Assembly: GCA_913063045.1 (NCBI GenBank)
Contig: CAJXYM010000008.1
Span: 1 to 60,162 of the forward strand
Source: an uncultured Flavobacteriales bacterium
GTDB lineage: Bacteria; Bacteroidota; Bacteroidia; Flavobacteriales; BACL11
DNA length: 60,162 nucleotides
Direction: 5' to 3'
Shown here: positions 1 to 60,162 of the stretch, piece after piece
Layout of the letters: every line of letters starts with the position of its first letter
How positions within the stretch are numbered: the stretch's first letter is position 1
The notes under the pieces: model-generated
The model's input: the letters and a program-made list of their open reading frames with translations, nothing else
Database searches by the model: none
What the model was told of the DNA's origin: nothing
Translations under genes and position numbers: made by a program

Positions 1-474
1 CACTCAGTTTCAGGACAGCATGCTGGCCCTCAGGGATTAATGGTGTTTCATGATTATAATGAAGGTTTAGCATATGCCCGTAAAATGAAAAAACCTCTTA
101 TGTTAGACTTCACAGGGCATGCATGTGTAAATTGTCGTAAAATGGAAGAACAAGTTTGGTCGGATCTTGATGTTAAAAATATATTAAGAGATGACTTAGT
201 TGTTGTCTCCTTATATGTTGATGAAAGAATTGACTTACCAGAGAATGAGCAATATATTACAACAATGGCTGGAAAAAAGAAAAAAGTTAAAACCACAGGA
301 GATAAATGGATGGTCTTTCAAGCAAATAAATATGGGACTAATTCACAACCTTATTATGTCCTGTTAGATAATAATGAAAATCAATTGAATGAAGCTGCTA
401 ATTATCAAGATTATGGGTCTGTTGATCTTTTTCAAGATTGGCTCACAAGAGGTTTAACAAAATTTAATAATTAA
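1..474 (+). CDS. DsbD-type thiol:disulfide interchange protein, C-terminal thioredoxin domain (5' partial)
   Basis: The reading frame is already open at the first base, so the true start lies upstream and only about the last 157 residues are visible. They form a thioredoxin-like domain: a core strand ending LMLDFTG, then the redox motif CVNC followed by RKME, and later a TNSQPYYVLLD strand that carries the cis-proline. This matches the periplasmic C-terminal domain of DsbD/ScsB-like reductases, which pass electrons from the cytoplasm to periplasmic disulfides or cytochrome c maturation. The membrane part is not in view, so a stand-alone thioredoxin-like protein cannot be excluded, but the open upstream frame argues for the long form. 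The next gene starts 5 bases after the stop, suggesting cotranscription. Confidence 0.8.
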   Translation, partial: HSVSGQHAGPQGLMVFHDYNEGLAYARKMKKPLMLDFTGHACVNCRKMEEQVWSDLDVKNILRDDLVVVSLYVDERIDLPENEQYITTMAGKKKKVKTTGDKWMVFQANKYGTNSQPYYVLLDNNENQLNEAANYQDYGSVDLFQDWLTRGLTKFNN

Positions 475-479
475 CAAAT

Positions 480-1589
480 ATGGCAAATAAGAAATCAGTA
501 AAAACTTCTAAAAAAATTATCACTAAAGATTCTGAAGTTTTTCTAGAAAAATATATTAATAATCCGTCTCCAACTGGATTTGAAAGTGAAGGTCAAAAGT
601 TATGGCTTGAATACATTAGTCCTTATATAGATGAGCACTTTGTAGATACTTACGGTACTGTTGTTGGTGTAATTAATCCAAAGGCAAAATATAAAGTAGT
701 AATTGAAGCTCATGCTGATGAAATTTCTTGGTTTGTTCATTATATCACTAAAGAAGGTTTCATATATTTAAGAAGAAATGGTGGCTCTGATCATCAAATT
801 GCTCCTTCAAAGAGAGTTAATATACATACTAAGAAAGGTATTGTAAAAGCAGTTTTTGGTTGGCCTGCTATACATACCCGTACTGCTGCTGATGAAAAGG
901 TTCCTAAGCTTGATAATATTTTTCTAGATTGTGGTTGTTCTGACAAAAAAGAAGTAGAATCTTTAGGGATTCATGTAGGATGTGTTGTTACATATGAAGA
1001 TGAATTCATGGTATTAAATGATAAGTATTATGTTGGTAGAGCACTTGATAATAGGGTTGGTGGTTTTATGATTGCTGAAGTCGCAAGATTATTAAAGAAA
1101 AATAATATAAAACTTCCTTTTGGTTTATATATCACTAATGCTGTTCAAGAAGAAGTTGGTTTAAGAGGTGCTCAAATGATTGTGGAAACTATTAAGCCAG
1201 ATGTTGCTATTGTAACTGATGTTTGTCACGATACTCATACTCCAATGATTAATAAAATTAAACAAGGAGATACCAAATGTGGTGATGGTCCAGTTTTATT
1301 TTATGGGCCTGCTGTTCAAAATAATTTATTGGAGTTAATTATTAACTCAGCAGAAAAAAACAATATACCATTTCAAAGAGGTGCTGCTTCAAGAGCTACA
1401 GGTACAGATACTGATGCGTTTGCTTTTTCTACTGGCGGTGTTGCTTCGGCCTTAATTTCACTTCCTTTAAGATATATGCACACTACTGTTGAAAGTGTTC
1501 ATAAGGATGATGTTAATAATGTAATTGATTTAATTTATAACCTTTTACAGGATATTAAGGATCAACATGATTTTAGGTATTTAAAATAA
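480..1589 (+). CDS. M42 family metallopeptidase (glutamyl/tetrahedral aminopeptidase type)
   Basis: A 369-residue cytosolic protein of normal M42 length, without signal peptide. The dinuclear metal site is complete: EAHADE (His and neighbouring Asp), the bridging Asp in GRALDNRVGG, the catalytic Glu pair in VQEEVGLRGA, Asp in IVTDVCHD, and the final His in RYMHTTVES. Family members form large hollow oligomers that trim peptides released by proteasome-like or Clp proteases; some were once annotated as cellulases. The gene follows the DsbD-like gene by 5 bases and converges on secA, with only 30 bases between stops and no clear hairpin there. Substrate preference cannot be read from the sequence. 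Confidence 0.9.
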   Translation: MANKKSVKTSKKIITKDSEVFLEKYINNPSPTGFESEGQKLWLEYISPYIDEHFVDTYGTVVGVINPKAKYKVVIEAHADEISWFVHYITKEGFIYLRRNGGSDHQIAPSKRVNIHTKKGIVKAVFGWPAIHTRTAADEKVPKLDNIFLDCGCSDKKEVESLGIHVGCVVTYEDEFMVLNDKYYVGRALDNRVGGFMIAEVARLLKKNNIKLPFGLYITNAVQEEVGLRGAQMIVETIKPDVAIVTDVCHDTHTPMINKIKQGDTKCGDGPVLFYGPAVQNNLLELIINSAEKNNIPFQRGAASRATGTDTDAFAFSTGGVASALISLPLRYMHTTVESVHKDDVNNVIDLIYNLLQDIKDQHDFRYLK

Positions 1590-1619
1590 GGACCAGTGTA
1601 CGTCTTTTAGATTTATAGA

Positions 1620-4600
1620 TTATCTACCATGACATTTCTTGTATTTTTTGCCACTTCCGCATGGACAAGGATCATTTCTATTAATCTTTTGCTCAACTCT
1701 TACTGGCTGAATTTTTTGAGCTGATTTCTCAGATTTGTTTTTTTCAGAAATGCTATTTTCGGGTCTACTTGTTTGAAGATTCTGATTATTACTAGCTTTT
1801 TCTTCTTGAATTTGTTGATTACTGTTGGGTAAGCCAGCTTTTAAAAGAAATGTAACAATATCTTTATTTACTTTAAATATAAGTTCTTTAAATAAATTAA
1901 AAGATTCAAACTTATAAATTAATAAAGGATCTTTTTGTTCATACACAGCATTTTGAACAGACTGCTTAAGGTCATCCATCTCGCGAAGATGTTCTTTCCA
2001 AATATCATCGATAATAGCTAGTGTTACACTTTTTTCGATTGATTCAGCAATATTTGCTCCTTTAGAATCAAATGATTCTTTAAGGTTTGTTACCACTTGG
2101 AATGTTTTTATACCATCAGTAAATGGAACAACAATATTTTTATAATTAGCAGATTGATTTTCAAAAACATCTTTAATTACTGGAAAGGTTTGTTTTGCAA
2201 TATTACTTGTCTTTAGTTTATAATTATCATAACAACTTTTGAAAGTAATATCAGTAAGTTTTTCTTGCTCTATTTCTAAGAACTCTTCTTTTGAAACAGG
2301 ACTTTCTATTGTGAGTGTTCGTATTAGAGACAGTTTATAACCCTCATAGTCTTTGTTTCCGCTTGTTTCTAGTGATATAGCCTCACAAGTATCATAAATA
2401 CTATTTGAGATGTCTAATGAGATCCTATCACCATGCAAAGCATGCCTTCTTTTTTTGTAAATAACCTCTCTTTGTTGATTCATGACATCATCATATTCAA
2501 GAAGATTTTTTCTTATTCCAAAATTATTTTCTTCAACCTTTTTCTGAGCTCTTTCAATTGACTTACTAACCATTGAATGCTGAATAACTTCACCTTCTTC
2601 TAATCCCATTCTATCCATTAGTTTAGCTATTCTCTCTGAACCAAATAATCTCATTAAATTATCTTCTAAGGATACATAGAATTGAGATGATCCAGGATCT
2701 CCTTGTCTACCTGCTCTTCCTCTAAGTTGTCTGTCTACCCTTCTAGAATCATGTCTTTCAGTTCCGATAATTGCTAAACCTCCTTTTTCTTTTACTATAT
2801 CAGAAAGTTTAATGTCAGTTCCTCTACCAGCCATATTTGTTGCAATTGTCACAACACCTTTTTGCCCAGCTTCTGCAACTATATCAGCTTCTCTCTGGTG
2901 AAGCTTAGCATTAAGAACATTATGTTTAACCCCTCTTTTTCTTAAAATAGTGCTTAAAAGCTCTGATATTTCCACTGATGTTGTTCCTACAAGTATTGCT
3001 CTTCCTTGCTCACTTAGCTTAACAATATCTTCAATAATTGCATTATATTTCTCTCTATTTGTCTTATAGACTAAATCGTTTTTATCATCTCTTTGAATTG
3101 GTCTATTAGTTGGGATTGATACTACATCTAATTTATAAATTTCCCAAAATTCTCCAGCTTCTGTTTCTGCTGTACCCGTCATTCCAGAAATTTTATTGTA
3201 CATTCTGAAATAGTTTTGTAGTGTTACTGTAGCGTAAGTTTGAGTGGCATCTTCAATTTTAACACTTTCTTTTGCTTCTATTGCTTGGTGAAGACCATCT
3301 GAATATCTTCTCCCTTCCATTATTCTACCTGTTTGCTCATCAACAATTTTTACTTTATTATCCATAACAACATATTCTACATCTATTTCAAATAGTGTGT
3401 ATGCTTTAAGTAGCTGATTAACTGTATGAATTCTTTCTCCTTTAATTGAGAAGTCTCTTAGAAGAGTGTCTTTAGCTGTTTTTTTATCAATATCACTTAT
3501 TGTAGATTTTTCAATTGTTGCAATTTCTTGACCAACATCTGGTAAAATAAAAAAATCTTTTTCCTCTATTGATGTGGTCATTAAGTTAAGACCTTTTTCT
3601 GTAAGTTCAATAGTATTAGTTTTTTCATCAATTACAAAAAACAATTCTTCATCAACTAAATGCATTTCTTTATTTTGATCTTGCATATAGAAGTTCTCAG
3701 TTTTCTGAAGCTGAGCTCTAATTCCATCCTCACTTAAAAACTTGATTAAAGCTTTGTTTTTAGGCAGTCCTCTAAAGGCTCTAAGCAAGTTAAATCCACC
3801 TTTCTCTTTATCTCCAGAAGTAAGGAGTTTTTTAGCATCAGATAGAACTGTTGTTACATATTTTTTTTGAGCATTAGCTAGGTTATGGACTTTATGTTTA
3901 AGCTCATTGTATTCATGAACATCTCCACGAGGCGTGGGACCTGATATTATTAGTGGTGTTCTGGCATCATCAATTAATACAGAATCTACTTCATCTACAA
4001 TTGAATAATGTAATTTTCTTTGGACTAAATCATCTGGTCTTTTAGCCATATTATCTCTTAGATAATCAAATCCAAATTCATTATTGGTTCCATATGTAAT
4101 ATCTGCTAAATAGGCATTGCGTCTTTCGTCTGAGTTAGGTTGGTGATTGTCAATACAGTCAATACTCAGTCCGTGAAATTGAAATAAAGGTCCCATCCAT
4201 TCACAATCTCTTTTTGCTAAATAATTATTTACGGTAACTAAATGTACACCAAGTCCAGTTAAGGCATTTAGAAACACAGGAAGCGTTGCAACTAATGTTT
4301 TCCCTTCTCCAGTCTGCATTTCGGCAATTTTCCCTTCATGTAAAACAATTCCGCCAATTAATTGAACATCATAATGAATCATATTCCATTGCATGATATT
4401 ACCCGCAGCATTCCATTCATTTTTATAAGAAGCTATTTCTCCTTTAATAGAGATAAAATCTTTTTTAGCAGCTAAATCTTTGTCAAATTCAGTAGCTATG
4501 ACATCAATTACATTGTTTTCAGTAAATCTTTTAGCAGTTTCTTTCATAACTGCAAATGCTGTAGGAAGAATCTGATTAAGAATAACTTCAATTTTCTCTA

Positions 4601-4895
4601 CTACTTCTCTTTCTAGTGCATCTATTCTTTGATAAAATATTTCTTTCTCTTCTGATACTGTATCTTTTAATTCTGCTTTTTCTTTAAGAGTTTGTATTTC
4701 TTCTCTATCATTAAGAACATAGTCATTAATTTTTTTCTTTAAAAGTATAGTTTGTTCTCTAAGTTGATCGTGAGAAAGGGATGAGATTTTAGAAGATTCT
4801 TGCTTTATTTTTTCAACTATTGGCTTAATTAGTTTTAAGTCTTTGTCATACTTCGTGCCAAAGAATTTAGTAGCAAAATCGAATATTCCAGCCAT
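1620..4895 (-). CDS. secA: Protein translocase ATPase subunit SecA
   Basis: The motor ATPase that pushes unfolded preproteins through SecYEG. At 1,091 residues it has the long form usual in Bacteroidota. Walker A is TGEGKT near residue 195; the DEAD-like box is [15 protein letters not shown] near residue 300; the second motor domain has [12 protein letters not shown] and the arginine-rich [14 protein letters not shown] segment. The last 20 residues form the SEC-C zinc motif, CPCGSG then KKCHG, preceded by a low-complexity Lys/Ser/Gln-rich linker. Compared with E. coli there are extra charged insertions in the first 120 residues and around residues 330-430. A Bacteroidota-type promoter lies just upstream at 4914-4945. 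It ends tail to tail with the M42 gene. Confidence 0.97.
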
Positions 4896-4913
4896 TGGTT
4901 TAGTTTATGTAAG

Positions 4914-4945
4914 CAAATGTAGTTTTAAATAGTATAAAAAGACAA
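4914..4945 (-). promoter_or_regulatory. Bacteroidota-type promoter for secA
   Basis: On the minus strand the -33 element TTG (4945-4943) is separated by 21 bases from TACATTTG (4921-4914), an exact match to the TAnnTTTG -7 consensus used by the primary sigma factor of Bacteroidota. It sits about 20 bases ahead of the secA start codon, implying a short leader. Confidence 0.55.
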
Positions 4946-4974
4946 GGTAATAAGTTGAAATTTATATCTTATTT

Positions 4975-5202
4975 CTAATACTCATCTTCATTAAAGAAGA
5001 AGTCGTCTTTAGTAGGGTAGTCGGGCCAAATATCCTCAATTGTTTCCCATTGCATTCCTGGTTCATCTTCAACAAGTTCTTGTAGGTTTTCTACTACTTC
5101 CATAGGTGCTCCTGATCTTATTGCGAAGTCAATTAACTCATCCTTCGTTGCAGGCCATGGGGCATCTTCTAGTTTAGATGCTAATTCTAAAGTCCAATAC
5201 AT
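4975..5202 (-). CDS. DUF2795 family small acidic protein
   Basis: A 75-residue protein starting MYWTLELASKLEDAPW. I place the start at the ATG at 5202; a longer reading from a TTG at 5220 would add six residues not seen at the start of relatives I recall. The sequence is rich in Trp, Pro and acidic residues and contains APWPATKDELIDFAIRSGAP and a terminal NEDEY. It matches a small DUF2795-type family found widely in Bacteroidota, with no established function; a nucleic-acid or protein-binding helical domain is plausible. It lies between secA and the cobalamin adenosyltransferase gene, with 79 bases before the secA start. Confidence 0.75.
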   Translation of the reverse strand: MYWTLELASKLEDAPWPATKDELIDFAIRSGAPMEVVENLQELVEDEPGMQWETIEDIWPDYPTKDDFFFNEDEY

Positions 5203-5251
5203 GAGATTATTTTTTTGCAAAAATAATTTTTTTCCTTAATTATAATGATAT

Positions 5252-5800
5252 TTATAAGTTTTTTTCCCAGTTTATTTCTTGCCCATTATTAATTTTCAGT
5301 AAATATCTCGATAATACAAACAAGAAATCTGACAATCTATTTAAATATTTTAGATTTAAATTATTACTATCTAAATCAGAATGTATGCTAACAATTCTTC
5401 GTTCAGCTCTCCTGCAAACTGTTCTGCATATATGACAAAGTGAAGCTGTTTTATCTCCAGAGGGTAGTATAAAATTACTTAACATTGGAAGCTCCTTTTC
5501 AAGTTCATCAATTACTTCTTCAAGATATTTTAAATCTTTTTCTTTTAGTATTGGTAGTTCAATATTTTTATTTTTTTGATCATAAGCAATATTACTACCC
5601 ATATCAAACAATTTATTTTGGATAATAAAAAGAGTTTTTTTAATATTATCAGGTATTTCTTGATCATGAAGATTTCCAATGTGCGCATTTAGCTCATCAA
5701 TTGACCCATAGCACTCAATTCTGTTATTATTTTTTTCTACAACTGTCCCCCCTAAAAGTTGTGTTTTGCCCTTGTCTCCATTTCTTGTATATATTTTCAT
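5252..5800 (-). CDS. Cob(I)yrinic acid/cob(I)alamin adenosyltransferase, PduO type
   Basis: Adenosylates cob(I)alamin with ATP to give adenosylcobalamin. The 182-residue protein shows the PduO-type N-terminal ATP-binding motif YTRNGDKGKTQLLGG, then SIDELNAHIG, and the C-terminal half contains CRRAERRIV and LNRLSDFLFVLSRYL, both signatures of the trimeric five-helix-bundle family. All these active-site segments are intact. No cobalamin synthesis gene is nearby, so it more likely serves salvage of imported corrinoid for B12-dependent enzymes encoded elsewhere. It starts 10 bases after the methyltransferase stop, suggesting one minus-strand transcript. Confidence 0.93.
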   Translation of the reverse strand: MKIYTRNGDKGKTQLLGGTVVEKNNNRIECYGSIDELNAHIGNLHDQEIPDNIKKTLFIIQNKLFDMGSNIAYDQKNKNIELPILKEKDLKYLEEVIDELEKELPMLSNFILPSGDKTASLCHICRTVCRRAERRIVSIHSDLDSNNLNLKYLNRLSDFLFVLSRYLLKINNGQEINWEKNL

Positions 5801-5810
5801 AATAAATTTT

Positions 5811-6590
5811 TTAGAATCTAATTATATAATTTTCTTTACTCAGTTTCTTATTTGTAAAGACTAGTCCAATAAAAAACAAATCTATACTTAATTTAACTCT
5901 TGGTGAGTCTTTGATAATCCCCCATGCTTCTTCCATTTCATCAGACCAATGAATATCATCGAATATAAGAACTGAATTATCTTTAGCATACTTTAAAATT
6001 AGTTCAAAATATTTAATTGTTGATTTTAAGTTATGATTTCCATCAACAAATGCTAAATCAACTTTTGGGATTTCTGCTAATTTTTTTTCTAATGTAATAT
6101 CAAAGTTTCCTTCAATCACTTCGATGTTTAAGTTGTCTGTAGCCAAAAAATTTTGTTGTGCAACTTTAATTGTTTCTGGACACCCTTCGAATGTATAAAT
6201 CTTTGCATTTTTATTGCCTTTTGCCAAATAACAGGTGCTGATACCTAATGATGTTCCAAGCTCAATTATAATTTCTGGTTTGAAAAAACTAACAACCCTA
6301 TAAATAAGCATTCCAAATTTTGAGTTTTTGGCAGAATTTCTAGCAATATCTTTTATTTTTCTTTTTTTAGAGTTGTTGATATTACTACCCGTCCCAAAAT
6401 CTTTAATATTTATAGTTGTATTATTTTTACTTAACTGATTACGTAATTTGATTATTTCTTTTAAATCTTGACCTTTCTTTAGAATTACATTAGTAACTAG
6501 CTTAAAAAGAAATGGAGAGTGTAAATTATATTTACTTTTAGCAATAATAAGGTAGCGCGCATATTTTAATAATAATCGAAGTAATTTCAT
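5811..6590 (-). CDS. Class I SAM-dependent O-methyltransferase-like protein
   Basis: A 259-residue cytosolic protein with a Rossmann methyltransferase core. The SAM-binding glycine loop is IIELGTSLGISTCYLA, the ribose-binding acidic residue follows in KIYTFEGCP, and the conserved LAFVDGNHN plus FDDIHWSDEM segments resemble the metal-binding region of caffeoyl-CoA or macrocin-type O-methyltransferases. The N-terminal 60-80 residues are basic and Leu-rich, a feature of a Bacteroidota group often annotated simply as methyltransferase. Substrate unknown. It lies 6 bases downstream of the DksA-like gene and 10 bases upstream of the adenosyltransferase gene. Confidence 0.8.
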   Translation of the reverse strand: MKLLRLLLKYARYLIIAKSKYNLHSPFLFKLVTNVILKKGQDLKEIIKLRNQLSKNNTTINIKDFGTGSNINNSKKRKIKDIARNSAKNSKFGMLIYRVVSFFKPEIIIELGTSLGISTCYLAKGNKNAKIYTFEGCPETIKVAQQNFLATDNLNIEVIEGNFDITLEKKLAEIPKVDLAFVDGNHNLKSTIKYFELILKYAKDNSVLIFDDIHWSDEMEEAWGIIKDSPRVKLSIDLFFIGLVFTNKKLSKENYIIRF

Positions 6591-6596
6591 TAAATT

Positions 6597-6929
6597 TTAA
6601 TTTGCACAGTTTATACATTTTTGACTATTTGGCCTAATAATTAATCTGCCGTATGGTATTTCTTTATTACATGCAATACACTTGCCAAAATTTTTATCAT
6701 TTATTCTTTTATTGACCGATTCTAATTGCTGTAACTTTTTTTTTGATTCTCTAAGAGCAGATTCAGTGACACTTTTATTATTAATTGCATCCATTCTACT
6801 TATTCTTCCTATTGAGTTTTCTGGAGCTATCGGTTTACACAATTCAGTATATTTCTTGATTTTTAAGGATGTTTCAATTATTTCCTTTTTAAGAATAGTT
6901 AAAAACTCTTTTTTTTGAGTAGGATTCAT
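6597..6929 (-). CDS. TraR/DksA-family C4 zinc-finger protein
   Basis: A 110-residue protein whose C-terminal end carries CIACNKEIPYGRL followed by KCINC, a C-x2-C-x17-C-x2-C zinc finger of the DksA/TraR type. The N-terminal part is predicted to be helical and charged, as expected for the coiled coil that enters the RNA polymerase secondary channel, but it is shorter than E. coli DksA (151 residues), and I see no clear DxxDxA tip. It could therefore be a polymerase modulator or a DksA-fold protein of another role. It is flanked by the MerR gene (4 bases) and the methyltransferase gene (6 bases). Confidence 0.75.
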   Translation of the reverse strand: MNPTQKKEFLTILKKEIIETSLKIKKYTELCKPIAPENSIGRISRMDAINNKSVTESALRESKKKLQQLESVNKRINDKNFGKCIACNKEIPYGRLIIRPNSQKCINCAN

Positions 6930-6933
6930 AATT

Positions 6934-7266
6934 CTAAAGTTCTTCCCTTAGCTCTACAAGAAATTTTCTAATTTCTTTTAAGTGATTAACAACACTTAAA
7001 TTGTCTGTAGTATCATTTTTGTTCTCTTTTAATTTTTTTCTAGCCCCCTCAATTGTAAAACCTCGTTCTTTTAATAGGTGATAGATTATTTTAAGATTCT
7101 CCAGGTCATTAGCTGTAAATAGTCTATTTCCTTTTTTATTTTTTTTAGGCTTTAAAATATCAAATTCTTTCTCCCAAAATCTTATTAAACTAACATTGAC
7201 ATTAAACTCTTTAGCAACCTCTCCAATTTTATAGAATAGTTTTTTTGGCTCGTTGTCAGATAGCAT
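6934..7266 (-). CDS. MerR-family transcriptional regulator
   Basis: A 110-residue protein with an N-terminal MerR winged helix: YKIGEVAKEFNVNVSLIRFWEKEF (residues about 11-34), then GNRLFTANDLENLKIIYHLL and the wing KERGFTIEGARKKL. The remaining 35 residues form a short charged helix; there is no effector-binding domain or metal-binding cysteines. It belongs to the short MerR group found beside M23 peptidases and alaS in Flavobacteriia. Its start codon overlaps the M23 stop by one base (TAATG), indicating translational coupling. Target genes are unknown. Confidence 0.85.
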   Translation of the reverse strand: MLSDNEPKKLFYKIGEVAKEFNVNVSLIRFWEKEFDILKPKKNKKGNRLFTANDLENLKIIYHLLKERGFTIEGARKKLKENKNDTTDNLSVVNHLKEIRKFLVELREEL

Positions 7267-8237
7267 TAGTCAAATGATTGATTATTTTGAGATGATATCT
7301 CTAGCATTTTACTGTACTCGTCGGACGAGAGGTCATTATAATAGAAGTTTACAGGATTAATTTTTTTTCCATTTTTATGTACTTCATAGTGTAGGTGTGG
7401 AGCAACTGATGTTCCTGTATTACCTACATAACCAATAACTTCTCCTCGTTTTATTACCTGCCCTTTTTTAACGGTGTATCTTGACATATGAGCATACAAT
7501 GTTTTATATCCATACCCATGATTTATTACCACATGATTACCGTATCCTTTTTTACTTCTTCTAACTTTAGCAATCACCCCATTTCCTGTTGCATAAATTT
7601 CTGTTCCTGTCTTAGCAGAAAAGTCCATTCCTGTATGTAATTTTCTAGTTTTATAAATTGGATGAATTCTATATCCATAGCCACTAGCCATTCTGCTCAG
7701 ATCTTTATTTGAAACAGGCTGAATAGCTGGAATAGAAGCAAGCATGGAAAGTTTATTTTTTGTTAAATCTATAATCTCATCAAAAGATTTTGATTGAAGA
7801 TATAGTTGTTTGGTAAGCTGGTCAAGCTTAGTTGAAGTCTCTGTTATGATCTCAGAATTAGCATACCCTTGAAGTTTTATATATCTATTTACGCCACCAA
7901 ATCCTTGCTTTCGAATTGAGTTTGGTATTGGGTCCGCTTCAAAAATTGTTCTGTAAATATTATCATCTCTTTTCTGAATATCTTCAAGAACAATTTCTAT
8001 TTGTTCCATCTTTTTATCGATTATTTCATATTGACTAACCATGTGTTCAATCTCACCTATTAATTTCTTTTCTTTAGGACTATCAAAGAATTGAAAGAAA
8101 AAAAACACCATAACTATTCCAAGTAACATGCTAGAAATAAGGAAGTACAAAACTCTCTTAGATTGGTTTAGTTTACTAAGAGTAATTCGTTTGTAGCTTA
8201 ATGTCTGAGTATCGTAATAATATTTTATTTTAGCCAT
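7266..8237 (-). CDS. M23 family metallopeptidase (membrane-anchored peptidoglycan endopeptidase)
   Basis: A 323-residue protein with one membrane span near residues 29-49, a coiled-coil-like periplasmic linker, and a C-terminal LytM/M23 domain. The zinc site is complete: HTGMD (His and Asp, near residue 200) and HLHYE near residue 285, with YAHMS between. This points to an active glycyl or D,L-type endopeptidase that cuts peptide cross-links in the cell wall, rather than an EnvC-like inactive activator. It is divergent from alaS and coupled to the MerR gene. An exact TAnnTTTG element lies upstream at 8253-8260. Confidence 0.9.
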   Translation of the reverse strand: MAKIKYYYDTQTLSYKRITLSKLNQSKRVLYFLISSMLLGIVMVFFFFQFFDSPKEKKLIGEIEHMVSQYEIIDKKMEQIEIVLEDIQKRDDNIYRTIFEADPIPNSIRKQGFGGVNRYIKLQGYANSEIITETSTKLDQLTKQLYLQSKSFDEIIDLTKNKLSMLASIPAIQPVSNKDLSRMASGYGYRIHPIYKTRKLHTGMDFSAKTGTEIYATGNGVIAKVRRSKKGYGNHVVINHGYGYKTLYAHMSRYTVKKGQVIKRGEVIGYVGNTGTSVAPHLHYEVHKNGKKINPVNFYYNDLSSDEYSKMLEISSQNNQSFD

Positions 8238-8252
8238 AAGAAATAATTAATA

Positions 8253-8260
8253 CAAATTTA
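8253..8260 (-). promoter_or_regulatory. -7 element (TAAATTTG) for the M23/MerR transcript
   Basis: Minus-strand TAAATTTG matches TAnnTTTG and sits 16 bases before the M23 start codon. I find no TTG at the usual 17-23 base distance upstream, so only half of the promoter is supported. Confidence 0.3.
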
Positions 8261-8334
8261 GTAATATTACAATAGATAATCTATTAATAGGATTTGATTT
8301 AATATCTTTAATTAATGAATAAATTAAAATCTTC

Positions 8335-10932
8335 ATGAATTCTCAAAACCTTAGAAAATTATTCTTAGACTTTTTTAGTGAAAAAAATCATGCTATTATT
8401 GATTCATCTCCTATCGTTGTAAAAGATGATCCAACATTGATGTTTAATAATGCTGGTATGAATCAATTTAAAGATGTTTTTACAGGAAATCATAATCCTA
8501 AGGATATTAGAGTAGCAAATTCTCAAAAATGCCTTAGAGTCTCGGGTAAGCATAATGATTTAGATGAAGTTGGCCATGACACTTATCATCATACTATGTT
8601 TGAAATGTTGGGTAGCTGGTCTTTTGGCGATTATTTTAAAAAACAAGCTATAGATTTAGCTTGGGAGTTTTTAGTTACAAAATGTGGGATTGAAAAAGAT
8701 CGTATTTATGTGACTGTTTTTGAGGGAGATAAAAAAGATAGTCTTTCTAAAGACTTAGATGCGTATAATTACTGGCAGAAATATTTGCCTAATAGCAAAA
8801 TTATTAATGGAAATAAAAAAGATAATTTTTGGGAGATGGGAGAAGTAGGGCCTTGTGGTCCTTGTTCAGAAATTCATTATGATAACCGTTCTAGTTCAGA
8901 AATTGAAAAATTAGATGCTGCTAGTCTTATTAATAAAGATCATCCCCAGGTTATTGAAATATGGAATCTTGTATTCATGCAGTTTAATAGATTAAAGGAT
9001 GGGAGTCTAAGTAATTTACCAAGTAAGCATGTAGATACAGGAATGGGCTTTGAAAGATTAGCCATGATTTTACAAGAGAAGAAATCAAATTATGATACTG
9101 ATATTTTTCAGCCATTAATAAAGGAGATTTCTAAGATTTCTAATAAACCTTATGGTGAAAATAACGATATAGATATAGCTATGAGAGTAATAGCAGACCA
9201 TATTAGAGCAATTGCCTTTTCTATTGCAGATGGTCAATTGCCTTCAAATGTAAAAGCAGGTTATGTTATTAGAAGAATACTTAGAAGAGCAGTTCGTTAT
9301 GGATATACTTTTTTAAATTTAAAACAACCATTTATTTATAAGCTTGTTGATATTTTGGAAGAATCAATGGGTAGTCAGTACAGCGAGTTAAGCCTGCAGA
9401 AAAAACTTATTAGTGATGTTATTCAAAAAGAAGAAAAGGCTTTTTTAAGAACTCTAGAAAAAGGACTTAAAAGAATCACCGAATTAACACAAGAGAATAA
9501 GACTTCTATAAATGGAGCGCAAGTTTTTGAGTTGTATGATACTTATGGTTTTCCTAGAGACTTAACTTCATTGATTTTAAGTGAAAATAATTTGACTTAT
9601 GATAATGATGGTTTTGAGAAAGCAATGAAAATTCAAAAGGAAAGATCCAAGAAATCTGCTCAACAAGATATTGGAGAATGGATCGTATTATGTGATGAGG
9701 TATCAAGCTTTATTGGTTATGAAACTTTAGATGTGGAAACTTTTATTATCAAGTATAGAAAAGTATTCAGTAAGAATTCCGAGTCTTATCATATTGTTTT
9801 ATCAAAAAATCCATTTTACCCTGAAGGTGGAGGCCAAGTAGGAGATACTGGAAAATTGATTTTTAAAGACGAAGAGATTGTTGTTTTAGATACTAAAAGA
9901 GAAAATAACTCAACCTATATTGTATGTGATACTTTCTTTAAACAAAAAACAGATATCTGTAATGCGGTAGTAAGTAGAACAAGAAGAAATAAAATTTCTA
10001 AGAATCACTCTGTAACACATCTATTACATGAGTCGTTGAGAAAGATACTAGGTGAGCATGTAATACAGAAAGGATCTTTAGTAAATGAAGATTATTTGAG
10101 ATTTGATTTTTCTCATTACTCTAACATTAATGACAATGAATTAATGTTAATTGAAGATGATGTTAATCATAAAATTCAAGATAGCCTTGATTTAATTACT
10201 CATAATAATATATCTATCCCTAAAGCTAAAGCAGCGGGAGCCTTAATGTTATTTGGCGAAAAATATGGTGATGTTGTGAGAATGATTGAGCTTGGTTCTT
10301 CAAAGGAGTTATGTGGAGGAACTCATGTATCTAATACTTTAGAAATAGGTTTATTTAGAATAAAATCAGAGAAATCTAGTTCATCTGGGGTAAGAAGGAT
10401 AGAGGCTTTATCTGGACAACGTGCTTTAGAAGACTTGAAGAATAAAGATGCTACATGTAATAGTTTAGTTTCTCTGCTAAAAAGTGAAGATATAGTAACT
10501 TCTGTTAAAGATCTTTTAGCTCAAAACAAGAAACAATCTAAGTTAATTGATGAATATAAGAAACATTATTTTAAATCGTTAAAGCAAGAGTTAACAAGCA
10601 ATCTTGTTTCTTTAGGAAAAATTAATTTTATTTATAATAATTATGATCTATCTTCACAAGACTTGAAAAGTCTTGCTCAGCTATTTAAAGATGACACTAA
10701 ATTAGTTGTTTTACTATCGAATCAGCAAAATAATAAAGTCTCATTAACCCTTTTAATTACTAATGATTTAATTACTCAAGGATATAGTGCTAAAGAATCA
10801 ATTAATATAATAGCAAATGAGATTTCAGGTGGTGGTGGTGGTCAGGCATATCTTGCTACAGCTGGAGGAACTAATCTTAAAGGTCTTTCAAGTGCAGTGC
10901 AAAAAGCACGTGAATTATTCACTAAAAAATAA
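8335..10932 (+). CDS. alaS: Alanyl-tRNA synthetase
   Basis: Charges tRNA-Ala and edits misacylated products. The 865-residue protein has the class II catalytic core from the N-terminus (LFLDFFSEKNH, then DPTLMFNNAGMNQFK and TYHHTMFEMLGSWSFGDYF), motif 3 near VDTGMGFERLAMIL, and the editing domain with its zinc ligands HSVTHLLH (HxxxH) and CGGTH (CxxxH). The C-terminal domain has the glycine run in SGGGGGQAYLATAGG, which is encoded by a run of GGT codons. All expected parts are present. It is divergent from the M23 gene and ends at a strong bidirectional terminator. Confidence 0.98.
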   Translation: MNSQNLRKLFLDFFSEKNHAIIDSSPIVVKDDPTLMFNNAGMNQFKDVFTGNHNPKDIRVANSQKCLRVSGKHNDLDEVGHDTYHHTMFEMLGSWSFGDYFKKQAIDLAWEFLVTKCGIEKDRIYVTVFEGDKKDSLSKDLDAYNYWQKYLPNSKIINGNKKDNFWEMGEVGPCGPCSEIHYDNRSSSEIEKLDAASLINKDHPQVIEIWNLVFMQFNRLKDGSLSNLPSKHVDTGMGFERLAMILQEKKSNYDTDIFQPLIKEISKISNKPYGENNDIDIAMRVIADHIRAIAFSIADGQLPSNVKAGYVIRRILRRAVRYGYTFLNLKQPFIYKLVDILEESMGSQYSELSLQKKLISDVIQKEEKAFLRTLEKGLKRITELTQENKTSINGAQVFELYDTYGFPRDLTSLILSENNLTYDNDGFEKAMKIQKERSKKSAQQDIGEWIVLCDEVSSFIGYETLDVETFIIKYRKVFSKNSESYHIVLSKNPFYPEGGGQVGDTGKLIFKDEEIVVLDTKRENNSTYIVCDTFFKQKTDICNAVVSRTRRNKISKNHSVTHLLHESLRKILGEHVIQKGSLVNEDYLRFDFSHYSNINDNELMLIEDDVNHKIQDSLDLITHNNISIPKAKAAGALMLFGEKYGDVVRMIELGSSKELCGGTHVSNTLEIGLFRIKSEKSSSSGVRRIEALSGQRALEDLKNKDATCNSLVSLLKSEDIVTSVKDLLAQNKKQSKLIDEYKKHYFKSLKQELTSNLVSLGKINFIYNNYDLSSQDLKSLAQLFKDDTKLVVLLSNQQNNKVSLTLLITNDLITQGYSAKESINIIANEISGGGGGQAYLATAGGTNLKGLSSAVQKARELFTKK

Positions 10933-10935
10933 AGC

Positions 10936-10964
10936 AAAAAAAAACCACCCTAGGGTGGTTTTTT
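10936..10964. terminator. Bidirectional intrinsic terminator between alaS and the barrel gene
   Basis: An almost perfect palindrome with A-run, ACCACCC, central TA, GGGTGGT and T-run. The GC stem CCACCC/GGGTGG is flanked by A and T tracts, so it can stop transcription from alaS on the plus strand and from the converging 10984-11418 gene on the minus strand. Confidence 0.9.
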
Positions 10965-10983
10965 CTAATTTAAAGTGATTCTT

Positions 10984-11418
10984 TTAGAATCTGTAAGCTA
11001 AACCAAAGTTTAATTTTCCTTCTCTTTCTCCAGCATCATCTTCGTTTACTGGCATTGTGTAACTTGGCTCTAAGTAAAGGTCATTCCAAACATTAAATGA
11101 GTAACCTACACCTATTGTCATGTTATCAGTAGCTTCTTCAGTTGGCATTTGAAGTGTTGCCCACATTCCTTCACCAAAGCTATATCTTACAAATAAATCC
11201 CATGTTGCATCACCAGCCTCATCTTCAGGTCCTTTTTGAACTCCAGCTGTTAAGCTTTCATTAACTTGGTATCCTAAACCGATTTTATCAGTGATTTGCT
11301 CTGCTGAGAATCCATCTGCATCTTCTGCTGCTTCAGTAACAGTAGTAACTACCATAAATTGAGCTGATGCGAATAACGTAGTCATTGCAAGAGCTGCTGT
11401 AAATAATACTTTTTTCAT
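10984..11418 (-). CDS. Small exported beta-barrel-like protein
   Basis: A 144-residue protein with a clear Sec signal peptide (MKKVLFTAALAMTTLFASAQ). The mature part of about 124 residues alternates polar and hydrophobic residues in strand-like segments such as WDLFVRYSFG, MTIGVGYSF and LNFGLAYRF, and ends in Phe, the usual last residue of outer-membrane barrels recognised by the BAM complex. Loops are strongly acidic (Asp/Glu-rich), as in marine surface proteins. No specific family recognised. Codon use looks less AT-rich than neighbours, suggesting high expression. It lies downstream of, and on the same strand as, the porin-like gene but is separated from it by a terminator. Confidence 0.65.
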   Translation of the reverse strand: MKKVLFTAALAMTTLFASAQFMVVTTVTEAAEDADGFSAEQITDKIGLGYQVNESLTAGVQKGPEDEAGDATWDLFVRYSFGEGMWATLQMPTEEATDNMTIGVGYSFNVWNDLYLEPSYTMPVNEDDAGEREGKLNFGLAYRF

Positions 11419-11530
11419 CTTGTTTATTTTAATATTAATATTGGCCGCAAGATAGTAAAGCTATTTATCTTTTGTATAACAATAATCAACATTTCTTAAC
11501 ATCTTATTGTTAACTGCTAGATTAAAGCAA

Positions 11531-11563
11531 AAAAAAAGAGCTGCAATAAGCAGCTCTTTTTTT
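11531..11563 (-). terminator. Intrinsic terminator after the porin-like gene
   Basis: Stem AGAGCTGC/GCAGCTCT (11537-11544 with 11550-11557) and loop AATAA, with A-run and T-run on the two sides. It lies about 20 bases beyond the stop of the 11582-12610 gene on the minus strand and separates it from the next gene. Confidence 0.88.
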
Positions 11564-11581
11564 AAGATTTTTTGAGTCTAA

Positions 11582-12610
11582 TTACGGAGTAACTGTTAAA
11601 GTTAACCAGTTGTAATTTGCATCAGTGTCACCACCATTGTTATCAGTAACCATTCTGTATGATAATGCAGCATTGTCATTTAATGAATAACCAACAGAAA
11701 TATCAGTAACTGATCTTTCGTAGTTTTCATCTAATGTATTAGTTACAGTACTCATAGTTGCTGCTAATGAAAAGTCTCCCATATTGTAAGAACCTCCTAC
11801 ATATAAGTTTTCTTCGTTAGCTGCTAATTGACCTAAGTTACCATGTGACATCCAGTCTCCTGACATGTTACCACCTGCAGAGTAAGCAAATCCATCTTCA
11901 CCTACTGAAGCCATACCAGCAGTTAATGACATATCATCATTTACCGTGTAAGTTCCAGAAAGATCCATCATTTCTCCTTCATCACCTGAAGTGTTGTAAG
12001 AAACATTTAAGTCTAATGCACCACCCATTGCTGAGTAAGCGAAATCAAGTCCCATGTTAGTTACAGCTTCTCCATCATTTAATGTTGAAGATAAGTATAG
12101 TAAGTTAGCACTCCAGTCTCCAGAAGACTTTGAAGCATTAATCCACATGTTGTCAGTTGAAGAACCAGCATCATCATTCACGCTAGTTAGACCTAAGTCT
12201 AAACCAACTAGATCATTGTCAATTGCAAAAGTCATACCATCAACAGTATTTCTGTTAGCTGACCAGTCATTAGTTCCAACAAATACACCAGAACCATATG
12301 ATAATGCTTGACGACCAATATTCATTGAAGCAAATCCGAATAAGTCAGTTGTAGCATAAGCTTCATAAACTTCAGCGCTTACTTCTTCTCCATCAAGAGT
12401 AGTATAGTTTACATCACTACTTAAAACAATACCCCAATTGTCACCACCCCAGGCAGTACCAACAGTTACTCTTTGGTCTGTAGACATTTTGTCTCCATCA
12501 CCACTCATATCAATTCTAGTTCTAGAATCTACATTCCAGTCCTGAGCAAAAGATACAGTTGTCATTAGTCCTAATGCAAGGGCTAATATATTACGTAAAT
12601 TCTTTTTCAT
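11582..12610 (-). CDS. Porin-like outer-membrane beta-barrel protein
   Basis: A 342-residue protein with a Sec signal peptide ending VSFAQ, followed by many amphipathic strands, for example RVTVGTAWGG, WGIVLSSDVNYTT, LDLNVSYNTSGD, MSLTAGMASVG and LYVGGSYNMGDFSLAATMS. Turns are rich in Asp, Gly, Asn and Thr. The N-terminal part contains an ASMNIGRQALSYGSGVFVG segment like the arch strands of general porins. The size suits a 16-strand barrel. The codon use is richer in GC and more biased than most of the window, and it has its own promoter and terminator, so it is probably an abundant outer-membrane channel. Substrate cannot be inferred. Confidence 0.75.
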   Translation of the reverse strand: MKKNLRNILALALGLMTTVSFAQDWNVDSRTRIDMSGDGDKMSTDQRVTVGTAWGGDNWGIVLSSDVNYTTLDGEEVSAEVYEAYATTDLFGFASMNIGRQALSYGSGVFVGTNDWSANRNTVDGMTFAIDNDLVGLDLGLTSVNDDAGSSTDNMWINASKSSGDWSANLLYLSSTLNDGEAVTNMGLDFAYSAMGGALDLNVSYNTSGDEGEMMDLSGTYTVNDDMSLTAGMASVGEDGFAYSAGGNMSGDWMSHGNLGQLAANEENLYVGGSYNMGDFSLAATMSTVTNTLDENYERSVTDISVGYSLNDNAALSYRMVTDNNGGDTDANYNWLTLTVTP

Positions 12611-12638
12611 CTTTTAATTTTATTTGGTTAATACGGGG

Positions 12639-12665
12639 CAAAGATAAACTACTCAATTAAAACAA
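12639..12665 (-). promoter_or_regulatory. Promoter for the porin-like gene
   Basis: Minus-strand TATCTTTG (12646-12639) matches TAnnTTTG exactly; a TTG at 12665-12663 lies 16 bases further upstream, slightly shorter than the usual 19. The -7 box is about 29 bases from the start codon. Confidence 0.5.
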
Positions 12666-12822
12666 GCATAATAGATTGCCCACTTTTTTAACATTAGATT
12701 GTGGGTATCATCCTTAAGTTATTGTTTTTCAAATGTTTAAGTGGTAATTTTTTTTTATAAAATAGGGTTAAATTTTCTTGAAAAACTCTAAAAAAACCTG
12801 TTTTTTGCTTAAAAACTTACTT

Positions 12823-14088
12823 TTATCCTTTATAGGTTAGCCATTTCCATAGTTCTTTGTAGGTAGTTTTTTTACCGTACATAAGTATGCCTGTTCTATA
12901 TATTTTGGCTGCTAAATAGGTTGATAATATAAATGATACTGTAATACTTAGCATGGAAATAACTAGCTCCCAACTTTCTACTCCAAATGGAAGGCGAACC
13001 ATCATTATTACTGGAGATGTAAATGGAATGATAGAGAGCCAAAAAGCAAGAGATCCATCAGGATTATCCATTACAGGCTGTATGAGCATAATAGCTAATA
13101 TTAAAGGTATTGTAATTGGTAATACAAATTGTTGAGTATCCGCCTCTGCATCAACTGCAGAACCAACTGCAGCAAAAAGCGAGCTATACATGAGATAACC
13201 TGATAAAAAATAAAAGAAAAAACAACTTCCTATTTGTATCAGATTAATTCCCCCTATTAGCTCGTTTACCTGAACTAATACTTTAGCATTATTAATAGAG
13301 TTAGCTTCATTAATAATATCACTCGGGTTTAAAAGAAAGATTTCTGCAATTGCAGAAATTATTACAGTAAGAACAATCCAAAGTGTAAACTGAGATAATC
13401 CAACTAAAGCTACACCAATAATTTTCCCCATCATTAACTGAAAAGGTTTAACAGACGAGATAATTACTTCAACAATTCTATTAGTTTTTTCTTCAATGAC
13501 CCCTCTCATAACCATTGTCCCGTACATAAATATAAAAAAGTATATGAGGATTCCAGTGATAAAACCTATCCCCATACTTGCCTCTGTACTAGAGTTAATA
13601 CTTTCCCCGTCAACATTAACAATCTTTGTTTGTATTTTAATTTTTGTAATGGATTCTTCTAAAATTTTTAGGTTTATTCCTGCCTTTTTTAGTTTTTTTC
13701 TTTCAATAACTTTTTCAATTTTTCTAGAAATTGACCTTTTTATTGATAATGATATCTGCTGATCTGAATATATTATGAAATTTTCATTTTCAAAATCTAG
13801 TAAAGCGTAATAATTAGTATTTGAGAAATCTTGTTTTAAAGCCTCTATTTCCTCTTGTGGAATAATTGAGAAATGAGTGTTTTCAATATCATTTAAAGGT
13901 TCTAGAAAATCTAGCTGATTTCCTGAAATTGCTATTACTCTATCTTGCTGATCTTGCATGGTCAAAAGGGTAGGAGTAATTATTAGCGCTGCCATTAGAA
14001 TTGGTCCTAGAATTGTCATTACCACAAAAGACTTTTTCTTAACTCTAATCAAATACTCTCTTTTTATAATTAGCCAGATTTTATCCAT
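12823..14088 (-). CDS. ABC-2 type transporter permease (NatB-like)
   Basis: A 421-residue membrane protein. It has one N-terminal span (residues about 20-42), a large extracytoplasmic domain up to about residue 175, and then five or so spans, with the family segment GIGFITGILIYFFIFMYGTMVMRGVIEEKTNRIVEVI, of which the VIEEKTNRIVEVIISSV part is the hallmark of ABC-2 exporters related to NatB/YhaP. It forms the membrane half of an exporter with the ATPase encoded immediately upstream; the two genes overlap by 8 bases. NatAB systems export Na+ or drugs in Bacillus, but the substrate here is unknown. It is the last gene of the grpE/dnaJ/ABC block. Confidence 0.88.
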   Translation of the reverse strand: MDKIWLIIKREYLIRVKKKSFVVMTILGPILMAALIITPTLLTMQDQQDRVIAISGNQLDFLEPLNDIENTHFSIIPQEEIEALKQDFSNTNYYALLDFENENFIIYSDQQISLSIKRSISRKIEKVIERKKLKKAGINLKILEESITKIKIQTKIVNVDGESINSSTEASMGIGFITGILIYFFIFMYGTMVMRGVIEEKTNRIVEVIISSVKPFQLMMGKIIGVALVGLSQFTLWIVLTVIISAIAEIFLLNPSDIINEANSINNAKVLVQVNELIGGINLIQIGSCFFFYFLSGYLMYSSLFAAVGSAVDAEADTQQFVLPITIPLILAIMLIQPVMDNPDGSLAFWLSIIPFTSPVIMMVRLPFGVESWELVISMLSITVSFILSTYLAAKIYRTGILMYGKKTTYKELWKWLTYKG

Positions 14089-14977
14089 TTTTAATTGCTT
14101 TAATAAATATTTCTTCCATGCTTGGAGTATGTTTCTTAAAAGAGATTATATCATTGTTTTGGTTAAGAGTAGTTATTAAATCCTTCTTGCTAAAATTGCT
14201 ATTTATCTCGATATAGAAAATCTGATCTTCGTGTTTTTTTATTATAAATTCTTTAGATTCTGTTAAAGTATTATTCTTTGTAGCTATTTGGTATGTGTTT
14301 TGTTCAAAATCTTTTTTTATATCTTCAATAGCACCTTCTAGAATTGTTTCTGCATTATTGATTAACGCTATCCTATCACAAATCTCTTCCACTGATTCCA
14401 TTCTGTGAGTAGAGAAAATTATTGTAGTACCTAGTTCTCTTAAATTTAAAATTTCTTTTCTTATTAAAGCAGCATTAATTGGGTCAAAGCCACTAAATGG
14501 TTCGTCAAATATTAATAATTTTGGTTTATGCAATATAGTTACAATAAATTGTATTTTTTGGGCCATCCCTTTCGAAAGCTCCTCTACTTTTTTGGGCCAC
14601 CACTCAATAATTTCAAATTTTTTAAACCAATATTTTAGTTTTTCTAATGCCTCAGAATAGGACATTCCTTTTAGCTGAGCAAGATAAAGGGCTTGTTCGC
14701 CAACCTTCATTTTTTTATAAAGACCTCGTTCTTCTGGCAGATAGCCAATCATAGATATATGTTCTCTTTGTAGGACTTCCCCATTAAAAATAACACTTCC
14801 GCTATCTGGAGCTGTTATTTGATTTATAATTCTCATTAAAGTAGTTTTACCCGCTCCATTAGGTCCTAGTAAGCCATAAATACTCCCTTTTGGGATTGTT
14901 AAATTAACTTTATTTAAGGCTGTATAATCTCCATATACCTTTACTACATCTTTAATTTCAAGTAAAATATCAGTCAT
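14081..14977 (-). CDS. ABC transporter ATP-binding protein (NatA-like)
   Basis: A 298-residue ATPase. Walker A is GPNGAGKTT (residues about 40-48), the signature motif appears as LSKGMAQK, Walker B is LLIFDEPFSGFDP and the switch His is in FSTHRM. Residues beyond about 220 form a C-terminal extension common in this ABC-2 partner subfamily. It energises the adjacent permease. It starts one base after the dnaJ stop, so it is probably cotranscribed with grpE and dnaJ. Confidence 0.93.
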   Translation of the reverse strand: MTDILLEIKDVVKVYGDYTALNKVNLTIPKGSIYGLLGPNGAGKTTLMRIINQITAPDSGSVIFNGEVLQREHISMIGYLPEERGLYKKMKVGEQALYLAQLKGMSYSEALEKLKYWFKKFEIIEWWPKKVEELSKGMAQKIQFIVTILHKPKLLIFDEPFSGFDPINAALIRKEILNLRELGTTIIFSTHRMESVEEICDRIALINNAETILEGAIEDIKKDFEQNTYQIATKNNTLTESKEFIIKKHEDQIFYIEINSNFSKKDLITTLNQNNDIISFKKHTPSMEEIFIKAIKNG

Positions 14978-14978
14978 T

Positions 14979-16103
14979 TTAATTAAACATATCTTTTACT
15001 CTGTCAAAAAATGATTTATCTTTTATTGTTGGGTTTGGCTTAAAGTTTTTTGATTCTATAGATTCTTCAAAAAATATCTTTTCTTCTTTGCTTAGTTTTT
15101 GAGGCGTCCAAACATTAATATGAATTAATAAATCACCTCTTCCATAACTATTCACTGAAGGAAGTCCTTTTGATTTAAGTCTTAATATTTTTCCACTTTG
15201 AATACCACTCTCAAGATTTACTTTTACTTTTCCGCTAATTGTAGGTATTTCAGTTGAAGTACCTAAGGCGGCATCAGAAAAACTTATATAATGATCATAA
15301 TGTAAGTTTTTACCATCTCTAATTAATTTTTCATCTTCTTCTACTGCAATTAAAACTAGTAAATCTCCGTTGATTCCTTCAAAAGGAGCGGCATTCCCTT
15401 TACCGCTAACTTTAAGTTGCATATCGTCTTCAACTCCTGGGGGTATTGTTATTTTAACAGTTTCCTGCTCTTTAATCATTCCATTAGAATCGCTTCCGCT
15501 TGGTCTATTTTTAATTGATTTACCTGCGCCACTACATGATTGACATGTTGCAGATGTTTGCATCTGTCCAAGAATTGTATTACTTATTCTTGTAACCTGA
15601 CCTGAACCATTACAGGTGCCACATGTATTATATGTAACTCCTTCTGCGTTAACAAGTCGAGTAACTTTAATTTTTTTGTCAACCCCTTCAGCTATTTCTT
15701 TAAGGTTTAAAGTAAGCTTAATTCTAAGGTTAGTACCTTTTATAACTCTTCTTCCTCTTTGGTTACCACCAAAACCACCAAAACTACCACCGCCTCCACC
15801 ACCAAAGACATCTCCAAATTGGCTAAAGATATCTTCCATGTTCATGCCGCCGCCAAATCCACCACCTCCGCTAGAGCCACTCATGCCAGCATGACCAAAC
15901 TGGTCATATCTTTGTTTTTTTTCTGAGTTACTTAGAACTTCATAAGCTTCAGCTGCCTCCTTGAATTTATCTTCAGCATCTTTATTGTCAGGATTTTTAT
16001 CTGGATGATATTTGATTGCTAATTTTCTATATGCTTTTTTAACTTCTTTAGCTTCTGCATTTTTGCTAACTCCTAGAACCTCATAATAATCTCTTTTAGC
16101 CAT
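14979..16103 (-). CDS. dnaJ: Chaperone protein DnaJ
   Basis: Hsp40 cochaperone that delivers clients to DnaK and stimulates its ATPase. The 374-residue protein has the J domain with HPD near residue 34, a Gly/Phe-rich stretch from about 72 to 115, a cysteine region and the two C-terminal substrate-binding beta domains. Unusually, only two CxxCxGxG motifs are present (CGTCNGSG and CQSCSGAG) rather than the four of E. coli DnaJ, leaving one zinc centre; I recall this as common in Flavobacteriia. Gene order grpE-dnaJ, 13 bases apart, is classical; dnaK is not in the window. Confidence 0.96.
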
Positions 16104-16116
16104 TTCTTTTATTTAA

Positions 16117-16629
16117 TTAATTAGCAATTACAACCTTTGCATATCTTAACACCTTATTAGATAGCAGATATCCTTTTTCAATTACATCTATTATTTTTCC
16201 TTTATCTTTTTTATTTTCGGCTGGTATATTTGTGATTGCCTCATGAAAGTCTGTATCTAAAGGCTTTCCTTTTGGATCTTCCATTTCTTTTAATCCTTTT
16301 TTCTCAAGCTCAGATTTAAATTGATTGTAAATTAACATAATACCATCATCTTCGCTGGTTTTATTTGCTTGAAAAGATCTTTCAAAATTATCTAAAACGG
16401 GAATTAAACATGTTAAAATATCTTTGCTGGCCGTACTGAATAACTCTATTCTTTCTTTAGCAGTACGCTTTCTAAAATTATCAAATTCTGCAAAAAGTCT
16501 TAAGTTTTTATCTTTCTCTAATTCAAGAAGGTTTTTAAGATTTTCTAACTCTTTTTTAGTAATCTTAGCAAGCTCTTCCTTAATTTTTTTGGTTGGAGCC
16601 TTTTTACTTTTTGTTTTTTTTTCAGTCAT
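16117..16629 (-). CDS. grpE: Nucleotide exchange factor GrpE
   Basis: Releases ADP from DnaK. The 170-residue protein has a Lys-rich N-terminus, a long coiled-coil helix (about residues 15-75) containing LFAEFDNFRKRTAKER, and a C-terminal beta domain ending NKVLRYAKVVIAN, which matches the family end LLRPARVVVS. The segment IPVLDNFERSF is also typical. It is immediately upstream of dnaJ. A GACA/TGTC inverted repeat 63 bases upstream could be a regulatory site. Confidence 0.95.
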   Translation of the reverse strand: MTEKKTKSKKAPTKKIKEELAKITKKELENLKNLLELEKDKNLRLFAEFDNFRKRTAKERIELFSTASKDILTCLIPVLDNFERSFQANKTSEDDGIMLIYNQFKSELEKKGLKEMEDPKGKPLDTDFHEAITNIPAENKKDKGKIIDVIEKGYLLSNKVLRYAKVVIAN

Positions 16630-16691
16630 TTTTTTAAAAATATTATTTCACTTATCTAGCCTTGCAAGAAGTTTGCCAAGCTATTTAAAGA

Positions 16692-16702
16692 GACAAAATG
16701 TC
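16692..16702. promoter_or_regulatory. Inverted repeat GACA-AAA-TGTC upstream of grpE
   Basis: A perfect dyad with 4-base arms and a 3-base centre lies in the 76-base gap between the TlpA-like gene and grpE. On the minus strand it reads TGACATTTTGTCT. It is not a CIRCE element. Position suggests an operator or promoter part for grpE-dnaJ, but a chance repeat of this length cannot be ruled out. Confidence 0.3.
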
Positions 16703-16705
16703 AGT

Positions 16706-17218
16706 TTATTTTTTTTTGGATTCTAGAAACCTTTGAAGTGCTTGTCCTTTCAGGTTCTTTGCTATTATAATACCTTTTCCATCAATGATAATATTTGATG
16801 GAATACTTCTTATATTATATTTTTTTGACCCTTCTGATTGCCATCCCCCTAGATCAGAAACATGGTATTGCCAAAATAGTTGATCTTGGTTTATTGCTTT
16901 TACCCATGCTTTTTTTGTTTTATCAAGAGATAAACTATAAATCTCAAATCCATTTCCTTCTTCAAATTTTGTTTTATTAAATTTTTTAAAGGCTTGTACA
17001 AGATTTGGGTTTTCTCTTCTGCAAGGGCCACACCAAGAGGCCCAAAAATCTATTAGCACAATTTTATTTTTAATACTTGAGAGACTCATGTTTTTACCAT
17101 CAGGGTTTTTATAAGATAGCTCTGGAGCCTTATCACCAATATTTAATCCAATATTTTGACTAAAAGAAAAACCGACAATTAAGCAGTTGATTAGTATGAC
17201 GAAAATAACTTTTTTCAT
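16706..17218 (-). CDS. TlpA/ResA-like periplasmic thiol-disulfide oxidoreductase
   Basis: A 170-residue protein with a signal peptide (MKKVIFVILINCLIVGFSFSQ) and a thioredoxin fold of the AhpC/TSA-TlpA type. The redox motif is WASWCGPCRREN near residue 60, and the cis-Pro loop is NIRSIPSNIIID. Such proteins reduce disulfides in the periplasm, for instance during cytochrome c maturation. Length and motif order are complete. It is followed by grpE after 76 bases and preceded by murA (13 bases), so it may be the end of the DUF4290-murA transcript. Confidence 0.87.
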   Translation of the reverse strand: MKKVIFVILINCLIVGFSFSQNIGLNIGDKAPELSYKNPDGKNMSLSSIKNKIVLIDFWASWCGPCRRENPNLVQAFKKFNKTKFEEGNGFEIYSLSLDKTKKAWVKAINQDQLFWQYHVSDLGGWQSEGSKKYNIRSIPSNIIIDGKGIIIAKNLKGQALQRFLESKKK

Positions 17219-17230
17219 GCTCTTAATTTT

Positions 17231-18538
17231 TTATTCTATTCTTTGGATTTTTGCTCCCAATTTATTTAGCCTAGAATCAATATTTTGATAGCCTCTGTCA
17301 ATTTGTTCCACATTATGAATTGTACTCTCCCCGTCTGCAGCTAATGCTGCTAGCAATAAGGAAACTCCAGCTCTAATATCTGGTGAGACCATAGTTGTAG
17401 GCTTAAATTTGAAACTATGATTTAAGCCTATAACTGTTGCTCTATGAGGATCACATAAAATTATTTGAGCCCCCATATCAATAAGTTTATCTACAAAGAA
17501 AAGTCTTGATTCAAACATTTTTTGGTGAATTAAGACAGAACCTTTTGCTTGTGATGCTACTACTAAAATAATACTTAATAAATCTGGTGTAAAACCTGGC
17601 CATGGAGCATCAGAAATTGTTAAAATCGAGCCGTCAATAAATGATTCAATTTCATAGTTTTCTTGTGCTGGAATATGAATATCATCTCCAACTCTATTTA
17701 TTTTTATGCCAAGTTTTGAAAAAACAGAAGGTATTATTCCTAAATTCTCATAACTAACATTTTTTATAGTTAGCTCTGATTTTGTTAATGCTGCTAAACC
17801 AATAAAAGAGCCAATTTCAATCATATCAGGAAGTATTTTATGTGTACATCCAGATAATTTTTTGACCCCTTCAATCTCTAAAAGATTAGATCCTATTCCT
17901 TTAATTTTTGCTCCCATAGAAATCAACATTTTACATAATTGTTGAAGATATGGTTCGCATGCAGCGTTATAGATTGTTGTTTTTCCTTCAGCTAACACAG
18001 AGGTCATTAAAATATTTGCTGTTCCCGTTACAGAAGCCTCTTCTAATAGCATATAAGCCCCTGTCAACTTCTTTGCAGTAACTTTATAAAATTCTTCTTT
18101 GCTATCGTAATCAAACTGAGCTCCTAGCTTTATAAAACCATTAAAATGGGTGTCTAGTCTTCTTCTTCCGATTTTATCCCCACCAGGTCTTGGTATATAT
18201 CCTTTACCAAATCTTGCCAGTAAAGGGCCTATCATCATTATCGAACCTCTAATAGAGCTACTTTTTTCTTTATAATCTTCACTGGAAAGGTATTCTACAT
18301 TTACATTATCTGATTGAAAGATATATGATGAGCTACTGAGTTTTTCAGTTTTTACATTTAAGTCTTTAAGTAATTGAATTAGAATATTAACATCTCTAAT
18401 ATCAGGAATATTTTGTATTGTTACAGGGTCCGAAGATAATAAAACGGCACATAGGATTTGTAAAGCTTCATTTTTAGCTCCCTGGGGGTGAATATCTCCA
18501 CTTAATTTTAAACCACCTTGAACTTTAAATGTTGTCAT
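17231..18538 (-). CDS. murA: UDP-N-acetylglucosamine 1-carboxyvinyltransferase
   Basis: Catalyses the first committed step of peptidoglycan synthesis, transfer of enolpyruvate to UDP-GlcNAc. The 435-residue protein shows the EPSP-synthase-like double domain, with GDIHPQGAKNEALQILCAVLL at the N-terminus (the KN pair that binds substrate) and DIRAGVSLLLAALAADGES in the second half. The catalytic loop reads PRPGGDKIGRRRLDTH: the position of the fosfomycin-target Cys115 of E. coli is Asp. It directly follows the DUF4290 gene (stop and start adjoin), so the two are likely translated from one message. Confidence 0.96.
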   Translation of the reverse strand: MTTFKVQGGLKLSGDIHPQGAKNEALQILCAVLLSSDPVTIQNIPDIRDVNILIQLLKDLNVKTEKLSSSSYIFQSDNVNVEYLSSEDYKEKSSSIRGSIMMIGPLLARFGKGYIPRPGGDKIGRRRLDTHFNGFIKLGAQFDYDSKEEFYKVTAKKLTGAYMLLEEASVTGTANILMTSVLAEGKTTIYNAACEPYLQQLCKMLISMGAKIKGIGSNLLEIEGVKKLSGCTHKILPDMIEIGSFIGLAALTKSELTIKNVSYENLGIIPSVFSKLGIKINRVGDDIHIPAQENYEIESFIDGSILTISDAPWPGFTPDLLSIILVVASQAKGSVLIHQKMFESRLFFVDKLIDMGAQIILCDPHRATVIGLNHSFKFKPTTMVSPDIRAGVSLLLAALAADGESTIHNVEQIDRGYQNIDSRLNKLGAKIQRIE

Positions 18539-19147
18539 TTAACGTCTTTTCTTAAATTTCTTTTTGTAGTTAGGAGTTGTAGTTGTAGTGTTTTTAGCTA
18601 CAGAATCAGATTTTATAAATTCAAAATCGTCTGCTAATTTTAGTTCATTATTACATAATTGACCTAAATGTAATTTTATAGTCTCATTATTTACTGAATT
18701 CTTATTAAATAAAAGGTAAGATTTTTTCATGTGATTAGCTATCATGCCAGTCATAATTTCTCTTTCTCTTCCTATTTCAAGTTTTCTTGCTAATTCAATC
18801 ATCCCTTCTAAAGTTGATCCATAAAAAGGAAATTTTACTTTAGTTTTTGGGTACTCCATTTTATTTGGCTTAGCCTGAAGTTTTTCTATTTCTGGAAGTG
18901 GGTAAGGAGACTCAGTGTCTAATTTAAAATCTGACATTATAAAAAGGTGATCCCAAAGTTTATGTGTAAATTCCTTAACATCTCTAAGGTGAGGATTCAT
19001 CTGTCCCATAAATTGGATAATAGACTGAACACATTTTGTTTTTTCTTCTTTATCTTCAAGACTAGTTGCATGTGCAACCATTTTCTGTACATGTCTTCCG
19101 TATTCGGGTATTATTAGCTCGTCACGGTCCGTATTATATTCCATCAT
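18539..19147 (-). CDS. DUF4290 family protein
   Basis: A 202-residue cytosolic protein beginning MMEYNTDRDELIIPEYGRHVQKMV; either of two adjacent ATG codons may be used. It is helical in appearance, with INPH-like MGQMNPHLRDVKEFTHKLWDHLFIMSDF in the middle and a strongly basic C-terminal tail (KKKFKKRR). It matches DUF4290, a Bacteroidota-restricted family that I recall lying next to murA. Function is unknown; the conserved link with murA and the basic tail suggest a role tied to cell-wall synthesis or to RNA/ribosome binding. Confidence 0.8.
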   Translation of the reverse strand: MMEYNTDRDELIIPEYGRHVQKMVAHATSLEDKEEKTKCVQSIIQFMGQMNPHLRDVKEFTHKLWDHLFIMSDFKLDTESPYPLPEIEKLQAKPNKMEYPKTKVKFPFYGSTLEGMIELARKLEIGREREIMTGMIANHMKKSYLLFNKNSVNNETIKLHLGQLCNNELKLADDFEFIKSDSVAKNTTTTTPNYKKKFKKRR

Positions 19148-19161
19148 AAATTTCTTTAATA

Positions 19162-19169
19162 CAAAGGTA
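19162..19169 (-). promoter_or_regulatory. -7 element (TACCTTTG) for the DUF4290-murA transcript
   Basis: Minus-strand TACCTTTG is an exact TAnnTTTG match 14 bases before the DUF4290 start codon. The expected -33 position falls inside the preceding terminator and holds no TTG, so the assignment is partial. Confidence 0.4.
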
Positions 19170-19171
19170 CT

Positions 19172-19210
19172 AAAAAAAACCAGCTCCTAAGTTAAAGAGC
19201 TGGTTTTAAG
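19172..19210 (-). terminator. Intrinsic terminator after the thiamin TonB receptor
   Basis: Stem AAACCAGCTC/GAGCTGGTTT (19177-19186 with 19197-19206) around a 10-base loop, with a T-run on the minus strand beyond the stem. It lies 27 bases past the receptor stop codon and separates it from DUF4290-murA. Confidence 0.88.
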
Positions 19211-19232
19211 ATTAAATACTGACTAATTAAAT

Positions 19233-21431
19233 TTAGAAGCCTAATGTTAATCCTACTAGATAGTTTCTTGTTGCTTCAGGAAAATATCCCGCCATGTTGT
19301 AACGAGTATCTGAATCCTTGGTAACATAATGATCGTCATCTCTTGGGTCGTAACCTTCAGAAATAAATCTATAAAGCCAAGCATTACTAACATATTCGCT
19401 ATCAAATAAATTATTTATCTGAACACTTAATTTAGCATACTGAAATATTTTGCTATTAAAATTATAGGTGATCCTTAGACTACTGACTAAATAATCATCT
19501 AACTTTCTATCTTGAGATGAGGTGTTGTCAATAAACTGTTCTCCAACATATTTAGAAATAAAATTTGTAGATAAATTATTATTATGATTGTATGTGAATT
19601 GTGATGACCAAATTATATTAGGAGAAAATGCTAAATCAGTATTGCTATACGTAACCTCTTCTTGTCCCCATGTGTCCCAGTTATCAATAAATTGAATAAA
19701 GGTATCTACTTTGTTTTCGCTTAAAGTCATGTTTCCTGCCCATGCAAACTTTTTATTTAATGCTATGCTCCCCTCAATTTCTACACCTCTTCTAAAAGAT
19801 TTTTTCACATTCTCGCTAGTGAAATATCCTACATCATTAATTTCACCAGTTTTAATAAGTTGGTTGTCGTAATTCATGAGATAAAAATTTGCATTAAATC
19901 TCAGTTTATTATTGTTGTATTTAAAACCAATTTCTGTATCATATAGTGTTTCATGAACAGGTCTGGAGTTAGGGCTACTCTCAACATAATCACTTCTGTT
20001 TGGTTCTTTATTTCCAACTGCAAATGAGCCGTAAATTAATTGTTGATCACTAAGCTTATGATTAAGGCCAAACTTAGGATTGAAAAATTCTAGAGTAACA
20101 TTTTGCATTCCAATATTTCCATCATTATCATTGCCTTTAAACTCATAGTCAATATTTCTGCTTTGTAAATCTAAAAACAAAGAGGTGTTTTCAGTAGATT
20201 GATAATTAGCTTTTATAAATAAATTATTATCGTATTTAGTTGCTATATTTTTATAGTACTGATGGTTAAAAGACCCATTACTTGCGTACTGCGCCCAGAT
20301 TACATTACCATAGTGCTGTCCACTGTAAATATTATTAGCTCCACCAATTGTTAAATTTATTTTATTCGTTTTATGATTTAATGAATACGTTATTCCTGAA
20401 AAATCGTTGTTTAGCCACTTTCTTCTAATAAGGTCTGTAGAGGATATGGTGTCATTCCCAATTAAGATATTAGAAAGTCCATAGTCTAATAAATCTTGTC
20501 CTAATTTTTCTTGTTCATAATATCCTTCCCCATGTGTGTAGTGTGTTGCAACATTTATATTAGTTTTTGGATTTAACTGCTCGCTATAATGTAGTTGATA
20601 ATGAGTCTGATTATAGTTGTCAACTTCGTTTTCGTAGGTGTAACTATTGTAAGTTCTATTAGTGTCTAGATATCTTTGAGGAACTCCATTCCAAGCTTGA
20701 TAAGTTCTTTCATGACCAGAGAAAATAATACCTTTTAAAACAGATTTTTTACCAAAATAAGAGCCTTGAAGATAAAGAGATTCTAGATCAGATGAAGCTC
20801 TGTCCATATAGCCATTAGAAGTAATTTTAGATAGCCTTGCATCAAATGCGAATTTATTATTTATTAAGCCTGAGCCAAACTCTATGTTGTTTTTTTGAGT
20901 ATTGTAAGAGCCTATACTGTTATTAGTAATTGTATATGCTTTTTGGTTTAAGCCCATTGTTTTTAAATTTATACTTGCCCCAAATGCAGCTGCACCATTT
21001 GTAGAAGTTCCTACCCCTCTTTGTATTTGAATATTATCTAATGAAGATGCGAAATCTGGCATATTTACCCACCACACACCTTGACTTTCAGAGTCATTTA
21101 ATGGAATACCGTTTATTGTAACATTTATTCTAGAGGCATCAGATCCCCTAATTCTAAAGCCTGTATAGCCAACTCCAGCACCAGCGTCAGAGGTAGTGAC
21201 AACAGATGGAGTGAGAGAAATTAGATAGGGTAAGTCTTGACCTAAATTAGCATTCTCTATTTCAGATTTTGATAAATTAGTAAATGCCATTGGAGTTTTA
21301 GCATTTGCTCTTAATGAATTTACACTTACCTCATCTAAAGTCTTTTTTAAAGTTATAGAGTCTTGCTTTTGAGCCAATACAAGAATTGGAACACAAAAAA
21401 TAAGTATTAGTAATTGGATTTTTTTGACCAT
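19233..21431 (-). CDS. TonB-dependent outer-membrane receptor, probable thiamin transporter
   Basis: A 732-residue protein with a signal peptide ending VLAQ, no N-terminal carboxypeptidase-like domain, a plug domain from about residue 30 to 165 (FRIRGSDASRINVTINGIPLNDSESQGVWW, IQRGVGTSTNGAAAFGASINL) and a 22-strand barrel that ends LVGLTLGF. Its leader carries a TPP riboswitch, so it is controlled by thiamin pyrophosphate; this is the known pattern for the outer-membrane thiamin receptor (OMR1 type) of Bacteroidota. Upstream on the same strand are a PnuC-type permease and a thiamin-binding-fold protein, consistent with a complete route across both membranes. The plug residues typical for the family are all in place. 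Confidence 0.9.
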   Translation of the reverse strand: MVKKIQLLILIFCVPILVLAQKQDSITLKKTLDEVSVNSLRANAKTPMAFTNLSKSEIENANLGQDLPYLISLTPSVVTTSDAGAGVGYTGFRIRGSDASRINVTINGIPLNDSESQGVWWVNMPDFASSLDNIQIQRGVGTSTNGAAAFGASINLKTMGLNQKAYTITNNSIGSYNTQKNNIEFGSGLINNKFAFDARLSKITSNGYMDRASSDLESLYLQGSYFGKKSVLKGIIFSGHERTYQAWNGVPQRYLDTNRTYNSYTYENEVDNYNQTHYQLHYSEQLNPKTNINVATHYTHGEGYYEQEKLGQDLLDYGLSNILIGNDTISSTDLIRRKWLNNDFSGITYSLNHKTNKINLTIGGANNIYSGQHYGNVIWAQYASNGSFNHQYYKNIATKYDNNLFIKANYQSTENTSLFLDLQSRNIDYEFKGNDNDGNIGMQNVTLEFFNPKFGLNHKLSDQQLIYGSFAVGNKEPNRSDYVESSPNSRPVHETLYDTEIGFKYNNNKLRFNANFYLMNYDNQLIKTGEINDVGYFTSENVKKSFRRGVEIEGSIALNKKFAWAGNMTLSENKVDTFIQFIDNWDTWGQEEVTYSNTDLAFSPNIIWSSQFTYNHNNNLSTNFISKYVGEQFIDNTSSQDRKLDDYLVSSLRITYNFNSKIFQYAKLSVQINNLFDSEYVSNAWLYRFISEGYDPRDDDHYVTKDSDTRYNMAGYFPEATRNYLVGLTLGF

Positions 21432-21472
21432 TTTAGTTGTTTTAAATTATATTAATATACTAAAAGGGAGCA

Positions 21473-21494
21473 AGTAAAAATAAGTTTTTTTACT
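21473..21494 (-). promoter_or_regulatory. AT-rich hairpin between TPP aptamer and receptor start
   Basis: Stem AGTAAAAA/TTTTTACT with loop AACTTA on the minus strand, starting right after the riboswitch aptamer. No GC-rich stem with a T-run follows, so a classical terminator is not supported. It, or alternative pairing of ACTTGC (21475-21470) with GCAAGT on the 5' side of the aptamer (21579-21574), may form the expression platform. Confidence 0.4.
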
Positions 21495-21575
21495 CAAATT
21501 TCCTTGCTAGAATTACCTAGCCAGGTTCAATGGGTATAATCTCAGCCTTAGTTTTTTGGCACCCCCTTTTTTAAC
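21490..21575 (-). promoter_or_regulatory. TPP (thiamin pyrophosphate) riboswitch
   Basis: Read on the minus strand the leader contains the conserved thi-box blocks in order: GGGGGTGCC (21566-21558), GGCTGAGA, then TTATACCCATTGAACCTG, the P5 hairpin GCTAGGTAATTCTAGC, and AAGGAAA (ending at 21499). These match the aptamer core including the CUGAGA pyrimidine-binding loop and the pyrophosphate-binding helix. It lies about 60 bases upstream of the TonB receptor start and on the same strand, so thiamin pyrophosphate would turn receptor expression down. The 3' boundary of P1 is approximate. Confidence 0.95.
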
Positions 21576-21598
21576 TTGCGCAAAATTATAAAATGCTT

Positions 21599-22105
21599 TT
21601 AGATAAAAAAGTTATTTATCTTTTTTATTGCTTTTTCTGTTCTTTGATCTTTGTCTATGATTATGAAAGAGTGTTTCAATGAAAGTAATTCTTTTTTATA
21701 TAATTCAAAAAGAATATCGCGCTCAAACTTACTTTCTCTTAAAGGATCAAACTCCCATTTAATATCTGGTTTACATAATAGGTAAAGACGTTTCTCTTTT
21801 TTCTGCTCCTCTATTTTTTCTACTATCCATTTGTCACATCTTTTAAATTTATATTCTGACCAGATTTTTATTGTGATAAGGTCAGTATCACAAATAAGAA
21901 ATTTTTGTTTTAAATTATTGTGTTCATTTTCCCATTGTTTTTGCGCAATTTTCAATAAATCTTCAATTATATAGCTCCTATTAAGTGATTTAATATAATC
22001 TCTTGCGTATTCATTATTAAATAAACTGTTATAGTGAAGAGATAAATCTTCGCTTAATGTGGTTTTACCACTGCATTCAGGTCCTGTAATAATAACTTTA
22101 TTCAT
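21599..22105 (-). CDS. NadR-like P-loop kinase, candidate thiamin or nucleoside kinase
   Basis: A 168-residue cytosolic protein with Walker A GPECSGKTTL at residues 8-17, NEYARDYI at about 36, a Walker B-like FLICDTDLITIKIW near 67-80, and a LID-type segment ending in DPLRES. These match the ribosylnicotinamide kinase half of NadR, here stand-alone without the adenylyltransferase domain. The gene overlaps the PnuC-type permease gene by 8 bases, and a TPP riboswitch lies directly downstream in front of the thiamin receptor. In PnuC systems transport is driven by phosphorylation after uptake, so this enzyme may trap thiamin as phosphate, or nicotinamide riboside if the permease is of that type. 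No search was done to settle which. Confidence 0.7.
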   Translation of the reverse strand: MNKVIITGPECSGKTTLSEDLSLHYNSLFNNEYARDYIKSLNRSYIIEDLLKIAQKQWENEHNNLKQKFLICDTDLITIKIWSEYKFKRCDKWIVEKIEEQKKEKRLYLLCKPDIKWEFDPLRESKFERDILFELYKKELLSLKHSFIIIDKDQRTEKAIKKINNFFI

Positions 22106-22694
22106 TTTTTTGCAGTATATGGTTCCATTTTATAAATCCTATAACAGCAATAAAGGTATAGAAAAGGAAAAGTAATGCTGTGAGATGAAGTTCTCTGCTG
22201 AAGTATAAATAGATTGAAATAGCATCAATTATTATAAAATATAGCCAGTTAGATAAAATCTTTTTAACAACCATGTAAGTAGCAAATATGCTAAATACAG
22301 TTGTTAATGAATCAATAATTGGCATTTTAGCATTGGTATATGTGCTGAATAAAAACCCTAACAAAAATGTTGTTAATGAGCCCGCTAATATTATTAGTAA
22401 ATGGGTATTAATCTTCCATTCGCTAATTTGTAAAGGTTTATTGTTGTTTGACCATGAAAAATATCCATATACGGCCATAAAAAAATAGAAAACTTGTAAT
22501 CCTGTTTCAGCATATAGTTGGGCGTTATAGCATATGTATACATAGATACTAACACTAATAATTGCTGCTGCCCAGCACCAGATGTTTTCTTTAGCTGCGA
22601 GAATAACATATGCCAAGCTAAAAAATACAGCACAAGTTTCTAATAAACTCCAGTTAAAATCTATGGATTCTATTAATGTTATTAATTCAAGCAT
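22098..22694 (-). CDS. PnuC-family permease, probable thiamin transporter PnuT
   Basis: A 198-residue membrane protein with about seven predicted spans. It shows the PnuC family features: an N-terminal ETCAVFFSLAYVILAAKENIWCW segment, a following aromatic-rich span (YGYFSWSNNN) and a repeat-like second half with NWLYFIIIDAISIYLYFSRELHLTALLFLFYTFIAVIGFIKW. PnuC proteins carry nicotinamide riboside, while the PnuT branch carries thiamin. The neighbouring TPP-controlled receptor and thiamin-binding-fold gene favour thiamin. It starts 4 bases after the preceding gene and overlaps the kinase gene by 8 bases. Confidence 0.82.
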   Translation of the reverse strand: MLELITLIESIDFNWSLLETCAVFFSLAYVILAAKENIWCWAAAIISVSIYVYICYNAQLYAETGLQVFYFFMAVYGYFSWSNNNKPLQISEWKINTHLLIILAGSLTTFLLGFLFSTYTNAKMPIIDSLTTVFSIFATYMVVKKILSNWLYFIIIDAISIYLYFSRELHLTALLFLFYTFIAVIGFIKWNHILQKNE

Positions 22695-22698
22695 TGTA

Positions 22699-22959
22699 TT
22701 AAAAAATAGGAATTTCTTGCAAGTCAGAATTAATAATTTTCATATTAAAAACAATGCTTTTATTATTTTTAAAACTACTTTTAATTTCTTTGTTTAGAGC
22801 TTGAGATATATTATCATAATCACCAAATATCTGAGTGCTTATTCCATTAGTCTTTACAATTATTTCTGAGTGTTTTCTTAAATTTTTTATAAATTCAATA
22901 ATTGGTTCTTTGAATTCTTTTTTTAGAGGGTACATTGAAATTTCAACCGAACACTTCAT
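22699..22959 (-). CDS. Thiamin-binding protein (MTH1187/YkoF-like fold)
   Basis: An 86-residue cytosolic protein with the ferredoxin-like pattern of the Thiamine_BP family: strand CSVEISMYPL, a helix to about residue 28, the motif GISTQIFGDYD (compare GMSTxIxGDYD in relatives), a second helix and strand. YkoF binds thiamin or its HMP moiety, and members sit next to thiamin transport genes. Here the gene lies 4 bases before the PnuC/PnuT gene and 10 bases after the GGGP synthase-like gene, supporting a soluble thiamin carrier or sensor role. Confidence 0.8.
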   Translation of the reverse strand: MKCSVEISMYPLKKEFKEPIIEFIKNLRKHSEIIVKTNGISTQIFGDYDNISQALNKEIKSSFKNNKSIVFNMKIINSDLQEIPIF

Positions 22960-22969
22960 TTTTCAATCT

Positions 22970-23707
22970 TTAAAATTTATGAATGGCATTTGAGATTTCT
23001 GCAATTAGCCCATTTTCTTTTTCAATTGCGTTGCCCACAACAATAATATCAGCGCCAGCTTGGCAGTTCTCAATAGCTTTTTTGGCAGATTTTATTCCTC
23101 CGCCAACGATTAATGGAATTTCAGTTTGGCTACTCACAGAATGGATCATTTCCTCAGAAATTGATTTTTGAGCTCCACTTCCTCCGTCTAAAAAAATCAT
23201 CTTCATTCCTAACATTTCTCCAGCCATTGCAGTAGCAGTAGCTATATTTTTTTTATTGTGTGGTATTGGTGTAGTATTGCTCATATATGAAGCTGTTGTA
23301 GCTTGACCACTTTCAATCAGCATGTATCCAGTGGAGATTACCTCTAGATTTGTTTGTTTAAGAATAGGAGCGCTGATTACTTGTTGCCCAATCAGCATAT
23401 GAGGATTTCTTCCTGAAATTAAAGAGAGAAATAATATTCCATCTGCTTTGTTACTTACTTGCATTGCATTGCCAGGAAATAGTAAAACTGGGATGTCACT
23501 ATTAGACTTTATGATCTTTATGCATTGCTCAAGACTGTCTTCTAGTAGAAGACTACCACCGACAAAAAATAAATCTACTTTCGCCTTATTAGCTTTCTTA
23601 ATTGTAGTAATTAGTTGGCTCTCAGCTTGTTTGTCTGGGTCAATTAAAAGAGCAAAAAGCTTAGATTGTTTTTTTTTGCTAGATAGTATATGAGAGTATA
23701 TGTCCAT
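22970..23707 (-). CDS. Geranylgeranylglyceryl/heptaprenylglyceryl phosphate synthase family protein
   Basis: A 245-residue TIM-barrel protein of the PcrB/GGGPS family, which joins a polyprenyl diphosphate to glycerol-1-phosphate. Visible signatures are FALLIDPDKQ near residue 20, FFVGGSLLLEDSL near 48, PVLLFPGNAMQVS near 75, YMLIESGQATTASYMSNTTPIP near 130, FLDGGSGAQKSI near 175 and LIVGGGIKSAKKA near 205. Bacterial group II members form hexamers; their products in Bacteroidota are not well defined. It lies between the PPTase gene (13 bases) and the thiamin-binding protein gene, likely one transcript. Confidence 0.9.
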   Translation of the reverse strand: MDIYSHILSSKKKQSKLFALLIDPDKQAESQLITTIKKANKAKVDLFFVGGSLLLEDSLEQCIKIIKSNSDIPVLLFPGNAMQVSNKADGILFLSLISGRNPHMLIGQQVISAPILKQTNLEVISTGYMLIESGQATTASYMSNTTPIPHNKKNIATATAMAGEMLGMKMIFLDGGSGAQKSISEEMIHSVSSQTEIPLIVGGGIKSAKKAIENCQAGADIIVVGNAIEKENGLIAEISNAIHKF

Positions 23708-23720
23708 TAATTTTTTTATT

Positions 23721-24302
23721 CTAACCGCAAAAATACACTAAAAAGTGATTGTTTATTTTGAGGTAATCTAAAACGAATGATTTCTCTCTAAATTTTGCGT
23801 TTATTTTTTTTTCAGAACCTTCACTTATTTTAATAATACTTATATCTTTTTTAAAATCAATTTTACCTTTTTGAAACCATTTGTAAATAACTTCTTTAGT
23901 GCTCCAAATAAGCGTTGCTAATTCCTTTGAAATATTTTTTGCTAAAAATAAAGTGTCAAATCGTTCATAAACATCTAAAGTTTTTCGTGAAATTTTTTCA
24001 ATATCAATACCACATCTCTTATTGCTGATTATTATCGCTATCAATTCCTTCGAATGAGAAATAGATATGAATTTATCATTTGAAATTATTGGAGCTCCAT
24101 GTGAATTATATGATATTGTATCGTTTTCATTCATATGATTTAATAAGAGATCTCTTGCAAGTATTTCAAGAGCTCTTTGTTTGCTTTTGATATTTTTTTC
24201 TAGTAATAATTTATTAATATCTTTTATTGAAAAATTTGCTTTTTCAATTTTCATTACTGCTAAAGATCTTACATTATCTTGATCAAATAATATCATACTC
24301 AT
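23721..24302 (-). CDS. 4'-phosphopantetheinyl transferase family protein
   Basis: A 193-residue Sfp/AcpT-like enzyme that attaches the phosphopantetheine arm of CoA to carrier proteins. The Mg2+-binding motif CGIDIEKIS (near residue 95) and the helix [11 protein letters not shown] (near 140) are both present, as is ISISHSKE earlier, the substrate-binding loop. Length suits the pseudodimeric Sfp type. It is divergent from ahcY, with 54 bases between the start codons, and heads the minus-strand block that runs into the thiamin uptake genes. Confidence 0.9.
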
Positions 24303-24303
24303 A

Positions 24304-24333
24304 TTGCTAAATTAAGAATATTAGCTATCTTTG
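24304..24333 (+). promoter_or_regulatory. Bacteroidota promoter for ahcY
   Basis: TTG (24304-24306), exactly 19 bases, then TATCTTTG (24326-24333): a full match in sequence and spacing to the TTG-N19-TAnnTTTG promoter of Bacteroidota. It lies 24 bases before the ahcY ATG, the best promoter in the window. Confidence 0.8.
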
Positions 24334-24356
24334 CCGCCATAATTAAAATTTATAAA

Positions 24357-25649
24357 ATGAACTATAAGGTTAAAGATATATCACTCGCTGATTGGGGAAG
24401 GAAGGAAATTACATTAGCTGAGTCTGAGATGCCGGGATTAATGTCACTTAGAGAAGAATTTGGCGATAGTAACCCTCTCAAAGGAGCAAGAATTGCAGGT
24501 TGTTTACATATGACAATTCAAACAGCTGTACTAATTGAAACCCTAGTTCATTTAGGTGCCGAGGTAACATGGTCATCTTGTAATATTTTCTCTACTCAAG
24601 ACCAAGCTGCTGCTGCCATAGCCGCTACAGGTGTTCCTGTTTTTGCATGGAAAGGAATGAATGAGCAAGAGTTTGATTGGTGTATTGAGAAGACTTTAAC
24701 CTCTTTTAAAGATGATAAGCCTTTGAATATGATTCTTGATGATGGAGGTGATTTAACAAATATGGTTTTAGACAGATATCCTGATTTAACTGCTGGAATA
24801 AAAGGTTTGTCAGAAGAGACAACAACTGGAGTTCATAGATTGTATGAAAGAATGGAAAAAGGTACGCTAACACTTCCTGCAATAAATATTAACGACTCTG
24901 TAACAAAATCTAAATTTGATAATAAATATGGCTGTAAGGAGTCTTTAGTTGATGCTATACGAAGAGCTACCGATGTTATGATGGCTGGAAAAGTTGCTGT
25001 TGTAGCGGGATACGGAGATGTTGGTAAAGGTTCAGCTGCTTCTTTGCAAGGTGCTGGAGCAAGAGTTATTGTGACGGAAATTGATCCTATTTGTGCGCTG
25101 CAAGCTGCAATGGATGGTTTTGCAGTTAAGAAAATGAGCTCAGTTGTTGGTGATGCTGATATTATTGTTACAACAACAGGAAATAAAGATATTATTCAGG
25201 GGCATCATTTTGAAGCAATGAAAGATAAGGTGATAGTATGTAATATTGGTCATTTTGATAATGAAATTGATGTTTCATGGTTAAATGATAATTGGGGACA
25301 CACAAAAAACACAATTAAGCCTCAAGTTGATATGTATACTGTTGATGGGAAAGATATTATATTGCTTGCTGAGGGTCGTTTAGTTAATCTTGGTTGTGCC
25401 ACAGGACATCCTTCTTTTGTTATGTCTAATTCATTCACAAATCAGGTTTTAGCTCAACTAGAATTATGGAACAACACTGATAGTTATGAAAATAAAGTTT
25501 ACATGCTTCCAAAGTATTTAGATGAAAAAGTAGCTAGGCTTCATTTATCTAAAATTGGTGTTGAGCTTGAGGAGCTAAGAAAAGATCAGGCTGATTATAT
25601 TGGTGTTAAGGTTGAAGGGCCGTATAAGCCTGAATATTACAGGTATTAA
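24357..25649 (+). CDS. ahcY: Adenosylhomocysteinase
   Basis: Hydrolyses S-adenosylhomocysteine to adenosine and homocysteine, closing the methyl cycle. The 430-residue protein shows [31 protein letters not shown], the catalytic [18 protein letters not shown] segment, the NAD-binding loop [13 protein letters not shown] near residue 220 and the C-terminal YKPEYYRY, which reaches into the neighbouring subunit's cofactor site. It is complete. It has its own promoter and ends convergently with a lipoprotein gene, the two stop codons overlapping. Confidence 0.98.
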
Positions 25650-26056
25650 TTAAAAACATGTAGAACATTGTTATCTAAAGCGTAGTTGTATTGCTTTAGA
25701 GGAAGAATTGCAGGGCTATTTGCGGCTACTCCATCTTGGTCCAGTAAAAATGCTGATGTGCAGCAATTACAAAAAGCAATACTTGAATTTATTGAGTCGA
25801 CAAATGAACATTCTAATGAAGGCTCATAGCTGCAGTTTCTATCATATATTCTGTAGTCAAAATTTGAATAATGATAGATAATTATCCCTTTGTTTCCGCC
25901 ATCAACTACAACACTGTTTCCAAGTGGTGTTAATTCGCTATACTCTGCTAGAGAAAGGTCTATTTCAAAATTAACATAAACATTTTGAATATAATCTTCT
26001 TCATTTCCGCAGGAGATTAATGTGATAATAAAAAGAGTTAGGATGAGCTGTTTCAT
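25646..26056 (-). CDS. Small lipoprotein, possible divergent Rieske-like fold
   Basis: A 136-residue protein with a lipoprotein signal ([14 protein letters not shown]; Cys at about residue 16). The rest is beta-rich: [25 protein letters not shown], then [19 protein letters not shown] and a cysteine cluster [18 protein letters not shown] followed by [19 protein letters not shown]. The layout resembles the Flavobacteriia lipoproteins that look like Rieske domains, but the His residues that bind a 2Fe-2S cluster are absent, so a cluster is doubtful. Function unknown. It is convergent with ahcY. Confidence 0.6.
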
Positions 26057-26164
26057 GAGTGCAATTTAAGCAAAAGAATATAGAAATATTTAAAAATTAT
26101 TCGTATTTTTTATTAAATTTACAGACTTTAAAATTATATTTATATTTAAACGAAACATTATATT

Positions 26165-29100
26165 ATGTTCAGAAAAATTTATTTAATCATTGGTCTATCT
26201 TTTGCATCTCTAATTGCTTTTGGACAAACAGGAACTTTGAAGGGTGTTATTAGCGATGCAATGAGTGGTGAACCAATACCTTTTGCAAATATTGTTGTAG
26301 AAAAAAGTGGTAATCAATACGGAGGTACTACAACTGATTTTGATGGTAAATTTACTATCAAACCAATTGAGCCAGGTAATTATTCTGTAAAAGCAACTTT
26401 TGTTGGTTACCAAACAATAGAGGTTACTGGAGTGATTATATCTTCCAATAAAATTACATTTCAAGATGTAAAATTACAACAAGGAGTTGCTCTTGGAGAG
26501 ATTAGAATTATTGAATACAAGAAGCCGTTACTTGACCAAGATAACTTGTCAGGAGAAACAAAAACAGCTGAAGAAATTGTTGCCTTACCTACTAGAAATG
26601 TTTCTTCTGTAGCCGCTACCACTGCAGGGATTTATCAAAAAGATGAGGGTGATGCGGTTAATATGAGAGGCTCGAGAGATAATGCTACTGCATATTATGT
26701 TGATGGAATTAAAGTTAGAGGGTCACTTGGAGTTCCTACTTCTGGAATTGAGCAGATTACTGTTGTTACTGGAGGATTGCCTGCTCAATATGGTGATGCT
26801 ACTGGAGGAATTATTTCTGTTACAACAAAAGGGCCTTCAAATAAATTATTTGGTGGTATTGAGTTGGAGTCTTCATCATTATTTGACACTTATAATTATA
26901 ATCTTATTGGCTTTGGTTTATCAGGGCCGATCATTAAAAAAAGAAATACTGATGGCACAAAAGGATCTTCTATTTTAGGCTTTTTCTTATCTGGAGAGGC
27001 TAGAAATGTTGATGACACTGATCCTTCTGCTATAGGAAGGTGGAAAGTTAAGGATGATGTTTTAAAAGACCTTCAACAAACTCCTTTTGTTATTGCTCCA
27101 AATGCTAACGCTGGATTCTTAAGTACATCAGAATTTTTATCTGAAGATGATTTTGAGAATGTTGAAGCTAGGCTTAATTCAAACGAAAAAAGAATAAATC
27201 TTTCTGGAAAAATTGATTTTAAGCCAGCAAACAATACGTTCTTTTCATTAGGAGGTACACTTTACAACAGAGTTAGTAGAGACTTTTCACAAAGTAGATC
27301 CTTGATGTCTTCAGCAGATAATAGAGAGTCTTCACAAGAAACGTATAGAGTTTATGGTAAATTAACTCAAAAATTTGGTTCAGAAGAGTCTAACGAAGAA
27401 GATGCTTCGGCATTAATTAAAAATGCTTTTTTTACTATCCAAGCAGATTACACATCAAATCGTTACACATTTGTTGATGCTGATCATCAATTTGATTTAT
27501 TTAAATACGGATATGTTGGAGAATTTAATACATATAAAACACCATTTTATCAAAATGGCAGTGCTATTGATTCTTCTACAGGGATAATATATAATGGTAG
27601 AATTTTAACTGGTTGGGGAGATACATTATATTCATACGAATCTAATCAGTATACTAATCAAGGTTTAGCAAATTACACTAATGCTTACTATCAAATGTTT
27701 AATGATTATGGTCTTACTTCTTTTGTTGGTTCAGAAAATGATGGTGTAATAAGAACGGCAGCGGATTTAAAAGGTCAAGGTCTAAGAAATGGAGATTTAC
27801 CAGCATCGGTATACTCTTTATTTAGCAACCATGGATCTATGTACACAGGTTCTGCTAAGCAATTGAACACTCAATCTACATTTAAGGCTTCAGGGTCTGC
27901 AGATATTAAAAACCATGAATTTTCTTTTGGTTTTGAATTTGAGCAAAGAGATGATTCTTATTGGGGGTTTGGTCCTTTTAGTTTGTGGGGTTTAATGAGA
28001 CAATTGTCTAACAAGCATATTTTAGAAAGAGATTTAAGTAATCCAATGCCAGTTATGGATATTAATGGTGTTTATCAGGATACAGTTTATTACGACAGAT
28101 TATTTGTTGCTGATGAGCAGTCTTGGTTTGATAGGTCCTTAAGAAATGAGTTAGGTTTAGATCCAAATGGTACTGATTTTCTAGATATTGATTCTTATGA
28201 TCCAACTACTTTTGATGTAACTATGTTTAGCCAAGACGAATTATTGAATAATGGTTCTAATCTTGCATATTATTATGGTTATGATATTTATGGTAATAAG
28301 TTAAATAACATTCCAACGCTAAAAGACTTTTTTGAAAAAGAAGATGCTAATGGTAATTTTTTAAGGGAAATTGCATCATTTCGACCTATATATCAGGCTG
28401 GTTATATTCAAGATAAATTTGCTATTGAAGATCTTATTTTTAATATTGGTTTAAGAGTGGATAGATATGATGCTAATCAAAAAGTACTAAAAGATAAATA
28501 TCTACTTTATGATTCTTACACAGCTGGGGCTAATGATCCTTTAGGGATAATAAATAATACTCCTTCAACAATTGGAGATGACTATGTTGTTTATGTTGAT
28601 GATGTTTCTAATCCTTCTTCAATAGTAGGGTATAGAGATAATGAAACTTGGTATAACGCTCAAGGATTACAAATTTCAGATCCTAATTTACTAGCTGAAG
28701 CAGCAGGAGGAGCTATTCAGCCTTACGTAAAAAATCCTACTCAGGCTTTATCTGGAGATATTAAAGTTGATGAAGCTTTTGCTGACTATAAACCAGAAAC
28801 AGTTTTTATGCCTAGAATTGCATTCTCATTTCCTATTTCTGATGAGGCTCAGTTTTTTGCGCATTATGATGTTTTAACCCAACGACCTCCATCAGCAAAT
28901 AGATTAGAGCCTGTTGATTATTTGTTTATGGCAGATAGAGTAGGCGCTTTATTAAATAATCCAGATTTAAAATCTGAGAAAACAGTTGATTATGAATTAG
29001 GTTTTGCTAAGACATTATCACTTAGATCTGCATTAAAGATATCAGCTTTCTACAAAGAACTAAGAGATATGATTCAAGTTGTTAATGTACTAGGAGCATA

Positions 29101-29854
29101 TCCTGCACAGTATTTAACTTATGGAAATATTGACTTTGGAACTGTAAAAGGAATGTCTGCCAATTTTGATTTAAGAAGAACTAATAATGTTAGCTTAACA
29201 GCCAACTATACTTTGCAGTTCGCTGATGGTACTGGATCATCTGCAACTTCAGGTCAGAGTCTTGTAAACACAGGACAACCAAATTTAAGAACTACTATTC
29301 CATTAGCATATGATCAAAGACATGCTCTTTCAGCTTCTGTAGATTATCATTACGGATCAGGAAAAGATTATGATGGTCCTGTATGGTTTGGAAAAAATGT
29401 TTTTGCTGATGCTGGAGCTAATATGGTTTTATCAGCTGGTTCAGGAACACCATTTAGTAAGCAGTCTAACATAACTCAAGAAGCTGCTTCAGGAATTAAT
29501 GATAGATCAACACTTGAGGGAAGTTTAAACGGTTCTAGATTACCTTGGCAATTTAGAATAAGTACAAAAATTAATAAAGAGTTTGAAATTAAGTGGTCAG
29601 ATAAAAAGAAATCAAATGTCAACGTTTATGTTCAGGTTCAAAATTTATTAGATGCTAAAAATATAATAAGTGTTTATAGAGCAACAGGTAATCCTGAAGA
29701 TGATGGTTATTTAACATCAGCAGCTGCGCAAAACGCTATTGATGCTCAAAATAACCCTGATTCATTCAGATATCTATATTCATTAGCTGTCAATAATCCA
29801 TCTAACTATAGCTTGCCAAGAATGTTTAGGGCTGGTATAAGTTTTCAATTTTAA
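26165..29854 (+). CDS. Large TonB-dependent receptor with carboxypeptidase-like N-terminal domain (SusC-like)
   Basis: A 1,229-residue outer-membrane protein. After the signal peptide (ends AFGQ) comes a CarboxypepD_reg-like beta-sandwich (about residues 22-110: GTLKGVISDAMSGEPIPFANI, DGKFTIKPIEPGNYSVKATFVGYQT). The plug follows with YVDGIKVRGSLGVPTSGIEQITVVTGGLPAQYGDATGGII split here only for description, then a long barrel ending MFRAGISFQF. Extracellular loops are large and acidic. The typical SusC partner, a SusD lipoprotein, is missing; instead a giant exported protein and a PorV/PorQ-family gene follow at once. Import substrate is unknown, and a role in secretion-linked surface assembly is equally possible. 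Confidence 0.85.
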   Translation: MFRKIYLIIGLSFASLIAFGQTGTLKGVISDAMSGEPIPFANIVVEKSGNQYGGTTTDFDGKFTIKPIEPGNYSVKATFVGYQTIEVTGVIISSNKITFQDVKLQQGVALGEIRIIEYKKPLLDQDNLSGETKTAEEIVALPTRNVSSVAATTAGIYQKDEGDAVNMRGSRDNATAYYVDGIKVRGSLGVPTSGIEQITVVTGGLPAQYGDATGGIISVTTKGPSNKLFGGIELESSSLFDTYNYNLIGFGLSGPIIKKRNTDGTKGSSILGFFLSGEARNVDDTDPSAIGRWKVKDDVLKDLQQTPFVIAPNANAGFLSTSEFLSEDDFENVEARLNSNEKRINLSGKIDFKPANNTFFSLGGTLYNRVSRDFSQSRSLMSSADNRESSQETYRVYGKLTQKFGSEESNEEDASALIKNAFFTIQADYTSNRYTFVDADHQFDLFKYGYVGEFNTYKTPFYQNGSAIDSSTGIIYNGRILTGWGDTLYSYESNQYTNQGLANYTNAYYQMFNDYGLTSFVGSENDGVIRTAADLKGQGLRNGDLPASVYSLFSNHGSMYTGSAKQLNTQSTFKASGSADIKNHEFSFGFEFEQRDDSYWGFGPFSLWGLMRQLSNKHILERDLSNPMPVMDINGVYQDTVYYDRLFVADEQSWFDRSLRNELGLDPNGTDFLDIDSYDPTTFDVTMFSQDELLNNGSNLAYYYGYDIYGNKLNNIPTLKDFFEKEDANGNFLREIASFRPIYQAGYIQDKFAIEDLIFNIGLRVDRYDANQKVLKDKYLLYDSYTAGANDPLGIINNTPSTIGDDYVVYVDDVSNPSSIVGYRDNETWYNAQGLQISDPNLLAEAAGGAIQPYVKNPTQALSGDIKVDEAFADYKPETVFMPRIAFSFPISDEAQFFAHYDVLTQRPPSANRLEPVDYLFMADRVGALLNNPDLKSEKTVDYELGFAKTLSLRSALKISAFYKELRDMIQVVNVLGAYPAQYLTYGNIDFGTVKGMSANFDLRRTNNVSLTANYTLQFADGTGSSATSGQSLVNTGQPNLRTTIPLAYDQRHALSASVDYHYGSGKDYDGPVWFGKNVFADAGANMVLSAGSGTPFSKQSNITQEAASGINDRSTLEGSLNGSRLPWQFRISTKINKEFEIKWSDKKKSNVNVYVQVQNLLDAKNIISVYRATGNPEDDGYLTSAAAQNAIDAQNNPDSFRYLYSLAVNNPSNYSLPRMFRAGISFQF

Positions 29855-29873
29855 ATAAGAAGAAATTAGTAAT

Positions 29874-32800
29874 ATGAAAAATAAAGCATATATGATTAAT
29901 AAAGCAAAAAAAGCAATTATTGTTTGTTTAACACTTGTTACTACTTGTGTTTTTGCAAAAGAAAACATTCCTAACCCTAACATAAGTTCAGTAGTTTATT
30001 CAAAAGTAGCTGCTGGGTGTTCCCCATCAATCTCAAAAACTGATTTAGATGTGAATAATGTTAGAACTACGATTATGGCTGCTGGAGATATGTGGTGGAA
30101 TTTAGATGATGCCAGATATGAAATTCCAAAAGATGGAAATAAGCATTCAATGTTTGCTGGTGCTTTATGGATTGGTGGTGTAGATGCTGGTGGACAGTTG
30201 AAAGTTGCTGCCATGACCTACAGACAAGGAGGTAGTGATTTTTGGACTGGACCATTAAATACAACTAATGCAACTATTTCTTCCGATGAATGTAATAAAT
30301 GGGATAAGCATTTTAAGCTTGAACGTTCTGAAGTTGAAGAATATGCTGTTAGATTTGGAGTAGATCCTACTTATGTTATTCCTAATTCTATTTTAGAGTG
30401 GCCAGCTCATGGTGACGCTTCTTTAGGTCAAGACCCTTTTTTAGCTCCTTATTTTGATCTTAATGGCAATGGACTATATGAGCCATATGATGGTGATTAC
30501 CCTGACTATAATATTACAGGAACTAATGACGACGCTAAATTATTTGGAGACCAAACATTATGGTGGATATTTAATGATAAAGGAAATATTCATAGTGAAA
30601 CAGAAGCTGATGCTCTTGGTTTAGAAATTCATGCTCAAGCCTTCGGATTTACAGCCGATAATGAGGTTAATGATATGACATTTTATAACTATAAAATTAT
30701 AAATAGATCTACACTTCCTTTGAATGATACATATTTTGGTCAATGGGTTGATCCAGATTTAGGTTACTATCTAGATGATTATGTTGGATGTGATGTTGGT
30801 CTAGGATTAGGTTTTTGTTATAACGGTGATGCTGAAGATGAAGGAGCAGCTGGTTATGGTTTTAATCCTCCAGCTATTGGAGTTGACTTCTTTCAAGGAC
30901 CTTTAGCAGATCCAAATGATGGAATTGATAACGATAGAGATGGTACGATTGATGAGGCGAATGAACAAATAATTATGTCAAAATTCGTTTACTATAATAA
31001 TGACTTTACTCCTATTGGTAACCCTTCAGAGGGAACGCATTTTTATAATTATTTAAGAGGTATCTGGAAAGATAATGTTCCTATGACTTATGGTGGAGAT
31101 GGTCATGGTTCTGGTCAAGGAAGTACTCCAGACATATGTAACTTTATGTTCCCAGGAACTTCGGATGATTCCTTTAATGGACTTGAGTGGACAGAACAAA
31201 CTGCAGGAAATATTCCTGCTGATAGAAGATTTTTACAATCTGCAGGACCATTTACGCTTCAGCCTGGAGCAGTAAATGAAATCACAACTGGTGTAGTATG
31301 GGCTAGAGCTAAATCTGGAGGTCAAACTGCTTCAATTGCTCTTGTTAAAATTTATGATAGAGAAGCACAAGCATTATTTGATAATAATTTTAATATTCTG
31401 AATGGTCCTGATGCCCCAGATATTACTATAAGAGAGCTCGATAAAGAGTTAATTTTCACATTATCTAATAGTGGAGCTTCAAATAATATTAATGAAACAT
31501 ATGCTGAAAAAGATCCATATATCACAAAGCCATCAAATTTGTTGACTGATTCTGCTTATACTTTTCAAGGATACATGGTTTATCAGCTTTTAAATAATAC
31601 AGTTTCTGTTACAGATCTAGATGATCCTGATTTAGCTCGTTTAGTATTTAGATGTGATAAAAATGACACAGTTACTGGAATAGTAAATCAATATTTAGAT
31701 CCTTTATTAGGAGTATATACTCCAGTTGAAGAGGTAGCTTCTGTTCTTAGTGATGGTGTTATTGGATCTATTGATGAGGGGGTTCAATCTTCTTTTCAAA
31801 TAACAGAAGATAAATTTGCTCTTGGAAATACAAGATTAGTAAATCATAAGACGTATTATTTTATGTCTATTGCTTACGGATATAACAGAGCTGAAGAAAA
31901 TGCTGATCCTTATAATGTTAATGCTTCTGATTATGATGGAAGAAATCAACCTTATATTGGTGGAAGGAGAAATATAAAAGTATATTCTGGAATCCCGCAC
32001 TTCACACAGCCTGATGCTGGAGGAACTACATTAAGCGCTGCTTATGGTGATGGCGTTGAAATTACTAGAGTTGAAGGGAAAGGTAATGGAGGAAATACTT
32101 TAGATCTTACAGACGCTACTATTGATGAAATTTTAAATAATTTAGATGCAAGAGCTTATTATCCTACTTATAAAGCAGGAAGTGGCCCAATAAATATTTC
32201 AGTTGTAGACCCTGTTAAAATTCCGCAAGGAGATTATACTTTAAAGCTATATGACCCTGAATTTAGTGGTAGTAGTATTATTTCTTACAATAGTTGGGAA
32301 TTGAGTGAACAGCAAACTGGAGTAATTTTAGCAACCTCTAACCAATCATTACTAGTTGGTACTGAAAAATATGTTAACTCGCTTGGACTAAATATTAAAG
32401 TTAAGCAAGCTTCTGAACCAGGTTCTGATCCTGCAAATATTGATAATAATGGATTATTATCAAGTTCAATAGAATTTGAAAATCTTAATGATAGATGGCT
32501 GAGTGGTGTGCCAGATAGAGATGATGAATCAGCATTTTTTAGCGTTTGGGGTTTAAATTGGATAAGATCTGGTGGATATACTAATGCAACGAATGGTTTA
32601 TTAAGTGATTATTCTCAAACGGATGATCCAAGTGGAATTTACGAAGGTGTTATTGAGCAAACTGTTAATTTTTCACTTTTTGGAGGACAAGAAATAAAAG
32701 GAGGAACATGGGCGCCATACAGATTTGCATCTTATTTTAATGATGGGCCTGGACATAGTAGTAGTATTACTTCTCAGGCAAAAATGGAGAATTTAAATTC

Positions 32801-34058
32801 TGTTGATATTGTCTTTACAAATGATAAGTCTAAATGGTCTAGAGCTGTAATTGTTGAAGCCCAAGAGGATCCAACTCTATCAGTTGGCGGAGCATTAAAG
32901 ATGGATTTAAGACAAACTAATTCTGTTAATAAGGAAGGGGAAGATGATGGTTCTGGTACTAAAGGTATGGGTTGGTTCCCAGGTTATGCTATTGATATTG
33001 AAACAGGAGAAAGATTAAATATTGTATTTGCTGAAGATTCTTGGTTAACTAGCGATAATGGTAATGATATGAAGTGGAATCCTACTTCTAATATAGTAAC
33101 TGATGAATTTCCTCAATACGATCCAACTACTCAAACGTTTTCTGGTGGAAATTATTTATTAGGAGGTAAGCATTTTATCTATGTTGTTAACGGTCAATCT
33201 TGGGTTAAAGGAACTGAAGATTATGTTAATGGAGATTACTCTGATGTTGATAATAGTCCTAATTACGATGAATGTGCATGGATTTATAATCAATTGCTTG
33301 ATGATGCCAATGGTGTTGGTAAATGGAAGGTGTTTAAGAACTGTTCATGGGTTGGCGTTCCTTTATTAGCCCCTGGAAGATCATTACTTACTAATGATGC
33401 TAAAGTTAAATTAAGAGTTTCTAAGCCTTATAAGCAATATGAAACAACTAATTCTTTAGATATTCTTACAAAGGATAATGATTTAACAATTGGAGAGACT
33501 TATGTTGTTGCTTACGAAAATTCCCCAACAACTTGGGGAGGGAAGTCAATTACTCATGATGGGAATACTTACCAGCCTGGTGATGTTTTTCAAGCTACTA
33601 CAATTTCTTTTACTGGAAGTAGTAAAGCTAGAGTTGTTAAGTATAGTCCACAAAATTCGTTCAATCCAATTTATAATTTTAGTACTGATGATATTGTTGC
33701 TGTAAAAGGTGACCCTAGCGTAGCAAAAGATGCTTTAGAGATGATTAATGTTGTTCCTAATCCTTACTATGGCTATTCAAGCTATGAAATTAATCAGTTA
33801 GATAATAGAATTAAAATTACTAATCTTCCTCAAATAGCTACAGTAAAAATATTTACTGTTAGTGGAACACTTGTAAGAGAGTTAAAGAAAGATGATCCTG
33901 TAACTTCAATTGATTGGGATTTAAAAAATGATTTTGGGATTCCAATTGCAAGTGGTCTTTATATCATTCATGTTGAAACATACATAAACGGTAAAAAGGA
34001 AAACAAAATAATTAAATGGTTTGGAGCTTTACGTCCAATAGATTTAGATACGTTCTAA
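29874..34058 (+). CDS. 1,394-residue exported protein with C-terminal T9SS/FlgD-like domain
   Basis: Signal peptide ending VFAKE, then a long beta-rich mature part. Two acidic Ca2+-loop-like segments are visible, DLNGNGLYEPYDGDYPD near residue 195-210 and DGIDNDRDGTIDEANEQ near 345-360. The last 100 residues (VVPNPYYGYSS, KIFTVSGTLVREL, GIPIASGLYIIHVE) have the pattern of a type A sorting domain of the type IX secretion system or the FlgD Ig-like fold, but end unusually in KWFGALRPIDLDTF instead of stopping soon after the last strand. No catalytic domain recognised. It starts 19 bases after the TonB receptor and is followed by a PorV/PorQ-family gene, so it is probably exported and held at the surface. 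Confidence 0.75.
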   Translation: MKNKAYMINKAKKAIIVCLTLVTTCVFAKENIPNPNISSVVYSKVAAGCSPSISKTDLDVNNVRTTIMAAGDMWWNLDDARYEIPKDGNKHSMFAGALWIGGVDAGGQLKVAAMTYRQGGSDFWTGPLNTTNATISSDECNKWDKHFKLERSEVEEYAVRFGVDPTYVIPNSILEWPAHGDASLGQDPFLAPYFDLNGNGLYEPYDGDYPDYNITGTNDDAKLFGDQTLWWIFNDKGNIHSETEADALGLEIHAQAFGFTADNEVNDMTFYNYKIINRSTLPLNDTYFGQWVDPDLGYYLDDYVGCDVGLGLGFCYNGDAEDEGAAGYGFNPPAIGVDFFQGPLADPNDGIDNDRDGTIDEANEQIIMSKFVYYNNDFTPIGNPSEGTHFYNYLRGIWKDNVPMTYGGDGHGSGQGSTPDICNFMFPGTSDDSFNGLEWTEQTAGNIPADRRFLQSAGPFTLQPGAVNEITTGVVWARAKSGGQTASIALVKIYDREAQALFDNNFNILNGPDAPDITIRELDKELIFTLSNSGASNNINETYAEKDPYITKPSNLLTDSAYTFQGYMVYQLLNNTVSVTDLDDPDLARLVFRCDKNDTVTGIVNQYLDPLLGVYTPVEEVASVLSDGVIGSIDEGVQSSFQITEDKFALGNTRLVNHKTYYFMSIAYGYNRAEENADPYNVNASDYDGRNQPYIGGRRNIKVYSGIPHFTQPDAGGTTLSAAYGDGVEITRVEGKGNGGNTLDLTDATIDEILNNLDARAYYPTYKAGSGPINISVVDPVKIPQGDYTLKLYDPEFSGSSIISYNSWELSEQQTGVILATSNQSLLVGTEKYVNSLGLNIKVKQASEPGSDPANIDNNGLLSSSIEFENLNDRWLSGVPDRDDESAFFSVWGLNWIRSGGYTNATNGLLSDYSQTDDPSGIYEGVIEQTVNFSLFGGQEIKGGTWAPYRFASYFNDGPGHSSSITSQAKMENLNSVDIVFTNDKSKWSRAVIVEAQEDPTLSVGGALKMDLRQTNSVNKEGEDDGSGTKGMGWFPGYAIDIETGERLNIVFAEDSWLTSDNGNDMKWNPTSNIVTDEFPQYDPTTQTFSGGNYLLGGKHFIYVVNGQSWVKGTEDYVNGDYSDVDNSPNYDECAWIYNQLLDDANGVGKWKVFKNCSWVGVPLLAPGRSLLTNDAKVKLRVSKPYKQYETTNSLDILTKDNDLTIGETYVVAYENSPTTWGGKSITHDGNTYQPGDVFQATTISFTGSSKARVVKYSPQNSFNPIYNFSTDDIVAVKGDPSVAKDALEMINVVPNPYYGYSSYEINQLDNRIKITNLPQIATVKIFTVSGTLVRELKKDDPVTSIDWDLKNDFGIPIASGLYIIHVETYINGKKENKIIKWFGALRPIDLDTF

Positions 34059-34083
34059 AAAAATAATAGTGAATATAAATATC

Positions 34084-35160
34084 ATGAATATGAAAGAAAT
34101 AAGTAAATTATTTAAGACGCTCTTAATAGTAGTTTTATTGCTATCAGGATTTGAGATTTTTGCAGGTAATGAACAAAGAGCTGGTCAAGCAGGAGCTTCA
34201 GAATTATTAATCAATCCATGGGCAAGATCATCTGGATGGGCAGGAGCTAATGTTGCAGGAGTTAGAGGTTTAGAAGGAATATTCTCTAATGTTGCTGGTT
34301 TAGCATTCACAGAAAAAACCGAGCTTATCTTTTCTCAAACTTCATGGCTGCAATATGGGGGTAAGATGTTTGATGCAAATAGTTGTGTAAGTAATATCAG
34401 TACATTTGGATTCTCTCAAAAAATGGGAGAATCAAGCGTTTTAGGATTTGCTGTAATGAATATGAACTTTGGTGAAATCGATATAACAACTGTTGATCTT
34501 CCTGATGGTGGAATAGGTACATTTTCTCCAAAATATATGAATATTAGTATGTCATATGCAAAGATTTTTTCTAACAGTATTTTTGGAGGAGTTACTGTTA
34601 AAATGATATCAGAACAAATTTCTAATGTTGGAGCTAATGGTATTGCTTTAGACGCAGGTATTCAATATGTTACTGGAGTAAAAGATAATTTGAAATTTGG
34701 TATTTCATTAAAAAATGTTGGTCCTAGAATGTCCTTTGCTGGCGATGGTCTTTCTTTTAGAAATTATTTAAATCCAAATTACGAAATGACAGCAGAACAA
34801 AGATCGTCTGAGTTTGAGCTGCCTGCATTATTAAATATTGGTTTATCTTATGATATTTTAGCAGAAGATCATAGGTTAACCGGAGCAGGTACTTTTACAT
34901 CAAACTCTTTTCAAAAAGATCAATATAAATTAGGAGGAGAATATTCTTATAAAGAATATTTCATGATTAGAGCAGGTTATACTTACGAAGAAGGGATAGG
35001 TGATGCTGCCACTAGAACTACTGCGCTTAGAGGTCCTTCTGCAGGTTTTACAGTTGAGTTGCCAATGGGTAATGGGACATCCTTTGGATTAGATTACTCA
35101 TACAGACATACAGACCCTTTTCAAGGGTCTCATGCTATTGGCGCAAGAATAAATCTTTAA
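34084..35160 (+). CDS. PorV/PorQ family outer-membrane beta-barrel protein
   Basis: A 358-residue protein; I choose the ATG at 34084, since a longer reading from a GTG at 34069 only extends the signal peptide. After the signal (ends EIFAG) the mature N-terminus has AGQAGASELLINPWARSSGWAGANVAGVRGLEGIFSNVAGLA, of which the GASELLINPWAR and NVAGLA parts are typical for PorV/PorQ-type barrels (FadL-like). PorV shuttles T9SS cargo to the attachment complex. Placed right after the giant exported protein, it may be a dedicated partner rather than the general PorV. Barrel strands run to the end (HAIGARINL). Confidence 0.85.
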   Translation: MNMKEISKLFKTLLIVVLLLSGFEIFAGNEQRAGQAGASELLINPWARSSGWAGANVAGVRGLEGIFSNVAGLAFTEKTELIFSQTSWLQYGGKMFDANSCVSNISTFGFSQKMGESSVLGFAVMNMNFGEIDITTVDLPDGGIGTFSPKYMNISMSYAKIFSNSIFGGVTVKMISEQISNVGANGIALDAGIQYVTGVKDNLKFGISLKNVGPRMSFAGDGLSFRNYLNPNYEMTAEQRSSEFELPALLNIGLSYDILAEDHRLTGAGTFTSNSFQKDQYKLGGEYSYKEYFMIRAGYTYEEGIGDAATRTTALRGPSAGFTVELPMGNGTSFGLDYSYRHTDPFQGSHAIGARINL

Positions 35161-35212
35161 TAATATTAAATAGTTAGATTTATATTTTTAAAATCTTTTT
35201 ATACAATTTATT

Positions 35213-35293
35213 ATGAATAAATACTTTTCTAATATCCAAATAGTGATTGCGATTATAGTCATTCTAGTAATCAACGTTTTAATTATATTTTAA
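35213..35293 (+). CDS. Candidate 26-residue membrane microprotein
   Basis: A short frame from ATG to TAA in the 136-base gap before greA. It encodes MNKYFSNIQ followed by about 17 very hydrophobic residues (IVIAIIVILVINVLIIF), which looks like one membrane span with a short polar N-terminus. It ends 3 bases before the greA ATG, a spacing typical of coupled genes. No family is recognised, and a frame this short may be chance; the pure Ile/Val/Leu run is the argument for it. Confidence 0.4.
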   Translation: MNKYFSNIQIVIAIIVILVINVLIIF

Positions 35294-35296
35294 CAG

Positions 35297-35773
35297 ATGA
35301 GCTCAATTATATATCTTTCAAAGGACGGTTATGATAATTTAAAAAATAATCTTCATCAACTTAAATCAGTTGACAGACCAAATATTATTAATCAAATTTC
35401 TGAAGCAAGAGATAAGGGTGACTTATCTGAAAATGCTGAGTATGATGCTGCAAAAGAAGCTCAAGGATTATTAGAGGCTAGAATATCAAAATTAGAAGGT
35501 GATCTTAGTTTATCAAGAATAATAGATGAAAGTCAGTTAGATACAAGTAGTGTTAGTCTGTTAACCAAAGTAACCATTAAGAATACTAATAATAAGGCAG
35601 AAATGAGTTATATAATTGTTTCTGAATCCGAAGCTAATTTAGCTGATAAAAAGATTTCAGCAAGCTCACCAATTGGAAAAGGATTATTAGGAAAAAAAGT
35701 TGGTGAAATAGTAGATATACAAGTTCCTAATGGTATTGTTCACTTTGAAATAATTAATATTTCAGCTGTATAG
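35297..35773 (+). CDS. greA: Transcription elongation factor GreA
   Basis: Rescues backtracked RNA polymerase by stimulating transcript cleavage. The 158-residue protein has the N-terminal coiled coil with the acidic tip in ARDKGDLSENAEYDAAKEAQ (Asp and Glu that hold Mg2+ in the polymerase active site) and the C-terminal FKBP-like domain ending with SPIGKGLLGKKVGEIVDIQVPNG, cited here as the family pattern. Complete, normal length. The HIT gene starts directly after its stop codon. Confidence 0.96.
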   Translation: MSSIIYLSKDGYDNLKNNLHQLKSVDRPNIINQISEARDKGDLSENAEYDAAKEAQGLLEARISKLEGDLSLSRIIDESQLDTSSVSLLTKVTIKNTNNKAEMSYIIVSESEANLADKKISASSPIGKGLLGKKVGEIVDIQVPNGIVHFEIINISAV

Positions 35774-36166
35774 ATGCCAAGTATCTTCTCTAAGATAATT
35801 AATGGAGAAATTCTTTCTTATAATGTCAATGAAAGCGATAATTGTTTAGCTTTTTTAGATGCCTATCCGCTAAAAAGAGGTCACACCTTAGTTGTCCCAA
35901 AAAAAGAAGTTGATTATTTATTTGATCTTGAAAGTGAGGATTATAAAATATTATGGGAATTTGCTAGAGATACTGCAAAAGCAATTAAAAAAGTTGTTAA
36001 ATGTAAAAGAGTTGCTGTTGTTGTTATTGGGCTTGAAGTTCCTCATGCACATATTCACCTTATTCCTATGGATACAATAGAAGAAATAAATTTCTCTCTT
36101 CCCAAATTAACTATCCCTAAAAGTGAAATGGAAGAAATATCGAGATTAATTAAATCAGCTATTTAA
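35774..36166 (+). CDS. HIT family protein (nucleotide hydrolase/transferase)
   Basis: A 130-residue histidine-triad protein. The N-terminus is SIFSKIINGEILSYNV, close to the Hint group, and the active site HAHIHLIP (about residues 96-103) has the complete H-x-H-x-H pattern. Family members hydrolyse purine nucleoside phosphoramidates such as AMP-lysine. It is coupled to greA with no gap between stop and start codon, an arrangement I recall from other Flavobacteriia, and converges with ruvC by an 8-base overlap. Confidence 0.9.
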   Translation: MPSIFSKIINGEILSYNVNESDNCLAFLDAYPLKRGHTLVVPKKEVDYLFDLESEDYKILWEFARDTAKAIKKVVKCKRVAVVVIGLEVPHAHIHLIPMDTIEEINFSLPKLTIPKSEMEEISRLIKSAI

Positions 36167-36710
36167 TTTTTTTAGGATTATCTTGTATGAAAGATTTCCA
36201 ACCCGTATAATTTTTAGAGTTAGAGAGTGATTTTTTTTGAAAATGATGGCATACTGCTGCTGCCAAACCATCAGTTGCATCTAAGTGTTTGGGTAGTTCC
36301 TCAATATTTAAAAGAGACTTTAACATTGCAGCTACTTGTTCTTTACTTGAATTACCACTTCCAGTAACTGCCATTTTTATTTTCTTAGGACTATATTCAA
36401 ATATTGGTACATCTCTATATAGAGCAGCTGCCATTGCTACACCTTGAGCTCTTCCTAGTTTAAGCATAGATTGTACATTTTTCCCAAAAAACGGTGCTTC
36501 AACAGCAAACTCATCTGGCTTATACTCCTCAACTAGTTGAAGGGTTCTTTCAAAAATTCTTTTAAGTTTAAGCTCATGAGATGCTAGTTTTGATAAATGG
36601 AGAACGCCCATATTAATTAGCTCAATTTTTTTACCTTTTACATGAATTAATCCATAGCCCATAATTATTGTTCCTGGATCTATTCCTAAAATTATTTTAT
36701 CGCTAATCAA
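36159..36710 (-). CDS. ruvC: Crossover junction endodeoxyribonuclease RuvC
   Basis: Resolves Holliday junctions with RuvAB. The catalytic acids are all visible: Asp in ILGIDPG near the N-terminus, Glu in FAVEAPFFGKN, and the C-terminal pair in HLDATDGLAAAVCHHF. I set the start at the TTG at 36710, which gives MISDKIILGIDPG and 183 residues, the normal length. The longest possible reading, from GTG at 36764, would overlap the start of the divergent gene at 36746 and add a stretch that relatives lack. No ATG is available in between. Its end overlaps the HIT gene by 8 bases. Confidence 0.93.
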   Translation of the reverse strand: MISDKIILGIDPGTIIMGYGLIHVKGKKIELINMGVLHLSKLASHELKLKRIFERTLQLVEEYKPDEFAVEAPFFGKNVQSMLKLGRAQGVAMAAALYRDVPIFEYSPKKIKMAVTGSGNSSKEQVAAMLKSLLNIEELPKHLDATDGLAAAVCHHFQKKSLSNSKNYTGWKSFIQDNPKKIK

Positions 36711-36745
36711 TTCCTTTCTTGTATTATTGTAATCAAATCTTATAA

Positions 36746-37723
36746 ATGAAGTATAAAAATACACTTAGCTTATTAATAAAAATAGGAATAGTATTATTTT
36801 CTTTGTTTTTTTTATATTCTGAGTTAGTTATAAAAAAAGAGGTCAATCAATTAAATTTTGATTTTTTATTAGAAAGCTTTATTAATAATTCAATATTATT
36901 TTTAGCTGTTTTTCTTTTGATGTTTATTAATTGGTTAATTGAGTCCATAAAATGGAGGTATATGATTTCAAAGATTGAAAAGATTGATTTAATTATATCT
37001 TTAAAAGCAGTATTTACTGGAATTACGGTCTCCTTATTTACACCAAATAGGGTTGGAGAATATGGAGGCAGGGTTTTTTATCTTCAAAAATCTGATAGGA
37101 TAAAGGGAGTATTAATAACATTTATTGGTAGCATGTCTCAGCTTATTATTACAATTGTATTTGGTTCCTTAGCATTCTTAATATTGCTGCCCCAAATAAT
37201 TAAAGAAGAATCAGATTTTTTTAGTAATAGCTCTTTAATAGATTCATGTTTTCCAATTATTATAATTGCTAATATTCTGTTGTTATACATATTTTATAAT
37301 TTATCATTATTTCTTAAAATATTTAAAAGATTTTCTTTTTATGAAAGATATGATGAATACTTTAAGGTATTTTTAATTTTTAGTAATAAAGAAATGACCA
37401 ATATTTTATTTTTATCACTATCAAGATATATTGTTTTTTCTTTACAATTTCTCTTATTGTTATACTGCTTTGATGTTTCATTAATTTTTTATAAATCTTT
37501 ATTTTTAATTATGCTCTCTTTTTTAATAGTATCCATAATACCTACAATTGCTATTGCAGAAATAGGAGTTAGAGGGTCAGTGGCTATTCTACTTTTTAGT
37601 TATTTTGCTGTTAATCCTATTAGTGTTTTTTCTGCAACAATTTCATTATGGCTTATAAATTTAGTAGTACCAAGTATTATCGGACTCTTTTTTGTTTCTA
37701 GTTTGAAATTTTTTAGAAAATGA
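36746..37723 (+). CDS. Flippase-like membrane protein (LPG synthase TM/AglD family)
   Basis: A 325-residue integral membrane protein with about eight spans. The segment ALKAVFTGITVSLFTPNRVGEYGGR is the hallmark of the lysylphosphatidylglycerol-synthase transmembrane (UPF0104/AglD) family, which includes proteins that flip or modify lipid-linked molecules. There is no cytosolic synthase domain. The stop overlaps the start of the downstream glycosyltransferase gene (ATGA), indicating coupled translation and a shared pathway, perhaps of a membrane glycolipid. Exact substrate unknown. Confidence 0.8.
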   Translation: MKYKNTLSLLIKIGIVLFSLFFLYSELVIKKEVNQLNFDFLLESFINNSILFLAVFLLMFINWLIESIKWRYMISKIEKIDLIISLKAVFTGITVSLFTPNRVGEYGGRVFYLQKSDRIKGVLITFIGSMSQLIITIVFGSLAFLILLPQIIKEESDFFSNSSLIDSCFPIIIIANILLLYIFYNLSLFLKIFKRFSFYERYDEYFKVFLIFSNKEMTNILFLSLSRYIVFSLQFLLLLYCFDVSLIFYKSLFLIMLSFLIVSIIPTIAIAEIGVRGSVAILLFSYFAVNPISVFSATISLWLINLVVPSIIGLFFVSSLKFFRK

Positions 37724-38832
37724 TCAATTCTTTTATTTCACTTATACTATTATTATATTCTTTTAATATTTTAAGATATTTATACGGTTGGAGAATAAAT
37801 AGTTTTGATACAAAAGCGTCCTATTTCCCTAAAGTTAGTGTTGTTATTGCCGTAAGAAATGAAGAGAATAATATTTTAAAATTATTATCTGATCTTAGTC
37901 TTCAGGATTATCCTCAGGATTTATTTAATATCATAATTGTTAATGATCATTCTACTGATGGAACGCTAGATTTGTTAAATCAAGAATTAAGTAAATATCC
38001 AAATCTTATTTTACATAATTTAACAACTAGATTGGAAGGTAAAAAGAGTGCTATTAATACTGGAGTTAATATCTCAAATCACGAAATTATATTGTCTTCT
38101 GATGCAGATTGTAGTTTCCCTAATACTTGGATTAGTTGCATGGTCTCTGGATTTAATGACAAAAAAATTAAACTTGTCTCTGGTCCTGTTACTTTTTATA
38201 AAGAATCTTCTTTATTTAACAAATTACAAACTCTAGAGTTTCTTTCACTTATTGGAGCAGGAGCTGGTGCTATAGGTATTGGGAACCCTATTTTTTGTAA
38301 TGGAGCTAATATGGCATATAGAAGAGAAACCTACAAAAAAGTTTTTGACACTATAGATTTAAATATTGCCTCTGGCGATGATGTTTTTCTATTACATGCC
38401 ATTAAAAGAAAATACAAATCATCTGTTAGATTTATTAAAGATGTTAATGCTGTAGTTTATACTAATGCAGTTGAGGGTTTTGATCAATTTATAAATCAAC
38501 GTAAAAGATGGGCAGCTAAATCAACATCTTTTAAAGATGCTTATACTATTTACACATCTATTTTAGTTTTATTGGTTAATTTCTCAACCATTTATTTACT
38601 TTTTTTTTCCTTATTTCATGTTGATGTGTTTTTCTTTTTTCTTTGGTTTTTTTTAATTAAAAATATAGTTGATATTCTGTTTTTATCTAATGTTCTTTCT
38701 TTCTTCTCTAGAAAAGATTTGTTAAAATGGATGCTTTTTTTTCAGATTTTCTATTCTTTTTATATAGTTTTGGTTAGTGTCTTATCTCAATTACAAACAT
38801 TCAGTTGGAAAAAACGTCTTTATAAAAAATGA
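37720..38832 (+). CDS. Family 2 glycosyltransferase, membrane-bound
   Basis: A 370-residue protein with one N-terminal span, a cytosolic GT-A domain and two or three C-terminal spans (about residues 285-350). GT2 motifs are SVVIAVRNEENNILKLL (nucleotide binding), VNDHSTDGT, the metal-binding SSDADCSFP, SGDDVFLLHAIKRK (catalytic acid region) and QRKRWAAKS (QxxRW), the set seen in processive enzymes and polyprenyl or lipid-linked transferases. It overlaps the flippase-like and DppC-like genes by 4 bases on each side. Confidence 0.88.
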   Translation: MINSFISLILLLYSFNILRYLYGWRINSFDTKASYFPKVSVVIAVRNEENNILKLLSDLSLQDYPQDLFNIIIVNDHSTDGTLDLLNQELSKYPNLILHNLTTRLEGKKSAINTGVNISNHEIILSSDADCSFPNTWISCMVSGFNDKKIKLVSGPVTFYKESSLFNKLQTLEFLSLIGAGAGAIGIGNPIFCNGANMAYRRETYKKVFDTIDLNIASGDDVFLLHAIKRKYKSSVRFIKDVNAVVYTNAVEGFDQFINQRKRWAAKSTSFKDAYTIYTSILVLLVNFSTIYLLFFSLFHVDVFFFFLWFFLIKNIVDILFLSNVLSFFSRKDLLKWMLFFQIFYSFYIVLVSVLSQLQTFSWKKRLYKK

Positions 38833-39881
38833 AAGCACTGTCATTAAATAAAATTATCTGGCTACGATTTAAAAAAAGTAATTCTTCTGTAATTGCTTTA
38901 TTATTTATTTTATTTTGTTTTTTCTTAGCCATATTTACTTATCAATTTATTCCAGACAAAACTCCTATGGCTAACAAGATGTATATTGAATTAGCTACTC
39001 TAGACCCAATTACGGAAATACAATTTTTAGATATTAATAATAAATGTACTAAAGCAAAGAGTTCTGTCAGATCCTTTTTTTTAGGTCAAGAGACTAATTG
39101 TAAGGATATTCCAATTAGTTCATATAGAATAAAAGAAGGGATGCTCTTATATTATCCTTATAACTCATTAAAGGAATTAAGCTATAAAGGAGATTATAAA
39201 TTAGTTAAAAAAACCTTTTGGCTAGGTACTGATCGATTTGGAAGGGATATGCTAAGTAGATTAGTTTATGGAATTAGGATTTCACTATCTATTGGATTAG
39301 TTGCTGTATTTATTTCGGTTCTAATAGGAATTAGTCTAGGCTTAGTTGCAGGATATTTTAGAGGGTATGTTGATGATATTATTATGTGGCTAATAAATGT
39401 TGTATGGTCAATTCCTACTTTATTAATGGTTATAGCTATTACTTTAGCCTTGGGGAAAGGGTTTTGGCAAGTTTTTATAGCTGTTGGTCTTACAATGTGG
39501 GTTGAAGTTGCTAGAATTGTTAGGGGACAAGTTTTTGCGATTAGAGAGTTAGAATATATTCAAGCATCTAAAGTTTTAGGATACAAATCTTTTCGTATCA
39601 TGTTTAAACATATTCTTCCTAATATTATTGGACCCGTTATTGTTATATCTGCAGCAAATTTTGCTTCAGCTATTTTAATTGAAGCAGGTTTATCATTTTT
39701 AGGAATTGGAGCTCAACCCCCGATTCCTTCATGGGGTGGAATGATAAAAGATCATTATTCATATATAATAATGAATAAATCATTCTTAGCTATATTTCCT
39801 GGTATGGCAATCATGTGTTTAGTTCTCGCATTTATGGTTTTAGGAAATGGAGTTCGAGATGCTTTTGATGTAAAAGATTAG
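38829..39881 (+). CDS. DppC/OppC-like ABC transporter permease with long periplasmic insert
   Basis: A 350-residue membrane protein. The C-terminal two thirds match the dipeptide permease C family: WLGTDRFGRDMLSRLVYGIRISL, GYFRGYVDDIIMWL, the ATPase-contact EAA loop around REYIQASKVLGYKSFRIMFKHILPN in part, and AGLSFLGIGAQPPIPSWGGM. Between the first span (residues about 18-40) and the core sits an extra region of about 90 residues with two Cys (NKCTKAK, ETNCKDI). No DppB, ATPase or binding-protein gene is adjacent; instead it is coupled to flippase and GT2 genes. Confidence 0.85.
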   Translation: MKALSLNKIIWLRFKKSNSSVIALLFILFCFFLAIFTYQFIPDKTPMANKMYIELATLDPITEIQFLDINNKCTKAKSSVRSFFLGQETNCKDIPISSYRIKEGMLLYYPYNSLKELSYKGDYKLVKKTFWLGTDRFGRDMLSRLVYGIRISLSIGLVAVFISVLIGISLGLVAGYFRGYVDDIIMWLINVVWSIPTLLMVIAITLALGKGFWQVFIAVGLTMWVEVARIVRGQVFAIRELEYIQASKVLGYKSFRIMFKHILPNIIGPVIVISAANFASAILIEAGLSFLGIGAQPPIPSWGGMIKDHYSYIIMNKSFLAIFPGMAIMCLVLAFMVLGNGVRDAFDVKD

Positions 39882-39944
39882 TTTAAAATTTATTTCTGTT
39901 AAAATCTAAAAGAATTATTTATACTAATTTCTAGAGCAAATAAA

Positions 39945-41282
39945 TTAGAAAAATAATAATCCAAATATGAAAATTACAGCTCCAGCTCCCATGAAAATTA
40001 AAGTATAAGGAAGAATTTCACTTGCTTTTAATCCCGTTATTCCAAGTAAAGGAAGTGCCCAAAATGGTTGTAGCATATTAGTGAGTTGATCTCCATAAGC
40101 TAAGGCCATGACACATTTTGGTATAGAAACCCCAAGCTTAATAGCAGATTCAACAATAATAGGCCCTTGTACTGCCCATTGTCCTCCTCCGCTAGGGACA
40201 AATATATTAACTATACCTCCACTAATAAACGTTAATATAGGAAAGGTGTCTTTATTAGAAATATTTACAAATAGTTCGGACATCATCTCTACCATACCCG
40301 AATAATTCATTATACCCATAATACCAAAATAGATTGGGAACTGAATAAGGATCCCTGAAGCCCCATGAATAGCCTTATCTATAGCCTTTAAAAAACTATA
40401 AATATTTTTATGCATAATTATCGCAAGACCAAGAAGCAGAAGGTTAATATAATTAGGTGTTAAAAATTTTAAGGAAATATTTTCTGGCCCAATAAAGATA
40501 TTATAAAAGCTACTTAAAAGAATTAAACTGCCAAAAATTAATGAGATTATAGAAGAATGATCTAAATTTTTTACAATTTTAATTTTAGTTTCTTCCTCAT
40601 GAATTTTTATGTTTACAATAGAGCCCTCATTTTTTTTTCCAATAAAAAACATAATTAATGGTAGTATAATTATCAAGGCAAGACTAACACTAATATTCAT
40701 TGTCGAGAAAATAGTTTCTGATTGAGAAATGATTCCAGTTTTCTGCTCTAGAAAATGACCAGATTCTGCAATCTTTATAGGAGCCGATCCCGATATCCCT
40801 CCATGCCAAACCATTAATCCAGAGTATCCACATGCACCAATTAAAGGGTAATTTAATTTTATTTTTTCTCTTGTTGCATGTTCTCCAACTTTTCGAGCAA
40901 ATATGGCTCCAAATATCAGCCCTAAGCCCCAGTTAAAAAGAGCAACGATAATAGTGAAAAATGTAATAATTGCTGCAGCTTTTGAAGTTGAAGAACAGTA
41001 AGCTGTAGCTTTAACAATAATTTGGTTAACAGATTTTGTAAGTGCTAAAGTATGTCCAAGTACAAGCATCAGCATCATTTGCATAGCAAAGACTAAAAGC
41101 TTGTTGTCCCAAAACCCTTGTTCCCAGTATGTTAAAATTGTAAAAAAATGAGAAGAATTTTCATTGCTTTCGGTTAGCACTAAAGCAAGTGTAAAAGTTA
41201 AAAAAGTTAATAATACTGCAATTGTAAATGGTGCAGGAAGAAATTTTTTAAATAAATTCTCTATTTTATTTGAGAATGACAA
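39945..41282 (-). CDS. AtoE/TIGR00366 family short-chain fatty acid transporter
   Basis: A 445-residue membrane protein with about twelve spans. Features of the AtoE family include the start FLPAPFTIAVLLTFLTF, WNWGLGL-like FNWGLGLIFGAIFAR, SGLMVWHGGISGSAPIKIAE and FVPSGGGQWAVQGPI near the C-terminus. AtoE-like proteins import short-chain fatty acids such as acetoacetate or butyrate. The only start consistent with the N-terminus is a TTG two bases after the stop of the DUF3127 gene, so translation may depend on coupling to it. Convergent with the DppC-like gene. Confidence 0.88.
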   Translation of the reverse strand: MSFSNKIENLFKKFLPAPFTIAVLLTFLTFTLALVLTESNENSSHFFTILTYWEQGFWDNKLLVFAMQMMLMLVLGHTLALTKSVNQIIVKATAYCSSTSKAAAIITFFTIIVALFNWGLGLIFGAIFARKVGEHATREKIKLNYPLIGACGYSGLMVWHGGISGSAPIKIAESGHFLEQKTGIISQSETIFSTMNISVSLALIIILPLIMFFIGKKNEGSIVNIKIHEEETKIKIVKNLDHSSIISLIFGSLILLSSFYNIFIGPENISLKFLTPNYINLLLLGLAIIMHKNIYSFLKAIDKAIHGASGILIQFPIYFGIMGIMNYSGMVEMMSELFVNISNKDTFPILTFISGGIVNIFVPSGGGQWAVQGPIIVESAIKLGVSIPKCVMALAYGDQLTNMLQPFWALPLLGITGLKASEILPYTLIFMGAGAVIFIFGLLFF

Positions 41283-41284
41283 TT

Positions 41285-41647
41285 TTAGAATGGTAGGTCG
41301 TCATCTGGATTGTCAGAGCTTTCAAAAGATGGAGCCTCAGGCATATCAGAAGCAGCACTATTTCCTGAAGAAATATTTTCAATTTTCCAAGCATCTATAT
41401 TATGGAAATATTTTCCATTATATTCTCGTGATGATAAGTTAAAGGATATTTCAACCTGATCACCTTCTTGATGGCTTGTAAGCATCTGTATTTTATCTTC
41501 TCCAAATAGTTGAAAACATACTTCTGGATTGTACTGCGCTCCAGTATCAAGAAGAAAAGATTGTTTTTGCCATTCTTTTCCTGCTTTTGATGTTCCACTT
41601 TCTACACTTAATTTTCTACTTAATTTTCCTTTTATTGATAAACTCAT
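41285..41647 (-). CDS. DUF3127 protein with SSB-like acidic tail
   Basis: A 120-residue cytosolic protein. Residues 1-90 are beta-rich and fit an OB-like fold: LSIKGKLSRKLSVESGTSKAGKEWQKQSFLLDT in part, CFQLFGEDKIQML, VEISFNLSSREYNGKYFHNIDAW. A Ser/Pro/Glu linker leads to the end DDDLPF, which strikingly resembles the C-terminal tip of single-stranded DNA binding protein SSB (DDDIPF). DUF3127 has no settled function; the fold and tail suggest a nucleic-acid-binding protein that recruits DNA-repair or replication partners. A -7 element lies upstream at 41677-41684. Confidence 0.8.
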   Translation of the reverse strand: MSLSIKGKLSRKLSVESGTSKAGKEWQKQSFLLDTGAQYNPEVCFQLFGEDKIQMLTSHQEGDQVEISFNLSSREYNGKYFHNIDAWKIENISSGNSAASDMPEAPSFESSDNPDDDLPF

Positions 41648-41676
41648 TATGTTATATTTTTTTTATGTTCTGCTAA

Positions 41677-41684
41677 CAAAAATA
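41677..41684 (-). promoter_or_regulatory. -7 element (TATTTTTG) for the DUF3127-AtoE transcript
   Basis: Minus-strand TATTTTTG matches TAnnTTTG and lies 29 bases before the start codon. No TTG is found at the usual distance upstream, so only the -7 half is supported. Confidence 0.35.
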
Positions 41685-41744
41685 AATAAAAAGTTAAATA
41701 AAAAATCTTTAGTTTGGCTTTAATGATTAAATGTTAAAAAATAA

Positions 41745-41752
41745 TATCTTTG
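41745..41752 (+). promoter_or_regulatory. -7 element (TATCTTTG) for tRNA-Leu
   Basis: TATCTTTG is an exact TAnnTTTG match ending 11 bases before the mature tRNA. A clear TTG at 19 bases upstream is missing. Confidence 0.5.
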
Positions 41753-41763
41753 CAAACCATTTT

Positions 41764-41845
41764 GCGGGTATGGCGGAATTGGTAGACGCGCTAGCCTTAG
41801 GAGCTGGTGCCGCAAGGCGTGGGGGTTCGACTCCCTTTACCCGTA
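41764..41845 (+). tRNA. tRNA-Leu, anticodon UAG
   Basis: Acceptor GCGGGTA pairs with TACCCGT (one terminal G-U) and A73 follows. The D arm, an anticodon stem CTAGC/GCTGG with loop CTTAGGA, a variable arm TGCCGCAAGGCGT and a T arm GGGGGTTCGACTCCC can be laid out. The anticodon TAG reads CUA, and the long variable arm is typical of class II leucine tRNAs. The CCA end is not encoded (CTA follows). A terminator lies just beyond. Confidence 0.95.
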
Positions 41846-41847
41846 CT

Positions 41848-41877
41848 AAAAAACTCTATTTTTTATAGAGTTTTTTT
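41848..41877 (+). terminator. Intrinsic terminator after tRNA-Leu
   Basis: Stem AAAAAACTCTAT/ATAGAGTTTTTT (41848-41859 with 41865-41876), loop of five T, ending in a T-run. It separates the tRNA transcript from tig. Confidence 0.8.
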
Positions 41878-41933
41878 AGTATGTATTTATTATAAATAAA
41901 CGTACTTTTAACGACCATTAAATAAAAATTCTA

Positions 41934-43286
41934 ATGAAAATCACACAAAGTAAAGTAAAGAATATGATGGCAACTCTAATTGTTGAAATTAATGAGGCTG
42001 ATTATATTGGGAAAGTAGATTCTGCGCTAAAAAAATACAGAAAAGATGCTGTTATTCCAGGTTTTAGAAAAGGAAAAACACCTATGTCTATTATTTCAAA
42101 ACAATACAGAACTTCAACTGTTGTTGATGAGGTAAATAAAATGATGCAAGACAATCTCTATAAGCATATTACTGATAATAAAGTTAGAGTTCTTGGAAGT
42201 CCACTGCCTATTTCAAATAGTGAAGTTGATTGGGTTAATGAAGTTGATTTTAAATTTGAATATGAAATTGGTTTAGCTCCAGAGTTTGATGTCAAGTTAA
42301 ATGGTAAAGATTCACTAACTTACTATAAGATCACCGCAGAAAATAAATTAATAGACAATTACTGTAATGATATAGCTAAAAGATATGGGAAGATGAGTAA
42401 TCCAGAAGTATCGGTTGAAGGAGATATGATTTTCTGCTCAATTAATCAGCTTGATTTAAATGGAGAGCTTGTTGAAAAAGGTATTTCTAATGATGCTACT
42501 GTTTCTATGGATGTGATTATTGATAAGAAAATAAAGAATAAATTTATTGGCATTAAAAAAGAGGATGTATTGGTATTAAATGTTAATAGTGTATTCTCAA
42601 ATAAGACAGATTTAGCTGCTATGCTAAATATATCTGTTGAGCAATTACAGGGTTTGGCATCGGATTCTTTTAGATTTACCGTTAAACAAGTTAATAGACT
42701 GGCTCCATCTGAGTTTGATAAAGAATTATTTATTAAGGTTTATAAGGATGAGACTATTGAAACAGAAAAGCAATTCAGAGAAAAAATTAAAGAAGAGGCT
42801 GAACTATCCTTTGTAGTTGAAAGTGATAGGATGTTAAAAAATGATGTAGTAACTTTCTTTATAAAAAAAACAAAATTAAATCTACCTGATGAGTTTCTGA
42901 AAAAATGGCTTGTAAAGACTTCAGAAAATCCTTTAACAATTGAACAAGTGGAAAAAGAATATGATATGTATTCTAAAAGCTTAAGGTGGCAGTTAATAGA
43001 AAATAAAGTATTAGAGGAGTATGAAATCAAAATTAATAATGAGGATCTTTTAAATCATACAAAAAAAATGGTTGCTTTTCAGATGAAACAATATGGACAG
43101 CCTAGCACCGATGAAAAACAACTTATAGATATTTCTGAAAATATTCTCAAAAATGAAGAAGAAAGAAAAAAAATATCAGACCAACTATTTGATGAAAAGA
43201 CTTTGGTCATCTACAAAGAAAATTTCAAACTAAAGAATAAAGCCATCACTTATGATGATTTTGTTAAATTAGCATCAGAAAAATAA
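41934..43286 (+). CDS. tig: Trigger factor
   Basis: Ribosome-bound chaperone that holds nascent chains. The 450-residue protein has the ribosome-binding domain at the N-terminus with the conserved PGFRKGKTPMSII signature near residue 40, then a divergent middle region in place of a clear FKBP-type peptidyl-prolyl isomerase, and a helical C-terminal chaperone domain from about residue 265. The PPIase motif is hard to recognise, which is usual in Bacteroidota. It precedes clpP and clpX in the widespread tig-clpP-clpX order, 7 bases before clpP. Confidence 0.95.
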   Translation: MKITQSKVKNMMATLIVEINEADYIGKVDSALKKYRKDAVIPGFRKGKTPMSIISKQYRTSTVVDEVNKMMQDNLYKHITDNKVRVLGSPLPISNSEVDWVNEVDFKFEYEIGLAPEFDVKLNGKDSLTYYKITAENKLIDNYCNDIAKRYGKMSNPEVSVEGDMIFCSINQLDLNGELVEKGISNDATVSMDVIIDKKIKNKFIGIKKEDVLVLNVNSVFSNKTDLAAMLNISVEQLQGLASDSFRFTVKQVNRLAPSEFDKELFIKVYKDETIETEKQFREKIKEEAELSFVVESDRMLKNDVVTFFIKKTKLNLPDEFLKKWLVKTSENPLTIEQVEKEYDMYSKSLRWQLIENKVLEEYEIKINNEDLLNHTKKMVAFQMKQYGQPSTDEKQLIDISENILKNEEERKKISDQLFDEKTLVIYKENFKLKNKAITYDDFVKLASEK

Positions 43287-43293
43287 AAAAATT

Positions 43294-43965
43294 ATGGATT
43301 ACGGTAAAGAATTTAAAAAATACGCAACACAACATAGAGGAATAAATAGTCTTCACATAGATCAATTTACTTCAATGCACGGAAATTATATTTCTCCAAC
43401 TATTATAGAGGAAAGACAAATGAATGTTGCTAGTATGGATGTATTTTCTAGACTGATGATGGATAGAATAATATTTTTAGGAGTGCCAATTAATGATTAC
43501 GTTGCCAATATTATACAGGCGCAACTCTTATTTCTTGAATCAGTTGATTCTAAAAAAGATATTTTAATTTACTTGAATTCACCTGGAGGTGGTGTGTATG
43601 CCGGCCTTGGTATTTATGATACTATGCAGTATATAAACCCGGATGTCTCTACTATTTGTACAGGTATGGCAGCCTCTATGGGAGCTGTTTTATTATGTGC
43701 TGGTGCAAAAGGTAAAAGAACAGCATTAAAACATTCTAGAGTTATGATTCATCAACCTCTTGGTGGTGCTCATGGACAAGCTTCTGATATTGAGATTACT
43801 GCAAATGAGATTAAAAAATTAAAGAATGAATTATATACCATAATTTCTGAACATTCAGGGAAATCTTTCGATGAGGTATGGAAAGATAGTGATAGAGATT
43901 ACTGGATGACCTCTGAAGAGGCAAAAGCTTACGGTATGATTGATGAGGTTCTAACAAGAAAATAA
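43294..43965 (+). CDS. clpP: ATP-dependent Clp protease proteolytic subunit
   Basis: Barrel-forming serine protease. The 223-residue protein has the catalytic Ser in GMAASMGAVLLCAG (about residue 128), His in VMIHQPLGGAHGQASDI and Asp in the segment around DSDRDYWMTSEEA. The N-terminal extension before the first strand is about 30 residues, normal for propeptide-bearing ClpP. Stop and clpX start overlap by one base, so the two are coupled. Confidence 0.98.
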   Translation: MDYGKEFKKYATQHRGINSLHIDQFTSMHGNYISPTIIEERQMNVASMDVFSRLMMDRIIFLGVPINDYVANIIQAQLLFLESVDSKKDILIYLNSPGGGVYAGLGIYDTMQYINPDVSTICTGMAASMGAVLLCAGAKGKRTALKHSRVMIHQPLGGAHGQASDIEITANEIKKLKNELYTIISEHSGKSFDEVWKDSDRDYWMTSEEAKAYGMIDEVLTRK

Positions 43966-45194
43966 TGACAGTTGAGAAATCTGTTCAATGTTCTTTTTGC
44001 GGAAGAAACAAGCAAGATACTGAAATACTAATAGCGGGATCAAGTGCGCATATATGTAATTCATGTATAGAGCAAGCATATAATATTGTAGAGCAAGATG
44101 TAAAGTCTTCCACAAAAACATCTGAAGAATTTACATTATTAAAACCTTTAGAAATAAAAAATCATTTAGATGATTTTGTAATTGGTCAAGATTTTGCCAA
44201 AAAAGTTTTATCTGTTGCGGTCTATAACCATTACAAAAGGATTAGTCAAGTTAATACATCCGATAGTGATGTTGAAATAGAAAAATCGAATATTATTATG
44301 GTTGGCAGAACAGGTACGGGTAAGACACTATTAGCTCGCTCTATTGCTAAGCTGTTGAATGTGCCATTTTGTATTGCTGATGCTACTGTTTTAACTGAAG
44401 CTGGTTATGTTGGAGAGGATGTTGAAAGTATTTTGTCTAGATTATTACAGTCAGCAGACTATGATGTTGAAAAGGCTAAAAAAGGAATTGTATTTATTGA
44501 TGAGATAGATAAAGTAGCAAGAAAAAGTGATAATCCATCAATAACTAGAGATGTCAGTGGCGAAGGAGTACAGCAAGCAATGCTTAAGCTGCTTGAAGGC
44601 ACAATTGTCAACGTTCCACCACAAGGAGGTAGAAAACATCCTGACCAAAAGATGATTGCTCTGGATACTAAGGATATTCTATTTATTAGCGGAGGAGCCT
44701 TTGATGGTGTTGAAAAACATATTGCAGCTCGATTAAACACTCGAGCTATTGGATTTAAAGCTAATAAAGATAATCAAGTTGATGACTCAAATTTTTTAAA
44801 ATATATTTCTCCTCAAGATTTAAAAACTTTTGGTTTAATTCCAGAACTAATTGGTAGAATGCCTATTGTAACTTACCTAAATCCTCTGGATAGAAATGCC
44901 TTGAAACTTATTTTGACAGAGCCAAAAAATGCTATCACAAAACAATATATTAAATTATTTGACCTAGATGGGGTCACGCTTTCTTTTGATAAAAAAGCCA
45001 TAGATTTAATAGTTGATAAAGCTTTAGAATTTGAATTAGGAGCGAGAGGTTTACGATCAATCTGTGAAGCTGTAATGCTTGATGCTATGTATAATTTTCC
45101 ATCTGATAATTCAAAAAAAGAACTATTAATTTCCAGTAGTTATGTTAAGAAGGAATTGAATAAATTAGAGGCACAGACTTTAAAAGTAGCTTAG
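43965..45194 (+). CDS. clpX: ATP-dependent Clp protease ATP-binding subunit ClpX
   Basis: Unfoldase that feeds ClpP. The 409-residue protein starts with a C4 zinc domain (CSFCGRN, then HICNSCIEQ), followed by an AAA+ domain with Walker A MVGRTGTGKT (Arg where Pro is usual in E. coli), Walker B IVFIDEIDK, the pore loop GYVGEDV and the ClpP-docking IGF tripeptide in TRAIGFKAN. The C-terminal domain is complete. Its end overlaps the convergent lipoprotein gene by 4 bases. Confidence 0.98.
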   Translation: MTVEKSVQCSFCGRNKQDTEILIAGSSAHICNSCIEQAYNIVEQDVKSSTKTSEEFTLLKPLEIKNHLDDFVIGQDFAKKVLSVAVYNHYKRISQVNTSDSDVEIEKSNIIMVGRTGTGKTLLARSIAKLLNVPFCIADATVLTEAGYVGEDVESILSRLLQSADYDVEKAKKGIVFIDEIDKVARKSDNPSITRDVSGEGVQQAMLKLLEGTIVNVPPQGGRKHPDQKMIALDTKDILFISGGAFDGVEKHIAARLNTRAIGFKANKDNQVDDSNFLKYISPQDLKTFGLIPELIGRMPIVTYLNPLDRNALKLILTEPKNAITKQYIKLFDLDGVTLSFDKKAIDLIVDKALEFELGARGLRSICEAVMLDAMYNFPSDNSKKELLISSSYVKKELNKLEAQTLKVA

Positions 45195-46003
45195 TCAAGA
45201 ACAATTAGATAATTATTTTCATCTAATTCAATATTCATATTACAATCACACAAGCTGTCTCCGTAATTAATTAATCGGCTATTGTAGTTTTCTGGGGTAA
45301 TAATTGCCACTCCAGATGTTGTAATACAATGAGAACTTTGAAAACATTCTAATTTTATTAATATAGGTTCTATTATTGATACATTGAATTCGTTGCCATT
45401 TGAAGAATTTCCTGCAATAATTCCGTTTAATAAATATTTGTCATCGTTTAAATTATATCGGCTATTGCTCCCACTTATTAATTCTTTTTGATAGGAAGCA
45501 TTAATATTTATCACTCCTTCATTAGTTGTAAAACTTGTATTAGAAATTTCAAGATTATATGCTTTATTTTTTTCATTATTTTCTCCTAAACAACTTAATT
45601 GAAAATTACCTTCAATAAGAATATTATTCATGTAGAATTGATTAAAAGAGGTTGTAATTACTGACAATGAATCATGATATTTTTTATTAAATATAGAGAT
45701 AATTTTCCCTCTCTTAAGTAATCCAAACTCTAGCGAATTTTCTTCTCCAAAATCAATAATCAACGTGTCATTATTATTTGGATTATTATTAAGTAAATTA
45801 TAATTAGGATATTGTTTGCTTTCTCCATTATAAATAAAACCTTCCTCAATGGAGCGATAAATATTATTAATTAATTTTTCTACCATCAAATAATCTCTAC
45901 TTGATTGAATGTTTTCTTGATTATCTAATGTCAGTACTTTTTCATCTGAGCAAGATGAAATAATAAATAAAAAACTGGATAATAGTAAAATATATTTTTT
46001 CAT
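45191..46003 (-). CDS. Lipoprotein of unknown function
   Basis: A 270-residue protein with a lipoprotein signal (IILLLSSFLFIISSCSDE; Cys near residue 18). The mature part is beta-rich with many Asn, Ser and acidic residues, e.g. YNGESKQYPNYNLLN, DTLIIDFGEENSLEFGLLKRGKIISIF and LIEGNFQLSCLGEN; two repeats of an INxxxxF-like pattern are visible but weak. It ends with a CDCNMNIELDENNYLIVLD segment. I do not recognise the family; Flavobacteriia have many such lipoproteins with a shared DFG and RKGKI pattern. It is the last gene of the folA/thyA strand block. Confidence 0.7.
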   Translation of the reverse strand: MKKYILLLSSFLFIISSCSDEKVLTLDNQENIQSSRDYLMVEKLINNIYRSIEEGFIYNGESKQYPNYNLLNNNPNNNDTLIIDFGEENSLEFGLLKRGKIISIFNKKYHDSLSVITTSFNQFYMNNILIEGNFQLSCLGENNEKNKAYNLEISNTSFTTNEGVININASYQKELISGSNSRYNLNDDKYLLNGIIAGNSSNGNEFNVSIIEPILIKLECFQSSHCITTSGVAIITPENYNSRLINYGDSLCDCNMNIELDENNYLIVLD

Positions 46004-46020
46004 TTTATGATTAATTTAAT

Positions 46021-46527
46021 TTAATTTTTCTTTTCATAAATATAAAAAGTAAAATCGTATTTGTGTTTTTCATCTTTATAAAATTCCTTTTTACTTACTT
46101 CTAACCAAGAATTATCTAATTTTGGAAAAAATGTGTCTCCATCAAAATCATGATGTACTCTCGTTAAATATACTCTATCTACTAATTTTTGCTCAAGTGC
46201 TAACTTATAAATTTCACCACCTCCAATAATAAAAGCTTCATTTTCATTATTTTTTCTAGGAATTTCTAATGCCTCCTCAATACTGTTTGAAACTAAACAT
46301 CCCTCTAATTGGTAATTTTTTTTTCTCGTAATAATAATGTTTTCTCTATTAGGTAATGGTCTGTATTTATGAGGAATAGATTCAAAATTTTTCCTACCCA
46401 TTATAACATAGTATCCTTTAGTTGTTTCTTTAAAAAAATTCATATCAATTGGAAGTTTCCAAGCTAGGTCATTATCTTTTCCAATTACATTATTAGTTGA
46501 GGCAGCAACTATTATTGATCTAATCAT
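46021..46527 (-). CDS. folA: Dihydrofolate reductase
   Basis: Reduces dihydrofolate to tetrahydrofolate with NADPH. The 168-residue protein begins IIVAASTNNVIGKDNDLAWKLP, has YYVIMGRKNFESIP, the TRKKN segment and the C-terminal GGGEIYKLALE; the substrate Asp/Glu position is in MNFFKETT. The start overlaps the preceding enzyme gene by 8 bases. Together with thyA two genes upstream, it recycles the dihydrofolate made by thymidylate synthesis. Confidence 0.96.
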   Translation of the reverse strand: MIRSIIVAASTNNVIGKDNDLAWKLPIDMNFFKETTKGYYVIMGRKNFESIPHKYRPLPNRENIIITRKKNYQLEGCLVSNSIEEALEIPRKNNENEAFIIGGGEIYKLALEQKLVDRVYLTRVHHDFDGDTFFPKLDNSWLEVSKKEFYKDEKHKYDFTFYIYEKKN

Positions 46528-47635
46528 TATTTTTTTTTACTTTATATACAACATTTCTTTCTAATAAATAATCTTTTACATCTTCAAATAATCCACCTAA
46601 ATATTCTGGGGGAGAGATCCCTACTCTTGAATATTTTTTATTTAAGACTAGATTTGCTACTGCGGTACATGTGAATCCTGTTGTTCTTGCCATAGATATA
46701 GTGTTGTTTTCATATCTATCTAAAAGATTATATTGATAAGTTGTTTTTTTCCCATTTTCTTTTCCCTTAATAATGATTCTCATGATAGTGAAATCCCTAT
46801 CGCCTTCTTTCATTTCCCATTTAGGAAATAGTAGTTTTGATGTTAGATCTATAGGTCTTATGTCTTTTCCATCAACATTTATTTTTTCATAAGAGAAAAA
46901 GCCACTTGCTCTTAATACCTTTAGATATTCTACACACCCAGGATATCTCAAAGTTTTTTCAATCATATTTGGAACATGAGGCATTGTTTTTATTAAACTT
47001 CTTAATCCATCAGAATTCCAGCTTTCTAGAGTGCCAATTTCATCAAATTCTATTAATTCTGTTTCTGATAATGCTTCTTTAGTGATTAATTTACTATTCT
47101 GAACAAATCTTGCAGGACGAATATATTCTTCAATAACATCAATAGGAGAGAATACTGCTTGATATTCATATGGCCATTCTCGTTTCACAGGCAGACCTCC
47201 AACTAGACATTCATAGTCCGTAATCTCCATGCTACTGTTATGATGTCCAAATATAATATTCCCCATTCCAGGTGCTACCCCGCAATCCATAACTGCAACT
47301 ACATTTTTCTTTTTTGCTAATTCATCTAGTCCAAATGGGTCTTCAGGATAAAATGAAATATCTACAATATTTTTGCCAGCATTAATAACATCATACATCA
47401 TCTTATAGCCCATAAAGCCAGGAACCGCACCAATTACTAAATCGCAGTCTTTTATTAATTTATTTAAAATTAAAGAATCAGAAATATCAGCACAAATTGT
47501 TTTAATATTAAAGTCTTTTAGTGCATCAAGATTTTTTTGTGAAATATCTACTGAGGTTACATTATGAGATTTTGCTAAATCTTTTGCCATGACTCCTCCA
47601 ACTAATCCAGCTCCAAGAATTGTTATTTTATTCAT
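46520..47635 (-). CDS. Saccharopine dehydrogenase-like NAD(P)-dependent enzyme
   Basis: A 371-residue cytosolic enzyme with an N-terminal Rossmann domain (ITILGAGLVGGVMAKDLA, GxGxxG variant) and a C-terminal domain with PGMGNIIFGHH and GLPVKREWPYEYQAVFSPIDVIEEYIRP, typical of saccharopine reductase or lysine 6-dehydrogenase relatives. Likely substrate is an amino acid such as lysine, but this cannot be decided here. It sits between thyA (10 bases) and folA (8-base overlap), which is unusual, since those two are often adjacent. Confidence 0.8.
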   Translation of the reverse strand: MNKITILGAGLVGGVMAKDLAKSHNVTSVDISQKNLDALKDFNIKTICADISDSLILNKLIKDCDLVIGAVPGFMGYKMMYDVINAGKNIVDISFYPEDPFGLDELAKKKNVVAVMDCGVAPGMGNIIFGHHNSSMEITDYECLVGGLPVKREWPYEYQAVFSPIDVIEEYIRPARFVQNSKLITKEALSETELIEFDEIGTLESWNSDGLRSLIKTMPHVPNMIEKTLRYPGCVEYLKVLRASGFFSYEKINVDGKDIRPIDLTSKLLFPKWEMKEGDRDFTIMRIIIKGKENGKKTTYQYNLLDRYENNTISMARTTGFTCTAVANLVLNKKYSRVGISPPEYLGGLFEDVKDYLLERNVVYKVKKNND

Positions 47636-47645
47636 TTTTAGTATT

Positions 47646-48440
47646 TTATATTGCTACTTTACCTTTAATATGTGGGTCGTAATTATAGTCTGTTAGTTTA
47701 AAGTCTTCATAAGTGAAACTAAAAATATCTTTAATATTTTTATTAATATTCATTTTAGGAAGCTCTTTTGGTGATCTGCTTAATTGAAGCTTAGTTTGTT
47801 CGAAATGATTAGTATATATATGAGCATCGCCTAAAGTGTGAACAAAATCTCCGACTTCTAGATCACATACTTGTGCAACCATCATTGTTAGTAATGCATA
47901 TGAAGCAATATTAAAAGGTACTCCTAAAAAAATATCAGCACTTCTTTGGTAGAGTTGACAAGATAATTTATTATCAGCTACATAAAACTGGAAAAAAGCA
48001 TGACATGGTGGTAGAGCCATCTGTTCAATTTCTCCAACGTTCCAGGCACTCACAATTATTCTTCTGCTGTCAGGTGTGTTTTTTATCTGATCAATAATTT
48101 GTTGAATTTGATCAATATGTTTACCATCTGGAGCTGGCCAACTTCTCCATTGATATCCATATACATGACCTAAGTTTCCATTTTTATCTGCCCAATCATC
48201 CCAAATTCTAACTCCATTCTCCTTCAGGTATTTAATATTTGTATCTCCCTTTAAGAACCACAAGAGTTCGTGAATAATTGATTTTAAATGTAGTTTTTTT
48301 GTAGTGATACATGGGAAGCCTTGAGATAAGTCAAATCTCATTTGATGACCAAATACACTTTTAGTACCAGTACCAGTACGATCTTCTTTGAGTGTGCCAT
48401 TACTCATTACGTGTTCCATTAAATCTAGATATTGTCTCAT
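47646..48440 (-). CDS. thyA: Thymidylate synthase
   Basis: Makes dTMP from dUMP with methylenetetrahydrofolate. The 264-residue protein has the catalytic Cys in [12 protein letters not shown] (about residue 146), [16 protein letters not shown], the Arg pair region [10 protein letters not shown], and [19 protein letters not shown]. It is the standard length for the E. coli type. It lies between the nucleoside transporter gene (3 bases) and the dehydrogenase gene (10 bases). Confidence 0.98.
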
Positions 48441-48443
48441 TTA

Positions 48444-50105
48444 TTAAATTATTGCTCCAACTAGTACAGCTGTTAATAGTGATGCTAGAGTTCCAGCAAT
48501 AAGAGCTAGAATACCAAGCTTTGATAAGTCTTTCCTTCTAGAGGGAGCTAGAGAGCCTATTCCTCCAATTTGTATTCCAATGGAAGCAAAATTTGCAAAT
48601 CCACATAATATATAAGTTGCTATAACAATTGATTTCTCTTCAAGAAATTTTCCACTCTCCTTTAATTCTGATAATGAGATATATGCAACAAACTCATTTA
48701 ATATAGTTTTTTCACCAAGAAGCTGACCAACTAAAATCATGTCTTCTCTACAAACTCCCATTAACCAAGTTAGTGGTGCTAGTAAATATCCTAGCAGAAA
48801 CTCTAAAGTTAGTCCAGAATATTGGCCCTCAGTAAAATCGTTTATCCAACTGTTTAAATTAATTAGTTCTCCTAAGAAATCTTTAAGAAAATAATTTGTC
48901 ATTGTAATAAACGCAATAAAAACAAGAAGCATAGCTCCAACATTAATTGCTAATTTTAGTCCTTGAGATGTTCCTATGCTAATAGCTTCTAATGAATTTG
49001 TTCCTAAATCTTTATTAGATATTGACATATCTTCATTCACCTTATTTGTTTCAGGTATTAGTATTTTAGAAACAACTATTGCAGCCGGTGCAGACATTAC
49101 AGATGCTGCTAGTAAGTGCTTAGCAAAGAAAAGTTGCTGAACAGGATCTGAGCCGCCTAAAAACCCAATATATGCAGCCAAAACTCCTCCTGCAATTGTT
49201 GCCATACCCCCAGACATTAAGCACAGAAGTTCTGAGGTTGTCATTTTATCAATATAGGGTTTGATAAGTAATGGGGATTCAGTCTGCCCTAGAAATACAT
49301 TACCAGCAGCTGCTAGACTTTCTGCCCCAGACAACTTTAATGTTTTTTTCATTATTGCAGCACATAAGTAGATTATCTTTTGTAGAACTCCAAAATAAAA
49401 GAGCACGCTTGTTAAAGCGGAAAAGAAAATAATAGTTGGTAAAATTTGAAAAGCAAAAATCGCGCCAAATTGATTATTATTAACTAATGTTTCTCCAAAT
49501 AAAAATAGTGCTCCAGCTTTTGAAAATTGAAGGACAGTAACGAATACTTGACTCATCCACGCAAATATATTTTGCACAAAAGGCACTTTTAAAATTAGTA
49601 CAGCAAGCAAAAATTGAAATAACAATCCTTTTAAAACTAATTGCCAATTAATAGCCTTCCGATCTCTACTGAAAAAAAATGCAATTAAAATAAGTGATAA
49701 AAGACCTAATATACCACGTAGATAATTTGTTAATTTATTAGTTGAGTTGTTTTTAATGGTTGAAAAACAATAATCAATATTCCCTTCAGTTAAAATTAAA
49801 GACTCTTTTTCTAAATTAATATTATATTCTCTAATTGTATCTTTTGGAAGAGTGTAGTTGAATATAATTTTTTCTTTAATTATTTCCCACGTACCTTTTG
49901 CTAAAATATTTTTTTCAATTATTTGATATTTAAAGGTATTATCATCTTTAATTTCAAGATAATCTTCGGAGAAGTCTAATTTTTCTAGTGAAAGTGAATT
50001 AATATTAGACCTAATATCAGTGAACTGCCATTTTTGGGATATTTCACTAGCATTAGTAATAATGCTAAATATCAAAAGTAAAGAAAAGGTAAAAAATCTT
50101 TTCAT
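48444..50105 (-). CDS. CNT-family nucleoside transporter with N-terminal lipocalin-like domain
   Basis: A 553-residue membrane protein. Residues about 1-20 form a signal peptide; residues 25-115 are a beta-rich soluble domain (EDYLEIKDDNTFKYQ, AKGTWEIIKEKIIFNY) resembling the lipocalin-like domain of secreted proteins. The CNT core starts near residue 130, with LIKPYIDKMTTSELLCLMSGGMATIAGG as the family signature and GQTESPLLIKPY for the substrate and ion site. CNT proteins import nucleosides with Na+ or H+. The N-terminal extension is outside the usual length of about 400-430. Position beside thyA and a nuclease gene fits nucleotide salvage. Confidence 0.88.
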   Translation of the reverse strand: MKRFFTFSLLLIFSIITNASEISQKWQFTDIRSNINSLSLEKLDFSEDYLEIKDDNTFKYQIIEKNILAKGTWEIIKEKIIFNYTLPKDTIREYNINLEKESLILTEGNIDYCFSTIKNNSTNKLTNYLRGILGLLSLILIAFFFSRDRKAINWQLVLKGLLFQFLLAVLILKVPFVQNIFAWMSQVFVTVLQFSKAGALFLFGETLVNNNQFGAIFAFQILPTIIFFSALTSVLFYFGVLQKIIYLCAAIMKKTLKLSGAESLAAAGNVFLGQTESPLLIKPYIDKMTTSELLCLMSGGMATIAGGVLAAYIGFLGGSDPVQQLFFAKHLLAASVMSAPAAIVVSKILIPETNKVNEDMSISNKDLGTNSLEAISIGTSQGLKLAINVGAMLLVFIAFITMTNYFLKDFLGELINLNSWINDFTEGQYSGLTLEFLLGYLLAPLTWLMGVCREDMILVGQLLGEKTILNEFVAYISLSELKESGKFLEEKSIVIATYILCGFANFASIGIQIGGIGSLAPSRRKDLSKLGILALIAGTLASLLTAVLVGAII

Positions 50106-50702
50106 TTATTTTGTTGTTCTTCTTTTAATTTCATCTCTAATAACTGATGCTCGTTCATAATTTTCATGTTCAATAGCTTCAAGTAGTATTTCTTCTAATT
50201 CCTTTAAGCTATACAAACTTAACTTTTTTTCTTTTTTTATTGACGTTGTTTCTGTGAATGATTTGTCTTTAGATTTATCATCAGATGAAAAATTTATTCC
50301 TGCTTTGGATAAAATATGTTCATACGTAAATATTGGACATGAAAATCTTATTGCTATGGCTACCGCATCTGATGTTCGAGCATCAATCTCTACTTCAGTT
50401 CCTGTCAATGGATTGGAGCAGTAAAAAATAGAGTGAAAAACTCCTTCATTTAGAGTATGAATTATCACTTTATTAATTTTTATATTAAAACTGTCTCCAA
50501 AAGACTTAAAAAGATCATGAGTTAGTGGTCTCTCAGGCTCGTCTTCTCCGTCTAATGCAATAGCAATGGATCTTGCTTCACACCAACCTATTACTATTGG
50601 TAATTGTCTTTTTCCATCAGTTTCATTTAGAAGCAAAACATATGCATTGTTTTGAGAATCACTTTGCCTTATTGCTGCTATTGTTAGAGGGATTAAGTCC
50701 AA
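50106..50702 (-). CDS. Bifunctional nuclease family protein (DUF151) with UVR-like tail
   Basis: A DUF151 domain at residues about 1-130 (AYVLLLNETDGKRQLPIVIGWCEARSIAIAL in part, RPLTHDLFKSF, IDARTSDAVAIAIRFSCPIF) followed by a charged linker and a short UVR-like helical hairpin (LEEILLEAIEHENYERASVIRDEIKRRTTK, given in part). There is no ATG: I take the TTG at 50702, which begins 4 bases after the etfA stop, giving 198 residues; another TTG at 50735 would overlap etfA by 29 bases. Family members have dual DNase/RNase activity in plants and bacteria, but the bacterial role is uncertain. Confidence 0.85.
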   Translation of the reverse strand: MDLIPLTIAAIRQSDSQNNAYVLLLNETDGKRQLPIVIGWCEARSIAIALDGEDEPERPLTHDLFKSFGDSFNIKINKVIIHTLNEGVFHSIFYCSNPLTGTEVEIDARTSDAVAIAIRFSCPIFTYEHILSKAGINFSSDDKSKDKSFTETTSIKKEKKLSLYSLKELEEILLEAIEHENYERASVIRDEIKRRTTK

Positions 50703-50706
50703 TTTT

Positions 50707-51654
50707 TTAGTTATTAATTTTTTTAATTTCCTCAATCAATTTTGGTACTACATCAAAAGCATCTCCAACAACTCCATAATCAGCAGCTTTGAAAAATGGT
50801 GCTTCTGCGTCTGTATTTATTGCTACCATTACTTTTGATGAATTGACTCCTGCCAAATGTTGAATTGCTCCAGAAATTCCTATAGCAACATATAGATTTG
50901 GAGCAACTGCTTTTCCAGTTTGACCGACATGCTCAGAGTGAGGCCTCCAGCCAATATCTGAAACAGGCTTTGAACATGCCGTTGCAGCATTTAGCAAATC
51001 AGCTAATTCCTCTATCATTCCCCAGTTTTCAGGTCCTTTTAATCCTCGTCCCGCAGAAATTACAACTTCAGCTTCTGATAATGATATTTTACCACTGTTA
51101 GTTTCACTTCCAATTACATTAAATTGGCTTTCAAGCTTATCTTCGATAGTAATTATTTCACAACTTATATTATTATTCTTAATTTCAAAAGCATTGGGTG
51201 AAATTGTAATAATAGCTTTTTCAGTATTAGTAGATACAGTTTCAAGTGCCTTAGAAGAGAAAGCTTGTCTTTTAAATTTAAAATTATTAGTATCAAGTAT
51301 TTTTGTAGTTACATTACTCATTAAACCAGCTTTTAATTTAGAAGATAATCTTGGGGCAATCATTTTTGCAGTAAATGTATTCGAGAATATTATAGCTTTT
51401 GCATCTTTTGCATATTCTGCAATAAAATTAGTGGTATTATAATTATCACTTTTATTAATATTTGGAAATGAAAAAACTTTACTCACTCCATACTCTCCAA
51501 GTTTAGAGAGCTCTTCTTCTGCTACTAAGCCAAATGAAATAGCAAATAGATCCGTATTTAAATCTTGAGAAATTTCGTTTGCATAAGAAGCTGCTTCAAA
51601 TGAACTTTTTCTAAATTTCCCTTCCCAACTTTCCGTATAGACTAATATTGACAT
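50707..51654 (-). CDS. etfA: Electron transfer flavoprotein subunit alpha
   Basis: FAD-binding subunit of the ETF heterodimer, which takes electrons from acyl-CoA dehydrogenases. The 315-residue protein has the C-terminal FAD domain with AGRGLKGPENW, GWRPHSEHVGQTGK, YVAIGISGAIQHLAG and INTDAEAPFFKAADYGVVGD. It is complete. It follows etfB by 16 bases on the same strand, and the nuclease gene begins within a few bases of its end. Confidence 0.96.
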   Translation of the reverse strand: MSILVYTESWEGKFRKSSFEAASYANEISQDLNTDLFAISFGLVAEEELSKLGEYGVSKVFSFPNINKSDNYNTTNFIAEYAKDAKAIIFSNTFTAKMIAPRLSSKLKAGLMSNVTTKILDTNNFKFKRQAFSSKALETVSTNTEKAIITISPNAFEIKNNNISCEIITIEDKLESQFNVIGSETNSGKISLSEAEVVISAGRGLKGPENWGMIEELADLLNAATACSKPVSDIGWRPHSEHVGQTGKAVAPNLYVAIGISGAIQHLAGVNSSKVMVAINTDAEAPFFKAADYGVVGDAFDVVPKLIEEIKKINN

Positions 51655-51670
51655 TTTTTAAATTTTTTGG

Positions 51671-52414
51671 TTAAATAACTTTTGCTTCAGTATGTAGTAA
51701 ACTAACTAATTGTTCTATGTTATCAGAAGAAATCATTTTACATTCTCCCTTACTTTCTGGCTTGTCAAATGAAATTGAATGATTAAGTGGAGCTGAATTG
51801 CACTCTAAGACCTCAAGTGGTTTAGATCTGGCAGTCATAATTCCACGCATGTTAGGTATTCTTAATTCACTTTCTTCTACTAGACCTTTCTGTCCCCCAA
51901 TTATAATAGGAAGTGATGCCGATATTTTTTCTATTCCTCCGTCTATTTCTCTTGTTAACTCTACTTCATTTCCATTTACAGTTAATCCATTACAAGCATT
52001 AAGAAAAGGGATGTTTAGCATATCTGCAATCATTCCAGGGACAGCACCCCCATTATAGTCACTAGATTCTTTTCCGGCTATAATTAAATCAAAAGGATTA
52101 TCTTTAATATAATTAGCTATTGCGCATGCTGTAGAATAGCTATCAGAAGGATGCATGTTAATTCTTACTGCATTATCAGCACCAATTGCTAATACTTTCC
52201 TAATTACAGGCTCAACATTTGCCTCACCTACAATTATTGCTGTTAGTTTTGCGTTGTTTTTCTCCTTTAGCATAACTCCTTTTGTTAGACCAAATTCATC
52301 GTATGGATTAATTACAAATTGAATGCCATTTGCATCAAACTTTGTATTGTTTTCAGTAAAATTTATTTTAGATGTAGTATCAGGAACACTACTTATACAA
52401 ACTAATATATTCAT
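51671..52414 (-). CDS. etfB: Electron transfer flavoprotein subunit beta
   Basis: AMP-binding subunit of ETF. The 247-residue protein starts with ILVCISSVPDTT, followed by INPYDEFGLTKGVML and later LIIAGKESSDYNGGAVPGMIA, both typical, and SLPIIIGGQKGLVE. Complete and in the usual order etfB-etfA. It is divergent from the membrane pyrophosphatase gene, with 183 bases between starts that hold the promoters for both; a perfect -7 element is seen only for the other gene. Confidence 0.95.
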   Translation of the reverse strand: MNILVCISSVPDTTSKINFTENNTKFDANGIQFVINPYDEFGLTKGVMLKEKNNAKLTAIIVGEANVEPVIRKVLAIGADNAVRINMHPSDSYSTACAIANYIKDNPFDLIIAGKESSDYNGGAVPGMIADMLNIPFLNACNGLTVNGNEVELTREIDGGIEKISASLPIIIGGQKGLVEESELRIPNMRGIMTARSKPLEVLECNSAPLNHSISFDKPESKGECKMISSDNIEQLVSLLHTEAKVI

Positions 52415-52557
52415 GTCTTAGATTTTGTTGTTAAATATTTTGTAAAATTAAATAAAATCAGTCAATTAATACTTCGCTTTTACACAAAATAGGATAGAGA
52501 AAAGAATTAAAAATCTCTAAATTATATTACTATATTACATTCTTTAATCAAAAATGC

Positions 52558-52565
52558 TATTTTTG
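52558..52565 (+). promoter_or_regulatory. -7 element (TATTTTTG) for the membrane pyrophosphatase
   Basis: TATTTTTG matches TAnnTTTG and lies 32 bases before the ATG. There is no TTG at 19 bases, so the -33 part is weak. The rest of the 183-base gap to etfB is AT-rich and holds no other recognised signal. Confidence 0.4.
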
Positions 52566-52597
52566 CACCGATAAAAAATTAAACTAAAATTATAAAA

Positions 52598-55132
52598 ATG
52601 GAATTTATTGTATCTTATCTACCACTTTTTGGTGTCTTAGCCCTTGCTTTCGTTTATTGGAAAAATGCATGGGTATCTAAGCAAGAAGAGGGTAATGAAA
52701 AAATGTCTAGAATAGCTAAAAATATTTCTGATGGAGCTATGTCTTTTCTAAAAGCAGAATATAAAGTATTATCAATTTTTGTTGTAGCGGTAGCAATCCT
52801 ATTGTTTTTTAAAGGATCTGCTGAAGTAAATTCAACTGGAATGGTTGCTTTCTCTTTTGTTATTGGAGCTATCTGTTCTGCATTAGCAGGATTTATTGGA
52901 ATGAAAGTTGCAACAAAAGCAAATGTTAGAACTACACAAGCCGCTCGAACTTCATTAGGAAAAGCATTAGAAGTTGCATTTTCTGGAGGAGCTGTTATGG
53001 GACTTGGTGTTGTTGGACTTGGAGTTTTAGGCTTAAGTCTTTTATTGTCTCTATACCAAGGAATGTACGATTCAACAACAATGGTACTTAATGTGCTTTC
53101 AGGATTTTCACTAGGCGCATCTTCAATAGCATTATTTGCTAGAGTAGGAGGTGGTATTTACACAAAAGCAGCAGATGTTGGTGCTGACTTAGTTGGAAAG
53201 GTAGAAGCAGGTATACCTGAAGACCATCCTTTAAACCCAGCAACTATTGCTGATAATGTTGGTGATAATGTTGGTGATGTTGCCGGAATGGGAGCTGATC
53301 TTTTTGAGTCTTATGTTGGGTCTATTATTGGTACTATGGTATTAGGATCTTATCTTTTTACTCCTTCATTTGATGGTTTAGCAGCGGTTTATCTTCCACT
53401 TGTCTTAGCTGCAGTTGGAATTGTTATGTCAATCATTGGAACATTTTTTGTTAAGGTTAAAGATGGAGGTTCTCCTCATGCTGCATTAAATATTGGAGAA
53501 TTTGGTTCTGCAGCACTAATGATTATTGCTTCTTATTTTATTATTAATGCCATGCTTCCTGAGACACTTGAGGGTTTACCTTTCGGAGCTATGGGAGTTT
53601 TTTGGGCAACTATCGCTGGATTAGTAGCTGGATTAGCTGTAGGTAAAGCAACAGAATACTATACTGGAACAGGTACTAAGCCTGTTCAATCAATTATTGA
53701 TCAATCGGAAACAGGAGCTGCAACTACTATTATAGCTGGACTTGGTGTTGGGATGATGTCTACTGCACTGCCTATTTTATTAATTGCTACTGCAATTATG
53801 GTGTCACACTATTTTGCTGGTTTATATGGAATTGCAATTGCTGCTGTAGGAATGCTAGCAAATACAGGTATCCAATTGGCTGTTGATGCTTATGGTCCAA
53901 TTTCTGATAATGCTGGTGGAATTGCTGAAATGGCAGAATTACCTGCTGAGGTTAGACAAAGAACTGATGAGTTAGATGCAGTTGGAAATACTACAGCTGC
54001 AATTGGAAAAGGTTTTGCTATTGCTTCTGCAGCTTTAACTGCTTTAGCTTTATTTGCTGCATTTATGAAGGTTGCTAATGTTACAGCTATTGATGTTTCT
54101 CAACCTAATATCATGGCAGGTTTATTAGTTGGTGCAATGTTACCATTTGTTTTTTCTGCGATGGCTATGAATGCTGTAGGTAGAGCAGCTATGGCAATGA
54201 TTGAAGAAGTAAGAAGACAATTTAGAGATATTCCTGCACTTAAGGCAGCTTTAGAAGTTATGAGAAAATATGATTCTGATATGACTAAAGCAACTGCTGC
54301 GGATAGAAAAATATTTGATGCTGCGGATGGTGTTGCTGAATATGATAAATGTGTAGATATTTCTACTAAGGCTTCAATTAAAGAAATGGTTGCTCCAGGA
54401 TTACTTGCTATTATTGTACCTGTTTTAGTTGGATTTGTTGGTGGCCCTGCTATGTTGGGAGGTCTATTAGCTGGTGTTACTTCTTCTGGAGTACTCATGG
54501 CGATTTTTCAATCAAATGCAGGTGGTGCTTGGGATAATGCAAAAAAGACAATTGAAGAACAAGGAAGAAAGGGGACTGAAGCTCACAAGGCTTCTGTTGT
54601 TGGAGATACTGTAGGTGATCCTTTTAAAGATACTTCTGGTCCATCTTTAAATATCTTATTAAAATTGATGTCTGTTGTTGCTTTAGTTATAGCTCCTTCT
54701 ATTGCATTAGATGTAGATGGTTCAAGTGATCAAGCAATTAATAGAGTTCAAACATCTGCTGCTGTTTCTGATGTAAATCTTTCTGCTGTTTCTGAATCTT
54801 TTGAGATAGAGATGAATGAAGATTTAGAATTAAATTTAATTACAAATATTAAATTTAGTACTGATATAGATTGTACATCAAATAACGAAGAAGATTGTAC
54901 ATCTACGCTTCAATCGTTAGGAAACTCTCCTTTAATTTTTAGTGCAAAAAATAATACGGTTAAAACATCTAATAGAGCAGGATTTAGAAGTTTAGTTGAA
55001 GGAAAAATATTAGTTAATAATAAGAATAAAAAAGCTATGCTATATTTTAATCTTAATGAAGAAGGAAACGCTTTTAATGCTATTGTTGAATTTAATGGCT
55101 TAACTCTTAAAACAAAAGGTCGCCAATTATAA
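52598..55132 (+). CDS. hppA: Membrane-bound pyrophosphatase, K+-dependent type, with C-terminal extension
   Basis: Couples pyrophosphate hydrolysis to H+ or Na+ export. Core spans and catalytic motifs are present: [20 protein letters not shown] (about residues 180-200), [20 protein letters not shown], and the C-terminal motif [20 protein letters not shown]. The sequence [10 protein letters not shown] has Ala where K+-independent enzymes have Lys, so this is the K+-dependent type. H+ versus Na+ specificity is not decided. After the last span, about 140 residues (705-844) form a beta-rich, Asn/Asp-rich tail with two Cys ([14 protein letters not shown]) that the usual 660-760-residue enzymes lack. 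Confidence 0.95.
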
Positions 55133-55165
55133 TCAGTAATCAAATATCTTTTTAGTGATATTAAT

Positions 55166-55199
55166 AAAAAAAGAGCTTAGAAATCTAAGCTCTTTTTTT
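55166..55199. terminator. Bidirectional intrinsic terminator between hppA and the kinase gene
   Basis: Stem AGAGCTTAG/CTAAGCTCT (55172-55180 with 55185-55193), a four-base loop, A-run on one side and T-run on the other. It serves the converging genes on both strands, and its T-run reaches the stop codon of the kinase gene. Confidence 0.88.
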
Positions 55200-55804
55200 T
55201 ATTTTATAGCCTCATCTATCTGACTTATTATAGCTTGTAATTCATCTGGATTGTCAGCAAAATCAATATTGTCAACATTAATGATAAGTATTTTTCCTTT
55301 TTGATAGCTTTCTACCCATGCCTCATACCTTTCGTTTAATCGAGTTAAGTAATCTAGCCTAATACTGTTTTCATATTCTCTACCTCTTTTCTGTATTTGC
55401 TCAACTAAAGTAGATACACTTGATCTTAAATAGATAAGTAAATCAGGACCTTCGATAAAGTCATCCATTAAATTAAATATTTCTTTATAATTATCAAAAT
55501 CTCTAGAACTCATAAGGCCCATTGCGTGTAAGTTAGGAGCAAAGATATATGCGTCTTCATATATAGTCCTATCTTGTATGTATTTTTCACCGCTATTTTT
55601 AATGTCAACTATTTGTCTGAATCTACTATTGAGAAAGTATACTTGGAGATTGAAAGACCATCTCTGCATATCTTTATAAAAGTCATTTAAATAAGGATTA
55701 TTTTCAACGTCTTCATAATGGGCTTTCCATTTATAATGTTTAGATAATAAAGTAGTTAATGTTGTTTTTCCAGATCCAATATTTCCAGCAATTGCAATAT
55801 GCAT
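55199..55804 (-). CDS. Deoxynucleoside kinase
   Basis: A 201-residue kinase of the dGK/dCK/dAK family. Walker A is IAGNIGSGKTTL at residues 5-16; the DRTIYED motif near residue 87 supplies the substrate-binding Arg and catalytic acid; the LID segment includes QIQKRGREYE. Family members phosphorylate deoxyadenosine, deoxyguanosine or deoxycytidine for salvage, which fits the nucleoside transporter and thyA within 8 kb. Exact base preference cannot be read. The stop codon abuts the shared terminator. Confidence 0.92.
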   Translation of the reverse strand: MHIAIAGNIGSGKTTLTTLLSKHYKWKAHYEDVENNPYLNDFYKDMQRWSFNLQVYFLNSRFRQIVDIKNSGEKYIQDRTIYEDAYIFAPNLHAMGLMSSRDFDNYKEIFNLMDDFIEGPDLLIYLRSSVSTLVEQIQKRGREYENSIRLDYLTRLNERYEAWVESYQKGKILIINVDNIDFADNPDELQAIISQIDEAIK

Positions 55805-55885
55805 GTTATAAATTTTTTACTAAAATAAAAAGAATTTTAGTTTTATCTAAAAATAGAGCACAGTATAAATTTTTGTTGAAAACTT

Positions 55886-57391
55886 CTAGTTGTTTAGATT
55901 AATTAAGTTGTCCGCTATTTTTCTATCATTATTTAATCTTGGGATTTTATATTGACCCCCCAGTCTATTATTTTGTTTTAGCCACCTATAAAATGTTCCT
56001 TTAGCTAGACTAGTTAAAACAGGTTTTTGAATAACTAAATTGTAAGACCTCTTTGCTTCGTAATCAGAATTATTTTTTTTAAGCTCTTCATCCAAAATAG
56101 AGATGAATTTCTCAGTATCTTTAGGATGATTTTCAAACTCAACTAACCATTCATGTCCTCCAGAATTATTGTCTAGAAATATAGGGCATACAGTATATTC
56201 ATTTATATTTGATTCTGTTTTTTTACACGCAATCTCTAATGCTTTGTCAGTATTATTTGTAATTAATTCTTCCCCAAAGACATTTAAATGATTTTTTATT
56301 CTTCCACTAACCTTTATTCTATAAGGAGATAACGATGTAAAGGATATAATATCACCAATTAAATACCTCCATAGCCCTCCATTGGTAGTTATAACAAGAG
56401 AATAATCTTGATTCATTTCTACTTCTCCTAATTGATAATATTTAGCATTATTATTAGTATCACCATGTTTTATAAACTCATAAAAAATTCCATGATCAAG
56501 CATTAGTAGCATTTCATTTGAGTTTGGTTTGTCTTGCAAACCAAATATTCCTTCAGATGCATTATATATTTCAAAATAGTTCATTTGTTTAGAGGGAATA
56601 ATCTTTTCATATTGTTTTTTATAAGGACTAAAGTTAATTCCCCCATGCATATATAATTCTAGGTTAGGCCATACTTCTAAAATGTTTTTTGAATTTGTTC
56701 TTTCTAACACTTTTTTTAAAATAATAAGCATCCATGAGGGTACCCCACTTAAATTTGTAATATCTTGACATATTACTTCACTTACTATAAGTTCAAGTTT
56801 CTCTTCCCAATCATGCATTAGCGCAGTTGAAAGTTTTGGTGATCTATGATAATTGACCCAAAAAGGAAAATTATCTAATAAAATTGCTGATAGGTCCCCA
56901 TCTGTATGATTTTTTCTGTTTTGTAAGCTTCCTCCTAATATTAGTCCATTTCCTTCAAAAAATTTCTTTGTTGGATAATTTCCTAGATAAAGAGCTAGCA
57001 TATCCTTACCTGCTTTGTAGTGGCTCTTTTTTAGTGAGTCTATCGTCATTGGAATAAACTTACTTTTAGCATTTGTTGTTCCTGAAGATTTTGCAAACCA
57101 CTTTGTTTGTTGATTCCAAAGAATGTTTTTTTCTCCAGCTCTAACTCTCTCTATATATGGAAATATTTCCTCATATGTTCTTACTGGAACCTTATTAGAG
57201 AAATCAGAGAATGAATTAATATTTTTAAAATCATGATCTAAGCCAAATATTGTTTCTCTTCCATTTTTTATTAGATTTTTAAAAACTCTTTCTTGTACTG
57301 CGTGAGGGTTATCTTTAAAAAAGTTAATCTTTTTTAATCTTGTTTTCAAGGCAAAAGAAAGTATCTTATTTTTAAATTGGAGATTAGCCAA
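55886..57391 (-). CDS. GH3 auxin-responsive promoter family protein (acyl-adenylate/amide synthetase-like)
   Basis: A 501-residue protein related to plant GH3 enzymes, which join acyl acids to amino acids through an acyl-adenylate. ATP-binding motif 1 is WFAKSSGTTNAKSKFIPMT near residue 95-112; motif 2 is NASEGIFGLQD near residue 255; the later TTNGGLWRYLIGDII and VFGEELITNN segments match the family. Bacterial substrates are unknown. The start is a TTG at 57391, as no ATG is close; it is divergent from the DUF2797 gene with 36 bases between. Confidence 0.85.
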   Translation of the reverse strand: MANLQFKNKILSFALKTRLKKINFFKDNPHAVQERVFKNLIKNGRETIFGLDHDFKNINSFSDFSNKVPVRTYEEIFPYIERVRAGEKNILWNQQTKWFAKSSGTTNAKSKFIPMTIDSLKKSHYKAGKDMLALYLGNYPTKKFFEGNGLILGGSLQNRKNHTDGDLSAILLDNFPFWVNYHRSPKLSTALMHDWEEKLELIVSEVICQDITNLSGVPSWMLIILKKVLERTNSKNILEVWPNLELYMHGGINFSPYKKQYEKIIPSKQMNYFEIYNASEGIFGLQDKPNSNEMLLMLDHGIFYEFIKHGDTNNNAKYYQLGEVEMNQDYSLVITTNGGLWRYLIGDIISFTSLSPYRIKVSGRIKNHLNVFGEELITNNTDKALEIACKKTESNINEYTVCPIFLDNNSGGHEWLVEFENHPKDTEKFISILDEELKKNNSDYEAKRSYNLVIQKPVLTSLAKGTFYRWLKQNNRLGGQYKIPRLNNDRKIADNLINLNN

Positions 57392-57427
57392 ATTGTAATA
57401 TATTTAGGCTTGAAAAATACAAAAAAT

Positions 57428-58249
57428 ATGTTTGAAGACGCACTAAAAAAGATGGATGCAAGACATGATGATGTAGTGTCTTATTTTCTTAAAATTCATA
57501 ATAAAGAATATTTTGTTAACGATTTAATTGGAGAGAAAATTTCAATTAAATGGAGCGGTCAAGTTATTTGTTCTTGTGGAAAAATTATGGAAAGCTTTTA
57601 TAGAGCAAATTTCTGCTATCCTTGCTTTTGGGATTCTCCTCTAGCATCACAAAGTATTTTTAAGCCAGAACTTTGTACTGCTCATTTAGATATTGAGGAG
57701 AGAAATCTTGAATGGGAGAAGAAATTTCAAATAGCTCCACATTATGTTTATTTAGCAAATTCTAGTGGGATAAAAGTGGGTATTACTAGAGGATCTCAAG
57801 GTGTTATTAGATGGATGGACCAAGGTGCTAGTCAAGCTATAATATTAGCTGAGGTTCCAAATAGGCGATTTTCAGGAGATATTGAAGTTGCTATTAAGAA
57901 GTATGTTTCCGACAAAACAAACTGGAGAAAGATGTTGTCGGGAGAGCCTTTATCAGTTGATTTAATATCATTTAAGAATGAATTAAAAAACTATATTCCA
58001 GAAGAATTAAAGCAATATGTAACGAAGGATGATACGGTAACTGAAATAAAATACCCCGTTTTAAAATATCCTGAAAAAGTAAAAAGTGTTAAACTAGAAA
58101 AAATCCCAGAAATTACTGGGATTTTAAAAGGTATTAAAGGACAATATTTATTATTAGATGAAAATAGAGTCTTTAACGTTAGATCTCATGAAGGTTTTAT
58201 TGTGGATTTTCAAGTTGAAAAACAGAAAATACAAAATGAATTATTCTAA
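57428..58249 (+). CDS. DUF2797 family protein
   Basis: A 273-residue protein; the ATG at 57428 is preferred to a TTG at 57377 that would overlap the divergent gene. It has a cysteine cluster CSCGKIM and FCYPCFW near residues 49-72, probably a zinc site, then PELCTAHLDIEERNLEWE and HYVYLANSSGIKVGITRGSQ, which is the DUF2797 core and resembles a GIY-YIG-type layout (YVYLANSSGIKVGITR). Function is unknown; a nuclease-like or nucleic-acid role is suggested only by this similarity. The end overlaps the convergent sppA gene by 9 bases. Confidence 0.8.
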   Translation: MFEDALKKMDARHDDVVSYFLKIHNKEYFVNDLIGEKISIKWSGQVICSCGKIMESFYRANFCYPCFWDSPLASQSIFKPELCTAHLDIEERNLEWEKKFQIAPHYVYLANSSGIKVGITRGSQGVIRWMDQGASQAIILAEVPNRRFSGDIEVAIKKYVSDKTNWRKMLSGEPLSVDLISFKNELKNYIPEELKQYVTKDDTVTEIKYPVLKYPEKVKSVKLEKIPEITGILKGIKGQYLLLDENRVFNVRSHEGFIVDFQVEKQKIQNELF

Positions 58250-59998
58250 AATAATATTATAAGGAATTCTTGCTTGGATTCTGTCTTTTTTCTTAATGTT
58301 TTTTATTTTTTTAATTTGGCTATAGTTTAAAATTTTAAAATCTTTTAATAAGATATCAGCAATTTTCATATCAGAAAAATCATTCATTAAGCTAGTGAAA
58401 GGGTCTTTTTTCTTAGGGAGTGAAACTATTCTATAATCTTCTATTTTAGCAAGATCTTTAGCAATCTCAATTGCTTTTTCTAATCCCCCAAACACATCAA
58501 TTAAACCAATTTCTTTAGCATCATATCCTGACCATATCCTTCCTTGTCCCACCTCATTAACTGCCTGTGTGGTCATATTTCTTCCATTACCTACTTTAGA
58601 AAGAAACACATTATAAATATCTTCAACTCCTTGCTGAATTTTATTTTTTTCAAATTGAGTCATTTTTCTATTAATACCCATGTCTGAATATTTATTTGTA
58701 TTAACAGTATCTAAATTAATGCCAAAATTTTCTTTGTAAAACCTTTTAAAATTAGGGACCATACCAAACACACCTATTGATCCTGTTAATGTTGTTGGAT
58801 TAGCAACAATAGTATCAGCTGCACAAGCAATGTAATAACCTCCTGAAGCAGCGTAATCCCCCATTGATACAACTAAAGGTTTAGCTTGCTGAGCTAAAAC
58901 TGATTCTCTCCATATAACATCTGAAGCAAGAGCACTTCCTCCAGGAGAATTTACGCGAAGAACAATCGCCTTAACATTTTTATCCTTTCTTGCTTGTTTG
59001 ATTGCTTTGCTAGTTGTTATAGAGCCAATGTTCTGATGGTCTCCTTTTCCAGAATTTATTTCCCCATTTGCATAAATAATAGCTATTTTATTTCTGCTTA
59101 TTTTCTTTTTATCTTTTTTAACTTTTGAATAATTGCCTATAGTTACAAAATTAAGTTCTTCAATATTTAATATCTTTTTAAGACTATCTTCTACTTGATC
59201 TTCATATAAAACGTCATCTACATATCCTAAATCTTTACAAATATCCGCTGAGCTAAGAGTGAGTAAGTCTGCATGGCTCTGAACTTGTTGCAGAGTAAGG
59301 TTTCGTTGATTTGCAATACTATCCATCATGTTTTCGGTAAAACTATTTAAAAGCTTCTCCAGTTGTGCTCTATTAGATACGCTCATTTTTTCTAATATAT
59401 AAGGTTCAACAGCACTTTTAAACTTACCTACTTTAAATATCTGAATATCAAGGTTAATTTTTTCTAACATTTCTTTGAAAAAAAACAATGTTGCAGAGGC
59501 TCCTTTATTATCGATAGTGCCTAAAGGGTTAATATATATTTTGTCTGCTAAAGAAGATAAGTAGTAGCCTTTCATTGAATACATTTCATTATATGCAATA
59601 ATTGGTTTTCCAGTTTTTTTAAATTCAAGAAGTTTATTTCTTATTTCTTCAGTTTTTGATAATCCAGCATTAATAAATGGACTATAAATATAAATGCCTT
59701 TTATGTTTTTATCGTACTTAGCTTTTTCAATATTATCAAGAATTTCTTTTAATTCAAGTTGTTTCTTTGGCTGAGGATTAGTAAAATCAAAACTTTCAAA
59801 AGGATTCCCTGAAGAACGCTCAACAACTTGCTTTGTTAAGTCTAGTTTTAAAATAGTATTGTTTTTTAATTTTAATTCTTCATTTTCAAAGGATGAAGAA
59901 AAGTATGCAATGATGGAAGCAAAAAATATAAAAATTAAAACAACTCCAAAGACAAGACCTAATACTGTAGATAAAACATTCTTAAAAAAACTTTTCAT
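58241..59998 (-). CDS. sppA: Signal peptide peptidase SppA, long form
   Basis: Membrane-anchored serine protease that degrades cleaved signal peptides. The 585-residue protein has one N-terminal span (residues about 8-32) and two ClpP-like domains. The general base Lys lies in KFKSAVEPY (about Lys194) of the first domain and the nucleophile Ser in GDYAASGGYY (about Ser385) of the second, the arrangement of E. coli SppA. RVNSPGGSALASD and LTGSIGVFG are further signatures. It is complete and active-looking. Convergent with DUF2797. Confidence 0.95.
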   Translation of the reverse strand: MKSFFKNVLSTVLGLVFGVVLIFIFFASIIAYFSSSFENEELKLKNNTILKLDLTKQVVERSSGNPFESFDFTNPQPKKQLELKEILDNIEKAKYDKNIKGIYIYSPFINAGLSKTEEIRNKLLEFKKTGKPIIAYNEMYSMKGYYLSSLADKIYINPLGTIDNKGASATLFFFKEMLEKINLDIQIFKVGKFKSAVEPYILEKMSVSNRAQLEKLLNSFTENMMDSIANQRNLTLQQVQSHADLLTLSSADICKDLGYVDDVLYEDQVEDSLKKILNIEELNFVTIGNYSKVKKDKKKISRNKIAIIYANGEINSGKGDHQNIGSITTSKAIKQARKDKNVKAIVLRVNSPGGSALASDVIWRESVLAQQAKPLVVSMGDYAASGGYYIACAADTIVANPTTLTGSIGVFGMVPNFKRFYKENFGINLDTVNTNKYSDMGINRKMTQFEKNKIQQGVEDIYNVFLSKVGNGRNMTTQAVNEVGQGRIWSGYDAKEIGLIDVFGGLEKAIEIAKDLAKIEDYRIVSLPKKKDPFTSLMNDFSDMKIADILLKDFKILNYSQIKKIKNIKKKDRIQARIPYNIILE

Positions 59999-60162
59999 AA
60001 TTTATTTATTTATTTAATACAAATATTAATTTTTTTTTGTTAAAACCAATGCTTTGCATACGATATGTTAGTAGCAAATAGTTTTTTCTTAATTAGTGCT
60101 TGAAGTAAGGGATTTATTACAAGATTTTAAATATTTTTTTCAGAAAAATATAATTTACTAGA
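59999..60162. other. Intergenic end of window, no gene recognised
   Basis: The last 164 bases are AT-rich, starting with four ATTT-like repeats (60003-60018) next to the sppA start. No coding frame, RNA or clear promoter pair is seen; a TTTG and CATATCG-type sequence around 60050-60075 is too weak to call. Confidence 0.5.

Follow-up and report, generated by a model that had tools for sequence, protein, structure and literature searches.

A predicted thiamine-salvage locus of an uncultured Flavobacteriales bacterium, with a putative thiamine kinase related to NadR and a TPP aptamer at the outer-membrane receptor

The window, a 60,162-nt stretch from an uncultured Flavobacteriales bacterium (GCA_913063045.1, contig CAJXYM010000008.1), carries what is likely the thiamine-salvage locus of an auxotroph, in which a kinase would make thiamine monophosphate (TMP) and an aptamer would control the outer-membrane receptor (Table 1). 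Judged from sequence comparison, the kinase is very probably a thiamine kinase, homologous to the kinase domain of NadR and not to TPK. As we picture the route, thiamine would cross the outer membrane through the TonB receptor, PnuT would pass it over the inner membrane, the NadR-like kinase would convert it to TMP and so trap the vitamin in the cell, and ThiL, encoded elsewhere in the genome, would take TMP to TPP. By binding the aptamer, which would lie at the 5' end of the receptor mRNA, TPP would in turn lower receptor expression, with PnuT and the kinase transcribed from what would be aptamer-free promoters. It also seems fairly likely that the short NadR-like kinase is a third, unrelated thiamine-phosphorylating enzyme beside TPK and ThiK, that thiamine-auxotrophic Bacteroidota outside the lineages with TPK rely on it as their standard salvage enzyme, and that in those auxotrophs thiamine control is exerted at the outer membrane alone via an independent promoter-aptamer-receptor unit.

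B1 need and uptake in marine and gut microbes are judged from gene lists. One such survey lists ThiL and a receptor for many Bacteroidota, and the enzyme making TMP is absent from that list (PMC12236431); another reports Bacteroidota clusters in which the described systems for synthesis and transport are missing (PMC10881298). Naming the kinase would fill the TMP gap and correct 'NadR-like' annotations, and the locus would be a clear case of a riboswitch on the outer-membrane step only, with the downstream trapping step free.

Table 1. Features of the locus, in window coordinates
Feature	Coordinates	Strand	Basis or remark
Terminator-like hairpin, 3' of receptor gene	19176..19207	-	13 pairs + T run
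TonB-dependent outer-membrane receptor, 732 aa, omr1/OMthi-like role	19233..21431	-	Pfam plug + barrel
Predicted hairpin, UUUUAGU (21465-21459) with ACUAAAA (21437-21431)	21431..21465	-	fold prediction
Predicted anti-aptamer helix, 3' strand (CUCCCUUUU)	21462..21470	-	fold prediction
TPP riboswitch aptamer (RF00059), predicted	21483..21576	-	49.2 bits; between kinase and TonB receptor
Predicted anti-aptamer helix, 5' strand (AAAAGGGGG)	21562..21570	-	fold prediction; overlaps aptamer helix P2
Predicted sigma-A -7 box (TAATTTTG)	21581..21588	-	consensus match; transcription would start a few nt 5' of the aptamer
NadR-kinase-like P-loop kinase, 168 aa, predicted thiamine kinase	21599..22105	-	AAA_28 (PF13521) 94 bits, cut-off 27
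PnuC-family permease, 198 aa, predicted PnuT (thiamine)	22098..22694	-	PF04973 181 bits
YkoF/thiamine-binding-fold protein, 86 aa	22699..22959	-	Pfam YkoF 23.8 bits, cut-off 21
GGGP synthase-like (GGGPS/PcrB) gene, neighbour	22970..23707	-	137 bits
PPTase-like gene, neighbour	23721..24302	-	ACPS 24.0 bits, just below cut-off 25

A row of thiamin-binding-fold protein, permease, NadR-like kinase and TonB receptor on the minus strand had been described in an earlier note made from the letters of this DNA, and it is borne out by the gene calls and family matches. Reading from the PPTase-like gene through GGGPS, the YkoF gene, the permease and the kinase to the receptor, the gaps are 13, 10, 4, -8 and 167 nt, the only wide one being between kinase and receptor. 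The YkoF-fold protein reaches 20.7 bits against Thiamine_BP, below the cut-off of 24.9. The permease belongs to the PF04973 family and matches 4QTN by sequence; its NCBIfam name is PnuC (85.1 bits, cut-off 42.45). From its context we infer that it is a PnuT carrying thiamine, not nicotinamide riboside, and thiamine would also be the substrate of the TonB receptor. The GGGPS and PPTase-like genes are probably outside the thiamine function.

The AAA_28 match places the kinase in the NadR kinase superfamily. At 168 aa it does not have the two domains, NMN adenylyltransferase and kinase, by which NadR is defined, and TIGR01526 (NadR) matches in the kinase part only, with 63 of the 341 bits needed. 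The catalytic domain of TPK, PF04263, does not match it. Its AlphaFold model has a pLDDT of 95.1, and Foldseek finds the best PDB matches to NadR kinase domains (TM 0.83, 8x7f), followed by thymidylate kinases. The best NCBIfam models are NadR in all 42 rows of the kinase comparison, with the window kinase far below cut-off; no NCBIfam or Pfam model gives the short NadR-like kinase a thiamine-kinase name, and we found no such proposal in the papers searched. What the window shares with the NadR kinase domain and PnuC is the kinase fold, the P-loop and the pairing of a facilitator with a kinase that traps the substrate, whereas the NMN adenylyltransferase domain is missing and the context is one of thiamine. 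Five genomes of the class encode a full NadR (NMNAT plus kinase) beside the short kinase, so in these genomes the latter is not just the NadR. G003, a genome of the same genus as the window, has a broken kinase frame. A kinase tree was rejected as a means of dating the gain of the aptamer because the protein is too short and the tree poorly resolved.

ThiL needs TMP. Among the 52 genomes of family f1, which are MAGs or single-cell genomes, many of them incomplete (15 of the 52 reach 90% completeness with contamination of 5% or less), ThiL is over cut-off in 42, the kinase is found in 46, PnuT in 45 and a TPP aptamer in 44. No ThiC, no TPK and no ThiE over cut-off was found in any of the 52 by family-model searches that covered these three enzymes, gave matches in control genomes and would miss a very diverged enzyme. 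This leaves the ThiL of f1 with no known source of TMP, a gap that the kinase would fill. In a sample of 197 genomes of the class, the ThiE-negative ones have TPK only (29), the kinase only (91) or neither (6), and the ThiE-positive ones neither (50), the kinase (11), TPK (6) or both (4), at a ThiE threshold chosen after the scores were seen, a laxer one making more kinase genomes ThiE-positive; at any threshold tried, TPK and the kinase never occur together in ThiE-negative genomes. Ten families contain both ThiE states, and among their TPK-negative genomes the kinase is present in 27 of 28 that are ThiE-negative and in 5 of 19 that are ThiE-positive (stratified permutation, p 1.5e-4). It is the complementary distribution of the kinase with TPK and ThiE, together with gene context, that leads us to predict a thiamine kinase, converting thiamine to TMP. 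Kinase, TPK and ThiE do occur together in four genomes of one genus (g17 of f3); a poorly resolved tree groups their kinases near the kinase domain of NadR, and these kinases carry a DUF4301 domain or lie next to one.

The kinase comes directly after PnuT in 83 of 105 class loci, and the order kinase-[aptamer]-TonB is found in 43 of 46 family loci. A TPP aptamer lies 3' of the kinase in 23 of the 105 class loci, all with a TonB receptor and 10 without PnuT, and in 52 of 80 named-collection loci, taken from the best 80 of 497 relatives, 18 of those 52 having no PnuT before the kinase; upstream of the kinase there is none in the 105 class-wide loci and none in the 80 named-collection loci. The search for these aptamers used a core pattern, by which variants can be missed, and many of the 80 named-collection relatives are the same f1 genomes under other handles, so that the sets overlap. 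By that pattern, 82 of the 105 class-wide kinases have no TPP aptamer close by. The earlier note had joined permease and kinase to the PPTase and GGGPS genes upstream, which describes the window but is not conserved: in several relatives GGGPS and PnuT stand apart with a divergent gene, ChaN-like by eye, between them, and for this reason the six-gene row was rejected as one functional operon. In most of the relatives so split, a box of the kind described below precedes PnuT. The YkoF/thiamine-binding-fold gene stands before PnuT in part of the family only.

The locus might instead be an ordinary nicotinamide riboside system, PnuC importing nicotinamide riboside and the kinase making NMN, with the receptor and aptamer as an unrelated neighbour. 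PnuC-NadR clustering is known (PMC7221760), NCBIfam calls the permease PnuC, and the best models and structures for the kinase are NadR. We nevertheless find this unlikely, since the kinase adjoins the TPP aptamer and TonB receptor even at the 18 and 10 loci without PnuT, excludes TPK in ThiE-negative genomes and occurs beside NadR in five genomes, and since the ThiL of f1 would be left without a substrate. In some lineages the PnuC-kinase pair could serve nicotinamide riboside. Import of TMP itself, with ThiL alone finishing the pathway and the kinase doing something else, would leave the mutual replacement of kinase and TPK unexplained, and PnuT relatives are known carriers of unphosphorylated thiamine; we regard it as very unlikely. 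In its favour, ThiL is nearly universal (over cut-off in 193 of the 197 class genomes), and published surveys take ThiL together with a transporter to be enough for salvage (PMC12236431). A pyrophosphokinase that, like TPK, turns thiamine directly into TPP would suit an enzyme that stands in for TPK in its distribution, but is scarcely credible for a fold of NMP and nucleoside kinases, which transfer one phosphate, in auxotrophs that keep a ThiL for which they would have no need.

Our preferred reading, a kinase supplying TMP to ThiL, can be set beside known routes. E. coli converts thiamine to TMP and then to TPP by ThiK and ThiL, and the fold of ThiK is aminoglycoside-phosphotransferase-like. 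The predicted chemistry of the window is the same, and its kinase, of another fold, would be an unrelated replacement of ThiK. For Bacteroides thetaiotaomicron, thiamine uptake has been described with OMthi (BT2390) and pnuT-tnr3 (BT2396-2397), and what it has in common with the window is a TPP riboswitch, a TonB-type transporter, PnuT and a thiamine-phosphorylating enzyme, predicted in our case (PMC5613172). In that description OMthi and pnuT-tnr3 either have a riboswitch each in front of them or make up a single operon, and the enzyme is Tnr3/TPK (PMC5613172); the window has an aptamer before the receptor only, and in place of TPK this bacterium would use the NadR-like kinase and ThiL. Accounts of marine Flavobacteriales give ThiL and a putative thiamine receptor with no biosynthesis genes (PMC12236431), and omr1 with a TPP riboswitch nearby (PMC10881298); the thiamine-to-TMP enzyme goes unnamed in their description of the pathway, and it is for this step that we propose the kinase.

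The aptamer scores below the Rfam gathering cut-off of 54.3 bits (E 1.2e-7 in 5.8 kb), and a whole-window Rfam scan at the gathering threshold lists tRNA alone and no TPP aptamer. The gathering cut-off is an annotation convention, not a biochemical feature. It is passed by the TPP aptamer in 3 of the 52 family genomes, P3 being short and P1 weak. Helices P2-P5 and the core GCUGAGA / GAACCUG / GGUAAU of RF00059 are present, the core invariant in 27 rows, and across the 27 family aptamers 95% of helix cells are paired, with 45 double compensatory cells, against 0-9 when the 3' partners are slid by 1-3 columns as a control. A chance match is excluded by this covariation and by the kept position. 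The earlier coordinates, 21490-21575, were nearly those of the profile match, and the claim that the aptamer sits in front of the receptor only is confirmed: no second TPP match, hence none upstream of PPTase, exists within 18900-24700, and the idea of an aptamer near PPTase governing the entire cluster is rejected. The match is also the only one in the 1.37 Mb genome, which is 85% complete and may lack a further copy. Together the sequence evidence supports a predicted TPP riboswitch that serves the receptor, not the permease or kinase.

In 44 of 47 cases the aptamer is preceded by a TAnnTTT[GA] box whose end lies 10-15 nt away, compared with 1.7% of random positions; the box resembles the Bacteroidota -7 box in consensus and position as given in PMC9723704 and PMC7366714; it would act as a promoter. 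A -33 TTG element at 15-23 nt spacing is found in 6 of 44 only and was rejected as a promoter part. Because the box precedes 44 of 47 aptamers, the riboswitch and the receptor seem to form a separate transcription unit, not a read-through product. An aptamer whose effect extends to the entire operon, perhaps by defining the 3' terminus of the PnuT-kinase mRNA or by releasing a small RNA, is suggested by its place in the window on the strand of the kinase, 23 nt past the kinase stop, where it could be co-transcribed. Against this stand its own -7 box at a fixed distance, the opposite-strand genes that separate aptamer and kinase in two relatives, L103 and L109, the joint move of receptor and aptamer to another contig in G031, where PnuT and kinase are left aptamer-free, and a box-plus-aptamer piece of ~200 nt copied before another gene in G003, and we consider such action decidedly unlikely. 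The boxes and the opposite-strand genes also argue that the receptor probably does not depend on read-through from a promoter at the PPTase end, and that receptor and riboswitch are probably a unit of their own.

Fold prediction suggests a translational switch in the window, in which AAAAGGGGG would have two alternative partners, one inside the aptamer and the other CUCCCUUUU ahead of the start codon. In the predicted aptamer-bound fold of the window and its closest relatives, the start codon of the receptor has its first base inside the hairpin at 21431-21465, and the direction of the switch would be OFF. Start-codon sequestration is unsupported family-wide, accessibility being lower in 5 and higher in 7 of 44 leaders, and an intrinsic terminator was rejected as the expression platform because the stretch from kinase to receptor yielded none. 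The flanks of the anti-aptamer helix covary weakly, with 10% of permutations doing as well, and this was rejected as proof; mean duplex energies are better than those of shuffles (mean z -1.3), with 10 of 44 below -2. Terminator-like hairpins number 3 in the region, with 1.8 expected in shuffles, and the one 3' of the receptor gene is the longest by far.

The locus runs along the minus strand from 24302 to 19233, in the order tabulated below. The row of uptake genes with an aptamer before the receptor, as noticed earlier from the sequence, is confirmed. From the PPTase-like gene down to the kinase the genes are tightly packed, with intergenic gaps of 13, 10, 4, and −8 nt; the kinase-receptor gap is 167 nt. 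In the most fitting interpretation, the locus serves thiamine salvage and includes a thiamine kinase that has so far gone unrecognised; for a computation this inference is strong.

Features of the locus, in order along the minus strand
Feature	Coordinates	Strand	Remark
PPTase-like gene		−	
GGGP synthase-like (GGGPS) gene		−	
YkoF/thiamine-binding-fold gene		−	small protein
PnuC-family permease gene (predicted PnuT)		−	
NadR-kinase-like gene	21599..22105	−	predicted thiamine kinase (thiamine to TMP)
TPP aptamer (RF00059)	21483..21576	−	
TonB-dependent receptor gene	19233..21431	−	outer membrane
DUF4290 gene, then murA	18539-19147		always 3' of the receptor throughout the family

ThiL converts TMP to TPP. 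In profile searches that each recovered their target in control genomes, ThiC, ThiE over cut-off, and TPK were found in none of the 52 family genomes, and ThiL over cut-off was found in 42. Since ThiL is kept and the other three are absent, its substrate is made by no known enzyme in these auxotrophs. The kinase is present in 46 of the 52 genomes, the permease in 45, and the TPP aptamer in 44. The same gap already appears in published work: one paper describes Flavobacteriales and Cytophagales MAGs having ThiL and omr1 without biosynthesis and terms this salvage (PMC12236431). In one family genome (G003), frame changes, either a lesion or an assembly error, interrupt the kinase reading frame, and the permease and receptor are intact.

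A class-wide sample of 197 genomes, all at least 90% complete except the window's own, contains the kinase in 106, TPK in 39, ThiL over cut-off in 193, and ThiE (E ≤ 1e-25) in 71. The 126 ThiE-negative genomes divide into 91 with the kinase only, 29 with TPK only, 6 with neither, and none with both, and this lack of overlap persists at laxer ThiE thresholds and without the three weakest kinase matches. The 71 ThiE-positive genomes comprise 50 without either gene, 11 with the kinase, 6 with TPK, and 4, all of one genus, with both. Shared ancestry accounts for part of the pattern, because kinase and TPK tend to mark different families. Within the ten families having both ThiE states, however, TPK-negative genomes carry the kinase in 27 of 28 ThiE-negative cases versus 5 of 19 ThiE-positive ones (stratified permutation p = 1.5e-4). 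A PnuT-like gene lies directly before 83 of 105 class kinases (window's excluded), and a full NadR accompanies the kinase in 5 class genomes. In genus g17 of family f3 (loci L242 to L245), the kinase reading frames exceed 700 aa, the L242 kinase is fused to a DUF4301 domain (671 bits), and the same genomes have TPK and ThiE. A TenI/ThiE-like gene, recognized by eye and by weak PF02581 matches, precedes PnuT in L250, L256, and L261, and follows the receptor on the opposite strand in L267. A kinase relative, 43% identical, occurs in a MAG titled Desulfobacteraceae bacterium (S07.Bin054, L195), by either transfer or a misbinned contig.

The AlphaFold model of the kinase has a mean pLDDT of 95.1 and a pTM of 0.89. 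Foldseek ranks NadR entries highest, 8x7f (TM 0.83), 6gyf, and 1lw7, followed by thymidylate and deoxynucleoside kinases. Across 42 relatives the invariant residues include G8, E10, G13, and K14 of the P-loop, along with E32, R35, D73, T74, W82, W117, D120, R123, and R155. NadR is the sole NCBIfam model for this kinase, matched by all 42 rows. A gut-genome survey names ThiK, ThiM, and ThiN as the enzymes for B1 salvage (PMC6593275), and in Bacteroides thetaiotaomicron OMthi and pnuT-tnr3 (Tnr3 being TPK) are each preceded by a TPP riboswitch, the three genes forming one operon in most of its gut relatives (PMC5613172). On a NadR-like or Bacteroidota thiamine kinase we found some related work and no relevant paper among the open-access papers searched. 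Published comparative genomics of prokaryotic thiamine metabolism may contain an earlier hint of such a kinase.

Comparing gene order in relatives, a check named by the earlier note, shows the placement before the receptor to be kept, with kinase, aptamer, and receptor in that order in 43 of 46 family loci read (L101-L145 and the window). The exceptions are L105, at a contig end, and L133 and L139, with no receptor after the kinase; the L139 genome has its receptor on a different contig, still with its own aptamer. Among the best 80 of 497 relatives from the named collection, 52 loci have the aptamer 3' of the kinase and none has it 5'; in 18 of those 52, mostly Saprospiraceae including Portibacter lacus (L219), the kinase is not directly preceded by a permease. 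The class sample gives 23 of 105 and none, respectively.

In 44 of 47 aptamers, a TAnnTTT[GA] motif is present with its end 10 to 15 nt upstream of the G run; for random positions in this DNA the figure is 355 of 20400. PMC9723704 and PMC7366714 describe TAnnTTTG as the −7 box for sigma-A in Flavobacterium and Bacteroides, with a position between −12 and −5 in F. psychrophilum. From the position of the box, the RNA start would fall a few nt ahead of the aptamer. Separate control of the outer step, as the earlier note proposed, is supported in modified form: the receptor appears to be transcribed as a separate unit. Genes on the opposite strand separate kinase from aptamer in L103 and L109, GGGPS from PnuT in L108, L112, L119, L135, and L139, and PPTase from PnuT in L118. 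Of 9 listed loci with an opposite-strand gene ahead of PnuT, 6 (L112, L117, L118, L135, L137, L139) carry a TAnnTTTG whose end is 10-25 nt upstream of the called PnuT start, and none lies within 25 nt of that start in L108, L113, and L119, where some starts may be mis-set.

The window aptamer scores 49.2 bits against the Rfam cut-off of 54.3, and is therefore absent from a default Rfam scan. Comparative alignment nevertheless shows it to be a structured RNA: over 27 family aptamers, 95% of cells in the named helices are paired, with 45 double compensatory cells in true register versus 0 to 9 when helix partners are slid. In the predicted free fold of the window leader (−33.2 kcal/mol), AAAAGGGGG pairs with CUCCCUUUU and P2 is broken. 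With the aptamer imposed, the fold is 2.3 kcal/mol less stable, and UUUUAGU can then form a helix with ACUAAAA at the start codon. These modeled folds fit a translational OFF switch, in which TPP binding would let that hairpin form at the receptor start codon and turn translation off. No intrinsic terminator was found between kinase and receptor. In 24 of 44 relatives, three or more of the last 4 Gs are paired to downstream sequence in the predicted free fold; the change in start-site accessibility between folds is inconsistent across the 44, and covariation of the anti-aptamer helix flanks is weak.

The window's own genome (1.37 Mb, 85% complete) has this one TPP match only. In G003, of the same genus, a copy of about 200 nt (L147:5466-5713) comprising kinase tail, −7 box, TPP aptamer with two changes in the conserved GGUAAU, and anti-aptamer precedes a gene for an unrelated, secreted hydrolase-like protein of 357 aa, whose esterase matches are weak and fall below cut-off. 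G006 has a strong TPP aptamer, at 69.9 bits, on a contig (C73, L148) that appears GC-richer than the family and is possibly contamination of this MAG. G044 and G046 (L149, L150) carry a second TPP aptamer, which has a −7 box of its own and precedes another TonB receptor; the L150 receptor has plug and barrel by Pfam.

Follow-up and report, generated by a model that had tools for sequence, protein, structure and literature searches.

A TonB-dependent receptor, a large exported middle protein (MID) and an outer-membrane barrel of the PorV/PorQ family (PORV) are encoded by three consecutive genes in the window, the 60,162-nucleotide stretch of DNA analysed here, and the same gene order was found across the Bacteroidota. 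Judging from the sequences, we consider it on balance probable that the trio forms one outer-membrane complex, in which MID would be a subunit exported by the type IX secretion system (T9SS) that retains its tail, is anchored by the barrel and sits on the receptor. Retention of the MID tail alone, argued by analogy, seems somewhat more probable than the complex as a whole. That the trio represents an ancient, Bacteroidota-wide and repeatedly duplicated class of TonB uptake systems, whose T9SS-delivered extracellular subunit is fixed by a PorV paralogue of its own, has about an even chance of being correct.

The locus and its recurrence in the Bacteroidota

The features of the locus are as follows:
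26165..29854, plus strand: TonB-dependent receptor, 1229 aa; open reading frame with N-terminal CarboxypepD_reg and Plug domains
29874..34058, plus strand: MID, 1394 aa; open reading frame with a hydrophobic N-terminal export signal (recognised by eye) and a T9SS-type C-terminal domain
30066..31394, plus strand: MID N-domain, about residues 65-507; a beta-supersandwich fold is predicted by the model of homologue L104
33747..34016, plus strand: MID C-terminal domain, about residues 1292-1381; type A T9SS signal in a PorZ/PorU-like variant, with the invariant Lys1381 as its last residue
34017..34055, plus strand: conserved 13-residue extension after Lys1381, WFGALRPIDLDTF; seen in alignments and missing in ordinary type A tails
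34069..35160, plus strand: PORV, outer-membrane barrel of the PorV/PorQ family, 363 aa from GTG; NF033709 over cut-off

The three open reading frames were confirmed on the plus strand, as expected from the initial annotation, which had described three tightly spaced genes on one strand. The receptor and MID genes are separated by 19 bases, and the gap between MID and the barrel is 10, 25 or 31 bases when the barrel gene is started at the GTG, at ATG 34084 or at ATG 34090, respectively. The last of these is the site of a Met-Lys conserved in relatives, and the start is likely to be ATG 34084 or 34090. The source genome bin has a size of 1.37 Mb and is 84.9% complete. In it, the trio is flanked by ahcY and a 136-aa lipoprotein gene on the upstream side and by greA on the downstream side. 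The small lipoprotein (25646-26056, minus strand, lipobox ISCGN) is transcribed divergently from the receptor gene and conserved beside it in many Bacteroidia loci (54 related loci). It gave no match in a Pfam search but resembles a degenerate Rieske-type domain, with C-x-H and C-x-x-C in Bacteroidales and altered ligands in the window copy; it may be a fourth partner of the trio.

Loci were collected through the middle protein alone, which yielded 80 kept Bacteroidia loci, 66 of them testable in that they had room on both sides. The initial annotation had proposed a search for the same three-gene order in other Bacteroidota, and the order was indeed recovered: receptor, MID and barrel were adjacent on one strand in 62 of the 66 testable Bacteroidia loci, and followed the same order in 18 of 20 distant-class loci fetched by MID. 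The grouping of the three genes is far beyond chance. Of the four Bacteroidia exceptions, one has a frameshift in the MID gene (L070), and another is an additional MID copy that lies behind an intact trio (L081). This frameshift, an in-frame stop in MID of L051 and a fragmented receptor gene in L077 are either assembly errors or signs of decaying copies. Six loci from records with the bin title 'Chryseobacterium gleum' or 'Chitinophaga pinensis' (L057, L082, L083, L090, L091, L105) were roughly as similar to the window as those of other uncultured Flavobacteriales, and these species names look wrong. Across the phylum, the MID profile found relatives in 211 of 395 sampled genomes, some of them by the tail alone.

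Ten genomes were searched with all three profiles, and 59 barrel matches (∼48 bits and above) were examined. A tail-bearing protein lay just upstream of 40 of them, and in 39 of these 40 cases a receptor preceded it. Nearly all of the better barrel matches were triad members, and those outside triads were mostly the weakest; when 16 weaker places were fetched, eight turned out to be canonical PorV genes immediately preceded by PorU, an arrangement also seen in the window's own genome. The initial annotation had viewed the trio as one surface module and held that finding the three families apart in most genomes would speak against it. This was not the case, because the order recurs phylum-wide and the barrel matches lie mostly in triads. 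Two observations count against reading the trio as a complex: some tail proteins are found apart from any barrel, and some triads have the altered order tail protein, receptor, barrel (L183, L188, L207).

In Bacteroidia the trio is present in single copy and sits at a constant site: many loci have ahcY and the small lipoprotein gene before it, and greA and a HIT-family gene follow it even in Bacteroidales from the rumen. It was found in all sampled genomes of the same family that were at least 90% complete, with sizes of ∼1.5 to 2 Mb. Elsewhere, the order receptor-MID-barrel was seen in dozens of paralogous copies. Some genomes carry seven to nine triads. Their middle proteins vary in length (∼620 to 1330 aa) and have only the tail in common; no Pfam domain was found in ten paralogous middle proteins at E 0.001. 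Such variation suggests that receptor, tail and barrel are a chassis on which the extracellular parts can be exchanged. In one genome (G357; loci L212 and L214), several additional MID-like proteins, which share the tail but have no barrel of their own, lay before or after a single barrel or trio. In another (G309), contigs C96 and C200 contained tandem arrays of ∼ten and ∼eight open reading frames (∼560 aa each) with homology to the MID N-domain, which gives the impression that amplification affected only the extracellular domain.

Among paralogous triads within one genome, the pairwise distances of receptor, tail and barrel were correlated, with r of 0.41-0.94 (permutation p of 0.0002-0.045; four genomes, three pairings). 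Because the correlation lies within genomes, species history is excluded as its cause. Joint duplication of linked genes yields the same correlation, so that co-inheritance of the three genes was shown, and physical contact among receptor, tail and barrel is only suggested.

The constancy of the locus in Bacteroidia (one copy, a fixed place, kept in small genomes) resembles a housekeeping function, and is what would be expected if the trio were a surface-biogenesis or structural complex like BamG-BamH, which are additions to the BAM complex of the Bacteroidota, and in which the receptor-type barrel is a scaffold or export helper with no role in uptake. BamG is itself a FadL-family barrel that holds a surface subunit (PMC12578637). 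This explanation fits poorly with the other classes, where many copies with differing extracellular parts occur per genome and ligand specialisation fits better, and with the plug domain that the receptors retain; we regard it as distinctly unlikely.

The MID tail, the barrel and type IX secretion

The occurrence of MID followed that of the T9SS translocon SprA, which was present in all 211 MID-bearing genomes, and no MID match was found in any of 91 SprA-negative genomes. In the window's own genome, SprA was identified at G000:C7:43120-50124 (2651 bits), together with PorU, PorV, PorQ, PorZ and ∼30 tail-bearing proteins. The sorting-like C-terminus that the initial annotation had noticed in the large exported protein was recognised by TIGR04183, the type A sorting model, with 26.3 bits in the whole-genome search and 26.7 bits for the tail alone against a cut-off of 23; MID passes this model modestly. 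Alignment showed Lys1381 to be invariant in 36 homologues. MID combines what is expected of a type A cargo, namely a sorting domain over the cut-off, an invariant lysine, seven strands (in the L104 model) and SprA in the genome.

Comparison with NCBIfam models set the MID tail apart from ordinary tails. For the tails of ten MID homologues PorZ was the best model in every case (23 to 50 bits) and PorU was also matched in all ten at E 0.01 or better, with 16-28 bits for the generic sorting model. In contrast, for seven ordinary tails of the own genome the generic model was best (47 to 58 bits), and none of the seven matched PorZ or PorU. When the whole genome was searched with the PorZ model, its tail region was matched only in PorZ, MID and PorU. 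The alignment revealed an insertion common to MID and the own PorU and missing in ordinary tails, followed by the invariant lysine and then by the 13-residue extension. In the model of the short homologue L104 (built with a 63-row alignment; pLDDT 83.9, pTM 0.73) the tail domain is seven-stranded, and the best Foldseek match of this model was PorZ (5m11, 127 columns). In the PDB, no sequence relatives of MID were found except for a weak match to the PorZ tail. By these comparisons, the MID tail can be assigned to the PorZ/PorU type and not to the ordinary cleaved type.

Several reported properties of such tails bear on this assignment. PorU retains its tail on PorV, and PorZ on PorQ, and it has been proposed that handling by a cognate PorV-like barrel shields tails of this kind from cleavage (PMC10202324). 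The PorU and PorZ tails have an extra ribbon after strand five (PMC11285876). Inside SprA, PorV loops grip the tail, and the conserved lysine contacts PorV (PMC10994853). For type B cargos, SprF/PorP barrels act as the anchor (PMC9143113).

The third gene had been taken for a PorV-family barrel, which was borne out by NF033709 (PorV/PorQ family; 133 bits, cut-off 90), a model that all 32 homologues matched; against F. johnsoniae PorV (6h3i) an E of 1.6e-16 was obtained. The barrel is neither PorV itself (NF033710, 59.5 bits against a cut-off of 250) nor PorQ (NF033711, 63.5 bits against 220), both of which are encoded elsewhere in the genome, and it is best described as a paralogue of these two proteins. 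In a PorV-family tree, triad barrels and canonical PorV/PorQ split weakly (branch support 28/9). Membership of the type B/SprF group was rejected, as no type B sorting-signal model was matched in the NCBIfam search and PorP_SprF gave 18.6 bits, below its cut-off of 22.3. The own genome has three PorV-family barrels over the cut-off (PorV, PorQ and the trio barrel) and three tails of the PorZ/PorU class (PorU, PorZ and MID), the simplest reading of which is that MID and the trio barrel are a third cognate pair. Canonical PorU and PorV genes had the same order as MID and the barrel in 9 of 9 cases seen.

We propose that Sec would take MID across the inner membrane and SprA would take it across the outer membrane, steps suggested by the export signal and the tail of MID and by the presence of SprA. 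The C-terminal domain of MID would then be handed to the neighbouring PorV-family barrel and, by analogy with PorU on PorV and PorZ on PorQ, stay there, uncleaved by the sortase PorU. Anchored in this way, MID would sit over the TonB-dependent receptor as an extracellular ligand-binding subunit, an arrangement to which the conserved gene order and the joint history of the three genes point.

Alternatively, MID might be an ordinary T9SS cargo whose tail is cleaved by PorU, so that the protein is linked to LPS or released, with the barrel as a private shuttle; the receptor would then share the operon since it takes up what MID binds or processes, without a stable complex. The MID tail does pass the generic type A model and has the invariant lysine, canonical PorV shuttles cleaved cargos (PMC10994853), and operon linkage alone can mean a common pathway. 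But the tail belongs to the PorZ/PorU class, which is uncleaved in known cases and differs from the ordinary tails of the own genome, and a private shuttle needs no receptor at every copy. We therefore hold this alternative to be unlikely, though deserving of weight, and prefer the reading with a retained tail.

The receptor and the extracellular part of MID

The receptor matched PF13620 (CarboxypepD_reg, 61.2 bits) and PF07715 (Plug, 43.3 bits) in Pfam, both above cut-off, and no SusC/RagA model in NCBIfam or Pfam at E 0.1. None of the flanking genes (ahcY, the 136-aa lipoprotein, MID, greA) matched SusD. Of the initial description of a SusC-like receptor without SusD, the lack of SusD was thus upheld; the term 'SusC-like' was not, because no SusC/RagA model matched the receptor and the neighbourhood contains no SusD, and the protein should be labelled a CarboxypepD_reg-type TonB-dependent receptor. 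Membership of the trio in the SusC/SusD systems was rejected, the receptor lying outside SusC/RagA and having no adjacent SusD-type surface lipoprotein. The wider proposal, a surface module with a barrel carrying a dedicated cargo beside the receptor, loses this label and finds good support in the phylum-wide linkage, the joint diversification and the PorZ/PorU-type tail.

Signalling and scaffolding are further roles that TonB-dependent receptors may have, which is a point against an uptake model. Import is inferred here as the default function of such receptors. It had been suggested that the receptor might energise the module; energy for export is likelier to come from the T9SS motor, and the receptor more likely imports something. 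In the complex that we favour, the trio would work like SusC/SusD, the surface lipoprotein being replaced by a lid that the T9SS exports and the barrel anchors.

MID itself matched no Pfam model above its cut-off. Predicted from a single sequence, the N-region of the window MID gave no usable model (pLDDT 30). The N-domain of the L104 model matched the supersandwich domains of GH15/GH94/GH65/GH116-type enzymes with Z of 14-17, up to 17.2 (VIA-align); the best match had an rmsd of 3.1 over 238 residues, and the fold matches were at 6-11% identity. They were limited to the N-domain, the remainder of the model being mostly strands. The supersandwich domain is non-catalytic in GH94, GH65, GH116 and GH15-type enzymes, and the predicted fold hints only weakly at glycans. 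The same matches could be taken to mean that MID acts as a glycoside hydrolase or phosphorylase at the cell surface and that the receptor imports its products. Besides the non-catalytic nature of this domain, the L104 model has no helix run after the N-domain that could form an (alpha/alpha)6 catalytic barrel, and no glycosidase family was matched in NCBIfam or Pfam. A catalytic glycosidase identity of MID is unlikely by this model, and we rate the whole explanation as very improbable.

Novelty and comparison with known systems

Each half of the proposed complex has precedents, in tails retained on PorV-family barrels and in a receptor with an extracellular lid. No description of the trio, of PorV paralogues beside receptors or of T9SS-exported lids was found in the literature searched, a search with most subscription papers and all preprints outside its scope; neither the combination nor its spread through the phylum or its amplification was described there. 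T9SS biology comes mainly from Flavobacterium johnsoniae and Porphyromonas gingivalis. The families f3 and f6, which belong to the window's order and dominate the no-match list, gave at most weak matches to the MID profile, which may explain why the trio was missed. If the favoured reading is true, the trio would be a second solution to the SusC/SusD problem and a third pair of retained tail and barrel, tying protein export directly to TonB uptake. PorV-family barrels would then be permanent, cargo-specific anchors for exchangeable extracellular domains, which would account for the abundance of PorV-family genes in some classes, and a PorZ/PorU-type tail with an adjacent PorV-family barrel would predict anchored, uncleaved T9SS cargos.

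PorU-PorV and PorZ-PorQ, from the T9SS attachment complex, are like MID and its barrel in that a T9SS-exported protein with the same tail class is paired with a PorV-family barrel, and PorU lies directly upstream of PorV in the same order. However, these pairs are parts of the sortase machinery, whereas MID has neither a protease nor a PorZ body, its barrel is a separate paralogue, and the third gene is always that of a TonB-dependent receptor. In SprB-SprF and PG1035-PorP, a cargo is likewise co-encoded with a cognate FadL-family barrel that acts as a surface anchor (PMC9143113, PMC10202324). The trio differs from these type B pairs in that no type B signal was matched, the barrel is of the PorV/PorQ family, and the type B pairs have no receptor. 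BamG-BamH is similar in that a FadL-family barrel binds a surface protein via extracellular loops (PMC12578637); BamH is a lipoprotein of the cell surface, and BamA, not a TonB receptor, serves as the large barrel partner. SusC/SusD complexes share with the trio a TonB-dependent receptor encoded beside a large extracellular partner. In the trio, by contrast, the receptor is not of the SusC family, the partner is not a SusD lipoprotein and would be exported by the T9SS, and a third component, the putative anchor barrel, is present.
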